A DNA stretch of 64,000 nt from NCBI GenBank assembly GCA_012513225.1, contig JAAZCQ010000017.1:1-64000 (forward strand), given 5' to 3'. The first letter of the stretch is position 1. Each line of letters opens with the position of its first letter. The stretch comes from Erysipelotrichaceae bacterium (GTDB lineage Bacteria; Bacillota_I; Bacilli_A; Erysipelotrichales; Erysipelotrichaceae). Shown piece after piece: positions 1 through 64,000 of the stretch. The position numbers were made by a program, and so were the translations under genes. A model generated the notes under the pieces. The model made no database searches. It was not told where the DNA came from and saw only the letters and a list, made by a program, of their open reading frames with translations.

Positions 1-82
1 GACAACACAATAAAAATTAGCTAAATGTAATTAGTTCTTTTTTGAATTGTTTAAAAAACTATAAATATATAATGTTTATATT

Positions 83-141
83 AAAAAAGAAGCTGTAACA
101 GTTTTAATGCGAAATTGCACTATCTGTCACAGCCTCTTTTA
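83..141 (-). terminator. Strong hairpin terminator, probably bidirectional
   Basis: A 13-bp stem (89-101 with 124-136, two G-U pairs) is followed on the minus strand by a T-run. It lies just downstream of the DMT transporter gene and probably ends the long minus-strand transcript that starts near 5.8 kb. The A-run on one side and T-run on the other mean it could also stop plus-strand transcripts. Confidence 0.8.
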
Positions 142-166
142 CATCTTTTCTACTTGTTTTTTTATG

Positions 167-1039
167 TTAAGTTTTCTTTGATTTTGGCCTATAAGCCATT
201 ATTAAAATAGCTACAATTATTATTAAACTCCCTATTATTTTATTTATAGAAATAGCCTCATTAAAAAAGATTTTACCAAATATCAATGTTGAAATAGGTT
301 CAATCATACTAAGTATACTAGCCATGCCAGATCCTATTAATCTAATACCTTCTTTTAAACAAACTACAGCTAAAAATGATGCTAACATTGCTACTACAAA
401 CATCAAAATATAGGATTCTATGGGTTGATTTAAAATAAGTTGATTAATAAATATATTTACAATTAAAAAAGAAGTGATTAATACTAATGATAGATAAAAT
501 GATAGCTTAATTCCATTCATTTTAGATAAACCACTTTTATCAATATGTACAACATAAAACCCAAAAGTTATACTACTTGTAACTGCCATAAGTATACCTT
601 TTATCTTAGTAACATCATTAAAATCTAAAAAGAAGCTTATCCCAAATACAGATAGGCCCAATACAACTAATTGTTTTTTACTTATATTATCTTTATAAAA
701 AAATTTAGAAAATAACATAACCATTACTGGATATAAATAATGTATAGTTGTTGCACTACCAACTCCAATATAATTATAGCTTCCAGATAAAGTTAAATGT
801 GTAAGTACTGTACCAATTAAACCAGCCAACAATATATTTTTAAATTCAGTTATAGATAATTTAAAATCAATTTTCTTTATAATCATAGCTAATCCTAAAA
901 CAGGCAACACAAAAAAACTTCTAAAAAATGTTAGTGTAAATGGATTATTTCCAAGTTGAAAAGAAAAAAAGGTAACAATAGGTGTAATCCCATATAACAA
1001 CGCAGATAAAACTGTTAGAAAAATACCTTTTTTAATCAT
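167..1039 (-). CDS. DMT-superfamily (EamA) transporter
   Basis: The 290-residue protein is almost entirely hydrophobic, with about ten predicted membrane helices arranged as two EamA repeats, the usual length and layout for drug/metabolite transporters of the inner membrane. The substrate cannot be told from sequence. The start is supported by an AAAGGTG ribosome site just upstream. It is the last gene of a minus-strand series, 44 bases after the HD-domain gene and followed by a strong terminator. The family exports amino acids, nucleotides or other metabolites; nothing here narrows that down. Confidence 0.85.
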   Translation of the reverse strand: MIKKGIFLTVLSALLYGITPIVTFFSFQLGNNPFTLTFFRSFFVLPVLGLAMIIKKIDFKLSITEFKNILLAGLIGTVLTHLTLSGSYNYIGVGSATTIHYLYPVMVMLFSKFFYKDNISKKQLVVLGLSVFGISFFLDFNDVTKIKGILMAVTSSITFGFYVVHIDKSGLSKMNGIKLSFYLSLVLITSFLIVNIFINQLILNQPIESYILMFVVAMLASFLAVVCLKEGIRLIGSGMASILSMIEPISTLIFGKIFFNEAISINKIIGSLIIIVAILIMAYRPKSKKT

Positions 1040-1083
1040 ATTGTCACCTTTTATGTATTAGATTTATTCTACTATAGAAAAAA

Positions 1084-1509
1084 TTATTTTGTTAGAATTT
1101 CCTGAGCTTTTTTATATTTTTCTAATCTATATAGTTCTTTATCTTCTATTTTTTCTAATCTAGTAGTATCACTATTATGTTTTAAATCAGCTAATTTAAC
1201 TTTTGTTGCCAACTTATTTGATTTTATATTTTCTATATATTTTAGATAAGGTACTTCATTATCATGGGTTAATAATAAAAGAGCATCTATTATTTCTTTA
1301 GGAAATAATTTTTCTAAATCCTCTATTGTATAATCTGTATCTTCAACAACATCATGTAGCAAAGCTACACAAGTACTATATTCATCATCCATTTGTTCAG
1401 CTAAATGATATGGATGAAAGATATAAGGAATTTCAAACTTATCATAACTTCCATGATGAGCATTATAAGCAGTATTTATTGCAAGTCTAGTTAATTTTGT
1501 ATAAATCAT
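1084..1509 (-). CDS. HD-domain protein resembling a short alarmone hydrolase (MESH1/SAH type)
   Basis: The 141-residue protein is a stand-alone HD hydrolase domain of the RelA/SpoT N-terminal kind. Visible metal-site residues are His32 (motif FHPYHLA), His52-Asp53 and Asp108 (motif KLADLKHN). The Glu56-Asp57 pair after the HD (LLHDVVEDT) is typical of (p)ppGpp 3'-pyrophosphohydrolases. No synthetase domain follows, so the expected activity is hydrolysis of (p)ppGpp or a related nucleotide (MESH1 can also use NADPH). A GGGAGA ribosome site precedes the ATG. It sits 9 bases after the radical SAM gene in the same transcript. The substrate is inference; the fold is clear. Confidence 0.75.
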   Translation of the reverse strand: MIYTKLTRLAINTAYNAHHGSYDKFEIPYIFHPYHLAEQMDDEYSTCVALLHDVVEDTDYTIEDLEKLFPKEIIDALLLLTHDNEVPYLKYIENIKSNKLATKVKLADLKHNSDTTRLEKIEDKELYRLEKYKKAQEILTK

Positions 1510-1518
1510 AGATTCTCC

Positions 1519-2334
1519 CTACATATTTCCTAAATATACATAATTTAAATATCTATCACAAATTCTTTTTAACTTAAACATTGATTCTCTATCTGTAGGA
1601 CTTACATTTCTCATTTTATAATTAGGAAAAAACCTTGATAAATGAAGAGGAATATTTTTATCTATACTTGCAATCCACTTACACATATTTTCAATATCTT
1701 CTTCATTATCATTTTCATTTGGAATTATTAAAGTGGTTAATTCTATATGACAATGTTTAAAAGCTGTTTTTATAAATTGTTTTACAGTTTCTAAATCACC
1801 ATCTAAACTCTTATAAAATTCATCAGTAAAGCCTTTTAAATCAATATTCATTGCATCTATATATTCACACACACTTAAACAAATCTCTTCTTTAAAGCAT
1901 CCATTTGTTACTAAAACAGTATTTAAATTATTCTCTTTAAATAACTTTGCAATCTCAATTACATACTCATAATTTACTAATGGTTCATTATAAGTAAAAG
2001 CAATTCCAATATTATTATTTATTTCTAATGCCAAAGATAACAGCTCTTCTTTACTTACATCTCTATTTAAATCATTTTTACCACTATTCATAGAAATTTC
2101 AAAATTTTGACAAAATGGACATTTTAGATTACAGCCATAAAATCCAATAGATAAAATTTCTTTTCCACTATGAAAATGATATAGAGGTTTTTTCTCAATA
2201 GGATCTACTGCAATAGAGCTTATCTTTTCTTTAACAACATTAATATTTTTACCATTAACATTACTTCTAACAAGACATCTTCCTCTTTTGTTTTCTTTTA
2301 ATTCACATTCATGAAAACAAATATTACATTTCAT
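1519..2334 (-). CDS. AmmeMemoRadiSam system radical SAM enzyme
   Basis: The 271-residue protein binds a 4Fe-4S cluster through the radical SAM motif CNLKCPFC (Cys68, Cys72, Cys75) and should cleave S-adenosylmethionine reductively. A small N-terminal cysteine cluster (Cys3, Cys6, Cys10, Cys20) precedes it, as in the AmmeMemoRadiSam_rS and PflA-like families. The start codon overlaps the end of the MEMO-AMMECR1 gene by 11 bases, so the two are probably translationally coupled. The three-part AMMECR1/MEMO/radical SAM system is widespread in anaerobes, but its substrate and product are unknown. The family assignment rests on the motif and on the adjoining partner. Confidence 0.88.
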   Translation of the reverse strand: MKCNICFHECELKENKRGRCLVRSNVNGKNINVVKEKISSIAVDPIEKKPLYHFHSGKEILSIGFYGCNLKCPFCQNFEISMNSGKNDLNRDVSKEELLSLALEINNNIGIAFTYNEPLVNYEYVIEIAKLFKENNLNTVLVTNGCFKEEICLSVCEYIDAMNIDLKGFTDEFYKSLDGDLETVKQFIKTAFKHCHIELTTLIIPNENDNEEDIENMCKWIASIDKNIPLHLSRFFPNYKMRNVSPTDRESMFKLKRICDRYLNYVYLGNM

Positions 2335-3625
2335 GTCGAATCACCTTGAATCTTTCAATACTATATTCATCATCAACATCTATTCCTGCCTTATTTAAAG
2401 CAATATTTATTTGAGCTTCAACAGTATTTACACCATCTATATTAGGTAATAAAAGCCCTCTTCTGTTTCTATAACTTACAATTACACCATATTTTTTTAC
2501 ATCTAATTCTTTAATACTTTCAACTTTTTCAGCTTTATTTAAAACATCAACACTTATTTTCAATTGACTTAATTCACTTTTATCCACAGGATTAAAACGA
2601 GGATCTCTACTACAAGAGCTAATAGCGTTATGTATTATTTCTAAAGCTATATTTTCTCTATATGGTTCTATTGTTCCAATGCACCCTCTTAAATGATTAT
2701 TTTTATAAATGGTCACAAAAACACCAGCCTTATTGTTTAATAATTCTTTGCTAATATAACCTGGAATTTCTATAATCTTCTTATTATTAACATATTCGTT
2801 AATTGTATCTATTGCTAATTGTACATATTCATCAATAACTTCATATGTAAAAGCTCCATAACCTATGCCAAAAACATTCTCATAAGATAAAAACTTTCCT
2901 TTATAAGTATAGCCATCTAAGATACCACCTAACATTACAAAACATCTATGTCCACACTCTGCTGCCTTGCTTAAAAATGTTTCATCAAAATCTAGTAGTT
3001 TTTTAAAATTACTTTCTTTTAATAAACTAACAACCTTTTTGTCATATTCTATTCCTTCTTTTGATATACCATATGGTCCATCAGCTTTTAATTTATGAGA
3101 CATATCTCCACTAGTAATTACTACAACATCTTCATCAAAATTATTTATAGCTTCATTTATTATTTTTCCTACTTCATAATGAGTTTTATTATCTAATCCA
3201 GATATTCCTATTCTTACAAGTTTATAATCTGTATATTTTTTGTTAATAAAGTATAGAGGAACCATAGTTCCATGATCTAATAAAGACATTGTACCCTCTG
3301 TTCCTAAAGGAATATTGTTCAATTTTGAAATTCTAATTATTTCATTTACCAAGTCTTCATTATATTTTACTGTAATATTTACATCAGCATTAAATTTTTT
3401 AAAAGAACCAAAAGCTTCTTTTCCTTTGGCTATATTAAAGTAATCATAATACATCGCATTATGACTAGATATCATAATTATTGTCTGTGGTTTTATTTCA
3501 GATACTAAATCTGCAATCTTTTCAAATGATTTAAAAGTTTCAGGTATTTTGTTTACTTCATCCTTACCAATTTCAGGGACAACAATTGGAGGGTGAGGTA
3601 AAATTGCAGCTAATTTAAGCTTCAT
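2324..3625 (-). CDS. MEMO-AMMECR1 fusion protein (AmmeMemoRadiSam components B and A)
   Basis: Two domains are fused in 433 residues. Residues about 1-260 are a MEMO domain, related to LigB-type extradiol dioxygenases, beginning with the typical LPHPPIVVPEIG stretch and carrying later histidines suited to a non-haem iron site. Residues about 265-433 are an AMMECR1 domain with its signature LRGCIG and a downstream SRDPRF motif. In many genomes these are separate genes, so the fusion ties both to one reaction. The gene overlaps its upstream neighbour (nicotinamidase-like) by 11 bases and the downstream radical SAM gene by 11 bases. Biochemical function is not established. Confidence 0.9.
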   Translation of the reverse strand: MKLKLAAILPHPPIVVPEIGKDEVNKIPETFKSFEKIADLVSEIKPQTIIMISSHNAMYYDYFNIAKGKEAFGSFKKFNADVNITVKYNEDLVNEIIRISKLNNIPLGTEGTMSLLDHGTMVPLYFINKKYTDYKLVRIGISGLDNKTHYEVGKIINEAINNFDEDVVVITSGDMSHKLKADGPYGISKEGIEYDKKVVSLLKESNFKKLLDFDETFLSKAAECGHRCFVMLGGILDGYTYKGKFLSYENVFGIGYGAFTYEVIDEYVQLAIDTINEYVNNKKIIEIPGYISKELLNNKAGVFVTIYKNNHLRGCIGTIEPYRENIALEIIHNAISSCSRDPRFNPVDKSELSQLKISVDVLNKAEKVESIKELDVKKYGVIVSYRNRRGLLLPNIDGVNTVEAQINIALNKAGIDVDDEYSIERFKVIRHEM

Positions 3626-4139
3626 TAACTACTTCTATATGACATACCTTCATTGCGTTTAATGCGTTTTCATGAGAATTTACGCTAACCCCTGCACAAC
3701 AAGAGGCATCAACTTCAATCTTTACTTCAGGTAGATTTGCCTTAATAAGTAATGCGTTTGAAATAACACATATATCTGTACATAATCCTACAAGAGTAAT
3801 TGATTCTATTTCTTCTTCTTTATTTAATTCTACTAATTCTTTTGCTAAATCTGTACTTCCAAAAGTCGGTTTTTCTATAGCTTTATCTTTTTGTAAAGCC
3901 TTTATTTCATCTACAATTTCCCAACCCCAAGTATCTTTAATACAATGCTTTACTGGAAGTTTACTTCCTTCAACAGTTTCAAGATAATTATCATGATGTG
4001 TATCTTGAGTGTAATAAACTTTTCCATCAAAATTTTTTATTTTTTCTTTTACACCATCAACTATTAATTTTGCTTCAGCTGTACCTAAAGCCCCTGAAAC
4101 AAAATCATTTTGCATATCTACTACTACAAGTACTTTCAT
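3615..4139 (-). CDS. Nicotinamidase-like cysteine hydrolase (isochorismatase superfamily)
   Basis: The 174-residue protein has the superfamily catalytic triad: Asp8 in VVVDMQNDF, Lys90 before PTFGSTD, and the nucleophile Cys124 in GLCTDICV. A DTHHD segment near residue 46 resembles the zinc-binding loop of PncA-type nicotinamidases, so deamidation of nicotinamide in NAD salvage is the leading guess, but related enzymes act on other amides. An AAGGAGG ribosome site precedes the ATG. It is embedded in the AmmeMemoRadiSam operon and its end overlaps the MEMO-AMMECR1 start, which may mean a functional link rather than simple NAD salvage. Confidence 0.8.
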   Translation of the reverse strand: MKVLVVVDMQNDFVSGALGTAEAKLIVDGVKEKIKNFDGKVYYTQDTHHDNYLETVEGSKLPVKHCIKDTWGWEIVDEIKALQKDKAIEKPTFGSTDLAKELVELNKEEEIESITLVGLCTDICVISNALLIKANLPEVKIEVDASCCAGVSVNSHENALNAMKVCHIEVVNEA

Positions 4140-4167
4140 ATTTTCCTCCTTTAATTTTTTAAGTTTA

Positions 4168-5145
4168 CTAATCTAATTTAAATTTAATAAGGCCTTTTCC
4201 CTTACTAGATTCTACTTCTATTATACCACCATTTATCATAGTCATTTGTGGTGAAGAGTGTCCTATATCTACATCCATTATATATGGAATATCACCTATT
4301 GCTAGATTATATGCCTCTTCATAACTCATATCTACAAAGCTACTATCAAATAAAACCCTTCCAAATAATATTCCTTTAGTATGTTTAAAATATCCAGCAG
4401 CCTTCATTTGAAGAAGTGTTCTATAAACATTTTCACTAGGCATAGAAAAGATATCAAAATACCAAATTATTCCATCTTCTTTATATTTATCAATAAAGTT
4501 ATCTATATCTAAGTAGTCTGTCCCTATCATATCTTTTATAACATCAAGACATCCTCCAATACATCTTCCTTTAAACTTAGCTTTTTTTAAACTTGTTTTC
4601 CAATAAACAGGATGAATAAACATTCTTTCTTCACTTAAAAAGCCTTCTTTATCTTCATACAAGTCATAACTTTTTTGTGAAATTATATTTCCTTTTAATA
4701 TACTTAAATTATCATTACAATATCTTAACTCTTTTTCAAAAGATCCTGCATTTAAACCATATATTGTTGCAATGTCTAATTTTGTAGTAATCATTAAACA
4801 AACACTTGTTGGATCAGAATATCCCATAAACCATTTTGGATTATTTTTAATTGAGTCTAAATCTATATAAGGAAGTATTTCATAACAAAAATCTCCACCT
4901 GCAGCACACATCACCATATCAACATCATTATCAAGATATAGTGATTTTAAAGACTCACTTCTTTCTTTAGAAGATCCTCCTCTAACATCATCTACCCTTA
5001 CAGATCCCTTTTCTTTTATCCTATAACCATTTTCTTTTAATACATTTATAGATTTTAAATAGTCTTCTAATTTATGTCCTACTCCTGCGCTTAAAGCACA
5101 AACACCTATTGTATCATTATCTTTTAAAAATTTTGGATATTTCAT
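4168..5145 (-). CDS. S66-family peptidase (LD-carboxypeptidase / MccF-like)
   Basis: The 325-residue protein has the S66 layout: an N-terminal Rossmann-like half with the nucleophile Ser110 in GYSDPT, and a C-terminal half with the catalytic His region DIGHSSPQ near residue 300. Family members either trim muropeptides (LdcA) or cleave acyl-adenylate toxins (MccF). The loop after the nucleophile and the intact GG segment (CAAGGDF) fit either. A strong AGGAGG site sets the start. It lies 28 bases upstream of the nicotinamidase-like gene. The choice between peptidoglycan recycling and detoxification is open. Confidence 0.82.
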   Translation of the reverse strand: MKYPKFLKDNDTIGVCALSAGVGHKLEDYLKSINVLKENGYRIKEKGSVRVDDVRGGSSKERSESLKSLYLDNDVDMVMCAAGGDFCYEILPYIDLDSIKNNPKWFMGYSDPTSVCLMITTKLDIATIYGLNAGSFEKELRYCNDNLSILKGNIISQKSYDLYEDKEGFLSEERMFIHPVYWKTSLKKAKFKGRCIGGCLDVIKDMIGTDYLDIDNFIDKYKEDGIIWYFDIFSMPSENVYRTLLQMKAAGYFKHTKGILFGRVLFDSSFVDMSYEEAYNLAIGDIPYIMDVDIGHSSPQMTMINGGIIEVESSKGKGLIKFKLD

Positions 5146-5154
5146 TTAGTCCTC

Positions 5155-5844
5155 CTATAATACATATGCCATGATTTTAGGTAAATCATAGGCTGTAATA
5201 ATACCTTTTGGATATTCATTATTTGCTCCATTTTCAGTAATTAATATAGCTGATAAGGTATTCCCCTTTGCTAAGTTATCTTCAAAAACTTTTAAAACAT
5301 CTCCTAAACTTCTATTTTCATCAAAGAAAATAACCTTGTGAGTACAATCTTTACAATCAATTGCACTACTAACTTGACTATCTTCATTTTTTGTAATAGC
5401 CCAATTTGCAATCATTTCCATTGTAAGCAAATTAATAAAATGATTTTTTGAATATACAGGTATTTTTGTAGTATCTAATTTATTCATTAGTTCAAATGCA
5501 CTTAAAACTGTATCATGCGGTCTAACAATTTTTACTGGTTTAGAAGAAAAATCCAACGCCTTTTTTTCATCTTCTATTAAAGCAGCAATCCTATTTATAT
5601 TTTTTACAGTAAAATCAGTAGGCTGTGCAATTATTTCATTATTATCATCTCGATTATGTATAAGAATATTTCTTAAATCAGAATAGTCTAATAAAGTAGA
5701 ATAATTTAAACTAACAATTTTATTTTTTTTACTACATATACTTACTAACTTACTAAATTTTAAATATCTATTTGCATCCGCAATTTCTTTTAATTTTTTT
5801 TCAATTCTAACAAAAGAATCTATAAATTTACTTGCATTGTCCAC
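5155..5844 (-). CDS. HEPN-like plus CBS-domain protein
   Basis: The 229-residue protein starts at GTG; GAGGTG lies 7-8 bases upstream, whereas the next in-frame Met is poorly placed. Residues about 1-100 are helical and contain an RNILIH stretch, an R-x4-H pattern with a following polar residue like the HEPN/Swt1-type motif. Residues about 105-229 form a tandem CBS module (motifs KIVRPHDTVLSAF and the KGIITAYD end) of the kind that senses adenine nucleotides. It appears to be the first gene of the minus-strand operon. Function is unknown; the R-x4-H pattern alone does not prove RNase activity. Confidence 0.7.
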   Translation of the reverse strand: MDNASKFIDSFVRIEKKLKEIADANRYLKFSKLVSICSKKNKIVSLNYSTLLDYSDLRNILIHNRDDNNEIIAQPTDFTVKNINRIAALIEDEKKALDFSSKPVKIVRPHDTVLSAFELMNKLDTTKIPVYSKNHFINLLTMEMIANWAITKNEDSQVSSAIDCKDCTHKVIFFDENRSLGDVLKVFEDNLAKGNTLSAILITENGANNEYPKGIITAYDLPKIMAYVL

Positions 5845-5918
5845 AGTATTTCACCTCTATATTTATTCTACTAAAAATAAGTGAAAAATAGTTATATTTA
5901 ATGTAAAATGATTAGTAT

Positions 5919-6006
5919 GCGGATATACTCTAACTGGTAAGAGACTATCTTGGAAAGGTAGCGTAGCTGAAAGGCGATAGAGGTTCGAGTCCTCTTATCC
6001 GCGCCA
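5919..6006 (+). tRNA. tRNA-Ser(GGA)
   Basis: The acceptor arms GCGGATA (5919-5925) and TATCCGC (5996-6002) pair perfectly, with discriminator G6003 and an encoded CCA (6004-6006). The anticodon stem CTATC/GGTAG encloses loop TTGGAAA, giving anticodon GGA, which reads UCC/UCU. A long extra arm between the anticodon and T arms is the class II form expected for tRNA-Ser, and the T loop is TTCGAGT. A short terminator follows. Confidence 0.96.
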
Positions 6007-6014
6007 ATACAATC

Positions 6015-6040
6015 AAAGCCTTATAAATAGGGCTTTTTTG
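6015..6040 (+). terminator. Terminator of the tRNA-Ser transcript
   Basis: Stem AAAGCC (6015-6020) pairs with GGCTTT (6031-6036), followed by more T. It lies 9 bases after the tRNA CCA end. Confidence 0.75.
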
Positions 6041-6043
6041 TTT

Positions 6044-6348
6044 CTCTTGACCACTATTATAATATTTCTATTAAAAAATCATATCCATTTATTAGATTTT
6101 AAATCAACTTTGAATAATTAAATATTTACTGTATTAATTGATGTTATACAACCCATAATTACATGAATTCTTAATTATTATGTAGGTGATGGTTCATTTC
6201 TTATTATAGCTTTCTCACAAATTTTACAGGTGTTTGAAAACTAAAAACTTCATATTTTTTCATTAACTTTACATACTATTTTTCAATCTAACCAAGTTTA
6301 TATTATGTGATATAATATCGTTAGACAAAATTTTCTAAGGAGTAGAAT
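6044..6348. other. Non-coding stretch with a promoter for the next lipoprotein
   Basis: No gene is visible in these AT-rich bases. An extended -10 element, TGATATAAT at 6308-6316, lies about 30 bases before the lipoprotein ATG; no convincing -35 hexamer is present at the right distance, which fits an extended -10 promoter. Confidence 0.5.
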
Positions 6349-6888
6349 ATGAAAAAATCTAAATTTTTATTAACTTTTATGATTGCTTTAATATTATTAA
6401 CAGCTTGTGCAAATTCATCTTCACAAGAAAGTAATAATTCAGAGTTACCTAACAATTCAGATGTAGAAAAGACTACAGAACCTACTGATTCTAACAATTC
6501 CGAAACAGAGAAAGCTATTGTAAGTGTAGATTATTCATCAGATGATATTTTAAGTAAATATACTTCTTTCACAGGATTTATTGATTTTGAAGATGAAAAT
6601 TCTCAAGAAATTATTTTTACAACAAATGTTCCGGTAAAAGATTTCAAATTTATAGAAGTTGGTTATGAAGAAAAAGATACAGATGTTGTATTCTTCAAAG
6701 ATAAAGTACTATACTCACAGGAAGAATTAACTCCAGAAAAACCATTTACTGTTAGTTGGATGGAACAAGGAAGCATTCCCAATAGAGGTATATCTTATAT
6801 AGATGAAACTGATACAACAAGATATTTTTATATAATAATGAGTGGAGAAGATGGCTCACTTCTTCTTGTTGAATTTGAGAATGAATAG
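6349..6888 (+). CDS. Lipoprotein of unknown function
   Basis: The 179-residue protein begins with a lipoprotein signal: a positive N-terminus, a hydrophobic core and the lipobox LLTAC, so Cys20 should be lipidated and the protein anchored outside the membrane. A Ser/Asn/Glu-rich linker (about residues 21-55) leads to a compact C-terminal domain of about 120 residues with beta-rich character. I recognise no family. TAAGGAG precedes the ATG and a terminator follows at 6940-6980. It is the first of several unrelated lipoproteins between 6.3 and 10.6 kb. Confidence 0.75.
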   Translation: MKKSKFLLTFMIALILLTACANSSSQESNNSELPNNSDVEKTTEPTDSNNSETEKAIVSVDYSSDDILSKYTSFTGFIDFEDENSQEIIFTTNVPVKDFKFIEVGYEEKDTDVVFFKDKVLYSQEELTPEKPFTVSWMEQGSIPNRGISYIDETDTTRYFYIIMSGEDGSLLLVEFENE

Positions 6889-6939
6889 TTTAAACTAATA
6901 AAAAAATTTCGTTTTATAACAGTATAAATATCTATTACT

Positions 6940-6980
6940 AGGATTCTTGCCTGTACCCTACAGTTAAGAATCCTTTTCTT
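6940..6980 (+). terminator. Terminator after the lipoprotein gene
   Basis: AGGATTCTT (6940-6948) pairs perfectly with AAGAATCCT (6966-6974), followed by a T-rich tail. Confidence 0.75.
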
Positions 6981-7189
6981 ATATCAATAACAGATAAATT
7001 AATTATTTTTAACCTTTTATTTATAATTGAATTTTTAATTATTTCATTAATTTAGCAATAAACTACTTATATTAAATTATTGATATAGTTTATTTGCGTA
7101 GTTATTATGTTCACTATATGGTTAAGGTATAAGTATGTTGTTTTATGTCTAACATTAAAAATACAATTAAAAGAAAAAGGAGATCAACT

Positions 7190-7708
7190 ATGTTAAAGAA
7201 ATTAATTACTGTTGCATTATCCATACTACTAGTTGCTTGTTCAAGTACTAATTCAACTACAGAAACATCTAAAGAAGAAACTCAACCAATAGAAACAATT
7301 GAAACAGTAGAAGAAGATTATACTATTGTTTTAGGTCAACCTATTGTATTTGAAGATTTCACTATAACAATTCAATCTTTTGAATTGATAAAAAATTATG
7401 AAGGTAATGAAATACTTTAATACACTTACGATTATGAAAATAATACTGAAGAACCTGTAAACCCATATCTTAATTTTGATATTACAGGTTTTCAAAACGG
7501 CATAAAAACTAGTAATCCTAGATATTCTGAAGATGTAGATTTATCAATTGGAGAAAAGGAAATTCAACCAAAAGAAACCATGCAAGGTGCTGAAGGTGTT
7601 ATTAGCATTGATGATGTTAGTATACCCATTTATATTGAACTTCTAAGACTTACAGCATTTGATGGTGTTATTTATACTTTAACCTTAGATTTAGAATCAC
7701 TACAATAA
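7190..7708 (+). pseudogene. Lipoprotein gene (DUF5067/DUF4352-like) interrupted by an in-frame TAA
   Basis: Translation should begin at the ATG at 7190, 6-8 bases after AAAGGAG, giving a signal peptide with lipobox LLVAC. An ATG at 7145 would add an unlikely basic extension and lacks a ribosome site. The frame meets TAA at 7418-7420 but stays open for another 95 codons up to TAA at 7706. The part after the stop (FDITGFQNGI, IGEKEIQPKETMQG) is what a DUF5067-type immunoglobulin-like lipoprotein would have next. Total length without the stop would be 172 residues. The simplest reading is a recent nonsense mutation; readthrough is possible but unsupported. Confidence 0.8.
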
Positions 7709-7736
7709 TATTTTAAAAACTATTTTTCAATAATTT

Positions 7737-8835
7737 TATACTATTACCTTATGATATCCATTACTAATTTTATATTGTTTTTTATTTGCAACAATTACCC
7801 CTGATGTATTTGGTGGCAATGTTACCTCTAATATATATTTTCGTCTTGTTTAAACCATTCTATCTTTATTTTCCCATAACAAGACTCATAAGATAATTTA
7901 CTGTACAATAAACCGCAAGAAAAATCAGGTTCTATACGTATTTGTTTATATCCTGGAGAATCTAATACAAGTCCTCCAATTTTTCTATAAAGAAAATCTC
8001 CAACACAACCAAAAGCAAAGTGATTATATGATGAATTTGTACGTTCTCCATCCGGTTTAATAGCAAGCCAATTCTCCCAAATTGTTGTAGCCCCATTTTC
8101 AATTTCATACAGCCATGAAGGAGGATTTTTTTGATTTAAAAGTGTATAAGCAAGTTCACTTTCCCCATTATCCCATAGCACATCAAGTAAAAATGGAATT
8201 AAGAGAAATCTAGTATCAAGACAATCATTATTTTTATGAATAAGCTCAACTAAATGATTTTTACATTTTTCCTTTTTCTCTTAACTTACTAGATTCATAG
8301 CTAATGCAAATACATACAAACCTTGAAGAGGATACTCCATACTGCCATCTTCTTTAATATATTTTAAATCAAAGTAATTACAAATTTTACTATGTAATTC
8401 TGTATATTTCTTAGCTTCATTATCTTTAACAAGGGCAAGACTAATATCAATCATCATTTTTGAAACATATGCATACATTGCAAGAACAACAGGTTCTTTT
8501 GTTTTAAATGATGTTTCAAAAGGATCCCCTGATTCTGTCAATTATACTTTTTTCCTATTTTTAGGGGTTTTCCTGCATATGGAATGGCATAAATAGAATC
8601 AGTATCTACCGTTTTAGAATCTCACATTATTTCATCTTCATCCCATACTTTAATTCTCCAGGATTTTTGATAAATATTTGAAATATCACTTTCTAGTTTC
8701 CAAGAAAACATAATTATAGGTGAATCAATCCCTATTGGTTCTACCATATCATTGCACTGCATATCATAAATTTTACATAATACTTTAGTTTTCCTCACAC
8801 TTTCTTTTAAAATTAAAATACCACATCTATAAATA
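7737..8835 (-). pseudogene. Remnant of a GH78 alpha-L-rhamnosidase gene
   Basis: Pieces of a GH78 protein lie in order on the minus strand. About 8835-8565 encodes the N-terminal domain (PIGIDSPIIMFSWKLES, then SWRIKVWDEDEIM, an in-frame TGA, then IPYAGKPLK). About 8541-8281 encodes a catalytic-domain fragment (TESGDPFETSF). About 8181-7828 encodes the C-terminal part (NGATTIWENWLAI, SSYNHFAFGCVGDFLYRKIGG). After DENIY a frameshift leads into LEVTLPPNTSGVIV, the usual C-terminal beta domain end. Intact family members are far longer, so most of the catalytic domain is deleted. No function is expected. Confidence 0.85.
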
Positions 8836-8961
8836 TGTGGAATTTTAATTATCTTGTTTGTCTACTTTAGTTAAATTATATCAATAGAATAACCTTTTAT
8901 TAAAAAGATATTTTATTTTAAAATAAATTCTCTACTTCTTAAATATTAATTAATTCTTATA
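8836..8961. other. Short AT-rich spacer
   Basis: Nothing recognisable lies between the rhamnosidase remnant and the end of the DUF2249-CMD gene. Confidence 0.5.
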
Positions 8962-9648
8962 TTACTGTACTGAAACTTCAATATTTTTTTCTCCGAATTT
9001 TTCCATTAACATTTGTTTTATTTCATCTCTACTTTTACCATTTTTTTCTTGTGTTTTAATTAGTTTATATGCTTGAAATAATGCAGAAGGACCAATCTCC
9101 GAGCTAAAGTATCCAATACCTTGATTCCATGCAAGTAGCTCAAATACATCATCTAATATTGCACTATCAACTCCATAAATATATGCTTTTATAAGTTCTC
9201 TAGATGCTTGACGCATTCTTCCTGCACCAACCGCATTAGTCAAAGATAACAATAGTCGTGTTTCATATGGCAGTGTACGTTTTTCATCATTCCAAGTCAA
9301 ATTCCAAAAATTAGCAGTTATTTCACCAAGCTCCTCATCTATCATAGGAAAATTTAATAGGGCTAATGGCCTAAAAGGTGATTGTTCTATATCATCTTTT
9401 TTTTTAATTCTGTAAAAATAAACGTGAAAATCTCCTGAGTCAACCTTCTCTGTATAATGCTCAAACCCAATAGCTTTTAATGCCGCATAAAGAGGATGAG
9501 GCTCAAATGTTTGAATTATTTTTATCCCTTCTCCTTCAGGAGTGTTTTTTGCCATCTTTAGCAATCCAGGAAAAAAATTCCCCTGTAATTGTCTTACATC
9601 AACTGTTTTAAATTCTGAAATCTTATCTTTCCAATCTTCAAAGCTCAT
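8962..9648 (-). CDS. DUF2249 domain fused to a carboxymuconolactone-decarboxylase-like domain
   Basis: The 228-residue protein joins two domains. Residues about 10-80 are DUF2249 (TVDVRQLQG, then GIKIIQTFEPHPLY and GDFHVYFYR), a TusA-like fold often found in redox and nitrogen-oxide proteins. Residues about 105-205 align with the AhpD/CMD helical fold (YETRLLLSLTNAVGAG, then ELIKAYIYGV and AWNQGIGYFSSEIG). The CxxC pair and His used by peroxidase-type CMD proteins are absent, so a standard AhpD reaction is unlikely. An imperfect dyad lies upstream at 9699-9723. Function unknown. Confidence 0.7.
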   Translation of the reverse strand: MSFEDWKDKISEFKTVDVRQLQGNFFPGLLKMAKNTPEGEGIKIIQTFEPHPLYAALKAIGFEHYTEKVDSGDFHVYFYRIKKKDDIEQSPFRPLALLNFPMIDEELGEITANFWNLTWNDEKRTLPYETRLLLSLTNAVGAGRMRQASRELIKAYIYGVDSAILDDVFELLAWNQGIGYFSSEIGPSALFQAYKLIKTQEKNGKSRDEIKQMLMEKFGEKNIEVSVQ

Positions 9649-9698
9649 AATTATTCCCTTTCCATAATTAATAACACAATAATATTCAATTATAAAAT

Positions 9699-9723
9699 CT
9701 TAACTTAAATTGTGTTAGTTAAG
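9699..9723 (-). promoter_or_regulatory. Dyad upstream of the DUF2249-CMD gene, possible operator
   Basis: CTTAACT (9699-9705) pairs with AGTTAAG (9717-9723) about 50 bases upstream of the start codon. A partly overlapping dyad TTAGT-TAAG-ACTAA follows. The position suits a regulator site but no protein can be named. Confidence 0.3.
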
Positions 9724-9990
9724 ACTAACTGGTTATATATTATATTAAGCTTTAATAAAAATCAATAGTAGATTATTAGATAAAAAATACTATTTTCTTT
9801 AACATTTTTTTATACTAATTATAATCATATATAAAATATTAAAAAAAATAATCATATATTTATGAAAATTATAAATAATAGTGTATAGTTAAGAAACAAG
9901 AAATACTCTATTTTTCAAAAATGTTTATAATAATTTTCAAAGAATTAAATCAGTCTGTTTTTTTACTTAACTGTTGAAAGGAGAAAATCT
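9724..9990. other. AT-rich divergent intergenic region
   Basis: No gene is seen. It must hold the promoter of the lipoprotein at 9991, but the high AT content makes any single -10/-35 choice unreliable. Confidence 0.4.
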
Positions 9991-10599
9991 ATGTTAAAGA
10001 AAATAACAATTATTTTTTTATCACTTCTATTGGTAGCATGTTCAACTAAAACAACCACTACTTCAACTACTATTTCAAAAGATAAAGATGAAATAGTAAC
10101 TGAAAAAACTGAAAAGACTGAAGTTATTAAAGATAAAACCATAGTAATTCCTTTTGCGTTTTTTGAATCATTATCTCCTGCAGAATTTGATAGAGATGAT
10201 TTTGTGAATAATCTAAGTGAAGATATGGGAGTTGCTTTAAAAAGCTATGAAGTTACAGATGACTCAGTAACTTTAATAATTGATGGAAAAGAACACGCAG
10301 AAGCTATGAAAACTCTTAAAGAAGGCTATGACGAAAGCTTTAAAGACTTATTAGAAGAAAATGACTATGGATTTGTAAGTATTAATTATGATGAAAAAAT
10401 AACAAAATTCATTATTGAAGTAGAAGGTAATGAAGTATCTTATGCAGCAAACTTTATATCTATTCTTTTCTATTATTATGGTGCAATCTATCAAATGTAT
10501 GACGGTATTCCTCAAGATGAAATAAAAGTTCAAATAGATTTTGTAAATAGTTCTGGTGATATTTTAAAACAATGGGATTCTAGCACTCTTAAATATTAA
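9991..10599 (+). CDS. Lipoprotein of unknown function
   Basis: The 202-residue protein has a lipoprotein signal ending in LLVAC, nearly the same leader as the broken lipoprotein gene at 7190 (MLKK-x-x-T, LLVACS). A Thr/Lys/Glu-rich linker covers about residues 20-45. The remaining 155 residues are a mixed alpha/beta domain I cannot assign. AAAGGAG lies before the ATG. A palindromic terminator follows at 10625-10649. Confidence 0.75.
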   Translation: MLKKITIIFLSLLLVACSTKTTTTSTTISKDKDEIVTEKTEKTEVIKDKTIVIPFAFFESLSPAEFDRDDFVNNLSEDMGVALKSYEVTDDSVTLIIDGKEHAEAMKTLKEGYDESFKDLLEENDYGFVSINYDEKITKFIIEVEGNEVSYAANFISILFYYYGAIYQMYDGIPQDEIKVQIDFVNSSGDILKQWDSSTLKY

Positions 10600-10624
10600 T
10601 CTTAATAAAACAACAATTCATACT

Positions 10625-10649
10625 AAAAAAGCTCAAGTTGAGCTTTTTT
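10625..10649 (+). terminator. Bidirectional terminator between convergent genes
   Basis: AAAAAAGCTC (10625-10634) and GAGCTTTTTT (10640-10649) form a perfect stem with A and T runs on either side, serving both the lipoprotein gene and the facing minus-strand gene. Confidence 0.85.
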
Positions 10650-10658
10650 AAATTCATA

Positions 10659-10955
10659 TTATAGTTTATTTTTTAAATCTTTTATAGCACTACTTACATT
10701 GCCTTTTAATTCTTCTGCTTTTAACATTGCCTTGTCTGTTACATCTTTACTAACTTTTTTAATTTCTTCTGCATTTACTTTAGTATCAGTTGCTTTTTTA
10801 GTTAAATCTTCCACTTTATCTTTAACATCTTCAAACTTATCTTTAGCTTCTTCAACTAAATCTTTTATTTCTTTATTATCTACAAGGCCTTCTGTTTTAT
10901 CTTTTAAATCATTAATTCCTGTTGATAATTTATCAAAAATTTCTTTATTATTCAT
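10659..10955 (-). CDS. Small charged coiled-coil protein (YtxH/apolipophorin-like)
   Basis: The 98-residue protein is almost entirely Lys/Glu/Asp-rich amphipathic helix with heptad-like spacing (DKTEGLVD, KDKVEDLTKKATDTK). It has no cysteine and no membrane helix. Such proteins are often annotated as YtxH-like or late-embryogenesis-like stress proteins. A GAAAG site precedes the ATG. It stands alone between two terminated genes. Composition, not a conserved motif, drives the call. Confidence 0.65.
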   Translation of the reverse strand: MNNKEIFDKLSTGINDLKDKTEGLVDNKEIKDLVEEAKDKFEDVKDKVEDLTKKATDTKVNAEEIKKVSKDVTDKAMLKAEELKGNVSSAIKDLKNKL

Positions 10956-11033
10956 TTTCTTCCTCTTTCTACAAAGATAATATCATTATTAAAACATAAA
11001 GTTATACTAATATACTTTTAAAAAAAGATTGTA

Positions 11034-11705
11034 TTAACTATACAATCCAAAATATTCAATAATACTATTATAGTAATCATTTGATAGATTTTCTAAATAT
11101 TCATCATCATCAATTAAATAATTAGAAACTACTATTGTAGGAGAATTTGCTTTTTCTAGTAGTGTTAATGTCTTTTCATCTTTTATATCTGTATCTATAT
11201 CTTCTTTTTCTATATGATACACACTATCTCTTATTTCTATTAAGTAATAATAATATGAATTAACATTTCTTTTTGAATCTCTTAATTGTTTTTCTAATAA
11301 CTCACATATTTTTAGGCTTTCTCTATTAAGATAATTTATCATAGGATAGATCTCAAATACTTCATTAGAATCTTCACTTTGAATACTTAATACTAAGTTA
11401 GGGTTGATATTATTAATAATATCAACCTTTTCCTCCATATACATTATTTTATTATCTTGATTTAAAATAATTATTTCATAATTATTATCATTATTAAATC
11501 TTTTTTTTATAAATTTAACCAATTTTAAATTAAGCAGATTTTCTTCATTATTTTCTTGAATACTTGTACCAAATTCTAATATTACTAAATGCTTATTTTC
11601 ATCTTTAATACTAAATTGAGTGTTTATTACTACAATACTTATAGATAATAAAACTACTAGAATCTGCAATATATTATATCTTTTTTTCCACATATTTATT
11701 TTCAT
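11034..11705 (-). CDS. Membrane-anchored, degenerate N-acetylmuramoyl-L-alanine amidase-like protein
   Basis: A single N-terminal membrane helix (about residues 10-30) precedes a domain whose strand pattern follows Amidase_3. LVILEFGTS sits where the family has its DPGHGG; NLLNLKLVKFIKKR matches the NL-x-IA helix; IINNINPNLVLSIQSED matches the ANxxxADLFISIHAN segment; and SPTIVVSNYLIDDDEYL matches the PAVLVExGFLSN segment. The zinc histidines and the catalytic Glu are replaced (H to F, H to Q, E to S), so hydrolysis of peptidoglycan is not expected. The start overlaps the HAD gene by 32 bases; an in-frame ATG at 11693 is an alternative start. Confidence 0.55.
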   Translation of the reverse strand: MKINMWKKRYNILQILVVLLSISIVVINTQFSIKDENKHLVILEFGTSIQENNEENLLNLKLVKFIKKRFNNDNNYEIIILNQDNKIMYMEEKVDIINNINPNLVLSIQSEDSNEVFEIYPMINYLNRESLKICELLEKQLRDSKRNVNSYYYYLIEIRDSVYHIEKEDIDTDIKDEKTLTLLEKANSPTIVVSNYLIDDDEYLENLSNDYYNSIIEYFGLYS

Positions 11706-12528
11706 CTAGTGCTTCATCAAATGACATATAACTTAATATTTTCTTTACTAAGTTTTCCATTTCTTTTTCAGCTTCATAATTAGCTTCACACATGAAGTTT
11801 GCTCTACCCTTATCAACTAAAGATTTTGAAGTCTTATAAGTTTTTTCATTTGCAGGATTAAATACTGCAATGCTTTTTCCACCATACTCTTTTACAAGTT
11901 TCATACAAGGAACATCAGTCATTCCATCCCCTATATATATCATTCTTTTAAAAGGTATTGGTCTTTTACTATCTTCTGTATATTCATTTAATGCATCATC
12001 TTCATATTCATCTAATATTTGTTTATTAATTCTAAATATATATTGTGTTTTAGTTGTATAGTTAACTACCAAGGAAGGCCATTTTGCAACATTATTTACA
12101 TCATAATAATATCTACAAGCGTAAACTTTTCTAAAATGTTTTGAAATACTTGTTCCATCAATTATTTCTTTCATTCCACTAGAAATTATATAATGTTCAA
12201 TCTCTAGCCCTAACTCTTTTCCTATTTCATTAATTCTATCAAACCAAGTAATTACACCAGGAAAAAATTCTATATCTTTTCCTAGTATTTCAAAGTCTTC
12301 TTTTCTTATAGGTCTATTAGCGCTCTCACTTTTTTTAAGTAACATATATAAATATGCGAGAATACCATCCATGTTATTATCTATTTTTAGTTTTGTAACC
12401 TCTGACCAAAAATCCCCAGGATTTTCATAACCTAGTTCAGAAATTAAACTATACTCTTGCATATCTTTATATGTAAGAGTTTTATCAAAATCATACATTA
12501 TTGCAACACGATTTTTCTTTTGATACAT
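11674..12528 (-). CDS. HAD-family phosphatase
   Basis: The 284-residue cytoplasmic protein has the HAD motifs in order: DFDKTLT near residue 13 (nucleophile Asp), the IISSG motif II near residue 115, and GDGMTDVPC near residue 212 for Mg2+ binding. An alpha-helical cap lies between motifs I and II, as in the phosphoserine-phosphatase-like branch. The substrate is unknown. AGAGG precedes the ATG, which lies immediately after the pepV stop, so it is probably co-transcribed with pepV. Confidence 0.82.
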   Translation of the reverse strand: MYQKKNRVAIMYDFDKTLTYKDMQEYSLISELGYENPGDFWSEVTKLKIDNNMDGILAYLYMLLKKSESANRPIRKEDFEILGKDIEFFPGVITWFDRINEIGKELGLEIEHYIISSGMKEIIDGTSISKHFRKVYACRYYYDVNNVAKWPSLVVNYTTKTQYIFRINKQILDEYEDDALNEYTEDSKRPIPFKRMIYIGDGMTDVPCMKLVKEYGGKSIAVFNPANEKTYKTSKSLVDKGRANFMCEANYEAEKEMENLVKKILSYMSFDEALDENKYVEKKI

Positions 12529-12529
12529 A

Positions 12530-13885
12530 TTAAACCTCTAGTAAATTCTTAATTGCTTCAACATATATTTCAGTTTGAAGCTTTAATTCTTCAATTGGTA
12601 AAAATTCATTTGCATCATGTATATGATAATCTACATCAGGAAAACCACATCCAAATGCAATACAATTATTTATACCTTTTGCATAAGTTCCTCCACCCAT
12701 AGTCATAGGTTGACTATCATTATCATTAGTAACACTTCTATAAGCTTTTACTAATGCTGAAACTAATGGACTATCAACTTGAAAGAATAATGGTTCCCCT
12801 ACATGTACAACTTCAATATATCCATTTTCACTATCAAGATATTTATCAACTAATTCTAAAATTTGTTTAGCAGTATATGTTACAGGGTATCTAATATCTA
12901 TTGAACCACTAATAACTCCATCTTCCATTTTAATAATACCGTTATTTAAAGTAAGACTTCCATATTGATCAGATATTTTTAAACCTAAACCTTCTCCATC
13001 ATTATTGATGCCTATATGACTTAAATAATAATCTACAAATGGATCTTGGAATCCAGCTTGTTTTAATCCATTTAATAAATGGCTTATTGCATTAACTCCA
13101 AGACTAGGACGACTCGCATGAGCAGCTACTCCCTTAACATTAATAACCACATCATTATTATCTTCTTCAATACTATATTTTATGTTTAAATTATTAAAAT
13201 AATCTTGAAGTTTCTTACAGCTATAAGAATTCTTTTCTATTTTAATAGTGCAATCATCGCAAACAATATTTACTGTATGACCACCTTGTATATCTTTTAT
13301 TTTAGTGTTTTTTGAATAAAAACGACCACCAAAGCTTCCTTTTTCTCCAAATACACCAGGGAAGTTTCCATCTGGAGTAAATCCTAAATCAATATGCCCT
13401 TCTTTTTCTACATAATGCTTTAAGCATAAAGATCCACTCTCTTCATTTGTACCAAGAATTAAACGAACTCTTTTATTTAAAGGTATTCCTAAATCTTTGA
13501 TAATTTTTAATGCATACATACTAGCAATAGCAGCACCCTTATCATCACTAACTCCTCTACCATACATAACATTATCTTTAATTGTTAATTCAAAAGGATT
13601 AGTGTTCCATCCATCCCCAACAGGAACAACATCTAAGTGTGCTAGGACTCCAACAAGTTGTTCTCCTTCACCTATTTCTGCATAACCTGCATAATTATCT
13701 ATATTTTTAGTTTTAAACCCCAAATTATCACATTGTAAAAGTGCTTCATCTAGTGCTTTTTTTGGACCAATTCCAAAAGGAGCATTTTCTTGTGCTTCAC
13801 CCATTGTTGAATCTATTGAAATTAGCTTAGCAAGATCATCAATCATACTTTGTTCATATTTAGCGATGAGTTGTTTAACATCCAT
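12530..13885 (-). CDS. pepV: M20-family dipeptidase (PepV / Sapep)
   Basis: The 451-residue protein is a metal-dependent dipeptidase. It shows the M20 signature LVGVLAHLDVVPVGDGW (metal His and catalytic Asp), YGRGVSDDKGAA (bridging Asp), the catalytic Glu pair in GTNEESGS and GFTPDGNFPG, with a dimer/lid domain in the middle and the last metal His in DVDYHIHDANE. The length matches PepV. AGGAGG marks the start. It lies downstream of exoA on the minus strand, separated by about 57 bases. It should release amino acids from dipeptides in the cytoplasm. Confidence 0.92.
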   Translation of the reverse strand: MDVKQLIAKYEQSMIDDLAKLISIDSTMGEAQENAPFGIGPKKALDEALLQCDNLGFKTKNIDNYAGYAEIGEGEQLVGVLAHLDVVPVGDGWNTNPFELTIKDNVMYGRGVSDDKGAAIASMYALKIIKDLGIPLNKRVRLILGTNEESGSLCLKHYVEKEGHIDLGFTPDGNFPGVFGEKGSFGGRFYSKNTKIKDIQGGHTVNIVCDDCTIKIEKNSYSCKKLQDYFNNLNIKYSIEEDNNDVVINVKGVAAHASRPSLGVNAISHLLNGLKQAGFQDPFVDYYLSHIGINNDGEGLGLKISDQYGSLTLNNGIIKMEDGVISGSIDIRYPVTYTAKQILELVDKYLDSENGYIEVVHVGEPLFFQVDSPLVSALVKAYRSVTNDNDSQPMTMGGGTYAKGINNCIAFGCGFPDVDYHIHDANEFLPIEELKLQTEIYVEAIKNLLEV

Positions 13886-13942
13886 GTTATCTACCTCCTA
13901 ATATTTGTATCTAGTTTATCATGTTTTACTATAAAAAGTTTA

Positions 13943-14695
13943 TTAAAGATTTATTTCAAGACTTACAGGACAATGGTCAGATCCAAATATTTCATTATAA
14001 ATCTTTGCGTCTATTACTTTTTCCATTATTCTATTTGAAACTAAAAAATAATCAATACGCCAACCAGCATTATTTGCTCTAGCATTAAATCTATATGACC
14101 ACCAACTATATTCAACTTTTTCAGGATATAAGGTTCTATATGTATCATTAAACCCTGCATTTAATAATTCTGTAAATTTCGCTCTTTCCTCATCACTAAA
14201 ACCAGCATTTTTTCTATTAGTTTTTGGATTTTTTAAATCTATTTCATTATGAGCTACATTAAGATCTCCACAATATATAACAGGTTTAATATCATCAAGA
14301 CTTTTTAAATAACTCCTAAGTTGATCTTCCCATTCCATTCTATAATCTAATCTAAGTAATTTTTCTTTAGAATTAGGAACATAGGCATTAACAAAATAAA
14401 AATCATCATATTCTAAAGTAATAACTCTTCCTTCATCATTATGTATATTAAGTTCAAAGTCATATGAAACACTTAATGGTTCTTTTTTTGTAAAGATAGC
14501 AGTACCTGAATAACCTTTTTTATTAGCACTATGAAAATATTGATGATATCCAGGTAATTCAAGTTCTAATTGATCAGGTTGCATCTTTGTTTCTTGTATT
14601 GCAAAAATATCCGCATCAATCTCATTAAAGAAATCTAAAAACCCCTTATTTACTGCAGCTCTTAAGCCATTCACATTCCACGAAATTAATCTCAC
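13943..14695 (-). CDS. exoA: Exodeoxyribonuclease III (AP endonuclease)
   Basis: The GTG at 14695 is taken as the start: AAGGAG lies 9 bases upstream and the GTG overlaps the TGA of the preceding peptidase gene by 4 bases (GTGA), a typical coupled junction. It gives 250 residues, the normal ExoA size; an ATG at 14728 would add 11 residues with no ribosome site. Motifs of the EEP nuclease fold are complete: SWNVNGLRA, IQETKM (metal Glu), YCGDLNVAH (catalytic Asp/Asn) and GSDHCPV (catalytic His). It cleaves at abasic sites in base excision repair. Confidence 0.95.
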   Translation of the reverse strand: MRLISWNVNGLRAAVNKGFLDFFNEIDADIFAIQETKMQPDQLELELPGYHQYFHSANKKGYSGTAIFTKKEPLSVSYDFELNIHNDEGRVITLEYDDFYFVNAYVPNSKEKLLRLDYRMEWEDQLRSYLKSLDDIKPVIYCGDLNVAHNEIDLKNPKTNRKNAGFSDEERAKFTELLNAGFNDTYRTLYPEKVEYSWWSYRFNARANNAGWRIDYFLVSNRIMEKVIDAKIYNEIFGSDHCPVSLEINL

Positions 14696-16476
14696 TTTTT
14701 TATACTCCTTGTCTGTAGTCTTAACCATGTTTTTTCTTTACTATCAAGATACGGACTGATTTTTTCATAAACCATTTTATGATAATTATTTAATGTATCT
14801 ATTTCTTCATAAGTCATATACTTAGGATCAACAGCATCTAAATCAATAGGACAATATGTCATAGTCTCAAAATACATAAATTGGCCATATTCATTTTTAA
14901 CTCCATTTAATGCTAATAATTCATTTTCAATTCTAATACCTAATTTATTAGGCATATAAACTCCAGGTTCATTAGTTACTATCATACCTTCCTCAATTAC
15001 TGTTGGATTTTTTGATTTCCCCCATCCAATACTTTGAGGACCCTCATGAACTGACATAACATAACCTACACCATGTCCAGTTCCACATTGATAATCTATA
15101 TCTTCATTCCATAATGGTCCTCTTGCAAGAATATCTAAATTTATACCTGTTGTTCCATGTAAAAATTTTGCTCTTGAAAGAGATAACATTCCTCTTAATA
15201 CAAGTGTATATAACTTCTTTTCTTCATCAGTTATTTTCCCTAAAACAATAGTTCTAGTAATATCTGTAGTTCCATCATAATAAGTTCCACCACTATCTAC
15301 TAATAAGAATCCCTCATTATTTAAAGTTGCATTACTTTCATTTGTTGCACTATAATGCATCATCGCAGCATTTTCTTTATATGCACTAATAGTATTAAAA
15401 CTTAAAGAAATAAATCCATCTTGTTCTCTTCTTAACTCTTCAAGTTTATCCGCAACTGAAATTTCACTCATTATTTCTTTTCCAATATTATTTTTTACGT
15501 AACAAATAAACTTAGTCATTGCAACACCATCTTTAATATGACAATTTCTAAGATTCTTTATTTGTACCTTATTTTTAATAGCTCTATATAAACCAGCAGG
15601 ATTTACATTATCGACTATTTCATTTGTATCATCAATTAAGCTATATAAATAAGAATTCAATCTTGTTTTATCTACACTTACTTTTTTATTTTTTAAACTT
15701 CTTAAATCATTTTCTATATCATTATAGTTTTTAATTAAAACATTGTTTTTATTTAATTCTTTTGTAATCCTATTATCTAATTTATTTATATCAATATATA
15801 AAGAAACTTCATCATTATCTATAAGTGCATAACTATATGCAATTGGTGTATGTAAAACATCATTTCCTCTAATATTAAATAACCAATTTACATCTTCTAA
15901 AACACTAAAAACTAATGTAGAAATATCCATATTTTTCATTTCTTTTTTTATTTTAGTTAACTTACTAGTTATATTTTCTCCAGTATATTTATCTAATAAA
16001 AAGAAACATTTATCTTTTGGCATTTCTGGTCTATCAATCCAGATTTCTTGTATTAGATCTTTATCTAAACTTATAGTGCCATTTTTCCCTTTTATTAATG
16101 TAGCCAATCTATCTTTCATATTTTGATTAACCACTTTTCCATCAAAACCTAAAACACCATCTTTAGGAAGCTTACTCACTATAAATTGTTCAAAAGTAAT
16201 TACTCCTAAATTTCTTTGTTTATATAATTTAATTCCTGTATTTTTCAACTGTTTCTCAGCTTGAATGAAATATCTACCATCAGTCCATAATCCAGCTTCT
16301 TTTTGTGTTACTACAACAACTCCTGCAGAACCCGTAAATCCTGATATAAATTCCCTACATTTGAAGTAATTTGCAACATACTCACTCATATGATCATCAT
16401 CAGTTGGAATGTAATAAATATCTATATTATTTTCTTTCATCAATTTTCTTAATGTCTTAATTCTATCTTTTATCAT
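14692..16476 (-). CDS. pepP: Xaa-Pro aminopeptidase, M24B family (long form)
   Basis: The 594-residue protein has two creatinase-like N-terminal domains (about 1-300), a pita-bread M24 catalytic domain (about 305-530) and a short C-terminal extension, the layout of long aminopeptidase P enzymes. Metal ligands are visible in LVDSGGTYYDGTTDITRT (two Asp), GTGHGVGYVMSVHEGP (His), VTNEPGVY (Glu) and IRIENEL (Glu). It removes N-terminal residues that precede proline, in the cytoplasm. GCGAGGTG precedes the ATG. It is coupled to exoA by a 4-base overlap. Confidence 0.92.
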   Translation of the reverse strand: MIKDRIKTLRKLMKENNIDIYYIPTDDDHMSEYVANYFKCREFISGFTGSAGVVVVTQKEAGLWTDGRYFIQAEKQLKNTGIKLYKQRNLGVITFEQFIVSKLPKDGVLGFDGKVVNQNMKDRLATLIKGKNGTISLDKDLIQEIWIDRPEMPKDKCFFLLDKYTGENITSKLTKIKKEMKNMDISTLVFSVLEDVNWLFNIRGNDVLHTPIAYSYALIDNDEVSLYIDINKLDNRITKELNKNNVLIKNYNDIENDLRSLKNKKVSVDKTRLNSYLYSLIDDTNEIVDNVNPAGLYRAIKNKVQIKNLRNCHIKDGVAMTKFICYVKNNIGKEIMSEISVADKLEELRREQDGFISLSFNTISAYKENAAMMHYSATNESNATLNNEGFLLVDSGGTYYDGTTDITRTIVLGKITDEEKKLYTLVLRGMLSLSRAKFLHGTTGINLDILARGPLWNEDIDYQCGTGHGVGYVMSVHEGPQSIGWGKSKNPTVIEEGMIVTNEPGVYMPNKLGIRIENELLALNGVKNEYGQFMYFETMTYCPIDLDAVDPKYMTYEEIDTLNNYHKMVYEKISPYLDSKEKTWLRLQTRSIKK

Positions 16477-16585
16477 AATTTCACCTCGCTATCTATTATA
16501 TGCTTTTTCATGTATTTTTCATACTGCTTTGATTGATTACAAAGGTGTTTTGGGTTATGCTTTTAGTATTATCAAGGAGTAAATC

Positions 16586-18706
16586 GTGAAGTCAATTTTT
16601 TATTTAGAAGATATTACCTGTGCTATAAGCCATAACTATATATGTAATGAAATAAAGAAAATACAAGGTATAAATAACATCTATTATAATCATTTGTTTT
16701 CTTCTTTTTTTGTAGATTATGATGAAGAAATGGATGTTATATCAATATTTTCAAATATGCAAATAAAAGTATCTATCTTTGAAGATATTACTTTAGTAGT
16801 AGAAAAAATACTATCTAAAGAAAAGTTAATTAAGAAAATTCTTATATTTTCTTTAATTATTTTCTTATTACAAATCATAAATATATTTGTTCCATATTCT
16901 TTAATCCAATTTAAAAATATTAGTAATTTAATATTCAATTTACTTATAAGTTTAACTTCTTATAAATTAATAAGAAATACTATAAATGAAATAAAAATTA
17001 AATTAATTAATGATCTTTCAGTAAAATTAATAATATTTGTTGTCACTGTTTGTTTATTTGGAATGATTAATATTTTAAATAGTTCTTTTATACTTTTCTC
17101 TATTTTTGCTTCTTCAATTATTGTTATACAAAATATCTATAATTACTTAATAGTAATATATAAGAAAAAACTATTTAAAAAGAAAGATTTATCTCTTGCT
17201 ACTGCAATAGTAAAAAGAGATAACAAAGAAGTTGAAGTAAGCTTAAATGAAATCATGCCTGATGATATCATTATTTCAAAGGATAAAACTATTATTCCTT
17301 TGAATGGATCATTAATTGATGGATTTACACAAGTAGATCAATCAATGTATACAAGTGAAGTTCCAATAGTAAGTAAAATAAGAAACAATTCTGTTGTTGC
17401 AGGAATGGTTAATCAATCACAATATAGAGATTTTATAAATTCATCAAATAACGAAAAAAATACCATTAATACAAAATACAAACTAATTTTAGATTCTACC
17501 TCTTCAAAAAATTCTCTTTCTCACTCTTTAAAATTTTTCTATGAATATTTCCACTATATATTACTTATTGTAGGAATACTGTCTTTTATAGTTTATTTTA
17601 TTTATACAAAAACTATTAACCCTTCTTTATTAATTTTGCTTTCATTAAGTTTATTTTATAACTATGAAATTTTCGAATATATAGTTCCTTTAAAAACATT
17701 TGATTTTATTAAAAAGATTTCAGAAGAAGGAATATTTATTAAAAACACTAAATCAATTGAAAAAATAAATAATTGTGAAGTAATAATGTTTGAAAAACAT
17801 GGTGTATTAATAGAAGACTACCCAGAGGTTAAAGATGTATTTATTAGTGAAGGAATAAAACCAAGTGACTTTTATTATATTGCATATATGCTTGTTAAAG
17901 ATTCAAACTCTAAATATGCAATAACTATAAAAAACTATCTTAAAAATATTCATCTAAGTTCTTTAGATCCAGAACAAGTTAAAAATACTAACAGAAAAGG
18001 TATCGCAAAAGATAAAATAATAAAAGACTATCAATATGGTAATTATAAATTTTGTAAAAATAAAAATATTAATTTAGCTAAAGTAGAACCATCTATAAAA
18101 AGATTCCAAATTCAGGGAAAAAATTCAATAATATTTACACACAAAAATGAAATAATAGGTATTCTTACAATACAAAGCATATTAAGAGATGATGTAAAAA
18201 GCACTATCGACATATTAAATAATCAAAATAAAAGAATTATTTTACTTGATAATAGTGAACCAGAAATTACCAAATACTATGCATCAAAACTAAATATAAA
18301 AGAATACTATAGTAATTTAAATATTAATCAAAAATCAAGATTAGTAGATTCTCTATATTTAGAAGGTAATAAAACTATATATGTATCAAACATAAAAAAT
18401 AATAAAAAATTCCCAGAAAATACAGATGTTAATATTTCTTTTAGTCAAGATATTAATTTTGAGATTAAAGAAGCAGATATTATTGTTACAAGATCAGATA
18501 TTAAAGGTTTATTAAATATTATGGAAAATAGTAAACAAACTATAAAAGAAATAACCAATCAAATATCATTATTTATTCAAGTTTATGGCCTATTAATTTT
18601 ACTATCATTATTATTAACTTTATTTGTATACATTACACCATATTTTATATTAATTATTGTTACTTTGCTTCCTATATCTTTATTTATATATTATACAAAC
18701 AATTAA
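16586..18706 (+). CDS. Catalytically inactive P1B-type (heavy-metal) ATPase homologue
   Basis: The 706-residue open frame follows the P1B plan: a heavy-metal-associated-like domain (about 3-62), membrane pairs, an actuator domain (about 200-300), another membrane pair, P/N domains (about 395-635) and two final helices. Every functional motif is changed. The phosphorylated Asp of DKTGT is replaced (FEKHGVL, 402-408), TGES is TSEV (255-258), the membrane CPC is absent (YNYEIFEYIVP), TGDN is LLDN (553-556) and GDGxND is VSNIKNN (600-606). The metal-binding CxxC of the N-domain is also gone. Flanking framework (EEGIFIKNTKSIEKI, YGNYKF, KEADIIV) is well kept. Start is GTG after AAGGAG. Transport is not expected; a regulatory or scaffold role is inference. 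Confidence 0.8.
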   Translation: MKSIFYLEDITCAISHNYICNEIKKIQGINNIYYNHLFSSFFVDYDEEMDVISIFSNMQIKVSIFEDITLVVEKILSKEKLIKKILIFSLIIFLLQIINIFVPYSLIQFKNISNLIFNLLISLTSYKLIRNTINEIKIKLINDLSVKLIIFVVTVCLFGMINILNSSFILFSIFASSIIVIQNIYNYLIVIYKKKLFKKKDLSLATAIVKRDNKEVEVSLNEIMPDDIIISKDKTIIPLNGSLIDGFTQVDQSMYTSEVPIVSKIRNNSVVAGMVNQSQYRDFINSSNNEKNTINTKYKLILDSTSSKNSLSHSLKFFYEYFHYILLIVGILSFIVYFIYTKTINPSLLILLSLSLFYNYEIFEYIVPLKTFDFIKKISEEGIFIKNTKSIEKINNCEVIMFEKHGVLIEDYPEVKDVFISEGIKPSDFYYIAYMLVKDSNSKYAITIKNYLKNIHLSSLDPEQVKNTNRKGIAKDKIIKDYQYGNYKFCKNKNINLAKVEPSIKRFQIQGKNSIIFTHKNEIIGILTIQSILRDDVKSTIDILNNQNKRIILLDNSEPEITKYYASKLNIKEYYSNLNINQKSRLVDSLYLEGNKTIYVSNIKNNKKFPENTDVNISFSQDINFEIKEADIIVTRSDIKGLLNIMENSKQTIKEITNQISLFIQVYGLLILLSLLLTLFVYITPYFILIIVTLLPISLFIYYTNN

Positions 18707-18730
18707 AGTCAGGGTTTAATCCCTGACTTT
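18705..18730. terminator. Bidirectional terminator covering two stop codons
   Basis: AAAGTCAGGG (18705-18714) and CCCTGACTTT (18721-18730) form a perfect 10-bp stem. The stop codons of both convergent genes (18704-18706 plus, 18716-18718 minus) lie inside or at the edge of it. Confidence 0.9.
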
Positions 18731-19462
18731 CTTAATAAATATTAGCTCTTTATTAGTTGAATACTCACTATTAAATTCATAATTTAACCTGTTAAAGCTT
18801 TTTATTCCTTCTATATCAATAATATTATTTTCAGCCATGAATCTTACCATTTCACCTCTAGCCATCTTACATAAAGTACCTTTTTCAATTAGTTTATTAT
18901 CCTTTATTTCTTTAAAAAATATACTTACTATCTTAAGATCAGAATCTTTTTTTATAACCTTACTATATTCATCAGATGCAAGGTTTATAATTAAGTCTGT
19001 TTCACTTTTTAGCTTATCAGTTATCTTGTTACCCCAAAAATCATAAAGATTCTTAATTCCATCAATTTCTAATTTACTTTGCATTTCAAGTCTATATGAT
19101 GTTATCCCATCAAATGGTTCAAGTAAACCATACATCCCTGATAGTATTCTTAAGTGTTTTCTAACATAGTTAAATTCAGTTTCCATAAATAATGAAGGTG
19201 CCATATATTGAAACTGTAAGCCTTGATATGATAATACTGCACTGCCTAACTTATTATATAAATCCATATTATTTAAATTATTATAATTTTCATATAGTAA
19301 TTTATCACTACACTTCCATAATAACTTTAGTTCTTCTAAATTCTTTTTTAAAAGTTCTTCTTTAAGAATATTAGCTTCTTTAATAAAAAAAGGCAGTTTA
19401 TCATATGAAAAGACATCATCATCAATTTTCATCTTCTTTGTAGGGGAAATTATTATTCTCAT
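18716..19462 (-). CDS. yaaA: YaaA/DUF328 family peroxide-stress protein
   Basis: The 248-residue protein begins with the family signature MRIIISPTKKM and keeps YQGLQFQYM, LRILSGMYGLLEPFDGI, YRLEMQ and DFWG. YaaA limits free iron and oxidative DNA damage during peroxide stress in E. coli and binds DNA; the exact chemistry is unsettled. The size fits the family. No clear Shine-Dalgarno sequence is visible before the ATG. It is a single gene facing the dead P-type ATPase gene. Confidence 0.9.
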   Translation of the reverse strand: MRIIISPTKKMKIDDDVFSYDKLPFFIKEANILKEELLKKNLEELKLLWKCSDKLLYENYNNLNNMDLYNKLGSAVLSYQGLQFQYMAPSLFMETEFNYVRKHLRILSGMYGLLEPFDGITSYRLEMQSKLEIDGIKNLYDFWGNKITDKLKSETDLIINLASDEYSKVIKKDSDLKIVSIFFKEIKDNKLIEKGTLCKMARGEMVRFMAENNIIDIEGIKSFNRLNYEFNSEYSTNKELIFIKKVRD

Positions 19463-19513
19463 AGCTATATATTAGTAAACTATCTATATTATTTCAAATG
19501 ATAAACCTAACAA

Positions 19514-19543
19514 AAAGAACATCCCTTTATGGGATTGTTCTTT
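19514..19543 (-). terminator. Hairpin with T-run in a geneless stretch
   Basis: On the minus strand AAAGAACAATCCC pairs with GGGATGTTCTTT (one bulge) and runs into T-rich sequence. It is upstream of yaaA and downstream of the peptide remnant at 19680-19832, so it may end a short minus-strand transcript. Confidence 0.6.
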
Positions 19544-19679
19544 ACTTTTATTATCATTATAAAATTCAAAATGATTTTAGAAACTGTTCTCTATATATCA
19601 GGTTTCCCTGATTTTTCAAATCTATTCAATTTTTAAACGTCTGTGTACATTGGTCTACCCTCGTGCAGACTCTTTCTTT

Positions 19680-19832
19680 CTATTTGAAACGTGTAGCATT
19701 TTTTAATTCTTCTTTTCCGTCCTTAATTATTTCTGCAAATAAATTAAGAACTTGACTTAAAATTCTAGTAGAATCTCCTTCATATCGAGTAGCTCCTTTC
19801 TTTACAGTTGATACTCTTCTTGTACCTTTATA
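19680..19832 (-). pseudogene. Possible remnant of a small gene
   Basis: The minus-strand frame is open for 50 codons, ending RILSQVLNLFAEIIKDGKE then ATRFK and TAG. Its composition is protein-like, with an amphipathic helix. There is no in-frame ATG, GTG or TTG between the upstream TAA and the helix, so it is either decayed or uses a rare start. I do not recognise the family. The rest of 19463-19905 shows no gene. Confidence 0.3.
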
Positions 19833-19878
19833 TTACAACATTTTTGATTTAAGTATAGTCTATTATTTTACTCATATA

Positions 19879-19889
19879 TGGTATACAAT
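19879..19889 (+). promoter_or_regulatory. Extended -10 promoter element of nudC
   Basis: TGGTATACAAT lies about 17 bases before the GTG start of nudC, implying a very short leader. No good -35 hexamer is seen. Confidence 0.4.
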
Positions 19890-19905
19890 AAAAGAGTAGG
19901 CATAG

Positions 19906-20724
19906 GTGCCTTTTTATTTGACTATGATACAAGATATATATCCTAAAAAATTTAAAAATGAGTACATTGTCCAGAAACCTAAAGACAATGATTTTATTAT
20001 ACAATTTGATAATAATTGCATATTATTAAATAAAGATAATTCCTTTGTTAAATATCATCAAATTAAAGAAGATATTAATTTATATTATTGTTTTAGTATA
20101 GATAATGATTCAGTATTTCTTACAACTGATCTAAATTCAAGCTTATATTGTAGGTTAAATGTTAAAGAATTAAGGTATATAACTCCAAAATGGCTTGCAT
20201 TTTTAAGTGTTGGTGCATACCAACTTAATAAATGGCTAATTGATAATAAATACTGCGGAAGATGTGCAACATTAATGAATTCAAGTAGTGAAGAAAGAGC
20301 TCAAATTTGTCCTAACTGTAATAATGTGGTTTATCCAAAAATTTCTCCTGCAATAATTGTATTAATTAAAGATAACGATAGAATTCTTCTTACAAAATAT
20401 GCACATGGTTTTGGTAGATATGCACTAGTAGCTGGCTTTTGTGAAATTGGAGAGACTCTTGAAGATACAATAAAAAGAGAAATTTTTGAGGAAGTTGGAT
20501 TAAAAGTTAAAAATATTAAATATTATAAATCTCAACCATGGTCTTTTAGTGAATCTTTATTATCTGGATTTGTTTGTGATCTAGATGGTGATGATAAAGT
20601 TATACTTGATACAAAAGAGTTAAAAGAAGCTACATGGTTTACTAGAGATGAATTACCTGATACTTATGATGATATATCTCTTACTCAAGAGCTTATGAGA
20701 GCATTTAAATATAACAATTTATAA
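19906..20724 (+). CDS. nudC: NAD(+) diphosphatase (NudC-type Nudix hydrolase)
   Basis: The 272-residue protein has an N-terminal beta domain, a four-Cys zinc ribbon (CGRC ... CPNC, about residues 119-141), a Nudix box (GFCEIGETLEDTIKREIFEE, about 180-199) and the NADH-pyrophosphatase signature SQPWSFSES after it. It splits NAD(H) to NMN and AMP and may remove NAD caps from RNA. The start is the GTG at 19906, preceded by AGTAGG; the next Met at 19924 has no ribosome site. Terminator at 20733-20771. Single-gene unit. Confidence 0.92.
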   Translation: MPFYLTMIQDIYPKKFKNEYIVQKPKDNDFIIQFDNNCILLNKDNSFVKYHQIKEDINLYYCFSIDNDSVFLTTDLNSSLYCRLNVKELRYITPKWLAFLSVGAYQLNKWLIDNKYCGRCATLMNSSSEERAQICPNCNNVVYPKISPAIIVLIKDNDRILLTKYAHGFGRYALVAGFCEIGETLEDTIKREIFEEVGLKVKNIKYYKSQPWSFSESLLSGFVCDLDGDDKVILDTKELKEATWFTRDELPDTYDDISLTQELMRAFKYNNL

Positions 20725-20732
20725 ATAAAAAA

Positions 20733-20771
20733 AAAGAAAAGTCGCTTTTTCCCAACTAACGACTTTTCTTT
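20733..20771. terminator. Bidirectional terminator between nudC and prfB
   Basis: AAAGAAAAGTCG (20733-20744) pairs with CGACTTTTCTTT (20760-20771), with A and T runs on both sides. Confidence 0.85.
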
Positions 20772-20836
20772 ATATGTTTTTACATTCCCTAGCGTCTTCA
20801 TAATAAAGAGCGATAATAATCCTAAAAGGTTCATTT

Positions 20837-21941
20837 TTAGGAAATTTTTGATTTTAGATAACTAAATATAAAATTATCGATATCTCCATCCATCACTTCA
20901 GATATATTTGTTTGTTCATAGTTGGTTCTTAAGTCTTTAACCATCGTATATGGACAAAATACATAAGATCTAATTTGTGATCCCCATTGAATAGCTTTTT
21001 GTTCACCTTTTATTTCACTTAACTTAGCTTCTTTTTCTTCAATAGCTTTTAAATAAAGCTTACTTTTAAGCATATTCATAGCTCTTTCTTTATTTTGAAG
21101 CTGACTTCTTTCAGTTTGGCATGTTACTACAATATTTGTTGGTTTATGAACAATCCTTACTGCACTATCTGTTTTATTAACATGTTGTCCACCAGCACCA
21201 GAAGATCGCATCGTGGATATTTCTAAATCTTTTTCATTAATAACAAGTTCTATTTCATCATTAAATTCTGGCATAACTTCTACTGAAGCAAAAGATGTAT
21301 GTCTTCTTCCAGAAGAATCAAATGGTGATATTCTTACAAGTCTATGTACGCCTCTTTCTGCTTTTAAATAGCCATAGACCATATAACCTTCTATAAGTAT
21401 ACTTACAGACTTGATTCCTGCCTCATCACCTTCTTGATAGTCCAATACTGTTACTTTAAATCCGTTTTTTTCTGCCCATCTAGAGTACATCCTATAAAGC
21501 ATTTCACACCAGTCTTGAGATTCTGTTCCTCCTGCACCAGGATGTAATTCTAATATTGCATTTGATTTATCATATGGTTCACTTAGTAATACTTTAATTT
21601 CAAATTCTTCAAATTTCTTCATTAAACCTTCATACTCATCTAAAACAAGTGTCATTAATTCTTCATCAAAGACTGTTTTTAACTCTTCTAAAGATTCATC
21701 TAAATCTTTAAAACCTTTTAGTATTAAGTTATATGAAGATATTAAATCTTTATTAGAGTTTGTTTCTTGAATTATTGATTGAGCTTTTTTTGAATCACTC
21801 CAAAAATTTTCATCATTCATTAATTCTTCATTATTTTTAATTAAGCCTTCTCTTTTTTTTAAGTCAAAGAGATTCGCTTAGTTGTTTTAACTTAGCATTA
21901 TTTAAGCTTAATTTTTGTTTTAATTCATATAGTTCCATCAT
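20837..21941 (-). CDS. prfB: Peptide chain release factor 2, with programmed +1 frameshift
   Basis: RF2 is encoded in two frames. The zero frame starts at ATG 21941 (overlapping the secA TGA by 4 bases; ATG 21938 is an alternative), runs 25 codons and meets TGA at 21864-21866. Skipping one T at CTT-TGA-C continues in the +1 frame as DLKKREGL and then to the stop at 20837, giving 367 residues. The tRNA-mimicking SPF (RISPFDSSG) and catalytic GGQ (GAGGQHVNK) motifs are intact. RF2 ends translation at UGA and UAA and its frameshift is autoregulatory. The usual Shine-Dalgarno-like stimulator just before CTT is poor here. Confidence 0.95.
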
Positions 21942-24292
21942 CTTTTCTTCCTTTGTTCAATAACAATTCTAACATTCATACAGAATGTTACTATTTCTCT
22001 TGAAATTTCTTGCATCATATTTTCAAACATTTCATATCCTTCAGAAACATATGCTTGTAAAGGATTATTTTGTGCATATGATCTTAAATGAATACCATCT
22101 CTTAGCTTACTCATTGTGTCTATATGATTTACCCAAGCTCTATCAACAATTTTTAAAACCATTGCTTTTTCTATTGGTAAAACTTGTTCTTTTACAGCAG
22201 CAATCTTGTTTTCATACTCATTCCAAGATTTTTCTCTTAATAATTCTACTACTTCATCTATTTCTTTATTATTAAAAATACTTGGTTCTATTTCTTCTTT
22301 AAATCCTAATTTTTTTAGACTATCAATTAAATCTTCTCCATTTATAGTAGGTATTTTAGTTGTATAGTCTGTATTTATATCAACTGTTTTCTTAATTACT
22401 CGATCAAACATTTCTTTAACAATTGTATGTACATCATCATTTTCTAATATAAAGTTTCTTTGATCATATATTATTTCTCTTTGTTGTCTTAAAACATCAT
22501 CATATTCTAATAATGCTTTACGACCATCAAAGTTAACACCCTCTACTCTTTTTTGAGCTGAACCAATAGCCTTAGTAATTTGTTTTGATTCAATCGCAAC
22601 ATCTCCTAATGAAGCAAATAAACCTTCCATTCTCTCACTTCCAAATCTAACCATTAAATCATCTTGTACAGATACATAAAATTGAGAAAACCCAGGATCT
22701 CCTTGTCTACCACTTCTTCCTCTTAATTGGTTATCAATACGTCTTGATTCATGTCTTTCACTACCTAAAACCGCAAGGCCACCAAGTTCTCTAACACCTT
22801 CTTGTAGCTTAATATCCGTTCCTCTACCAGCCATGTTTGTAGCGATAGTAACTGCACCTTTTCTTCCAGCTTTTGCGATAATTTCAGCTTCTCTTTGGTG
22901 ATTCTTTGCATTTAATATTTCATGTCTTATTTTTCTTGAATTTAACATCTTACTAATTTGTTCAGATGTTTCTACTGCAATAGTACCTACAAGAACAGGT
23001 TGTCCTTTTTCATTTAATTCTTTTACTTTATTTACCAAAGCTTCAAATTTCGCCTTTTTAGTTCCATATACAGCATCAGGCATATCATCTCTTGCAATAG
23101 GTTTATTAGTTGGTATTTCAAATACTCTCATATTATAAATACTTAAGAATTCTTCTTCCTCAGTTTTTGCTGTTCCTGTCATTCCTGCTAATTTATTGTA
23201 AAGTCTAAAAAAGTTTTGATAAGTAATAGTAGCTAAAGTAGTTGTTTCTTGTTTAATAGAAATTTTTTCTTTTGCTTCAATTGCTTGATGTAAACCATCA
23301 GAATAAGCTCTACCTTTCATCATACGTCCAGTATTTTGATCTACAATAACAATCTCATCATTTTCAGTATCTACTACATACTCAACATCTTTAGCCATAA
23401 TATAGTTTGCTTTTAAAGCTTGGTTAATATGGTGAAGAGTATTTGTATTATCTAAGTTGAATAAATTTTCAACTTTAAATGCCTTTTCAGCCTTACTTAC
23501 ACCTTCTTCTGTTAGTTGAATGGTTCTTCCTTTTATATCAATTTCATAGTCTTCTTTATTTAAGCTTTTCGCAAATCTATCCGCTTGAAGATATAAATTT
23601 GCAGTTTGTTTTTCTCCACCAGAAATAATTAAAGGAGTCCTAGACTCATCTATTAAGATACTATCCACCTCATCTACTAAAGCAAAATTTAAGCCTCTTA
23701 AGACTCTATCTTCTGCTCTAATAACCATGTTATCTCTTAGATAGTCAAATCCAACCTCAGCATTAGTTGTATATGTAATATCACATTCATATGCAGCTCT
23801 TTTTTGTGCAGGAGTTAATTGCCTTAAGTTTAAACCAACACTTAAACCTAAAAATTTATGAATTTGTCCCATCCACTCAGAGTCACGCTTAGCTAGATAC
23901 TCATTGACAGTAACTACATGTACACCTTTACCTTCTAGTGCATTTAAATAAACAGCCATTACTGAAGTAAGAGTTTTTCCTTCTCCGGTCTTCATTTCTG
24001 CAATGTCTCCACCTTGCATTACTGCTGCACCCATTAATTGAACAAAGTAAGGATACTCTTTTATTACTCTATAAGCTGCTTCTCTTATTGTCGCAAATGC
24101 CTCAACAAAAATATCATCCAATGTTTCCCCATTTGCTAATCTTTCTTTAAATTCAACAGTTTTTGCTTTTAACTGTTCATCACTCATATCTCTATATGTT
24201 TGACTTAAAGCTTCTACAGGCTTAACCTTGTTTTCTATTTCTTGAAGACGTTTTTTCTCAACGTTAAATAACTTATCAAATATATTTGCCAT
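21938..24292 (-). CDS. secA: Protein translocase ATPase SecA
   Basis: The 784-residue motor of the Sec export pathway has its domains in order: NBD1 with Walker A GEGKTLTS and the DEVDSILIDESRTPLIIS block, the preprotein cross-linking domain, NBD2 with TIATNMAGRGTDIKL and QLRGRSGRQGDPG, then the helical wing/scaffold domains. The C-terminal zinc-binding tail found in longer SecA proteins is absent; the protein ends in a basic QRKKR. It is transcribed with prfB, with overlapping stop and start codons, a common arrangement in low-GC Gram-positives. Confidence 0.98.
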   Translation of the reverse strand: MANIFDKLFNVEKKRLQEIENKVKPVEALSQTYRDMSDEQLKAKTVEFKERLANGETLDDIFVEAFATIREAAYRVIKEYPYFVQLMGAAVMQGGDIAEMKTGEGKTLTSVMAVYLNALEGKGVHVVTVNEYLAKRDSEWMGQIHKFLGLSVGLNLRQLTPAQKRAAYECDITYTTNAEVGFDYLRDNMVIRAEDRVLRGLNFALVDEVDSILIDESRTPLIISGGEKQTANLYLQADRFAKSLNKEDYEIDIKGRTIQLTEEGVSKAEKAFKVENLFNLDNTNTLHHINQALKANYIMAKDVEYVVDTENDEIVIVDQNTGRMMKGRAYSDGLHQAIEAKEKISIKQETTTLATITYQNFFRLYNKLAGMTGTAKTEEEEFLSIYNMRVFEIPTNKPIARDDMPDAVYGTKKAKFEALVNKVKELNEKGQPVLVGTIAVETSEQISKMLNSRKIRHEILNAKNHQREAEIIAKAGRKGAVTIATNMAGRGTDIKLQEGVRELGGLAVLGSERHESRRIDNQLRGRSGRQGDPGFSQFYVSVQDDLMVRFGSERMEGLFASLGDVAIESKQITKAIGSAQKRVEGVNFDGRKALLEYDDVLRQQREIIYDQRNFILENDDVHTIVKEMFDRVIKKTVDINTDYTTKIPTINGEDLIDSLKKLGFKEEIEPSIFNNKEIDEVVELLREKSWNEYENKIAAVKEQVLPIEKAMVLKIVDRAWVNHIDTMSKLRDGIHLRSYAQNNPLQAYVSEGYEMFENMMQEISREIVTFCMNVRIVIEQRKKR

Positions 24293-24375
24293 GAAACCTC
24301 CATTAACTAATCTAAATACCGTGTAATTATATCATTATAAAAGAATCTACACAAAAGAGTATACACTTTAATTTT

Positions 24376-24410
24376 GGGTAAATTATGGGTATTTACTAGA
24401 TTTACCCATA
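24376..24410 (-). terminator. Inverted repeat between comFC and secA
   Basis: GGGTAAAT (24376-24383) can pair with ATTTACCC (24400-24407), and an overlapping alternative TATGGGTA/TACCCATA also forms. It lies between the comFC stop and the secA start. The T-run is weak, so it may be a terminator or an attenuating structure ahead of secA. Confidence 0.4.
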
Positions 24411-24460
24411 TTATTCTCTTTTATCTTCATTCTTTATTATAATTTTGAAAATAATTCATA

Positions 24461-25069
24461 TTATATTACATTTTTGTGATTAGTAGATATTGTATAAATC
24501 TTCAGTTTTTTCACCTTAGGTTTTATTAAATCAATTGCACTAGATAAAGTTGAACCTGTTGTACATACATCATCAACTAAAACAACTTTTTTTGGTAGAG
24601 TTATATCTTTAATTTTTATTACATTTTTTATGTTACTTCTTTCTTTTAAATCTTGATTCATTTGTTTAATATCTTCACTCTTATATAAAACATCTTCTAT
24701 ATTTAAATTTGTATCTTTAAAAATTTTTATTAAATGATTAAAGCCTCTTTTTTCAAGTGCTTCTTTACTACTTGGCATTGGTATTAAAGTATAACCATAA
24801 TATTTTATTTTAAAAATTTCTATATGCCTATATAAAAATATATTATATAAAGCCTCATCAAAACATTCTTTATATTGTAGTAATGCTTTTGAAAAGTTTT
24901 CTTCATATATATAAGTACTATCTACTTTAAACCCCTTAATAAAATATTTCTTATTATTTTTAATCCATGAATTTCTACAATTAAAACAAATAATATCTTC
25001 TATAAACATTAATTCATATAAATTTGCTTTATAAGATAGTTCTTTATCACATAATAAACATCTATCCAT
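24461..25069 (-). CDS. comFC: ComFC-like phosphoribosyltransferase-fold competence protein
   Basis: The 202-residue protein has an N-terminal zinc finger (CLLC near residue 4 and CFNC near residue 28) and a C-terminal PRT domain with the PRPP-binding loop VVLVDDVCTTGSTL (about 162-175). ComFC acts with the ComFA helicase in uptake of single-stranded DNA in competent Bacillota. Its start overlaps comFA by 8 bases, so translation is probably coupled. No other competence genes are in the window, so competence itself cannot be judged. Confidence 0.88.
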   Translation of the reverse strand: MDRCLLCDKELSYKANLYELMFIEDIICFNCRNSWIKNNKKYFIKGFKVDSTYIYEENFSKALLQYKECFDEALYNIFLYRHIEIFKIKYYGYTLIPMPSSKEALEKRGFNHLIKIFKDTNLNIEDVLYKSEDIKQMNQDLKERSNIKNVIKIKDITLPKKVVLVDDVCTTGSTLSSAIDLIKPKVKKLKIYTISTNHKNVI

Positions 25070-26195
25070 TATTAGCCTTTAAACAAATTCTTATACAATC
25101 ATCAACATTTTTATTTTTTGTTTTGCTTAAAAATAAACACTGCCCAAAAGGATGTTCAAAACTTCTTCCTACCCTACCACTCATTTGTATTAATGATGCA
25201 AGATCAAATATGCTATGGTCGCTATTGTAAACACAAACATTTATATTGTTTATAGTAATACCTCTTTCTAATATAGTTGTTGAAAAAAGAATAGGTATTT
25301 TTTTATTTCTAAAATTTTCAATAACCTCATCTTTTCTTTCTAACTTACTGTGACAATAATCTACTTTATAAAAACTTTTTAAAATTAAATACATTTTTTC
25401 ACACAATTTTATTGTTGGAAAAAATACTAAACAAGATTTTTCTTTATTTATATTTAACCAATTTATTAATTTAACAAATATAAAACTTCCTATATAAACT
25501 TTAGGTACTATTAAATCATGTCCATGTGGTCTTTTATCTAATTTTAAATGTACAATTGTATTATCTTTTATCCTTTTCTTTAAATAATTATCTATAGTTG
25601 CGGTTAAATATACCATATTATTTTTACAACTTGTTCTTACAATATTTCTTAATACAATATTATCTTTATATGGAAATGCATCTGGCTCATCTAAAATTAA
25701 ACAATCAAAAACCTTATAATATCTATAACATTGATGTGTAGTACAAACAATTAGATCTCCATCTAATTCACTTGTACTACCTTGACATACAGAAACAACT
25801 TTAGAGTTAATAAATATTTCTTGAAGTCTTTTCCCTACCTCTAATACTACCTGTCTTCTAGATATTGCAAAACAAACTTTCTTTTTTTGTTTTAGAAAGT
25901 ATGATATTGTTTCAATCACTATTTCTGTTTTTCCAGCTCCACATACTGCTTCAATTAACACATCGTTTTTATCTATATTAAAAACACATTTTCTACTAAT
26001 TTCTTTTTGTTTTTGGGTTAATGGATATTTTAATATATATTCATGTGCATCATCTTTTATTTCATTAACTTCTATGATATTTAATTCTTCTTCAATTAAT
26101 ATTCTTTTAAAAGCAATACATTTTCTACAGTAGTATCCTTTACTTCCTAAATAAAAGTATGAATTATCTTCATTAAGACATCTAGGACAAATCAT
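25062..26195 (-). CDS. comFA: ComFA-like DNA helicase
   Basis: The 377-residue protein carries an N-terminal four-Cys zinc site (CPRC ... CRKC), Walker A EAVCGAGKTE, a DExx box LILDEPDAFP, motif III TATID and motif VI QMSGRVGR. That is the ComFA arrangement: an ATP-driven cytoplasmic motor that helps pull transforming DNA through ComEC. It is somewhat shorter than Bacillus ComFA but has both RecA-like lobes. AGGAGG is placed before the ATG. It forms an operon with comFC. Confidence 0.9.
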   Translation of the reverse strand: MICPRCLNEDNSYFYLGSKGYYCRKCIAFKRILIEEELNIIEVNEIKDDAHEYILKYPLTQKQKEISRKCVFNIDKNDVLIEAVCGAGKTEIVIETISYFLKQKKKVCFAISRRQVVLEVGKRLQEIFINSKVVSVCQGSTSELDGDLIVCTTHQCYRYYKVFDCLILDEPDAFPYKDNIVLRNIVRTSCKNNMVYLTATIDNYLKKRIKDNTIVHLKLDKRPHGHDLIVPKVYIGSFIFVKLINWLNINKEKSCLVFFPTIKLCEKMYLILKSFYKVDYCHSKLERKDEVIENFRNKKIPILFSTTILERGITINNINVCVYNSDHSIFDLASLIQMSGRVGRSFEHPFGQCLFLSKTKNKNVDDCIRICLKANNG

Positions 26196-26236
26196 AAAAA
26201 ACCTCCTATAATATATAGAAGATTTTTTAAAGTTTC

Positions 26237-26881
26237 CTATAATCCTTCAATATCTAATGGTGTTGTTATTTTAAAATTTGATTCATCTCCAATAACTTCT
26301 TTTACAACAACATCACTATATTTTTCAATTAAGGCAGCATCATCACTAGCTAAATAATTATCAGCAAATGCTTTTTTTAAACATGTCCACAATAACTGTG
26401 TTTTAAAACCTTGGGGTGTTTGTGCAAATCTAACTGTATCTCTATCAATTGTTTCAATAATATTTCCATCTTTAACTTTTTTTAATGTGTCTTTTATTGG
26501 AATCATCACACAACAAGCATCATTATCTTTTAATGTATTTATAACATCTTCAATTATTCTTTCACTTACAAAAGGTCTAGCACCATCATGTACTAATACT
26601 ACATCTCCTATTACAGCGTGCATCCCATTATATACACTTTCTTGGCGACTTGCACCACCTTCTACAATTACAATTTTACCATTAGAAATATTTATGTTTT
26701 CTTTATAATCTTGTATATCTGTAACAACTACAATTTGATTGCATTTTTCATCATTTAAAAATTTTTCTATTGTAGTTTGTAATATAGTCTTATTATTCTT
26801 AAATCTATAATAAGCCTTGTTATATCCTAAATTCATTCTTATACCTTGACCTGCAGCAACTATAATTATTGAATAATACAT
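26237..26881 (-). CDS. ispD: 2-C-methyl-D-erythritol 4-phosphate cytidylyltransferase
   Basis: IspD converts MEP and CTP to CDP-methylerythritol, the third step of the non-mevalonate isoprenoid pathway. Visible motifs are VAAGQGIRM (nucleotide loop), the VEGGASRQESV stretch, VLVHDGARPF and the late TTPLD. The ATG at 26881 is preferred because AAGGAG lies 7 bases before it; a GTG two codons upstream would be too close to the ribosome site. Length is 214 residues, slightly short of the usual 225-235 but complete in motifs. Other MEP genes are not in the window. Confidence 0.93.
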   Translation of the reverse strand: MYYSIIIVAAGQGIRMNLGYNKAYYRFKNNKTILQTTIEKFLNDEKCNQIVVVTDIQDYKENINISNGKIVIVEGGASRQESVYNGMHAVIGDVVLVHDGARPFVSERIIEDVINTLKDNDACCVMIPIKDTLKKVKDGNIIETIDRDTVRFAQTPQGFKTQLLWTCLKKAFADNYLASDDAALIEKYSDVVVKEVIGDESNFKITTPLDIEGL

Positions 26882-26945
26882 ATGCACTCTCCTTGTTTTA
26901 AGTATAGCATTGTTATTTTTATAAAAGATTATTAAACAATTATTT

Positions 26946-28058
26946 TTAATTTAATAAATTAAGATCACTTAAATTAGATTCTAATATATCATAGAAAAAA
27001 CTATTTTTTGAAACATTTAATTTGAATATTTGAATATTAGAACATTCATTTTCATAAATAGTTGTCTGAGTAAAATCATATGTACATCCATTACTTATCC
27101 CTAAATCTTCATCCCAATAATACTCATAACTAATTCCATTGTCTTTTAGTATATAAACTTTATTATCAAAATCAAAAGTATATTTTAATATGTCATTAGC
27201 ACTTAATACATATAAGTTATCACTTGTTTTTTTATATCCCACTTTTAATAAATATTGAATAAAATCTTCTTTATTCTTTATTGTATCAACATTAGACCCA
27301 TCATCTAAAATATATAACTTAAATAATTCAATATCCTCTGGAATATCTATTAGTGCACTATTTAAGTTACTATATTCATTAGTTTCTTCAAATTTTACTA
27401 ATACATATTCATTGATAAAAAAACCTTCCATAGTACCAACAATACTTGTACTAATAATACTATTAGTGTTCATTACTACTTTATATTTTGCATCAATATC
27501 TACTAGTTCAAATATATTATCGTTATAACTTATATAATTATAAATATTATTTAAAACTAACTTTTTAGCAGCATCACTACTTAATTTAAACTCATACATT
27601 TTCCCATCTACAGAAGAAGGTTTGCTTATCCCTAAAATATCTTCTTTTTCTAATTCTAAGGGATATACAGAAGATAAAATTTTATGAGAAAGTATAAATT
27701 CTTCTAAAGACTCTTCATATGAAAACTTCAAACCTTCATTTTCAATATAAGTTGTATCATCTAAATGCCAACTATTTAATTCTAAACCATCTGGTAGTGT
27801 TTTTACATTAACATTATATTGACTATCTGATTTTGTATAATCTAATATAATGCTACGCTCATTCACATCTAATATTTCTGTACTAGTTTCATCAAATTTA
27901 GTTGTAATGATAAAATCATTTTCACTTTTAACATTTATTGATTCCACATTTTTATAATTTTCATACAATGTTTTATATTCACTAATTACTTCATCATTAT
28001 TTAAATTATTACAACCAAATAACATAAATATTAATACAATCACAAGAATTTTTTTCAT
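26946..28058 (-). CDS. Large lipoprotein of unknown function
   Basis: The 370-residue protein starts with a lipoprotein signal ending in the lipobox LFGC (Cys16), followed by an extracellular domain with many beta-strand-like segments and Tyr/Asn-rich loops. I recognise no family; the two similar halves seen by eye (about 35-190 and 190-350) could reflect a repeated LolA/LprG-like fold, but this is not proven. It lies 17 bases downstream of the histidine phosphatase gene and 65 bases before ispD, so all three may share a transcript. Confidence 0.7.
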   Translation of the reverse strand: MKKILVIVLIFMLFGCNNLNNDEVISEYKTLYENYKNVESINVKSENDFIITTKFDETSTEILDVNERSIILDYTKSDSQYNVNVKTLPDGLELNSWHLDDTTYIENEGLKFSYEESLEEFILSHKILSSVYPLELEKEDILGISKPSSVDGKMYEFKLSSDAAKKLVLNNIYNYISYNDNIFELVDIDAKYKVVMNTNSIISTSIVGTMEGFFINEYVLVKFEETNEYSNLNSALIDIPEDIELFKLYILDDGSNVDTIKNKEDFIQYLLKVGYKKTSDNLYVLSANDILKYTFDFDNKVYILKDNGISYEYYWDEDLGISNGCTYDFTQTTIYENECSNIQIFKLNVSKNSFFYDILESNLSDLNLLN

Positions 28059-28075
28059 TTTTACACCTACACTTT

Positions 28076-28666
28076 TTATTTGATTAAATGATCAAAATTA
28101 TGATTAATAATTTCTATACAAGAAAACTTTTTATCTTCATATTCATATTTGAATATAGCACAATTTTTTATACCAGGTTTAAATTGAACTACATTATAAT
28201 CAACCCAATGTCTAATAAATTGAGCGCATGCACCGCCATGTGAGACAGCTAGAACTACATTATTTTCTTCTTTTTCCATAACATCAATTAATGTGTTAAC
28301 AACTCTTTCTTTAAACTCAACTTCTCTTTCCCCACCAAATTGAGCAAAGAAATCACCATAAGGAAGTTTAGGATTTAGAATTTCATCTTTACCTTCAAAC
28401 TTCCCAAAATTCCACTCTTTGATTCCTTTTAACCTTTCATATGGCATTTTAAAATCAGTAACAATTTCTAAGGTATCACTAGCTCTTTCAGAAGTTGAAC
28501 TATATGCATGATCAAATGTTATATTATTATTTTTAAAGTAATCTCTAGCAACTTGTGCTTGACCAATACCTAATTCAGTAAGAGGTGCATCGCACCATCC
28601 TTGTATCTTCTTTTGTAAATTAAACAAGGTTTGACCATGTCTCATTAAATACAATGTTTTTTTCAT
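28076..28666 (-). CDS. Histidine phosphatase family protein
   Basis: The 196-residue protein has the phosphohistidine motif LMRHGQTLFN at its start, the partner Arg in SSTSERASDT, and the second catalytic His in AVSHGGACAQF. It belongs to the phosphoglycerate mutase-like branch 1 with GpmB/PhoE-type phosphatases; substrate unknown. GGAGG lies just before the ATG. The size is normal for stand-alone phosphatases and too short for a classical dPGM. Confidence 0.88.
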   Translation of the reverse strand: MKKTLYLMRHGQTLFNLQKKIQGWCDAPLTELGIGQAQVARDYFKNNNITFDHAYSSTSERASDTLEIVTDFKMPYERLKGIKEWNFGKFEGKDEILNPKLPYGDFFAQFGGEREVEFKERVVNTLIDVMEKEENNVVLAVSHGGACAQFIRHWVDYNVVQFKPGIKNCAIFKYEYEDKKFSCIEIINHNFDHLIK

Positions 28667-28782
28667 ATAATCCTCCTTCTAATACTTTTTATACTTACAC
28701 CATTTCCATTATATTATTAATCTAGATGAACCTACAACTTTAAATAAGAATAGATATTTAATTTTATATACATTTTTAAAAC

Positions 28783-28814
28783 AAAATAACATGTTTTATT
28801 AATCATGTTATTTT
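28783..28814 (-). terminator. Terminator after the first NimA-like gene
   Basis: AAAATAACATG (28783-28793) pairs with CATGTTATTTT (28804-28814), with A/T runs on both sides. Confidence 0.75.
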
Positions 28815-28829
28815 AGTAAGTGATTTTTA

Positions 28830-29303
28830 TTATTTTTCATGTACTATCTTTCCAGACATATAATCAATAGATAATTCCAAGATATTTATTGCATCAACTT
28901 TCTGTTCTATTTTTTCTTCAGTAAGTTTAAAAGAATCTGGATAATACTTTATATGTATTTCTTTTAGTATTTCTAATTTTTTATCATGTTCTTTAATATT
29001 ATTTATTTTTCCAAAAACAATAATACTATTTATAAATAAAGCCCAATCATCCTCTTTATGAAAACCTTCATCCATTACACAAAAAGAAACCCTATTATCT
29101 TTTTCTAGTGCATCTAATTTATGTCCAGATTTTGCAGTATGAAAATATAATTTTTCATTTAGATATATATAATTCATGGGAAGTGCATAAGGATAACTAT
29201 CTTCTTCTGCAATCGCAAGTACACCTCTTGGTTGTGATTTTAATATATTAATGCACTTTTCTTTAGTTAATTCTTGGTTAACTCTTCTCATTTTTCTAAA
29301 CAT
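28830..29303 (-). CDS. NimA-like FMN-binding flavoprotein (PNPOx split barrel)
   Basis: The 157-residue protein matches the pyridoxamine 5'-phosphate oxidase-like fold: MRRVNQELTKEKC at the N-terminus, the RGVLAIAEEDSYPYALPMNY strand pair, and KLYFHTAKSGHKLDAL, typical of NimA-type flavoproteins. Members bind FMN or haem and reduce small nitro compounds or quinones. GGAGA precedes the ATG. A diverged paralogue lies 73 bases upstream in the same direction, evidently a tandem duplication. Confidence 0.85.
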   Translation of the reverse strand: MFRKMRRVNQELTKEKCINILKSQPRGVLAIAEEDSYPYALPMNYIYLNEKLYFHTAKSGHKLDALEKDNRVSFCVMDEGFHKEDDWALFINSIIVFGKINNIKEHDKKLEILKEIHIKYYPDSFKLTEEKIEQKVDAINILELSIDYMSGKIVHEK

Positions 29304-29376
29304 AATTAATCTCCTAGTAGAATAATTGTATCATGTATATTTAAGTGATTATAAAATTTTTAAACTTAAATTTCGA

Positions 29377-29862
29377 TTAAATTAAGGTAGAAAGTTTTTC
29401 ACTCTCTATCTTTCCTGAAATTTTATTTATAGATAATTCTAAAATATTTATAGTATCAACTTTTTGTTTTATTGCTTTTTCAAGTTCAATTGAATTTGAA
29501 TAATCATTTTGAAATATTTGTCTTAATATTTCTAATTTTTCATCATCTTTATTTATATTATTTATTATTCCAAAAATAATTACATTTTTTGTATATGAAG
29601 CCCAATTATTTTTATTATCAAAACCTCCATCACTAATATTAAAAGACACACTATCTTTATCTTCTATCACTTGTGGATTATATTCTGATTTAGGTACATA
29701 AAAATATAACTTTCCATCTAAATAAATATGATTAAAATGAAATGCAAATAAAGATCCATCTTCTTTGTATACAGCAAGTACACCTTTTAAATTTAATTGA
29801 AGAATATCAATACATTCTTCTTTACTTAGTACTTGAATGTTTTTTTCTGTTTTTTTAAACAT
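29377..29862 (-). CDS. NimA-like FMN-binding flavoprotein, diverged paralogue
   Basis: The 161-residue protein aligns along its full length with the downstream NimA-like protein (KGVLAVYKEDGSLFAFHFNH, KLYFYVPKSEYNPQ, and a shared DTINILELSI end). It has lost several conserved positions: MRRV is replaced, the SGHKLDAL segment is SEYNPQVI, and the CVMDEG segment is NISDGG. The flavin site may be altered. AGGAGA sets the start. It is a duplicate under relaxed constraint or with a new ligand; the sequence cannot say which. Confidence 0.75.
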   Translation of the reverse strand: MFKKTEKNIQVLSKEECIDILQLNLKGVLAVYKEDGSLFAFHFNHIYLDGKLYFYVPKSEYNPQVIEDKDSVSFNISDGGFDNKNNWASYTKNVIIFGIINNINKDDEKLEILRQIFQNDYSNSIELEKAIKQKVDTINILELSINKISGKIESEKLSTLI

Positions 29863-30073
29863 ATTCTTTCTCCTAATAGCATACTTGTAATATGTATATT
29901 TAAGTGTTTATGAAACTATTAAAATTATATTTAATAATATACAGTTTTATTTTCTAAATATTTAATTACATTTATCTTATAATATAATTAAATCACATAG
30001 AAGACTTTATGTAGACAGTATTTCAATTTATTTAGTCTATTATGTTATTTTATAATAGAAAAGAGGATAATAT

Positions 30074-31018
30074 ATGAAAAAACAAATAGTAAAAATACTT
30101 CCTTATTTTGAACCAAGAATTTGGGGAGGAAAGCGTATTTTAGAGAATTTCAATTATGAAACAGATGTATACCCAGTAGGAGAAGTTTATAATGTGGTAG
30201 CTTTAAGACAAGGTGCAGATTGTAAAGTAGAAGGATTTAATTTAACACTATCAAAGTTATATGACTTATATCCTGACTGGTTTGATTGTGATACAAAAGA
30301 ACTTCCTATTCGTGTTAATTTACTAGATCCATTAGCTGATTTATCTATACAATTACATCCTAATGATGAATATGCCACTAAACATGATGCATCAAGAGGT
30401 AAACCTGAAGCATGGGTTATATTAGATACTCCACCTAATGGAAGAATCGCTTTTGGACATAATGCTAAAACAAAAGAACAATTTGAAAAATGGGCTACAA
30501 ATAATGAATGGGATAAATTATTAAAATATCTTACTGCAAAGAAAGATTACTTTATTGATATACCATCAGGAACTTTACATGCGATTGGAAAAGATGTATT
30601 AACTTATAATGTATCAAGAAATGCTGATTTAACTTATAGATTATATGACTATGATCGCATAGATAAAACAACTGGAAAAAAACGGAAATTACATATAGAA
30701 AAAGTGTTTGATAATGTATTAATCCCTGATGAATCAAAGGGATTTGTTTGGTTTGATCCTTATTATAAAAATGGATGTAAAATATTTGAGTACTGGGATG
30801 AACCTGGGTTATATACATTAAACCGCATTATTGTTGAAGAAATAGGTTTCTTTGAATTTGATAGATTTATGTTTTTAACATGTGTTGAAGGTTTTGGTAC
30901 AATAAACAATATTAATATAAACAAAGGTGAAACTCTTTTAATACCTAGTGGTATCAATCAACTTGAAATAAAAGGAAATCTAGATATATTTCTTGCAAGT
31001 TATAGAAATAATAAATAA
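30074..31018 (+). CDS. manA: Mannose-6-phosphate isomerase, class I
   Basis: The 314-residue enzyme interconverts mannose 6-phosphate and fructose 6-phosphate. Family motifs include RIWGGKRI, the zinc-binding SIQLHPNDEYA (about residues 91-101), GKPEAWVILD, and the second zinc segment DIPSGTLHAIG with the catalytic region SRNADLTYRLYDYDR. The size is that of the short Firmicute ManA. AGAGGATA precedes the ATG. It is convergent with the downstream GH1 gene and shares a bidirectional terminator with it. Confidence 0.94.
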   Translation: MKKQIVKILPYFEPRIWGGKRILENFNYETDVYPVGEVYNVVALRQGADCKVEGFNLTLSKLYDLYPDWFDCDTKELPIRVNLLDPLADLSIQLHPNDEYATKHDASRGKPEAWVILDTPPNGRIAFGHNAKTKEQFEKWATNNEWDKLLKYLTAKKDYFIDIPSGTLHAIGKDVLTYNVSRNADLTYRLYDYDRIDKTTGKKRKLHIEKVFDNVLIPDESKGFVWFDPYYKNGCKIFEYWDEPGLYTLNRIIVEEIGFFEFDRFMFLTCVEGFGTINNININKGETLLIPSGINQLEIKGNLDIFLASYRNNK

Positions 31019-31030
31019 GAGAAAAAAAAC

Positions 31031-31069
31031 AAAAAGATTAATTCAAATTATTTTAGAATTAATCTTTTT
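31031..31069. terminator. Bidirectional terminator between manA and the GH1 gene
   Basis: AAAAAGATTAATTC (31031-31044) pairs perfectly with GAATTAATCTTTTT (31056-31069). Confidence 0.85.
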
Positions 31070-31096
31070 AATATTTAAATTTTAATTATATTTTAG

Positions 31097-32606
<1,510 letters not shown>

Positions 32607-32731
32607 ACCTCTCCTTTCATATAATCTTTACTAATTAAATTATATGGAAGATACAATTATGTCGCCATTCAATAAAATAGCCCATATACAGAGAAGTATT
32701 ATGAACGTAAAAAAATAAATAAAATAATTAT

Positions 32732-34437
32732 TTACATTATTGACTTTACCGCATCAAAAAATTGAAAATATTTTTTTAAATCAAAATTATAATTTATACA
32801 TATAATATATTTTATTTTTTTATTATTAAATGAAAATGATGATTCTGGATATATTTTTTTAATATAAGATTTCTCTTTTTCATCAAAAACACTTAAAAGA
32901 AGTTGATTATCGTATGGAATAATAACTCCTTTTGATCCATAGAAATCAATAAGTTCTTCTACTTTCTCTAAACTCATTGTTACCTCTTTAAAATAAGTAG
33001 ACATAATCTGTGTCATGGTTTCTTTATCTTGATTGTTTTTTAAACTAGATAAATATAAATTCATTTTTAATAACTCTTCTTCTTTTATTAATGGAGAAAC
33101 TAAAAAGAAAGAAGGATTCTTTAAAAACACTTTTTGTTCTGTAGTTATAAAATAATCAAATTTAATGTTATTTTGTTTTATATAAATATATTCAGGCATA
33201 ATATGTATATCTTCTTTATCTGTAATTATACCCGCTTGTTTTAACTTAAAAATTAAATGATTATTTATACTACGATTATGATTACTTACAAGAAGTATTG
33301 ATTTTTTTCTTTTATCTAAAATTGTAGCTAAATATAATGCTATATTTGTAGTTTCTTTTGAAATATCAATATTAAAATATCTTTTCATAAGGTCGTAGGA
33401 TAAGTGTGTTTCTAGAGGATATTTTTTAATTATTTCATCATTAAAATCATTTGTTCCTATATTTCCAGTTTCTTTTCGTCTTATGATTTTTTCAATAATT
33501 TGACTAATTTCTTCTATTTCAAGTTCACTTAATGAAAGTAATTTGTAATTATCATTAGAAAACTGTTTAATTTTATCTTTTATTTCAATTTTTATATTTT
33601 CCTTATTTAAACTAATTTTATCTGATTCATTAATTAGTATTTCTAGTGTTTGTATTTCAATAGGCTTTAGTTCATATTTAAATTTATGAAAAATGTTTTT
33701 TTAATATTTTCTATAAACAAATCTTTTTTATAATTTAAAGTTTCTGATTCTAAAAAACCTTGTGAAGATCTAATAATCGAAATAGTGAGATATCGTGCTA
33801 TTTTTTGAATATCATAACTTACTAATAAACAATTCTTTTTAATACATTCAGTTTCAATAATCTCTAACATTTGAGGATACAATAATAAATAAGGATCTTT
33901 AACACCTAAATCAAAAGGTATATTTTCAATAGCTAAAATAGTTCCATGTTTGCTAAAATAAATTCTTTTTCTTTGTTCACTTCCAAAAATCATAACACCG
34001 AAATTTTTATTTATTTCTAAACTTAGTCCTGGATAACGATTTAACCATCTCAAAATCACTTTCATTTCATTTGATACTTGTGTTTTTGATAAATAAAAAG
34101 TATCTGCAATATCTTGCATACTTAAATAGTCTTTAGAAAAAATTAGAAATAAAATAATTGAAGACTGTCTAGATGCAAGTGAAAAAAATCCTTCAATGCG
34201 ATTAAGTTCTTCAATAATTTTTTCAATCATAGTATTTGATAAAAATGATATTTTATAACCTTTTTGCTTATTTATTTCTAGAGAAAAAAAGCTTCCATAT
34301 TCAGATAATATTTCTTTAATGTCTTGTTGTATAGTTTTCTTGCTAAAACCCAAAACATTTGATAAATAATCACTTGTAACCCAATCTGGATGGTTTGCAA
34401 TATGAAGAATTATATCTATTTTTCTTTGTGTTAACAT
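32732..34437 (-). pseudogene. LicR/BglG-type PRD transcription regulator, split by a one-base frameshift
   Basis: The first frame (34437-33667, 256 residues) has an HTH_11 domain (SDYLSNVLGFSKKTIQQDI), a second Mga-like HTH (DIADTFYLSKTQVSNEM) and the start of a PRD. The second frame carries on without a break from 33700 to 32732: HKFKYELKPIEIQ, then LSELEIEEISQIIEKIIRRK, then EIIB-like and EIIA-like parts. The join needs one extra base within an A7/T5 stretch at 33689-33702. Together they would make about 570 residues, a normal LicR-like activator. It probably controlled the GH1 gene. Sequencing error, real mutation and slippage are all possible. Confidence 0.8.
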
Positions 34438-34664
34438 ATAATCACTCTTACTATTATTTATATATATAATTATGTTAAATTATATCATGGTGTTATTATG
34501 ATACGAGAACTTAAATATTTTCATAATTTTTATATTATTATAAATAATTTGTTATACTTTTTAATATAGATAATTATTTTTTAATTAAAGACCATAATTT
34601 TTTTCTATAATATTCTAATCCTATGATAATTTAAAAGTTAAATCTAAGATTATTTTTATATAAA

Positions 34665-35240
34665 TTAATTATTATCTTTATATTTGAAATTACATGAAAT
34701 CAAATGATCATTAACCATTCCTACAGATTGCATTAAAGAATAAATGATTGTGCTTCCAACAAATTTAAAACCATATTTTTTTAAATCATTACTTATTTTA
34801 TCTGATAGTGCTGTATTTGATGGAACTTGTTCAATACTATCCCAATAATTAACAATTGTTTTATAATCAACAAAAGACCAAAGATAGTTATCTAAAGAGC
34901 CAAACTTTTCACATATTTTAAAGTATGCATGTGCATTATTTATAACTGCATTGATTTTTAATTTATTTTTAATTACACCATCTTTTTGGAATAATTCAGC
35001 TATCTTTTTATCATCATAAGTAATAATTATTTCAGGATCAAAATCATCAAAAGCTACACATAGAGCATCTCTTTTTTTTAAAATAGTTAACCAGCTTAAA
35101 CCGGCTTGTTTTCCCTCTAAAATTAACATCTTAAATAAGTGTTTATCATCATGTACTGGAACCCCCCATTCTTTATCATGGTAATCTTGTTCTAACTGAC
35201 TTTTATTTGCCCAATCACAACGTATAATTTTATTATTCAT
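34665..35240 (-). CDS. tag: DNA-3-methyladenine glycosylase I
   Basis: The 191-residue enzyme removes 3-methyladenine from alkylated DNA. It begins IIRCDWANKS, has YHDKEWGVPVHDD, the LEGKQAGLSWLTILKKR helix-hairpin region and a C-terminal KFVGSTIIYSLMQSVGMVNDH. The zinc ligands of the Tag family (N-terminal Cys, late His and Cys) are visible: CDW near the start, then NDHLISC. The length is normal. It is a single gene bordering the accessory zone to its right. Confidence 0.94.
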   Translation of the reverse strand: MNNKIIRCDWANKSQLEQDYHDKEWGVPVHDDKHLFKMLILEGKQAGLSWLTILKKRDALCVAFDDFDPEIIITYDDKKIAELFQKDGVIKNKLKINAVINNAHAYFKICEKFGSLDNYLWSFVDYKTIVNYWDSIEQVPSNTALSDKISNDLKKYGFKFVGSTIIYSLMQSVGMVNDHLISCNFKYKDNN

Positions 35241-35307
35241 ATTACATCCTCCAGGTTTTTCTTCATTTAAAATATTTTATATAGCTTATAAACTTATTAT
35301 ATTATAA

Positions 35308-35447
35308 TTAAAAATGTTCTGTGGTATTCATTTTTGCTATATCAAGAATTGTTCCTTTTTTATTAAAAACCGAAATAATTAGACAAAAATATTTGTTTGT
35401 TTTTTTTGACTTCAAGTATGAATATTTCGATATTCAAATAATGTTAA
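35308..35447 (-). pseudogene. Truncated, decayed copy of the 3' end of the lipoprotein gene at 36.8 kb
   Basis: About 140 bases are recognisably similar to 36838-36975 in the same orientation. Translated on the minus strand they give FLIKKGTILDIAKMNTTEHF, against FLIEEKTVFDIAKMNTAGHF in the intact lipoprotein, with an in-frame stop and indels before it. Only the C-terminal quarter of the gene survives. Confidence 0.8.
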
Positions 35448-35855
35448 TCTTCCTAAATCTATGTAATTTATTTATTATTGGAAATAAAAAAGAGTCATAT
35501 AAAGATTAAACAAGAATTTTCACAAAATCTATAAATCAAACATTTCTACAAATCATCTATATAGGCCACTCTGCCTATTCTTGCTAACTATGACGTAATA
35601 ACATCTTCATGTTATTTTTCTACTTGTTTGATAGCGGTTTTCCACAATAAAACCGGTTATCCAAGCATGACAACATAACCATGGCAAATAAATTGTCCAT
35701 GTTTTTTAAGCCATATGAACGACCAGTTTATCTTGTTGTTGATGGTATCATTGCGCATTAAACAGTTCATGCATATTAGTAGCGCAATAATAGAAAAGAA
35801 ATGATACTTAATATCATTTCTGAGTTACCAAAAAGCTAGGATTTTGTCCCACATT
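35448..35855. other. Geneless segment with foreign-looking composition
   Basis: This stretch is visibly richer in G and C than the flanks. A plus-strand fragment near 35690-35765 (LSMFFKPYERPVYLVVDG) resembles a transposase-type catalytic strand but ends at a stop after 27 codons. No complete gene or terminal repeat is seen. Confidence 0.35.
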
Positions 35856-36458
35856 TTATTCAGGATTCTTTATCTCAAAAGCCAAGTTTATCTTAGGAAG
35901 CAATTGAGCTGGAAGCCCGTGGTTGACTACCAGTTTAATCTCTTCCCAATCATCCGGTACAATAAGAGCGCTCATAGCTGTTATGGTCTGATCATATTCT
36001 ACATCCTGATCCATTTGTAGCGTCTTCCCCTCATATGCTATTATACCTTTCAGTGAACTATTGTATCTATTATCGCCAATCCAGCCAGTGCAAGCACCAA
36101 AAGAAGTGGAAAAAAACACATTATCCTTAACTGAACTTTCATTCTGATTGGTGATAGTGAAATGTGGGAATAAATAGACGTGACCTTCAGGAAGGTAGTC
36201 ATATCTACCTTGATAGGTGGATACCCAAACTTCATCAAGAGTTACAATAATACCTTCAGCTTCCTGTGTCTCCCCGACTTTGATGACTATTGTATCTGGT
36301 GGCAGATCGGTCGTAGTAGTATCACTAGTGCTTTCTGAAACTTTCTCACTAGCAGAGTTTTCTCCATCGTCAGATTTTTTGCTATCTTTGCCTTTGCAAG
36401 CCGTCAGCATGCATAGGATAGACAAAAGAACCAGAATAAGCTTTAAAACTTTCTTCAT
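35856..36458 (-). CDS. DUF4352/DUF5067-like lipoprotein, probably acquired
   Basis: The 200-residue protein has a lipoprotein signal with lipobox MLTAC (Cys21), a Ser/Asp/Thr-rich linker (about 22-55), and a domain of about 140 residues with the telokin-like pattern of DUF4352 proteins (EAEGIIVTLDEVWVS, then HFTITNQNESSVKDN). These are extracytoplasmic proteins of unknown function. A GGAGG site lies before the ATG. Codon use and GC content are clearly richer than in neighbouring genes, and a truncated duplicate borders the segment, which suggests horizontal arrival. Confidence 0.78.
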   Translation of the reverse strand: MKKVLKLILVLLSILCMLTACKGKDSKKSDDGENSASEKVSESTSDTTTTDLPPDTIVIKVGETQEAEGIIVTLDEVWVSTYQGRYDYLPEGHVYLFPHFTITNQNESSVKDNVFFSTSFGACTGWIGDNRYNSSLKGIIAYEGKTLQMDQDVEYDQTITAMSALIVPDDWEEIKLVVNHGLPAQLLPKINLAFEIKNPE

Positions 36459-36831
36459 TTTTTATTCCTCCTCATTATTCTATTGCTGCTACATCATTGT
36501 CTTTAGCTGTTTCCCTTTTACACTACATAAATACACAAACCCACACTCAGATATTATATTTTCAGAAAAAACAGAAAAAATTGAGGGGTCGATACCTACG
36601 TTTAGCCTTGAATTCTCCTGCTCATCTGATTATTTCTTTATTATAGTTTGGTGGCAGGCTACTTCAAAAGGTCTACATTGTGAAAGTCATGCTACTGCCG
36701 TTAAAAGCCTTATTTTGTTGTATTTATTATACTCATGTATAATTAAAATAATCAATTTTCTTTACATACAAATTAAATTTTTAGAAGTAAAAAAGAACTA
36801 TTTCTTGCTCTTTAAATCTAACTTACAAATT
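36459..36831. other. Intergenic stretch without a recognisable gene
   Basis: The left half keeps the richer base composition of the neighbouring lipoprotein and reverts to AT-rich near 36720. A plus-strand open frame runs across it but lies mostly antisense to the lipoprotein gene and is not protein-like. No RNA gene or repeat is recognised. Confidence 0.35.
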
Positions 36832-37332
36832 TTACTCTTTTATTAGCAAAAAATGTCCTGCAGTGTTCATTTTTGCTATATCAAAAACTGTTTTTTCTTC
36901 TATTAAAAACCCATAATAATTAGACACAAATATTTGTGTTTTTTGTTTTTCACCTTCAAGTATAAATATTTCATTATTCAATATTAAACAAACTAGATTA
37001 TCAAGTTCATACAAACCTTCACTTTTATCAAATAACTCTTGAAGATTTTCTTTTGTTATATAATATTCAGGAAGAGTTTCTGTAATATAATTCATAGCTT
37101 CTTGTCCCATATAAAAAGAATATGTTCCTTCATAGTAGTTATCATCCTGTACATCTTTTGATTTATACCATTTAAAACCATTATCCTTATTAAATATAAT
37201 ATAAGAACTATCAGCTTCTGCAATCCAAGATGTATCTACTAGTATATCCTTAGATTTTGTACTACAAGCACTCAAAAATAAAGTTAATACTAAGAAAAAT
37301 AAACTACTGATCAATCTACTTTTTTTAAACAT
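36832..37332 (-). CDS. Small lipoprotein of unknown function
   Basis: The 166-residue protein starts best at ATG 37332, which is 7 bases after AAGGAG; an ATG two codons upstream is too close to that site. A lipoprotein signal ends at FLSAC. The domain after it (SWIAEADSSYIIFNKDNGFKWY, GTYSFYMG) resembles small extracytoplasmic beta proteins that bind a ligand or report on surface stress, but I cannot assign a family. A partial copy of its 3' end survives 1.4 kb away at 35308-35447, so a tandem paralogue once existed. Confidence 0.72.
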   Translation of the reverse strand: MFKKSRLISSLFFLVLTLFLSACSTKSKDILVDTSWIAEADSSYIIFNKDNGFKWYKSKDVQDDNYYEGTYSFYMGQEAMNYITETLPEYYITKENLQELFDKSEGLYELDNLVCLILNNEIFILEGEKQKTQIFVSNYYGFLIEEKTVFDIAKMNTAGHFLLIKE

Positions 37333-37410
37333 ATGCATTCTCCTTTTAGGATTTATTATTAATTATACCAAACATATTATTTACTTTCATTTCAGATTAA
37401 ATTTATATAG

Positions 37411-37433
37411 AAAAAGAAAGCATTTATGCCTTC
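37411..37433 (-). terminator. Terminator of the two-gene cassette at 37.5-38.5 kb
   Basis: On the minus strand GAAGGCAT pairs with ATGCTTTC (one G-U), followed by TTTTT. It lies 22 bases after the stop codon of the 256-residue protein. Confidence 0.7.
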
Positions 37434-37454
37434 TATATTTAAATATTAATTATT

Positions 37455-38225
37455 CTAAAGCCTAATATTACACGCTAAAAGCGCTTGTTGCATTTCTTGC
37501 AAATCTCTCTCTTCTATTATTGCTTTGCGCAATATAAAGGTATCTTTAGTTTTTTCATAATATTTATCATAAATTTCATCTATCAAACGTTGTTTAGCAA
37601 AACATACGAAGAATACAAGTGAACGTAAATAAGTTAACTGCAATGTTGAATTTTGCGGAAAGTAGTCTGCTAATAAACTTATCTGATCTAGAATTTCTAT
37701 CATACATCTAGCAAACACACTATGGTCATATGGACACAGTTGCAGTAAATTGCATAGGCAGGCCGCACTATTCACAATAAATTCCTCATTATCTAAAAAA
37801 CGCATTGTAACTGGTAATAATTCAACAATATAACTATTAACATTATCAAAAGTATTAAATCTAAATTTAAACTTTAATACTCCTATAACCAATCTTACAC
37901 GTGTCATTGCCATATCCAAAGATTCTGGAATTATATTGGCCAATGAATAGGCATCATTGTATGCACCACACAGTCCTAAAAAGTCAAAACTATCATGACA
38001 AATCACACCAAGAAAGTCGATTACTGAGGCAAAGCGCATAGCAAGCTCATTACGTTCATCGCTGTTTTCACTGTCCTCAAGCAGATCCCACAATTCATTG
38101 AATGGTATGGCATATTCCTTTCGCTTTTTTTGCATAAGCAATTCTTTACATTGTTTTTCAAGTTTTACACCTTTTTCTAATAAAGTTTCTATTGTCTCTT
38201 CATTTATCTTTACATCATTGAACAA
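37455..38225 (-). CDS. All-helical protein of unknown function (cassette gene 2)
   Basis: The 256-residue protein is almost purely alpha-helical with no signal or membrane helix and a repeated hydrophobic pattern (NELAMRFASVIDFLGVI, SYIVELLPVTMRFLD, STLQLTYLRSLVFFV) like a TPR or ARM-type solenoid. It has nine or so cysteines without an evident metal motif. Its start overlaps the preceding small gene by 16 bases, so the two are almost certainly co-translated, and a terminator closes the unit. I do not recognise the family. Confidence 0.6.
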   Translation of the reverse strand: MFNDVKINEETIETLLEKGVKLEKQCKELLMQKKRKEYAIPFNELWDLLEDSENSDERNELAMRFASVIDFLGVICHDSFDFLGLCGAYNDAYSLANIIPESLDMAMTRVRLVIGVLKFKFRFNTFDNVNSYIVELLPVTMRFLDNEEFIVNSAACLCNLLQLCPYDHSVFARCMIEILDQISLLADYFPQNSTLQLTYLRSLVFFVCFAKQRLIDEIYDKYYEKTKDTFILRKAIIEERDLQEMQQALLACNIRL

Positions 38226-38482
38226 TTTTTGGTTTTCAACTCTTTAATCATGAGTTTCTCACTTAATTTATCACTCAATTCACCAGGGGATATGCCTAGT
38301 GCATAACCTATGCCTGTTAAATGATTTTCTGATATTTCATCACGCTTGCACATTAAATAATCATTTAAATAATTAAGTGGAACTTCTGCATCTTCAAGAA
38401 AATCCGTCCAATCTAGCATCATACTCATTTTTTTATCAATTAGATTTCTTAGTATTTGCTTGTTTTTATTTGTTAACAACAT
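38210..38482 (-). CDS. Small protein with a Cro/XRE-like helical segment (cassette gene 1)
   Basis: The 90-residue protein has a helical core whose C-terminal part (ENHLTGIGYALGISPGELSDKL) looks like the recognition-helix region of an XRE/Cro domain, and an N-terminal helix with LRNLIDKKMSMMLDWTDFLED. AGGTG-type ribosome sequence lies before the ATG. Overlap with the downstream helical-protein gene suggests a regulator and its partner, possibly sensing or toxin-control in kind, but nothing proves this. Confidence 0.5.
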   Translation of the reverse strand: MLLTNKNKQILRNLIDKKMSMMLDWTDFLEDAEVPLNYLNDYLMCKRDEISENHLTGIGYALGISPGELSDKLSEKLMIKELKTKNCSMM

Positions 38483-38784
38483 TTATATTCACCTCCGTTT
38501 TTTAAAAATTTTTATTAAATAAAATACTTATTTTATTTTTTAATCTACTTTTATAAATAACTTATCACTTACAAATTCTTCTATGAATATTTTTCAATGC
38601 CTACAATTTTATTTAAACTTCAAAGTTTGTATAACGCTATTAAGATTTTTTAGCTTCATTCTTTATTATATGATTCAAATATATATTTTCATCGTCTATT
38701 AGCATATGTCAAAATACATTCATTATTTTTAGCCATGCTTCTATTTATGTATCAATAAACCCAGATGACATTGCATAGGAAAAC
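38483..38784. other. AT-rich intergenic stretch
   Basis: It holds the promoter region of the two-gene cassette on the minus strand. No gene, repeat or RNA is recognised. The last 100 bases may include unreadable 5' remains of the rtcB pseudogene. Confidence 0.35.
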
Positions 38785-39199
38785 GGATTTCATCTCCTCT
38801 TTGACTATACTGAAAATATAGAAATTACTGCAATTGAACAAATTGAATTATTGTTAGATTAACAATTTTCAAAAGGTACAAATATTAGAATAATGCCAAA
38901 TGTTCATACGGGAATAGGATGTACTATCGATACAAAAACAATATCCTTAGAAAAGGAACTATTCTGGTCCACATGGTACTAAAAGAATAATGAGTAAAGC
39001 AAAAGCAAAACGATCCATAAACTTAGAAGACTTTAAAAAATCTATGGAAAGTATCTTTTCTACTTCCATTATAGAAGAGACTTTAAATGAATCTTTATTT
39101 GCATATAAATATTCACAAACGTTAATGAGTGATATAGGTGATATAGTTGAAATTCTAGATCAGTTAAAGCCAGTTTATAATTTTAAACACATTAAATAA
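38785..39199 (+). pseudogene. rtcB: rtcB (RNA ligase) with a large internal deletion
   Basis: The left part encodes the RtcB N-terminus: ENIEITAIEQIELLLD, an in-frame TAA, then RIMPNVHTGIGCTID (compare the family RIMPDVHAGKGCTIG). It runs out of frame at about 38968 and resumes as GPHGTKRIMSKAKAK and FKKSMESIFSTSI, ending LKPVYNFKHIK, the RtcB C-terminus. The roughly 270 residues in between, with the Mn2+ ligands, are missing. The open frame of 69 codons from 38990 is therefore only the tail of this gene, not a separate protein. RtcB joins 2',3'-cyclic-phosphate RNA ends; activity is impossible here. Confidence 0.88.
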
Positions 39200-39226
39200 A
39201 AAAAATTAACCATCTAAAAATATTGA

Positions 39227-39297
39227 TAAACCCCAAAAATGATAAAAACTCAATAACTTAGACCAAATAAAGATTATATTTTTATTTGGGGTTTTAA
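39227..39297. terminator. Long inverted repeat, probable terminator
   Basis: AAACCCCAAA and TTTGGGGTTTT, with further A/T pairing, flank a loop of about 45 bases between the rtcB remnant and the membrane-protein operon. It would serve the minus-strand operon or the former rtcB transcript. Confidence 0.5.
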
Positions 39298-39348
39298 TAA
39301 CAAAAAACGACTAGTTTTTACTCTAATCGGCTATGTAAGCAATGTATT

Positions 39349-39525
39349 CTATTTTCTGATATTCTTCTTTTCTTTTGTAGAAATAAAAACGGTAATAAAC
39401 AAGCAAACAGCAATTAAGATTGTAGATATAATCAATAGCCAATCCGCTTTAAATATGATACTTGTTGCACCACCAATTAATGCAAAAGAACTAGCTATTT
39501 GACAAAACAAATTTACTTTTTTCAT
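39349..39525 (-). CDS. Small two-helix membrane protein
   Basis: The 58-residue protein starts best at ATG 39525, 7-8 bases after GAGGTG; an ATG at 39540 overlaps the previous stop but lacks spacing to a ribosome site. It has two membrane helices (about 6-24 and 27-47) and a basic tail. It is the third gene of the XRE operon. Function unknown. Confidence 0.6.
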   Translation of the reverse strand: MKKVNLFCQIASSFALIGGATSIIFKADWLLIISTILIAVCLFITVFISTKEKKNIRK

Positions 39526-39536
39526 AGCCAAACACC

Positions 39537-39974
39537 TCATAGTTTTCTTAAATATATTTGTTTTATAACTACACCTATTAACAACTGAACTGCCGCCACG
39601 ATTACAAGTGTAATAAATATTATCGGATTAAAATATCCTGCAATAATCCCTATAACAATCATACAAACAGAAGAAATAAACAACATTGGCATACCTGCTT
39701 TTGCTCGAATTGTTTTTAATCGCTCATCATTCTCTTTGTTATACTGCAATTTTAACTTTTTATCATCGGCAAGGATTTTAAGATAATAAACCATCAAAGC
39801 TACTGACATTATTCCAATAGCCAAGGAAGCTCCAAGCTGAAATCCAAATATAAAGCTTTCTTTAATCGTTTCAGTTGTGAAAAATACATCATAGATACCA
39901 ATACATACTACTAACAAAATTAAAGCTGTTAGCAATACAATTCTTTTTTTTAGAACCTTTTTATACTTATCCAT
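39537..39974 (-). CDS. Four-helix membrane protein of an XRE-linked family
   Basis: The 145-residue protein has four membrane helices and a cytoplasmic segment with YNKENDERLKTIRAKAG, a pattern seen in small DUF membrane proteins that sit beside XRE regulators in Bacillota. The ATG at 39974 follows GGAGG by 6 bases and overlaps the XRE gene by 8 bases. The pair may form a sensor-repressor unit, with the membrane protein controlling the repressor; this is inferred from the arrangement. Confidence 0.7.
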   Translation of the reverse strand: MDKYKKVLKKRIVLLTALILLVVCIGIYDVFFTTETIKESFIFGFQLGASLAIGIMSVALMVYYLKILADDKKLKLQYNKENDERLKTIRAKAGMPMLFISSVCMIVIGIIAGYFNPIIFITLVIVAAVQLLIGVVIKQIYLRKL

Positions 39975-40191
39975 TGTCAACCTCCATCTCTTCTATACAC
40001 TTTGAAAAATCAAAGACATCTTCGATAGCGAGTCCAAAATAATATGCTATTTTGAATGCCAACGGTAGAGATGCCGTATATTTTCCAATCTCGATAGATG
40101 TAATTGTTTGCCGTGTAACACCTACGGCAAGAGCAAGTTCCTCTTGAGAGATTTTTCTTTCTTTTCTAAGCGATGCTATTTGTGTTTCCAT
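39967..40191 (-). CDS. XRE-family transcriptional regulator
   Basis: The 74-residue protein is a single helix-turn-helix domain (ISQEELALAVGVTRQTITSI, then GKYTASLPLAFKIAYYFG) with a short acidic tail, like SinR/YozG-type repressors. The start is ATG 40191, 6 bases after GGAGGG; an ORF extension to 40257 would run through the promoter. Direct and inverted TGCAAAG repeats in its own promoter suggest autoregulation. It is first in a three-gene operon with two membrane proteins. Confidence 0.85.
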   Translation of the reverse strand: METQIASLRKERKISQEELALAVGVTRQTITSIEIGKYTASLPLAFKIAYYFGLAIEDVFDFSKCIEEMEVDNG

Positions 40192-40205
40192 ATGCACCCT
40201 CCAAT

Positions 40206-40257
40206 TGCAAAGTATGCTTTGCATATTTAGAATAGTATACTTTGCATTCAATGTCAA
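40206..40257 (-). promoter_or_regulatory. Promoter with two operators for the XRE operon
   Basis: On the minus strand TTGACA (40257-40252), a 17-base spacer and TATTCT (40234-40229) form a good promoter. Operator 1, TGCAAAGTATACT (40246-40234), fills the spacer. Operator 2, TGCAAAGCATACTTTGCA (40223-40206), is a perfect dyad at the expected transcription start. A dimer bound to either would block RNA polymerase. Confidence 0.75.
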
Positions 40258-40439
40258 GCAAACATTGCAGAATTAAAAAGATAGTTAGATTTCACAACAT
40301 TTAGCTAATTATAAAAATTTGTTGTTTTTATATTCCAGTTTTATATACAAAAACATTTCGATTATAGTTTAGATATTTATATTTTTTTCAATAATATCGG
40401 TAAAAATTTTAAGGGATTTTAAAAGAGTAAAGTCCTTAT

Positions 40440-41352
40440 CAATCCAAAGATTTTATATATGCAAAGACAAATGAATCATCTTGTCCATTCTAAATAAGTC
40501 CAACACATGAATAGACACAGTTGTATAAAGTTTTAGCCTAGTCTTATCAGTATGGCTATAGTATTTTTCTTCTTTTAAAATCATTGCATATCCACCAATT
40601 TTTTGAACAAATTCTTCTTCGCTATCTACATAGAAAAATATTGATTAAATTATTAATACCTCTTAATACCAACTCTTTATTATCATCCGTTATTATTGAT
40701 TGTATACTTTCAAGCATTCTTTAAATTAGATTTCTTCCCTTTTTAACTCACTTTCTACATCTCGAAGTGCATCTATTGTTACTACACAAATATGTGTTTG
40801 AAAACTTCTAATATTAATGGATTTTCCAATATTGAGTGATTATCTTCTTAAGGTAGAATGCATATACCTTTGTCTAAATCATCCACAATTTTTTTATAAA
40901 TCTTACTATTATTAAAATCTGTTTCTTCTCTTGTTGTATAGTAAATTTCATAATCATAAACTGTTATTGATTTTCTAATCTCATTAAACTTATCCATACT
41001 ACTTGCTTGAGAAAGTTCAGTTCTTGTTTTTCTGCCAGTTCTTATAAATAATGTTATGAACCCATTTTTATCGGTACCTATTTAACTTTCAGCGATTATC
41101 GAGCTCTCTTCAATATTTCATATGTTAGATATCAATTCTGTAAAACAATCTTGTATTAAAATTTCAGCTAGTTCTCCTGAGATTATTATCCGGTGCCCCT
41201 TTCAATTGTTTAACGAAGCAGAAAAATCACTTTCTTTTAATAATTTATTAGAAATATAATATGATTTATCCATTAACATTCTTAAAGCATTAATTGAGTT
41301 AGACTTGACCGAATCATTTTCGCCGATAATTGTATTAATTCTAGCTTTAAAT
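40440..41352 (-). pseudogene. Decayed N-terminal part of an OLD-family ATP-dependent nuclease
   Basis: The minus-strand translation gives INTIIGENDSVKSNSINALR, the Walker A region of AAA/OLD nucleases with the loop Gly changed to Val, then LMDKSYYISNKLL, GHRIIISGELAEI, LFIRTGRKTRTELS, YDYEIYYTTREETDFN and SKIYKKIVDDLD. At least four in-frame stops and several frameshifts break it, and the Toprim half is missing. Such nucleases are common defence components. It lies 480 bases from the DUF262 pair, in the same orientation, and may be a dead member of the same island. Confidence 0.72.
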
Positions 41353-41835
41353 TAATACTACAATTCCTAAGATTTCTGTAATTTATTATTTGTAAATTTT
41401 TTAGGTACATTCCTAGTACCTACACTAACTATAAATATACTATTAGTATTATTAAATAGCGGATTGCTAGATAGACTAATTTTGAATACAATCTCACTTT
41501 AGTGAATATTTACGTAGGAAAATTTAGTATTTATATTTTTTTACATATTTTGCTCTTGCAAATATGCTTGTAATTTAACAAACTCATTACTCTTTAATTC
41601 TTCCGTAGCTTTCGCATAAATATTCAAGGTTGTTTTTTTTATTAGCTAAAATATATATTTGTTTTAAATAACACAAACAAATACCACACATTTCTGAGTT
41701 TCTTTCATTAAAATGAGAATATCTAATAAAAAAATTATATTAATATTTATAATATTAGTTTAAGTTAGTAAACTTAATAGTATCATATATACACTTATAT
41801 ATTTATAAATCTAAATTTTAAAAATAAAATAACTA
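41353..41835. other. AT-rich geneless stretch
   Basis: It follows the DUF262-DUF1524 stop codon. It may contain the degraded 5' end of the OLD-like gene. No RNA, repeat or intact frame is seen. Confidence 0.35.
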
Positions 41836-43638
41836 CTAAAATAATTGATTTACATCTTTTTCCAATAAATTAATCATATTATTTTTATGTGTTTCTACAA
41901 GTTCTTTTGTCCAAATTTTATTATTATAAATCAACATGGCTTTCATCACGATAAATTTTAAACTTTGATTTACTACACTTGGATAAGTATCTACTTTACC
42001 CGCTGGACTTGTATTACTATATAAAGAGTTTGCTGCAGGGGTTATTAAAACTAAATTGCCAAAATTGTCTAAATACTTCTTTTCCCATTTTTCTAATTCA
42101 TTGGGATGTTGTGGATAGAAGTGTTCAATGGAGCTTCTAAATTGAAAATACCAACCATCTGACAATGGTTTTATAACCTCTTCTCCCTCATATTTAAACC
42201 CATCTCTATAAAGTAAATAATCAAGATAGGTAAATATTATTCTATCTATATTAAAGCCTTCAGCTTCTTTAAAATTTGATTCTTTTACTTTATTACGAGC
42301 ATACTTTTCAAGTTCTTCTAATAAAGTGTATCTATTAATATCATTTATATATCCTAGTTTCAATACTAGGGTTACCCAATGCATCGTTTTAGGAGAAGTG
42401 TATGTAATTCTTAAAGAAGACTGTAACGTTCTAATTTGTTTATTAAATTTTTCTTCATCCTGATCAAATGTCCCAACATATTTTGGTTTATCAGTTGTAG
42501 TTTTATTATCTTTATATTTATTTATCTGTTTTAAAGACCATTTGCCTGTTTCTTTATACTCTTTTGCTAGTTCTCTTTTCAAAATATATTTATCAAAAAT
42601 CACCCTTAGTCTTAACATATCATAAATAAATGATTTTGCTTTTTCTTCTGTTTCCCAATTTTGTTTTAAGTTACTTAGCAACATTTTATCATCTAAATTT
42701 GTATCATTATCTATTTGTCTATGTTTAACTGCATTTACCTGAAGTAAAAAATAAGGGAATGAGATTATTGATTCAAATCTTTCATTTTCAGATTCTATAT
42801 CTTTATCTATAATTTGTATTTTATTTTTATTTTCTAAAATTGTTATAAGTGAAGTTACATTATCAATTTTTTCTTCTTCAGTTTTATAAATCAATTTATC
42901 AAATGAGCTAATATTTTCCCTTAAATCAGACCAATCTTCTTCAAAAAGTTTTTCTCTAACATCTTTTGAAAAGTTCATTTGTACATATGTATCCATATGT
43001 GAACATACTTCCCATATATCTGCAGCTAATTTTTTTTCATTTTCATTTTTAAATTGGCTCAAAATTTTTGCTTTTGCAATTTCATGAAGTTCTAATTGTT
43101 CACCTCTAGTATTCATAATTTCAAAATAATGGTTAAGATCTATATTTTTTGGAACTTGGACTCTTACTATATTTACAAAATTCAATTGTCTTTTAAACTG
43201 TTCTTTATCAATATTATTCTTAATAAAATAGTTTTTTATGATTGTATATCCTGAATAAATTTCACTTGATATATTCTCTTCTAAATATCCTTCTTCTATT
43301 CTTTTAATATTTTTTAATGTATTATTTGATTTATTTCTTGCTTCAAATTTTAATGCATCATTTGGAAGTCTAAACCCTATATAACTTAACAATAAAAATA
43401 AGGTAGTTAACCTTTGTTGACCATCAATTGTTTCATAACTAGAATCAAATTTTTGATTTACAATTAAATTACCTAAGAAATAACTATCTGTATCACTTAA
43501 TTTAGTGCTTAAAATATCTTCAATAAGTTGTTCAATTTCATCGATTCCCCAAGCGTAATTTCTTTGATAAATGGGTACCAAATAAGTTGAATCACTAAAA
43601 ATTTCAGTTATATTTAAAACTTCGATATTTTTATTCAT
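41836..43638 (-). CDS. DUF262-DUF1524 protein (GmrSD-like nuclease)
   Basis: The 600-residue protein starts at ATG 43638, which overlaps the upstream gene's stop by 8 bases; the longer frame to 43710 lies inside that gene. The N-terminal DUF262 part has VPIYQRNYAWG and the nucleotide-handling IDGQQRLTTLFLLL. A helical middle leads to a C-terminal DUF1524 His-Me finger with SSIEHFYPQHP and FGNLVLITPAANSL. Such proteins act as NTP-driven nucleases against modified or foreign DNA (GmrSD, SspE, BrxU). Catalytic His and Asn candidates are intact. It pairs with a second DUF262 gene. Target is unknown. Confidence 0.88.
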   Translation of the reverse strand: MNKNIEVLNITEIFSDSTYLVPIYQRNYAWGIDEIEQLIEDILSTKLSDTDSYFLGNLIVNQKFDSSYETIDGQQRLTTLFLLLSYIGFRLPNDALKFEARNKSNNTLKNIKRIEEGYLEENISSEIYSGYTIIKNYFIKNNIDKEQFKRQLNFVNIVRVQVPKNIDLNHYFEIMNTRGEQLELHEIAKAKILSQFKNENEKKLAADIWEVCSHMDTYVQMNFSKDVREKLFEEDWSDLRENISSFDKLIYKTEEEKIDNVTSLITILENKNKIQIIDKDIESENERFESIISFPYFLLQVNAVKHRQIDNDTNLDDKMLLSNLKQNWETEEKAKSFIYDMLRLRVIFDKYILKRELAKEYKETGKWSLKQINKYKDNKTTTDKPKYVGTFDQDEEKFNKQIRTLQSSLRITYTSPKTMHWVTLVLKLGYINDINRYTLLEELEKYARNKVKESNFKEAEGFNIDRIIFTYLDYLLYRDGFKYEGEEVIKPLSDGWYFQFRSSIEHFYPQHPNELEKWEKKYLDNFGNLVLITPAANSLYSNTSPAGKVDTYPSVVNQSLKFIVMKAMLIYNNKIWTKELVETHKNNMINLLEKDVNQLF

Positions 43639-44950
43639 GACTCCATCCATTCCATTCTGCGATTTTACTATAAATTGGCTCATACTTGTTACCATTACCA
43701 TATGTTCCATTTAATTGTACTTCTTCGAAGATAATCATTTCGAGTTCTTTTGGATCTTGCATTTCGCTAATCATATTAAACAAATTTTTTTCGAAATTTA
43801 CTCTTTTATGTTCACCTTTGGCATATTTATTTACAGTTTCTGGATACACTGCATACATCATAATTCTTAGTGAATATGCCCATGTATAAAATTGCATAAT
43901 TATTGTAAGATTTAAAGTTTCTATACCAAATCTATCTACAAAAAATAACAATACAGATTCAAACAACTGCTTAATATAAATATCGCCTGTTCTTTTATCT
44001 GGCATTAATTCTTTTGATAGTTTATTATTTACCGTTTTTCGTACTTTATCTAATAGTTCATAATAATGAAGTGTCCAAGTAAAAAAACGTTTGCCAGATA
44101 TTATTGGTTGAGTTAATTGGTACTGATTTAAATAATTTGTATTTAATAATTCATTTGAACCACTATTATTAAACTGCTCAACAAATATATTACTGGCTTT
44201 ATGATATATAGCAAATGCATAATCACTTGTTTGCTTAACACCTTTAAAAGCATCCATTTTATTTATACCGTAATTTAATCCATGTCTATTTTTATACCAG
44301 TTAATTGTTGGATATAAATAAGTTTTAAATAAATCTTCTAAATTGTTTTGATCCGTATTTTCCCACTTAGAAATTAATTCTAGTTTTAATTTTTCTTCGT
44401 CATTTTTCATTTCCCTTAAATGATATGATTTTAACAAGTCATGAGGTTTGAGTGCCTTTCCTCTAGAATTTTGTGAATCAAAAAATTGAAACGCTTCTTG
44501 TTCACTATCTGTAACTATTTTAACAACACTGCATTGTTCTAATATGTAGCATTTAAAATTATCTATATTATCAAGGTCTCTAACTCTTCTAGTAAGCAAC
44601 TCTAAACTATCTATAATAGGATTTACAGATGATTTTTTGAAATTCTCTTTCAAAAAACTATTTTCTCTCTCTCCCAAAACATAGAGTAAAATTATTAAAG
44701 TCGTGGTTCTCTGTTGTCCATCAACAATATTATAAATAAATTCATTATTAATTTTTTGACGCTGTAATATTATCGAACCCAATCTATATTCTTCTATATG
44801 ATTATTCATCGCATTTTGAATATCAGTAAAAAGAGTATTAACAGATGTACTTGACCATTTATAAGGCCTTTGGTATTCAGGTATTTTCAAATTTAATTTA
44901 ATTAATTTGGATATTTTAATTATCCCAAGTTCATCTTTAAGCAGTGCCAC
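43631..44950 (-). CDS. DUF262 protein without nuclease domain (GmrS-like)
   Basis: The 439-residue protein starts at GTG 44950, 8 bases after GGAG. It has IPEYQRPYKWS and VDGQQRTTTLIILL at the N-terminus, the DUF262 motor/sensor motifs, and a long helical C-terminal region (with SQNSRGKALKPHDLLKSYHL) but no DUF1524 His-Me finger that I can see. Together with the next gene it forms a two-gene unit with overlapping stop and start. The arrangement suggests a sensor or helper subunit and an effector nuclease. No methyltransferase lies next to them. Confidence 0.85.
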   Translation of the reverse strand: MALLKDELGIIKISKLIKLNLKIPEYQRPYKWSSTSVNTLFTDIQNAMNNHIEEYRLGSIILQRQKINNEFIYNIVDGQQRTTTLIILLYVLGERENSFLKENFKKSSVNPIIDSLELLTRRVRDLDNIDNFKCYILEQCSVVKIVTDSEQEAFQFFDSQNSRGKALKPHDLLKSYHLREMKNDEEKLKLELISKWENTDQNNLEDLFKTYLYPTINWYKNRHGLNYGINKMDAFKGVKQTSDYAFAIYHKASNIFVEQFNNSGSNELLNTNYLNQYQLTQPIISGKRFFTWTLHYYELLDKVRKTVNNKLSKELMPDKRTGDIYIKQLFESVLLFFVDRFGIETLNLTIIMQFYTWAYSLRIMMYAVYPETVNKYAKGEHKRVNFEKNLFNMISEMQDPKELEMIIFEEVQLNGTYGNGNKYEPIYSKIAEWNGWSHE

Positions 44951-45150
44951 TCAATCATCTCCAAATCCTAAAATATTAAACTTATTCATTTTAGTATATC
45001 ATATATTATTTATTACTAGTGGTTCAAAAATTCGAACATTATTTATAAATATTTTAAAAACATTTAGTATTTTCGATTAAATATATTAAACATTATTTTT
45101 ATAAAATAGAAATTTTCTTGTAAATCGAACTACACATACTATTAGTTATA

Positions 45151-45175
45151 AAAAGAGGCTATTGCTAACCTCTTA
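45151..45175 (-). terminator. Terminator of lysS
   Basis: On the minus strand AAGAGGTTA pairs with TAGCCTCTT and is followed by TTTT, just after the lysS stop codon. Confidence 0.8.
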
Positions 45176-45181
45176 GATTTA

Positions 45182-46900
<1,719 letters not shown>

Positions 46901-47000
46901 CACTTTTCGTAAGAAGTATAACACGCTAAATAAGCTTTTACAACCTTTAACCATCATAGATATCCATCGTTTAAATATCATTCACATTACATTTTTATAA

Positions 47001-47999
47001 TTATATAACTATCTCTTTCAAAGCTTCATATTTTTTTATTTCATCTAAATAATCTATATATAACTTTCTTAAATCTTCATAAGTATTCAATCTACTAGTT
47101 TGATTTTTGATTTTAGCACTATAAGGCATACCTTGAATATACCAACTAGCTAAACCTCTCATCTGTTTCATTGCATACTTTTCACCAATTAAACCACATA
47201 ATCTATCCGCATGAGATAAAGCCATATTAATTCTATCATCATAAGAAACTTCTTTAATTTCTTCATTATTAAAATAAGAAACTAATTCTCTTATTAAAAA
47301 TGGATTTCCTATTGCAGCTCTGCCAATCATTACACCATCACATCCAGTATATTCCATTACCTGTTTTGCCTTAGTTACACTATTAATATCACCATTAGCT
47401 ATTACAGGAATACTAACCGCTTCCTTTACCTTTTTAATCCACTCATAATCAGGTTCCCCTTCATACATTTGACCCTTTGTTCTACCATGTACTGCAATAG
47501 CCTTAACACCAACCTCTTCAAGTCTTTTTGATAATTCTACACAGTTTATACTATCTTTGCTCCAACCTAATCTAATCTTACATGTTACAGGTAAACTAAC
47601 TGCATCAACTACAGCTTTTGCAATAGATACAGCCTTATCAATATCTTTCATTAGAGCACTGCCAGAATTAGATTTAATTATTTTTGTTACAGGACAACCC
47701 ATATTAATATCAATAATGTCACAATCAGTATTTTCTTCAATGTATTTTGCAGCTTCTACCATTGTAGCTTCTTCTGAACCAAATATTTGCATAGCTAAAG
47801 GATGTTCATTTTCAAACATCCTAACCATTTCTATTGTTTTTCTACTTTTAAAATGAATAGCCTTATCACTAATCATTTCAGAATATACAAGACCTGCACC
47901 AAACTCAAAACAAATTGACCTAAAAGCACTATTACTAACTCCTGCCATTGGTGCAATTATTACTGGATTTTTTATTTCTACATTACCAATTTGAAACAC
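47001..47999 (-). CDS. dusB: tRNA-dihydrouridine synthase (DusB type)
   Basis: The 332-residue flavoprotein reduces uridine to dihydrouridine in tRNA D-loops. Motifs: NPVIIAPMAGVSN at the N-terminus, DINMGCPVTKIIKSNSGSAL with the catalytic Cys, AVHGRTKGQMYEG and VIANGDI ... GCDGVMIGRAAIGNP for FMN binding. The C-terminal helical RNA-binding domain is present. The start is a GTG at 47999 overlapping the hslO stop by 17 bases, with GGAG about 10 bases before it. Confidence 0.95.
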   Translation of the reverse strand: MFQIGNVEIKNPVIIAPMAGVSNSAFRSICFEFGAGLVYSEMISDKAIHFKSRKTIEMVRMFENEHPLAMQIFGSEEATMVEAAKYIEENTDCDIIDINMGCPVTKIIKSNSGSALMKDIDKAVSIAKAVVDAVSLPVTCKIRLGWSKDSINCVELSKRLEEVGVKAIAVHGRTKGQMYEGEPDYEWIKKVKEAVSIPVIANGDINSVTKAKQVMEYTGCDGVMIGRAAIGNPFLIRELVSYFNNEEIKEVSYDDRINMALSHADRLCGLIGEKYAMKQMRGLASWYIQGMPYSAKIKNQTSRLNTYEDLRKLYIDYLDEIKKYEALKEIVI

Positions 48000-48870
48000 T
48001 ATTTTTAAACTCCATTATACTTTTTAATTCATCAACACTAAAATTGTATTCTTTATTACAAAACTCACATTTTATATGTGCACCATTATCTTTTTCAATC
48101 ATTTCATTTAGATCTTCAATAGGTAGTGTAGTAAGACCAGCTTTAAATCTATCTTTGCTACAATCACATTTAAATCTAACTTCTTTTTCTTCCAAAATAA
48201 CTGCATCATTAAATAAACTTTTTATTATTTCTGTATTTGTATTACCTTCATTTATTAAAGTAGAAATAGGTTTTAAAGTCTTAGTTACTTCTTCAACAGT
48301 TTTTATAGTATCTTCATTATGATCTGGCATTAATTGAATAAGTAAGCCTCCAGATGCTTTAACACTATAATCAACATCAACTAAAACACCAACAGAAACT
48401 ACAGAAGGAGTTTGTTCACTTAATGCAAAATAATACGCAAAATCATCTCCAATTTCACCAGTTTGAAGTGCTACTTTTCCAGTAAAAGAATCTTTTAAAC
48501 CTAAATCTCTAGAAACACTTAAATAACCATCACTACCTACACCAAGACCAACCGCAAGCTTATTAGAATCGTTATATTTTAAATAAACTTGATTATCTGA
48601 AACAAAGCCTCTAATATCACCATTACCCTTTGCTTCAACTAATATTGTCCCAATAGGACCTCCACCATTAATTTGAACAACTATCTTTTCATCTTGTCCT
48701 TTAAGCATGCTTGCCATTATTGCAGTTATACTTTCAACTCTTCCTAATGCTGCACATGAAGTAGGCCATAAATCATGTGTAACCCTAGTCTTTTCAACTA
48801 ACTCTGTTGAATTTAAACAATATATTCTTACTTTTCCATCTAAAGCAGTTGCGATTGTTAATTTATTCAT
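47983..48870 (-). CDS. hslO: Hsp33 redox-regulated chaperonin
   Basis: The 295-residue chaperone is activated by oxidation. The C-terminal zinc site shows CDCSKD and CEFC, the CxC...CxxC redox switch. The N-terminal body has GGGPIGTILVEAKGNGDIRG and the YYFALSEQTPS motif typical of Hsp33. A GGGATT ribosome site lies before the ATG. The start overlaps the GH2 stop by 8 bases and the end overlaps dusB, so the three genes form one transcript. Its place behind a glycosidase gene is unusual. Confidence 0.95.
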   Translation of the reverse strand: MNKLTIATALDGKVRIYCLNSTELVEKTRVTHDLWPTSCAALGRVESITAIMASMLKGQDEKIVVQINGGGPIGTILVEAKGNGDIRGFVSDNQVYLKYNDSNKLAVGLGVGSDGYLSVSRDLGLKDSFTGKVALQTGEIGDDFAYYFALSEQTPSVVSVGVLVDVDYSVKASGGLLIQLMPDHNEDTIKTVEEVTKTLKPISTLINEGNTNTEIIKSLFNDAVILEEKEVRFKCDCSKDRFKAGLTTLPIEDLNEMIEKDNGAHIKCEFCNKEYNFSVDELKSIMEFKNSVSNW

Positions 48871-50596
48871 TTTTTAATCCCTTCTTTAATCTTAAGTTTA
48901 TTGCAGCTAAACGCCTTGGATTAATTTTCAATACTTTTCTATCAAAAGTAAATAGTCCATTACATTCATCTTCTACATCACTAAGCTGTGTAAATACACA
49001 ACCAGATAATCCATTTTCAATATTAGATAGTATTTCATATCTATAAAGTCTAATAATAGAATCTTCTAAATCTTTTTTTGTTTTAAACATTTTATATCCA
49101 TAAGGTTTTTTTGAACTACTATGCTTTTTTTCAAATAAGCTATATCCTCCAAATTCACTTAAGAAACTAATTCTACTATATTTATCTAAAGAATGTTTAT
49201 ACTTCTTAAAATAAACATGATTACTATGATAATCAGAAACTCCTTGATCAAACCAACCACTCGCATGATCTATCAACCTTGTAGAGTCTATTTTCTTTAT
49301 AAATTCAACTACTAAAACTGAATCAAATTGTCCCCATCCTTCATTAAAAGGAATCCATGTAACTATACTAGGATAATTATATAAAGTAAGTATCATACTA
49401 TTTAATTCTTGATAAAACATATTTCTTGATTCTTCTTTTTCTCTACCAAACTTTACATAGTTACTATCATCTACCTTAAAGTTAAGCATCCCAGATACAT
49501 GTGCAACACTTTTTAATTCAACTGGTTTTCCACCATTTGGCATATCTTGAAAAACAAGTAAACCAAGAATATCACATAAATAATACCAACGTCTATTTTC
49601 TTGCTTAACATGCTTCCTAACCATGTTAAACCCCATTTCCTTAATAAAGGTTAAATCATATAACATGCTCTCTTCATTAGGATATGTATACATTCCATCA
49701 CTAATATAACCTTGATCTAAAATACCACTAATAAAAATAGGTTTATTATTCAAGAAAAATCTTTCATGATTATTACTATCTGCTCCTTTAGAAACCTTTC
49801 TCATTCCAAAATAAGATTTAACTATATCTTTCTCTGTTTCAATAACTACATCATATAAAAATGGATTATCTAAATTCCACTCAATAAACTCATCAAAAGT
49901 ATACTCAAAACTTTTCTCACTAATTATGGCTCTTGTAATTTCTTTTCCATTTTCAAATATAGAAACAATAGCTTGTTCAAAATCACCAGTTATACTAAAA
50001 ATAACTTTCTTTTCATCAAAATAAGGAGTAATAAATAATTCTTGAATATATGCATTACTAACATCCTCTAACCAAACACTTTGCCATATACCTGCAGTTG
50101 CTTTATACCATATTTCTTTGTTTTTAATTCTTTGTTTACCATATGCATAAATACCTGTTTCACTATAGTCTACAACTCTAACTATTAACTCATTTTCTTC
50201 TTTAATATACTCACTAACATCAATACTAAAAGGATTATATCCCCCTTCATTGTAAGCTACTAATTGTCCATTTAGATATACCCAACAAACCTGATCAACA
50301 GCTTCAAAATGAAGAATAGTCTTATCATTTTTTTTATTATATTTAAATAGTTTTTTATAAATTAATACCTCATTAGGTTTTAAAATATGATCTACTTCAG
50401 ATAATAAAGAACCAACCGCAAAAGGTACAACTATTTCACTCCAATTAGATGTAATTTTTTGATTATTTTTAATTATTTGATATTTCCAAACACCATTTAA
50501 ATTAGTGTAATTATTACGAACTAAATTAGGTCTAGGATATTCTTGAAGTGGCTTTTCTCTATTAAATTTATCATAAAATTTCGAATATAACTTCAT
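48863..50596 (-). CDS. GH2-family glycoside hydrolase
   Basis: The 577-residue protein starts at ATG 50596 after GGGAGG; the nine upstream codons lack a ribosome site. The order is GH2 sugar-binding domain (PRPNLVRNNYTNLNGVW, WVYLNGQLVAYNEGGYNPF), an Ig-like domain, then the TIM barrel. The acid/base Glu is in FNEGWGQFDS and the nucleophile Glu in LSEFGGYS. The family includes beta-galactosidases, mannosidases and glucuronidases; the exact sugar cannot be told. No signal peptide, so cytoplasmic. First gene of the GH2-hslO-dusB run. Confidence 0.9.
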   Translation of the reverse strand: MKLYSKFYDKFNREKPLQEYPRPNLVRNNYTNLNGVWKYQIIKNNQKITSNWSEIVVPFAVGSLLSEVDHILKPNEVLIYKKLFKYNKKNDKTILHFEAVDQVCWVYLNGQLVAYNEGGYNPFSIDVSEYIKEENELIVRVVDYSETGIYAYGKQRIKNKEIWYKATAGIWQSVWLEDVSNAYIQELFITPYFDEKKVIFSITGDFEQAIVSIFENGKEITRAIISEKSFEYTFDEFIEWNLDNPFLYDVVIETEKDIVKSYFGMRKVSKGADSNNHERFFLNNKPIFISGILDQGYISDGMYTYPNEESMLYDLTFIKEMGFNMVRKHVKQENRRWYYLCDILGLLVFQDMPNGGKPVELKSVAHVSGMLNFKVDDSNYVKFGREKEESRNMFYQELNSMILTLYNYPSIVTWIPFNEGWGQFDSVLVVEFIKKIDSTRLIDHASGWFDQGVSDYHSNHVYFKKYKHSLDKYSRISFLSEFGGYSLFEKKHSSSKKPYGYKMFKTKKDLEDSIIRLYRYEILSNIENGLSGCVFTQLSDVEDECNGLFTFDRKVLKINPRRLAAINLRLKKGLKNE

Positions 50597-50656
50597 AAAA
50601 CATCCTCCCTCTTTAACAAACATTATAATGCATTTCTACTAATATAAAAATTTAAA

Positions 50657-50683
50657 TACACTTTAAAATATAAATAAAGTGTA
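50657..50683 (-). promoter_or_regulatory. Perfect dyad upstream of the GH2 gene, possible operator
   Basis: TACACTTTA (50657-50665) and TAAAGTGTA (50675-50683) are exact inverted copies separated by 9 bases, 61 bases before the GH2 start codon. The position and symmetry suit a repressor site; no T-run follows, so a terminator is less likely. Confidence 0.4.
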
Positions 50684-50811
50684 AGTTATAATACTATTTA
50701 TAATTAATCTCTCTAGCTAATAGAATAACCCAATTCACTAATAAAAAACAATAGTATAGTAATACAATAATTTTAAATAAATATATTATTCAAAGCTTTT
50801 ATATGTATATG

Positions 50812-50835
50812 AAAAACCTGTTTATTAACAGGCTT
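50812..50835 (-). terminator. Terminator of the beta-glucoside operon
   Basis: On the minus strand AGCCTGTT-AATA-AACAGGTT forms a stem followed by TTTT. It lies 25 bases after the GH1 stop at 50860. Confidence 0.8.
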
Positions 50836-50859
50836 TATAAGTATTATTATATCTTTTAA

Positions 50860-52149
50860 TTATTTTTCATAATTAATTATTGAAGGAAGTTCTTTTAGAT
50901 GTTTTCTTATTATTTCTTGAGTTAATGCATTTTCTTTAGCAATATCTCCATAGAAGTATCCACTAGGTTTTAATGTTCTTTCAAATGTTTCAGGGTCAAA
51001 GCTTGCAAGACCAAATATAGGTTCATTTATACCCCATTCCCAATTATCAATTAAGCTAAAATGCATATATCCTATAACATTAACACCATAATCAATCGCT
51101 TGTCCCATTGCTTTTAACATTGAAGCAATATATATCTCTCTAATTCTATCATCTTTAACCGCAATACCATTTTCAGTAATCATAATAGGTCTATCATTAA
51201 AGCGCATAAGCATTTTAAACATTATTTCCGGTGTTATTTCTTCTGTAAAGAAAGGAATGTCTATAGCTTTAAATTTAGTTGCTTGATATTGATCAAACAT
51301 ATAATCCTTTTTTCTTGAATTAATAAGATGACGAACATAAGTATTTAATGACCAAAAATCACAAGTATCTTTAAGTTCAGGCATAACAACTGCATCCATA
51401 AAAGGCATTACAATTTCACCAGTCTTAATCGCATGTATAAAGAATTCATTTTCTACAAAATCAATATAATCAGCGAAAACTTTATCAGGATAATCATTTT
51501 GTCCTCTTAATGGTTCTTTTATGGAATAAGAAAGTGATGATGATACTGGCTTATTACTATATTTTTTTATTAAATGATATCCTTTTGCATGATATTGAAG
51601 CATATTAACTCTTTCAGCACTATCAAATTTAAATGCAAGATTTAACTCATTAATAACAATCCAATAATCTACATATTCTTCAATTTTTGGAACTATATAA
51701 TTTAAAAATCTTTCCCATGCATCTATATTGTCCATAGTTTTAAAAGCTTTCTTTTTTTCAAACCAAACTGGGTGAGAAAAATGATGTAATGTTAATACTA
51801 CAGAAATATTTTCTTCTTTTAGCCTTTTTAATAAGTTAATATAGTAATTTGTTTCATCTATATTAAACTCACCTTCATTAGGCTCAATTCTAGACCATTC
51901 TATTGATAGTCTATAACTATTTAAATTCATTGTTTTTATGAGTTTTATATCTTCTTCATATAACTCATAGCTATTAGCTGCTTTGTTAGCCATTTTATAA
52001 GGAAGACCTCCATAAGCAAACTTTGGTGCAGTTTCCTCATAATCATAAAATGAGTGATTTCCTCCTTCAACTTGCATTGCAGCAGTAGTAACTCCCCATT
52101 TAAATCCTTTTGGAAATTTTGTATCTTCGTATTGGAAAACGTCAATCAT
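50860..52149 (-). CDS. GH1 beta-glucosidase for non-phosphorylated substrates (short form)
   Basis: The 429-residue TIM-barrel protein has acid/base Glu in VINELNLAF and nucleophile Glu in IMITENGIAV. In place of the phosphate-binding Ser-Lys-Tyr loop it has FSLIDNWEWGINEPIFGL, the NWEW signature of enzymes acting on free beta-glucosides or beta-galactosides. It is somewhat short for the family. AAAGGAC precedes the ATG. It is the last gene of the operon GH1-IIC-GH1, 40 bases after the PTS gene. Its partnering with a PTS is odd, since PTS products are phosphorylated. Confidence 0.88.
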   Translation of the reverse strand: MIDVFQYEDTKFPKGFKWGVTTAAMQVEGGNHSFYDYEETAPKFAYGGLPYKMANKAANSYELYEEDIKLIKTMNLNSYRLSIEWSRIEPNEGEFNIDETNYYINLLKRLKEENISVVLTLHHFSHPVWFEKKKAFKTMDNIDAWERFLNYIVPKIEEYVDYWIVINELNLAFKFDSAERVNMLQYHAKGYHLIKKYSNKPVSSSLSYSIKEPLRGQNDYPDKVFADYIDFVENEFFIHAIKTGEIVMPFMDAVVMPELKDTCDFWSLNTYVRHLINSRKKDYMFDQYQATKFKAIDIPFFTEEITPEIMFKMLMRFNDRPIMITENGIAVKDDRIREIYIASMLKAMGQAIDYGVNVIGYMHFSLIDNWEWGINEPIFGLASFDPETFERTLKPSGYFYGDIAKENALTQEIIRKHLKELPSIINYEK

Positions 52150-52189
52150 TTAAATGTCCTTTCTATAAAACTATAGTTTTTACTATAGT

Positions 52190-53473
52190 TTATTTTAATG
52201 ATTCAGATTCTTCTTCTTTTAATGCTTGATTATCTAATATTTTAAAGAATGGATAATAAATTAGCGCAGAGATTAATGCTGCAAATATTTCAAATATTCC
52301 AAATGATAAGCTACCTTGAGCTAATCCATGAATAAATGGTGGCAATGTTCCTGCCCCTAATATTCCAATTGTTGGTGTAATAATATTAAGGCTAATTAAT
52401 AAATAAGCTAAGCTTACTAGAATTAATGGAACTAATAAGAATGGAATTAACAATACAAAGTTAAGCATTATAGGCATACCGAAGATTACAGGTTCATTAA
52501 CACCAAATAATCCTGTTGGAAGAGCAACCCTTGAAAACACTTTGTATCTTTTACTTTTTGAAAATAGAAACATTACAATAACTAAGCCAATTGTAGCTCC
52601 TGATCCACCTAAATTAGCAAGATCATATAATCCAAAGTTAATAGGATTTGGTGCAATACCTCCCGCATTTACTGCAGCAGTATTTTCAGCTAGGAAACCT
52701 AAGAAGATAGGAAACAAAATTGGTAATACAGTCATTGATCCATGAATTCCAAAGAACCACAATAATTGTGCAACTGTTATAAAAATTAAGAATGCTGGAA
52801 GGTTATTAGTTAATGTTTGAAGAGGTTTTTGAAGTAGAGAATAAATTATATTTTGTACAGAACCAAATTCTGTAAGAGAAATCCCTTGTTTAATTATAGC
52901 AAATAATAACGCTGTAGCTATTGCAGGAATTAATGCGATAAATGATTCAACAACCATTTGTGGAACACCATTTGGCATTTTGATTGTAATATCTTTCTTA
53001 ATAAAATATTTGAATATATTTACAGTTATTAAACTAACTAAAATTGAAACTATTACACCTTTTGCACCTAGATATTCAAAATCAATAAACTGTTTTCCTT
53101 CAATAGCTGTAAAATTGATAGGTATCAATAATACATATGCCATTAAAGATGCAAAGCCAATATTTTTTGCGTATTTTTCAACCCCAAATTCTTTTGCTCC
53201 AACATAAGCAATTGAATATGACATATATAATGCAATCATATCCATTGTAACAACAGGAATAAAACCAAATATTGTTGACAAGCCTATTTTTGATATTAAA
53301 TCTTGATAAGGAGCCCATGCAATATTATTTAAAACTGTAAATAATGATCCTAACATAATGATTCCAAGTAAGGACATAGAACCACCACTAACACTTTTTA
53401 AATATTTATTTGTAGATATCTTATTTGATAGAGGAACAAATTTTTGTTCCATGAAATTTATAAATTTATTCAT
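52190..53473 (-). CDS. PTS system IIC component, cellobiose/beta-glucoside (CelB-like)
   Basis: The 427-residue membrane protein starts best at ATG 53473, with AAAAGGA about 9 bases before it and just after the stop of the GH1 gene; an ATG at 53491 has no ribosome site. It begins MNKFINFMEQKFVPLSNKIS and has about ten membrane helices with the EIIC motifs GIHGSMTV, PFIHGLAQGSL and NEPVIFGMP (the Glu-Pro substrate loop). It carries cellobiose or related glucosides. IIA and IIB partners are not in this operon. Confidence 0.92.
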   Translation of the reverse strand: MNKFINFMEQKFVPLSNKISTNKYLKSVSGGSMSLLGIIMLGSLFTVLNNIAWAPYQDLISKIGLSTIFGFIPVVTMDMIALYMSYSIAYVGAKEFGVEKYAKNIGFASLMAYVLLIPINFTAIEGKQFIDFEYLGAKGVIVSILVSLITVNIFKYFIKKDITIKMPNGVPQMVVESFIALIPAIATALLFAIIKQGISLTEFGSVQNIIYSLLQKPLQTLTNNLPAFLIFITVAQLLWFFGIHGSMTVLPILFPIFLGFLAENTAAVNAGGIAPNPINFGLYDLANLGGSGATIGLVIVMFLFSKSKRYKVFSRVALPTGLFGVNEPVIFGMPIMLNFVLLIPFLLVPLILVSLAYLLISLNIITPTIGILGAGTLPPFIHGLAQGSLSFGIFEIFAALISALIYYPFFKILDNQALKEEESESLK

Positions 53474-53474
53474 A

Positions 53475-54851
53475 TTAATTTTCCTTTTCATTCTTATATT
53501 CTTTAATCATATTTTTATACCAAGTAAAGCTTTTCTTTGGTATACGATTTAAATCTTTTAAATCGTCATCAGTTCTATTGATATATATTAATCCGTATCG
53601 TTTAGAGAAGCCTTGATGAGAACTAACTAAGTCAAATAATGACCAAGGAGAATATCCAATTATAGGATAGCCTTCATTATATAATTTAAGGCATTGTTCA
53701 CTATGCAATTGTAGATATTCAATTCTAGCATCATCCTCTATTTTTCCATCAACCATTTGATCTGAAAGTGCTAAACCATTTTCTGTTACAACAAGTGGTA
53801 GATGGTAGCGTTCATATATATCTCTCATACCGATATATAAGCCTTGTGGATCAATACCAAACTCCATCCATTTTGTTTTTATCAAATGATTATTTCTCCC
53901 TAGTGTGAAGTTTTCATGTCTAAAGAAAGGTGGTAACTTTGATACATCATCTTCTTTTTTTCTACTTCTTATACAAGTACTTGCATAATAATTTACCCCA
54001 ATCATGTCTGGTTTATTGTTTTCTAATAAATCTTTATCAGAATCTAATATTCCTAAATCAATATTCTTTTCTTTTAAATAATTTGTAACACTAATTGGAT
54101 ATCTTCCATACACACTCATATCCAAGAAGATATTTTGAAGAAAATCTTCTGCATCTTTTGCGGCAAAAATATCATTTGGATTAGGTGTTTCTGGATAAAT
54201 CACTTGCATAGAAACAACTGGACCAATTTGACCATTTGGAATAAGATCTCTAAATGATTTAATTGCTTCCTTTTCTGCTAAACTCATATGATAAGACATA
54301 CGATACATATTTTCTTCTTTTTTATGTACATTCTTTTCATGATTACCATTTAAATCTGATGCTGCAGAGGCAATTAATTGCTCATTAATCGTTCCCCACA
54401 TTGAAACTCTATCTCCAAAACTTTTAAAACAAACTTCTGCATATGATTTATAATCTGATATGCATTCTCTTGATTTCCACCCACCATACATGTCAACTAA
54501 TGCTTGTGGCATTTCAAAATGATAAAGTGTTGGAAATGGTATGATGTTGTTTTCTAACAAAAGATCAATAAGCTCATTGTAAAACTGGATACCTTCTTCA
54601 TTGATATGTTTACCATCTGGCATGATTCTAGACCAGTTAAATGAAAAACGGTAAAAATCTATTCCAAGTTCTTTCATATAGCTTATATCTTCTTTAAATC
54701 TGTGAAAGTGATCTGATGCAACTTTTGAATCAGCTATGCCAGATGGAACACTTCTTACATCTGTTGTTGCAAGACCCTTACCACCCTCAAGGTATCCACC
54801 TTCAAATTGAAATGCACTTGTAGAACCCCCAAATAAAAATTTTCGTCCCAT
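53475..54851 (-). CDS. GH1 6-phospho-beta-glucosidase
   Basis: The 458-residue protein starts at ATG 54851 after AAGGAG; earlier Met codons lack a site. It has acid/base Glu in GTINEQLIA, nucleophile Glu in VVTENGLALSD and the phosphate-loop SSHQGFSKRYGLIYINR, so it should cleave 6-phospho-beta-glucosides made by the PTS. The FQFEGGYLEGGKG N-terminus is typical. It is the first gene of the operon and its stop lies one base from the IIC start. An RpiR regulator and strong terminator lie just upstream. Confidence 0.93.
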   Translation of the reverse strand: MGRKFLFGGSTSAFQFEGGYLEGGKGLATTDVRSVPSGIADSKVASDHFHRFKEDISYMKELGIDFYRFSFNWSRIMPDGKHINEEGIQFYNELIDLLLENNIIPFPTLYHFEMPQALVDMYGGWKSRECISDYKSYAEVCFKSFGDRVSMWGTINEQLIASAASDLNGNHEKNVHKKEENMYRMSYHMSLAEKEAIKSFRDLIPNGQIGPVVSMQVIYPETPNPNDIFAAKDAEDFLQNIFLDMSVYGRYPISVTNYLKEKNIDLGILDSDKDLLENNKPDMIGVNYYASTCIRSRKKEDDVSKLPPFFRHENFTLGRNNHLIKTKWMEFGIDPQGLYIGMRDIYERYHLPLVVTENGLALSDQMVDGKIEDDARIEYLQLHSEQCLKLYNEGYPIIGYSPWSLFDLVSSHQGFSKRYGLIYINRTDDDLKDLNRIPKKSFTWYKNMIKEYKNEKEN

Positions 54852-54905
54852 AACTTTCTCCTTACAAAACAATAGTAACATCAGCATTAATAAATCGTGC
54901 CATCA

Positions 54906-54940
54906 AAAAAGGCCTTGGAATTTCAAATTCCTAGGCCTAG
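54906..54940 (-). terminator. Terminator after the RpiR-family regulator gene
   Basis: AGGCCTTGGAATTT (54910-54923) pairs with AAATTCCTAGGCCT (54925-54938), and on the minus strand a TTTTTT run follows. It separates the regulator from the GH1-IIC-GH1 operon. Confidence 0.88.
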
Positions 54941-54955
54941 TTTCAGTTTATGAAA

Positions 54956-55756
54956 TTAAACATTTTTATAATTAATATAATATAGCATAATAAGTGTTTC
55001 TATTGCATATAGTAGTGATATTCTACCTTCAGTATTACTATTACTTTTGCTTATAACTACTATTTCACTTGCTATATGTTGTACAGGTTTAATATGCTCA
55101 TTCATTGTTAATACAATAATATCTGATTTTTTTTCTTCTAATATTTTTATAATGTCATAGTTTCTATAAAAGTAACCACCTTCTAAAGATGCAATAATAA
55201 TTAGACTTTTATCAGGCATGTTATTTACAAGTTCAAATTGTTCTTCATATGTATCACCAATTTTAATATGCTTATTTAACTCTGCCATTTTAATTTGAAA
55301 ATGATATCCAATAAGTGTCGCAAACTCTAAACCTAAAAAAATAATATTTTCTGATTTATAAATCATTTCTGTTAATTTATTTAACTGTTCAAAATTTATA
55401 TTTTCATTAAAGAATTGAATGTTATCAATAATATTTTCTGTATACTGATTAAATATAGGAATTAAATCTTCTTTTTTTGCACGAGAAACTTCAATAGAAT
55501 AATCTACATCTATATCTATTATATTTATTGCTGATTCTTTAAAATCTGAATAATTATCAAACCCTATAACTTTAACAAATCTTGATAAGGAAGAAGCGGA
55601 CACAAAACACAATTCAGCCATCTCATGAATAGTCTTATCCCCTATCAATTCATAATTATCCAACATTGCTTTTGCGATTAAATAATTTACATCTTTTTTG
55701 TTTCCATGATTTACATATCTAAGTAAAATCGAGATAACAGGTCTTTGTAATTTCAT
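54956..55756 (-). CDS. MurR/RpiR-family transcriptional regulator
   Basis: The 266-residue protein has an N-terminal helix-turn-helix (IHEMAELCFVSASSLSRFVK, about 40-60) and a C-terminal SIS sugar-phosphate-binding domain (about 120-260). GGGGATT stands before the ATG. Family members control sugar or amino-sugar operons and bind phosphosugars. Its position next to the beta-glucoside operon makes that operon the likely target, though a strong terminator separates them. The SIS domain is rather diverged at the phosphosugar loop. Confidence 0.9.
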   Translation of the reverse strand: MKLQRPVISILLRYVNHGNKKDVNYLIAKAMLDNYELIGDKTIHEMAELCFVSASSLSRFVKVIGFDNYSDFKESAINIIDIDVDYSIEVSRAKKEDLIPIFNQYTENIIDNIQFFNENINFEQLNKLTEMIYKSENIIFLGLEFATLIGYHFQIKMAELNKHIKIGDTYEEQFELVNNMPDKSLIIIASLEGGYFYRNYDIIKILEEKKSDIIVLTMNEHIKPVQHIASEIVVISKSNSNTEGRISLLYAIETLIMLYYINYKNV

Positions 55757-55857
55757 TTTAATCCCCTTTTATCTAGTAAGAAAATATATTAATATATATA
55801 ATTTTATATCTATAAAATCCTTTATTATCTATCAATTTAAGCGTAATTTTTTTAATA

Positions 55858-56580
55858 TTAATAAAACTTAATTCTATTTTCATATTTAGTATAAATAGAA
55901 TTATTATCATATCCATCAATATTTTGAGATTGAAATACATATGGTCTAAATCCTTTTGAATCACAGATCTTAATGGCTTCACTAATTATTGTGTTTAATA
56001 GAAATATACAAGCTATTGAAGAAGCAGGACCAAAGTTTATATTATTAACACTCATCATACTATCTCCAACAGGAATACAATTATCTAATACACAATCCAC
56101 TATTTCAAATAATCTTTCTCCTGAACTATGTCTACTAGTACTATTTTTTGATTGATAAACATTAGTTAGTGCTACTGTGTAAACACCTTCTTTTTTACAT
56201 CTTTGTGCCATTTCTATAGGAACTGCATTTCTTCCTGAATTTGAAACTATAATCATTATGTCACCTTTTTCAATTTTATAATTATTATAAATGACATCCG
56301 CAAGTCCACTTACATGTTCAACTTCACTACCTCTTCTTGCCCCATTTGAAATTGAAACATCTGGATCAAGAATAGCATTAATATTCCCTAAACCACCTGC
56401 ACGTGCAAATAGCTCAATTCCAATTATATTAGAATGTCCAGTTCCAAATGTATGGATTATTTTATCATCCATTATATTTTGTGCAAATTTATTTGATAAT
56501 ATTTCAATTGCTTCTAGATTTGTAGATTCAATAACTTTTAATAACCCTGAAATTTTATTCATGTATTCATATTTATGCAT
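55858..56580 (-). CDS. SIS-domain protein (UPF0309 family)
   Basis: The 240-residue protein is a single SIS domain: FGTGHSNIIGIELFARAGG (about 41-59), IIVSNSGRNAVPIEMA, and a C-terminal MMSVNNINFGPASS loop. The family is close to N-acetylmuramate 6-phosphate etherases but smaller, and members act on sugar phosphates, possibly as isomerases or etherases. AAGGAG precedes the ATG. It stands upstream of the RpiR regulator in the same direction, about 100 bases away. The reaction is unknown. Confidence 0.88.
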   Translation of the reverse strand: MHKYEYMNKISGLLKVIESTNLEAIEILSNKFAQNIMDDKIIHTFGTGHSNIIGIELFARAGGLGNINAILDPDVSISNGARRGSEVEHVSGLADVIYNNYKIEKGDIMIIVSNSGRNAVPIEMAQRCKKEGVYTVALTNVYQSKNSTSRHSSGERLFEIVDCVLDNCIPVGDSMMSVNNINFGPASSIACIFLLNTIISEAIKICDSKGFRPYVFQSQNIDGYDNNSIYTKYENRIKFY

Positions 56581-56641
56581 AAATAACTCCTTATTTTTAT
56601 ATTTAAATTATATCATTATTTATTGAAATATCAGCTATAAT

Positions 56642-56662
56642 AAAAGACACTTTTAGTGTCCT
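56642..56662 (-). terminator. Terminator of the hyd operon
   Basis: On the minus strand GGACACT pairs with AGTGTCTT and is followed by TTTA. It directly follows the stop codon of the TM1266-like gene. Confidence 0.78.
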
Positions 56663-56911
56663 TTATAAGCTTGAATAAATTGTTTTAATACTAATTCCTT
56701 CTATGTTGCCAATCTTACCTGTAAGTGCGCTTATTTCATCATTAGTAGCATCTAAAGCAACACTTATTACAGATACACCTTTTGAAGTATTAGGAATTCC
56801 CATCCTACCTATTATGTAATCACCATACTCGTGTAATAGTGTATTTAAAGCTTCTACTGACTCTTTTTTCTCCACTATTATTGCCGCAACTGCAATTCTT
56901 GTTTCACTCAT
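56663..56911 (-). CDS. TM1266-family iron-only hydrogenase system regulator
   Basis: The 82-residue protein belongs to the TM1266 family, an ACT/CopG-like fold (TRIAVAAIIVEKKESVEALN, then GRMGIP near residue 35 and GVSVISVALDA). These small proteins are almost always next to hydE/F/G genes and have been proposed to regulate them; no mechanism is known. It is the last gene of the hyd operon, 25 bases after hydF. It could also be a small-molecule sensor. Confidence 0.85.
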   Translation of the reverse strand: MSETRIAVAAIIVEKKESVEALNTLLHEYGDYIIGRMGIPNTSKGVSVISVALDATNDEISALTGKIGNIEGISIKTIYSSL

Positions 56912-56935
56912 ATTATCACTATCTCCATGTATATA

Positions 56936-58117
56936 TTATACATCATTATTATTTTCATCTTCAAATATTTCTAGGCTTCTATCAAGAATATTATTCATAT
57001 ATGCAATAGTAGTACCATAATTTGTAAAAGGTATGCCCGCATCTATAGAACTTTTCATTCTATATAATACTTCTCTTTCATTAAGCATACAGCCTCCACA
57101 ATGTATAATAAGTGAATACTTTGATAAATCTTCAGGAAAACTAAGTCCAGAACTTGTTTCTATATTAATATTTTTATTTGTATAAGATCTTAACCATTTA
57201 GGAATTTTCACACTCCCTATATCTTCACATTGTTTATGATGAGTACATCCTTCTGATATTAAAACTATATCATTATCTTTTAAAGACTCTATACTTCTTA
57301 CACCCTTTACTGCAGTATCTAAAAAGCCTTTATATCTTGCCATAAGTATTGAAAAAGAAGTAAGTAAAATATCACTAGGAACATCTTTTGAAACACTTTT
57401 AAAAACTTTGCTATCTGTTATAACTAGCTTTGGTTTAGTTTTTAAATTATTTAAAGTATCCTTAATTTTATCTTCTTGAATAACTATACAACAAGCATTA
57501 ACATCCAATATATCTCTAATTGTTAAAACTTGAGGTAATATCAATCTACCCTTAGGAGCACTCTCATCTATAGGAGTAACTAAAATAATCGTATCTTTAC
57601 TCTCTATTAAATCAGCAACAATTTTTTTATCATTAATTTTAACTAGAGTACCAATCTTTTCTTTTAACTCTTCTATGCCTTCTTTTGTAGTACTACTAAC
57701 TCTAATTTCTATTTCATCAATAGTACTAATATCAGCCTTATTATTAACTATTAAATATGGAATCTCTTTTTTAATAAATAAATCGATTAACTCTTTATCT
57801 ATATCTGTAATACCAAACTCATCAATTACAAGTATTGCAATATCACTTCTATTTAAAATTTGTTTAGTCTTTTTTATTCTTAAACTACCAAGCATTCCTT
57901 CATCATCAATACCAGGAGTATCTATTATAACTACAGGTCCAATAGGTAAAAGCTCCATAGATTTACTAACTGGATCAGTAGTAGTACCTTTTATATCAGA
58001 TACGATTGATAATTCTTGATTAGTTATAGCATTTACTAAGCTAGATTTACCAACATTTCTCTTTCCGAAAAAAGCAATATGTACCCTATTAGCATTTGGT
58101 GTGTTATTTAAACTCAT
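56936..58117 (-). CDS. hydF: [FeFe] hydrogenase maturation GTPase HydF
   Basis: The 393-residue scaffold protein carries the 2Fe subcluster to apo-hydrogenase. The N-terminal GTPase domain has GKRNVGKSSLVNAI (P-loop), IKGTTTDPVSK (switch I Thr), DTPG and NKAD. The C-terminal cluster-binding cysteines are in EGCTHHKQC and HCGGCML, with the HydF spacing C-x-H...C-x-x-C. All needed residues are present. It follows hydG with a 2-base gap. The ribosome site (AGGTTTTA) is weak, which fits coupled translation. Confidence 0.96.
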   Translation of the reverse strand: MSLNNTPNANRVHIAFFGKRNVGKSSLVNAITNQELSIVSDIKGTTTDPVSKSMELLPIGPVVIIDTPGIDDEGMLGSLRIKKTKQILNRSDIAILVIDEFGITDIDKELIDLFIKKEIPYLIVNNKADISTIDEIEIRVSSTTKEGIEELKEKIGTLVKINDKKIVADLIESKDTIILVTPIDESAPKGRLILPQVLTIRDILDVNACCIVIQEDKIKDTLNNLKTKPKLVITDSKVFKSVSKDVPSDILLTSFSILMARYKGFLDTAVKGVRSIESLKDNDIVLISEGCTHHKQCEDIGSVKIPKWLRSYTNKNINIETSSGLSFPEDLSKYSLIIHCGGCMLNEREVLYRMKSSIDAGIPFTNYGTTIAYMNNILDRSLEIFEDENNNDV

Positions 58118-58119
58118 AA

Positions 58120-59565
58120 TTAAAACCTAAAGTTTCTTTTTCCTTCCTCTATTTTTTTCAAGTTATTTTCACATACTTCTCTAGCTTTTAAATTAGGAAT
58201 GTTTGCAAGTTCTTCTTCAATAATTTTTTCACCAATTTTAACAGTTTCTTCACTTGCATAATCCATTAAAAATTCTTTTAATGTCATTAATGCATTAGGA
58301 TGACAACAATTTTGGATTTGCCCTGTTTTTGCAAGAGACATAAATCTATCTCCTGTTCTTCCTTCTATATAACATGCAGTACAAAATGAAGGAATATGAT
58401 TTAATTTCATTAACCAATTCACAACTTCATCTAAGGTTCTTTGATCAGAAACATCAAATTGTTCTGTATCTGTAGGTCTTATTTCATCAGTATAACCACC
58501 TACACTAGTACGAGAAGCACCACTAATTTGAGAAACACCTAACTCTAAACATTTTTCTCTTACTTCTTGTGATTCTCTTGTTGAAATTATCATTCCAGTA
58601 TAAGGAACAGCTATTCTAATTAAAGCACATATTTTTTGAAATATTTCATCACTTATACCATTATCAAAAACTTCAGGATCAATATCAGAAGCTCTTTTAA
58701 TTCTAGGTACACTTATTGTATGTGGACCAACATTAAACAGTGCTTCTAAATGTTCTGCATGCATTAATAAACCAGCAAATTCATACTTATACTTTTCTAA
58801 TCCAAATAAAACTCCTATTCCAACATCATCAATTCCTGCTTCCATAGCTCTATCCATCGCAGTTGTATGATAATCATAATTGTGTTTTGGACCTGTTGGA
58901 TGTAATTGTTTATAACTTTCTTTATGATATGTTTCTTGAAAAAGTATATATGTACCAATACCAGCATCTTTTAGTTTTTTATAATCTTCAACTGTAGTTG
59001 CAGCAATATTTACATTTACTCTTCTAATATCACCATTTTTATGTTTTATAGAATATATAGTTTTAATACTTTCTAAAATATATTCAATTGGATTATTAAC
59101 TGGATCTTCCCCTGCTTCAAGAGCTAATCTTTTATGACCCATATCTTGAAGTGCAATTACTTCATTTTTTATTTCTTCTTGACTAAGTTTTTTTCTTGCA
59201 ATATTCTTATTTTTTGCATGATAAGGACAGTAAACACAACCATTTACACAATAGTTAGATAAGTATAAAGGTGCAAACATTACAATTCTATTTCCATATA
59301 TTGCATGTTTAATTTCTTTTGCAAGTTTATACATTTCTTCTACTTTTTCTTCATTGTCACACGCAAGTAAAACAGATGCTTCCCTATGATTTAACCCAGC
59401 ACAGGTAATATTTTTCCCGTTTTTTTGTACTCTTGCTTTTTCTAGTATGGAATCAATTAATTCCATGTTGTTTTTGTTTTTTTCAGCATACTCAAGTGTG
59501 TCTAATATTTCTTGGTCATTAATAAAGTTGTTTGGATCTAAAGAATTTAAATCATATTGATACAT
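58120..59565 (-). CDS. hydG: [FeFe] hydrogenase maturase HydG (tyrosine lyase)
   Basis: The 481-residue radical SAM enzyme makes CO and cyanide from tyrosine. It has the SAM-cluster motif CVNGCVYC (about residue 88), the ThiH-like barrel, and the C-terminal dangler-cluster segment with FCTACYIEGRTGDRFM and QNCCHPNA. The start is ATG 59565 after AAGGAGG; the longer frame to 59634 would reach into hydE without a ribosome site. It overlaps hydE by 14 bases. Confidence 0.96.
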   Translation of the reverse strand: MYQYDLNSLDPNNFINDQEILDTLEYAEKNKNNMELIDSILEKARVQKNGKNITCAGLNHREASVLLACDNEEKVEEMYKLAKEIKHAIYGNRIVMFAPLYLSNYCVNGCVYCPYHAKNKNIARKKLSQEEIKNEVIALQDMGHKRLALEAGEDPVNNPIEYILESIKTIYSIKHKNGDIRRVNVNIAATTVEDYKKLKDAGIGTYILFQETYHKESYKQLHPTGPKHNYDYHTTAMDRAMEAGIDDVGIGVLFGLEKYKYEFAGLLMHAEHLEALFNVGPHTISVPRIKRASDIDPEVFDNGISDEIFQKICALIRIAVPYTGMIISTRESQEVREKCLELGVSQISGASRTSVGGYTDEIRPTDTEQFDVSDQRTLDEVVNWLMKLNHIPSFCTACYIEGRTGDRFMSLAKTGQIQNCCHPNALMTLKEFLMDYASEETVKIGEKIIEEELANIPNLKAREVCENNLKKIEEGKRNFRF

Positions 59566-60604
59566 TGTCTTCCTCCTTATAATCTCCTCTATCAACCACA
59601 ACTTTATAACCAATTGATTCCATTTGATTAACAAGTTGTTTAAGGTTCTCTGCAGCTTCTAGTTCACAGCTTAGTTTATTGTTATAAAGCATGTATTTAT
59701 CTCTGACACTACTAGGTGATAAGTTTGGCATAATTACATTACATCCAATTAATATTCCCTTGTCTTTTGCATTTACATCTAAAGTGCTTAATGCAGTAGT
59801 CGCTGGTAATAAAACTCTTGGTAATAGTAATCTAACTATTGCTAATAGAAATAGTGTTAATTCTATATCTCCTGCTTTACTATCTTTAAATGGTGTATCT
59901 AAATGTGGAATAAATGGTCCTATACCAACCATCTCTGGATTTAACTCTTTAAGAAATAATAAATCTTCAACTATATTTTCTATTGTTTGAAATGGAGATC
60001 CTACCATAAACCCAGCACCAGTTTGAAATCCAATTTCTTTTAAGTCATATAAACATTGTTTTCTATTTTCTATTGTTAATTCTTTAGGATGTAATTTACT
60101 ATAATGCTTATCATTTATAGATTCATGTCTTAATAAATATCTATTTGCTTTAGCATCATATAACTTTTGATAACTTTCTTTACTTCTTTCACCAAATGAT
60201 AATGTAATAGCACAATCAGGATATTTATTATGAATATTTTTAATAATTTTTACCAAAATCTCATCTGTAAAATATGGGTCTTCACCTGATTGTAATACAA
60301 ATGTTCTAAAACCTAGATTATAACCAATATCACAACATTCATATATTTCACTTTCACTTAATCTATACCTACTTGCATTTTTATTACTTTTTCTAATACC
60401 ACAATATAGACAATCATTTTTACAATAATTTGATACTTCTATTAAGCCTCTAATGTAAATATCTTTTTGATATATTTTATTTCTTGTATCATTAGCTTTT
60501 TCAAAAACATAGTTACTTATCTCTTTATAATTTTCAATCAACAATAAAAGTTCATCTTTATTAAGATTGTTATTATTATAGAGTTTATCAACAAGTTCTT
60601 TCAT
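59552..60604 (-). CDS. hydE: [FeFe] hydrogenase maturase HydE
   Basis: The 350-residue radical SAM enzyme helps make the dithiomethylamine bridge of the H-cluster. The SAM motif is CKNDCLYCG (about residue 55), followed by GYNLGFRTFVLQSGEDPYF and MVGIGPFIPH. The start is ATG 60604 after GGGAG; codons upstream in that frame run through the leader hairpin. It is the first gene of hydE-hydG-hydF-TM1266. A strong promoter and a candidate attenuator precede it (60617-60739). Confidence 0.95.
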   Translation of the reverse strand: MKELVDKLYNNNNLNKDELLLLIENYKEISNYVFEKANDTRNKIYQKDIYIRGLIEVSNYCKNDCLYCGIRKSNKNASRYRLSESEIYECCDIGYNLGFRTFVLQSGEDPYFTDEILVKIIKNIHNKYPDCAITLSFGERSKESYQKLYDAKANRYLLRHESINDKHYSKLHPKELTIENRKQCLYDLKEIGFQTGAGFMVGSPFQTIENIVEDLLFLKELNPEMVGIGPFIPHLDTPFKDSKAGDIELTLFLLAIVRLLLPRVLLPATTALSTLDVNAKDKGILIGCNVIMPNLSPSSVRDKYMLYNNKLSCELEAAENLKQLVNQMESIGYKVVVDRGDYKEEDNVSI

Positions 60605-60616
60605 AAGGCTCCCTAT

Positions 60617-60703
60617 AAAAAAATCCCGTGCAAGATGCACAGGACTTATCCTTTTGTTATCTTGCGACTTTTGACTCAGATTTATCTTTGTCATTAGAAC
60701 ACT
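60617..60703 (-). promoter_or_regulatory. hydE leader with candidate transcription attenuator
   Basis: On the minus strand, TCCTGTGCA-TCT-TGCACGGGA and seven T form a terminator (about 60644-60617) that ends only 13 bases before the hydE ATG. Upstream, GCAAGAT (60665-60659) is exactly complementary to ATCTTGC (60636-60630) in the loop and descending arm of that terminator, so a competing antiterminator can form. The leader is about 100 bases. No known riboswitch class is recognised. Confidence 0.6.
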
Positions 60704-60711
60704 ACAAATTT

Positions 60712-60739
60712 ATTATATAGGAATATGTGAATATGTAAA
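60712..60739 (-). promoter_or_regulatory. Promoter of the hyd operon
   Basis: TTTACA (60739-60734), a 16-base spacer and a perfect TATAAT (60717-60712) on the minus strand. Transcription should start near 60704. Confidence 0.8.
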
Positions 60740-60810
60740 CAAGATTATAAAATAATTATGTACAATTAATAATTTGTATTAAAATATAAATGTATTATAA
60801 GGAGAATATT

Positions 60811-61536
60811 ATGCTTACTATTTCACACTTAACAAAACATTATAAAGGTAGTAATAAAGGTATTACTGATTTAAGTTTAAATATTGAAGCACAAGATATA
60901 TATGGTTTTATTGGACATAATGGAGCAGGTAAAACAACAACATTAAAATGTATAGCTGGTATCCATGGATTTGACTCTGGAACAATTATAATTGATGGGA
61001 TTGATATAAGTAAAAATCCTATAGAAGCAAAAAAAAGATTTGCCTATATACCTGATAATCCTGATTTATATGAATACCTTACTGGTATTCAATATTTAAA
61101 TTTTATTGCAGATATCTTTAAAATTGAAAAAGAAGAAAGAACTAAACAAATAAAAAATTATTCTAACCAATTTGAATTAACTTCTTCTTTAGGAGATTTA
61201 ATATCGACCTATTCTCATGGAATGAAACAAAAGCTTGTAATTATTGCAGCACTAATACATCAACCTAAATTACTAATATTGGATGAACCATTTGTTGGCT
61301 TAGATCCAAAATCAACAGTAATTTTAAAAGAAATAATGAATAATATTTGCCTTAATGGTGGAGCCATATTTTTTTCAACTCATATTCTTGATGTTGCAGA
61401 AAAACTATGTAATAAAATTGCGATTATTAAAGATGGTAAACTAGTTATTTCAACAAATATAGAACAAGTAGTAAATTCAGGTATGTCTTTAGAATCTATG
61501 TTTATGGAGGTTTTAAAAGATGATGTCTCAAATTAG
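60811..61536 (+). CDS. ABC transporter ATP-binding protein
   Basis: The 241-residue subunit starts at ATG 60811 after AAGGAG; the seven codons upstream lack a site. It has Walker A GHNGAGKTT, Q-loop region YIPDNPDLYEYL, the signature TYSHGMKQK, Walker B LLILDEPFVGLD and the H-switch FFSTHILD. It energises the membrane subunit encoded immediately after it, with a 17-base overlap. The similarity is to exporter-type (EcsA/YthP-like) ATPases. The substrate is unknown. Confidence 0.93.
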   Translation: MLTISHLTKHYKGSNKGITDLSLNIEAQDIYGFIGHNGAGKTTTLKCIAGIHGFDSGTIIIDGIDISKNPIEAKKRFAYIPDNPDLYEYLTGIQYLNFIADIFKIEKEERTKQIKNYSNQFELTSSLGDLISTYSHGMKQKLVIIAALIHQPKLLILDEPFVGLDPKSTVILKEIMNNICLNGGAIFFSTHILDVAEKLCNKIAIIKDGKLVISTNIEQVVNSGMSLESMFMEVLKDDVSN

Positions 61537-63106
61537 TACTTTATCAAAATTAGAACTAATTAATTTATTTGGTTTTAATGTATTTAGATATAACAAAGAT
61601 AAAAAAGCAAAAAGAAAATCTTATTATTTAATATTTACTTATATACTTTTAATTGCTTTCTTATTTTCTTATGTTGTAGGATTTTCATATGGACTAATAC
61701 AAATAGGACAATACAGTATTCTTCCTGCTTATATTATTACTATAATCAGTTTAATAATATTATTTTTTGATATTTTTAAAATTGAAGGAGTACTTTTTAG
61801 TAGACAAGGATATGAGATATTATCACCTTTACCAATATATACACATGTAATTGTAATTAGTAGATTTATATCAATGTATGTTGAAAATATAATTATCTCG
61901 TGTTTAATTTTACTTCCTGGATTATTTGTATATGGATATTTAATTAAGCCTGATTTAATATTTTATTTTCTCTTTTTATTCAGTGTATTTTTTATACCAT
62001 TAATACCTATGGCGTTATCTATATTTATTGGTACTATAATAACTGGAATTTCTTCTAGAATAAAACATAAAAATTTTGTATCTATATTTTTATCAATATC
62101 TGTTTCTTTGTTTATAATTTTTACATCTTCAAAATTTTCTTCTTCAACTTCAGATATAACTATAGAAATGCTTACAAATTTATCAGATACTATAATGAAT
62201 ATTTTAAAAAAATTATATCCTTTTGCGGTATGGCTAGGCTTTTCTATAATAAACAAAGATATTATTACTTGGTTTTTATGTATTAGTATTTCTTTAATAA
62301 TTATTGTCTTAGTATTATTAATTGTTTCAAAGTTTTTTCAAATAATTTATAAAAATCTTTATAGTACTTATACTAAAAATAATTATAAAATTGGTTCATT
62401 AAAAAAAGAATCCATTTTATTTACTTTAACTATGCGTGAATTTAGGCGTTATTTTTCTTCAAGTATTTATGTTACAAATACAATAATATCTCCAATAATG
62501 GCATTAGGATTTTCAATAGCAATCTATTATTTTGGATTTGAAGTTATTTTTTCTCAATATGAATATCATAATTTAGCATTAGATTTAATTCCCTTTATAT
62601 TTGCAGGAGCATTTTGCATGATGAATACTACTGCAACATCTATTTCATTAGAAGGAAAAAACTGGTGGATTTTAAAAAGTCTTCCTTTAACAACAAAAGA
62701 AATTTTAGATGCAAAAATATTAATGAATTTAATTTTATACCTTCCATTTTTCATAGTTTCTCAAATATTTCTAATTCTAGCATTAACACCAAATCTATTA
62801 GATTTATTATGGCTTGTTTTAATACCTACTTGTTTAATCTTACTCTCATGTGTATTAGGAATTAGTATCAATTTAAAGTTTCCTGTATTTAATTGGAAAA
62901 ATGAAGTAAGCATTGTTAAACAAAGTACTTCATCTTTATTTACAGGAATGGGTGGATTGTTTATTTCAATTATATTTATAATATTATTATTTATTGTTCC
63001 AAATAATTATACAATCTTTATAAAAATAGCATTTTGTATTTTTACTCTTATAATCGCAGTTATCTTATATTTTAAAAATAATCAAACTGACTTAAAAGAA
63101 ATATAA
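61520..63106 (+). CDS. ABC transporter permease (ABC-2-like)
   Basis: The 528-residue protein has about twelve membrane helices, two similar halves with large loops, and a charged N-terminus (YNKDKKAKRKSYY) as in Firmicute exporter permeases. It has no other motif that names a cargo. GGAGG precedes the ATG, with a second ATG next to it. It forms a two-gene operon with the ATPase and ends at a bidirectional terminator (63105-63146). Export of a lipid, peptide or lantibiotic-type molecule is possible, but not shown. Confidence 0.85.
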   Translation: MMSQISTLSKLELINLFGFNVFRYNKDKKAKRKSYYLIFTYILLIAFLFSYVVGFSYGLIQIGQYSILPAYIITIISLIILFFDIFKIEGVLFSRQGYEILSPLPIYTHVIVISRFISMYVENIIISCLILLPGLFVYGYLIKPDLIFYFLFLFSVFFIPLIPMALSIFIGTIITGISSRIKHKNFVSIFLSISVSLFIIFTSSKFSSSTSDITIEMLTNLSDTIMNILKKLYPFAVWLGFSIINKDIITWFLCISISLIIIVLVLLIVSKFFQIIYKNLYSTYTKNNYKIGSLKKESILFTLTMREFRRYFSSSIYVTNTIISPIMALGFSIAIYYFGFEVIFSQYEYHNLALDLIPFIFAGAFCMMNTTATSISLEGKNWWILKSLPLTTKEILDAKILMNLILYLPFFIVSQIFLILALTPNLLDLLWLVLIPTCLILLSCVLGISINLKFPVFNWKNEVSIVKQSTSSLFTGMGGLFISIIFIILLFIVPNNYTIFIKIAFCIFTLIIAVILYFKNNQTDLKEI

Positions 63107-63146
63107 AAAAACTATAACTTTAATTACACAAATAGTTATAGTTTTT
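63105..63146. terminator. Bidirectional terminator between the permease and the reductase gene
   Basis: AAAAAACTATAACT (63105-63118) and AGTTATAGTTTTTT (63133-63146) pair perfectly. Confidence 0.88.
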
Positions 63147-63152
63147 TCTTTT

Positions 63153-64000
63153 CTAGATAAATAAGTTCATATTTGAATTATCATTATCATTTAACATTGT
63201 TGCAACTCCACCAACTTCAACTCCATCAATTAACTCTTCTTTGCTTATACCCATAACATCCATAGACATTTGGCATGCTACTATTCTAACTCCAGAGTCT
63301 AATGCTTCTTTAATGAGTTCTTCTAATGAAGATATTCCTTTATCCTTCATTACTTTTCTCATCATTTTAGAGCCCATTCCACCAAAATTCATTTTTGATA
63401 AAGATAATTTTTGTGATCCTTTAGGAAGCATAAATCCAAACATTTTTCCCATTAGATCTTTTTCTTTATTAACAACTTCAGGTTTTCTAAGAATACTTAA
63501 TCCCCAGAAAGTGAAAAACATATTTACTTTATTTCCCATTGCAACACTACCATTTGCAATAATAAATGCTGCAATTGCTTTATCTAAATCACCATCAAAG
63601 ACTATCATTGTTTTTTCTTTTACAACATCTTTTACTGGTTTTTCTATTGCAGTTTTTCCTTTTTGTACTACTGCTGTATAAACACCTTTACTATCTTCTT
63701 TAGATACTAATATATTGCCTGTATTTAAACACCAACTATCAATATCTCTTATAAATCCAGGATCACTTGCTTTAATAACAAGAGTATCTCCTTCATCTAA
63801 TTCAGTTATTTTTTTTGAAACACTTACAATTGGACCTGGGCAACTTAATCCACAAACATCAAGATTTATTTCTTTTGCTTCTATAGAGCTGTGCCTGGGA
63901 AGCTTATCTTGATCCACATGTATTTCAATTACATCTTGTCCTTTATCATAAGTCATATCTTGATAAGTTCTATAACCTCCAAGGAAGTTTTTAACATTAT
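63153..64000 (-). CDS. C-terminal part of a CoA-disulfide-reductase-like protein (rhodanese tail, TusA, DsrE)
   Basis: The frame is open to the window edge, so the gene is partial (its 5' part lies beyond 64000). The visible part begins with the last residues of a rhodanese domain (NVKNFLGGYRTYQ), then a TusA domain with the active CGLSCPGPIV, and a DsrE/F-like domain (IVFDGDLDKAIAAFIIANG, then MFFTFWGLSILRK and ACQMSMDVMGI). Such domains follow a FAD/NAD module in multi-domain CoA- or persulfide reductases of anaerobes, which handle sulfur trafficking. An internal ATG at 63956 is not a start. Confidence 0.88.
   Translation of the reverse strand, partial: NVKNFLGGYRTYQDMTYDKGQDVIEIHVDQDKLPRHSSIEAKEINLDVCGLSCPGPIVSVSKKITELDEGDTLVIKASDPGFIRDIDSWCLNTGNILVSKEDSKGVYTAVVQKGKTAIEKPVKDVVKEKTMIVFDGDLDKAIAAFIIANGSVAMGNKVNMFFTFWGLSILRKPEVVNKEKDLMGKMFGFMLPKGSQKLSLSKMNFGGMGSKMMRKVMKDKGISSLEELIKEALDSGVRIVACQMSMDVMGISKEELIDGVEVGGVATMLNDNDNSNMNLFI

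Follow-up and report, generated by a model that had tools for sequence, protein, structure and literature searches.

Why should a bacterium keep a full-length gene for a heavy-metal pump once the motifs on which pumping depends have gone? P-type ATPases are the textbook case of a fold bound to a phosphorylation cycle, and the stretch of Erysipelotrichaceae DNA that we analyzed (64,000 nucleotides, here called the window) carries a P1B-type homologue in which those motifs are replaced. The gene is an uninterrupted open reading frame of 706 codons with a GTG start and an AAGGAG ribosome site six bases upstream of it, and at the gene's own composition (20% GC) a run of this length would stay open by chance with a probability of about 1e-32. 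The 706-aa product matches Pfam E1-E2_ATPase (8e-19) and HAD hydrolase (2e-6), each exceeding its gathering score, and its alignment with CopA 3j09 spans residues 8-687, so that P1B homology is evident; together with the structural model described below, it gives A, P, and N domains and an eight-helix membrane architecture. A frame without stops and a complete heavy-metal ATPase layout had been claimed in an earlier sequence-only reading, and both are borne out. The TIGR01525 (NCBIfam) match is significant (4e-48), but at 165 bits, against a cutoff of 346, it lies below the family cutoff.

The structural model agrees with this picture. AlphaFold2 predicted a P1B fold with eight transmembrane (TM) helices and an HMA-like fold (pLDDT 80.5, pTM 0.76), and the best solved matches to the model were CopA 7r0g (Z 28.5, 616 residues, 3.7 A) and ATP7B. 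The underlying alignment of 37 rows consisted mostly of canonical pumps, with P1B ATPases from viral contigs added for depth at this step only, and the model therefore shows that the sequence is compatible with the fold but would not have exposed any rearrangement of it.

The motifs were assessed against CopA of the same genome (contig C52), in which they are intact. In the window protein, TGES reads TSEV, CPC reads N-Y-E, DKTGT reads EKHGV, the HP pair reads SK, TGDN reads DNSE, and GDGIND reads SNIKNN (Table 1), confirming that DKTGT, TGES, CPC, TGDN, and GDGxND have all been replaced. The further claim that the metal-binding CxxC is gone holds in part: the motif is broken, reading C-A-I-S with serine in place of the second cysteine, but the first cysteine is still present. 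None of the metal sites (the CPx of TM6, the CxxC of the HMA domain, and the ligands of TM7 and TM8) is found in the window protein. The alignment shows no intact copy of any motif elsewhere in the protein, and we therefore rejected the possibility that intact motifs had been masked by misalignment.

Table 1. Features of the pseudo-ATPase gene and its surroundings, in positions of the window
Feature	Position	Strand	Evidence or remark
Pseudo-P1B-ATPase gene, 706 codons + stop, GTG start	16586..18706	+	ORF, homology, motif alignment
HMA-like domain, residues 2-65, CxxC second Cys -> Ser	16589..16780	+	AlphaFold2, alignment; constrained in both genera
TM helices 1-4, residues 68-202	16787..17191	+	AlphaFold2 secondary structure
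Actuator (A) domain, residues 206-304	17201..17497	+	Pfam PF00122, AlphaFold2; mostly deleted in the G001 orthologue
TSEV replacing TGES, residues 256-259	17351..17362	+	Motif alignment
TM helices 5-6, residues 310-379	17513..17722	+	AlphaFold2
N-Y-E replacing metal-site CPC, residues 359-361	17660..17668	+	Motif alignment, column conservation
P + N domains, residues 380-639	17723..18502	+	Pfam, AlphaFold2, structure match; most constrained part in the window's genus
E-K-H-G-V replacing DKTGT, residues 403-407	17792..17806	+	Motif alignment
N-S-K-Y-A replacing nucleotide-site EHPLA, residues 441-445	17906..17920	+	Motif alignment
D-N-S-E replacing TGDN, residues 555-558	18248..18259	+	Motif alignment
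S-N-I-K-N-N replacing GDGIND, residues 601-606	18386..18403	+	Motif alignment
TM helices 7-8, residues 640-705; lacking in the G001 orthologue	18503..18700	+	AlphaFold2, alignment
109-nt region common to the pseudo-ATPase gene and divergent pepP, block-conserved in G001	16477..16585	.	
Hairpin AAAGTCAGGG-loop-CCCTGACTTT at the gene end, before the convergent neighbour	18705..18730	.	Scored on - strand
pepP (Xaa-Pro aminopeptidase), conserved divergent neighbour, outside the proposed function	14692..16476	-	

A first scan of genome contigs with the window protein alone found no relative, and a second scan with two rows returned only the contig of genome G001 and one canonical ATPase. The G001 contig (JALEZD010000018.1, "Erysipelotrichaceae bacterium isolate SUG468") belongs to the window's genus and encodes an orthologue of 567 aa that is about 35% identical to the window protein, likewise lacks the motifs, and lies, as in the window, beside pepP and the two genes that follow pepP. 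It is without most of the A domain and without TM7-8. Although reduced to the head plus a portion of the membrane domain, its frame (L037 7844-9547) stays open, and the stop codon is overlapped by a hairpin (GTTGCAGA-loop-TTCTGCAAC). With a two-row profile built from the window and G001 proteins we reached members in another genus, g31, that likewise adjoin pepP, and a five-row profile run over 273 genomes of the family separated 24 bearer genomes (E values from 0 to 1e-112) as a score group distinct from the canonical pumps, the next match below them being a protein of G068 with intact motifs. Orthologues of the same clade with the same losses are thus present in 23 other genomes of the family, namely one of the two other genomes of the window's genus and 22 of 70 in g31, and the idea that the gene is a lone relic was rejected accordingly. 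None of the 24 members contains an internal stop; the TAA listed for G001 terminates that gene's own, shorter frame. No orthologue was found on viral contigs, and neither the remainder of the order nor 346 genomes from the class yielded a further member scoring above the canonical pumps, below which a very divergent one could fall.

We compared columns that were at least 95% identical among 29 CopA-type proteins with the same positions in the pseudo-ATPases, and those absent from all 24 included the second cysteine of the HMA domain, the proline and second cysteine of CPC, the first threonine of DKTGT, the histidine of HP, the Gly-Asp of TGDN, the first Asp of GDGxND, the TM7 Asn, and the TM8 Ser-Ser. 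In CopA these residues serve phosphorylation, nucleotide gripping, and copper coordination. At the position of the phosphorylated Asp, 18 members, including the window protein, have Glu and six (those of G001, G102, G121, G118, G122, and G130) have Asp; the remaining motif set is gone in all six, in which some residual or altered phosphoryl chemistry is conceivable. Structural glycines, the HMA-like fold, the Gly-Lys at residues 511-512, and an N-domain stretch (Y-I-A-Y-x-L, then Y-L) are retained. A CopA-type P1B ATPase has, in short, lost its phosphorylation, dephosphorylation, nucleotide-gripping, and metal motifs and kept its frame and predicted fold.

That selection keeps the frame had been argued from the absence of stops, which by itself is a weak argument; substitution rates make the case. 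In g31, omega estimated under a codon model in eight pairs was 0.07-0.14, compared with 0.03-0.12 for pepP in the same pairs, and omega = 1 was rejected at p < 1e-57 in each. Joint estimates by domain were 0.11 for HMA, 0.17 for TM1-4, 0.07 for A, 0.08 for TM5-6, 0.09 for P/N, and 0.04 for TM7-8 (pepP, 0.08), so that in this genus constraint on the membrane part matches that on the head. The window's genus offers a single pair (G000-G001), in which synonymous sites are saturated. With that saturation, counting gave an omega of 0.64, against 0.20 for pepP; the codon model rejected omega = 1 (likelihood ratio test [LRT], 84), and neutrality was rejected separately for the HMA-like, A-stub, and P/N parts. 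The TM1-4 signal was marginal, and at these saturated sites the codon model detected no constraint in TM5-6 or the end of the P domain in this pair. These fits indicate that the window copy is under selection in its cytosolic head, the part that remains constrained in this genus, while its membrane portion is relaxed and eroding. The intergenic region shared with pepP likewise keeps conserved blocks (CTATTATAT, TTTCATAC, and CTTTGATTGA) relative to G001 despite the saturated synonymous sites; a promoter scan returned fewer sites than in shuffles, and we claim no promoter. A neutrally drifting frame was rejected on the omega estimates and the improbability of the open run. With catalytic motifs lost in all 24 members and purifying selection that is strong in g31 and partial in the window's genus, these proteins are probably pseudoenzymes, which in general share a fold and an open frame kept under selection without catalytic residues. 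Of the three outcomes that the sequence-only reading had named as refuting it (no orthologues, dN/dS near 1, and intact motifs elsewhere in the protein), none was obtained, and that reading is supported.

The conserved neighbour that the sequence-only reading had suggested looking for is pepP, divergent from and next to 23 of the 24 pseudo-ATPase genes; in the exception, G111, it lies about 24 kb off on the same contig. An intact CopA occupies the same pepP site in three genomes of other genera (G068, G031, and G254), and adjacency to pepP is therefore better read as an inherited position than as evidence of joint function. For the same reason, the pseudo-ATPase probably descends from the copA at this site. 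The pepP-site CopA of another genome, G021 (L142 5714-8197), has DKTNT for DKTGT and SGES for TGES with its other motifs intact, and is possibly an intermediate or a tolerated variant. In a mixture-model tree, on which our conclusions about origin rest, 11 sampled pseudo-ATPases formed one clade (99/98) among CopA-type pumps. A topology joining them with the pepP-site CopAs of G068 and G031 was not rejected, and its likelihood exceeded that of the free search by 31 log units; an origin of its own for the pseudo-ATPase of the window's genus was also not rejected (p-AU 0.69) but scored less well (15 units). With FastTree the clade fell, weakly supported, outside almost every CopA, which we read as a long-branch effect. 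Given the intact CopA at this site elsewhere, the simplest history is a single loss of activity there followed by gene losses, and we favor, without regarding as proven, the view that activity was lost once, in the copA adjoining pepP. When mapped on a quickly built pepP tree, the presence of the gene can be explained by 4 changes, whereas shuffled distributions need 13 on average. In those non-bearer genomes that were inspected, pepP has a nudC-like gene, prfB, or some other gene beside it, and BLAST showed no pseudo-ATPase remnant among the matches listed. G002, a genome of the window's genus that is 98% complete, has neither pepP (E <= 1e-80) nor the pseudo-ATPase, as though the whole locus had gone at once.

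What, then, does the protein do? The sequence-only reading had put forward a membrane scaffold, a sensor, or a regulatory partner of an active pump as candidate roles. The protein's likeness to CopA-type P1B-1 pumps (TIGR01511, TIGR01525; 3j09, 7r0g) covers whole-length homology, an HMA-like N terminus, eight TM helices, the A, P, and N domains, and a shared locus, the pepP site being occupied by intact CopA in related genera; it differs in that its catalytic and metal-site motifs are all replaced and its scores fall far below the cutoffs. By the features tested, the window protein descends from the P1B ATPases and does not qualify as a working member. Every bearer has a canonical P1B match over the family cutoff elsewhere in its genome (24/24; that of G102 has one in-frame stop), so the dead copy is no stand-in for the pump and is free for another role. 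The window's genome also encodes a 576-aa P1B ATPase (C43, L003 1441-3171) without an HMA domain, in which DKTGT, TGES, and GDGIND are intact and CPG stands where CPC is usual. Because 23 related genomes keep open genes, selected wherever this can be measured well, it is very probable that the dead pump now serves a different purpose. On balance we favor, with moderate confidence, a conserved pseudo-ATPase family of Erysipelotrichaceae-type Bacilli whose members would work without ATP as membrane-anchored binding or regulatory proteins, the HMA-like and P/N head holding a partner or a nonmetal ligand. Since the membrane half is partly dispensable in G001 and the head is kept, a role common to both genera would most simply be binding or regulation by the cytosolic head. 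We put forward only tentatively, as an unlikely extension, that a bacterial P1B pump scaffold has been converted to ATP-independent use, with a ligand or substrate new to it, perhaps in g31 as a receptor or conduit with a rebuilt TM7 Tyr-His site; this would be the first such conversion described for the class.

The main alternative for g31, though on the whole an improbable one, is an ATP-independent transporter, channel, or facilitator, in which a rebuilt site in the membrane part would pass some other substrate, and the head would serve only to hold that part in shape. TM7-8 is the most constrained part of the protein in g31, and the TM7 Tyr-Asn of CopA has become Tyr-His in 22 of the 24 members, all in that genus. 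There is also a precedent in ERMA/TMEM94 of the eukaryotic endoplasmic reticulum, a P-type ATPase-like Mg2+ transporter with degraded motifs (DKQGI for DKTGT, GSSANL for GDGVND, and no TGES) that has 10 TM helices and keeps the Asp, which is reported to be essential (PMC13322241). It is the closest known analogue, compared here at the level of the P-type superfamily: both proteins have a P-type fold with degraded motifs, whereas the window protein is bacterial and P1B derived, with Glu at the Asp position and eight TM helices. No bacterial pseudo-P-type or pseudo-P1B ATPase family was described in the open-access literature searched, outside which subscription papers mostly lie. However, the G001 orthologue is without TM7-8 and the window protein is without the Tyr-His pair, so a conduit cannot be the role common to both genera.

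We think it doubtful that the protein acts as a regulatory or dominant partner of an active P1B pump, for instance as a heterodimer with CopA. The canonical pump in every bearer would provide the partner, and shared ancestry would give an interaction surface, but in g31 the presence of CopA is not associated with that of the pseudo-ATPase (18/22 bearers versus 43/48 non-bearers; p 0.45), and the two genes are unlinked, lying on different contigs. Late decay of the gene in the window's genus, within a family that is functional overall, would accord with the shortened G001 copy, the lack of detectable constraint on TM5-6 and the P-domain end, the counted omega well above that of pepP, and the absence of both genes from G002 at the thresholds used, but it is very improbable given the overall and head-specific rejection of omega = 1, long conserved runs such as SDFYxIAYMLVK, the minute chance of the open frame, and the conserved upstream region.

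A conserved bacterial branch in which the whole cycle has been erased would mean that the P-type fold can be worth keeping by itself. The pepP locus offers a compact natural comparison, since related genera have the same pump there in an intact or a dead form. Homology-based annotation may call such genes heavy-metal ATPases, and copper handling would then be wrongly predicted for the genomes that carry them.
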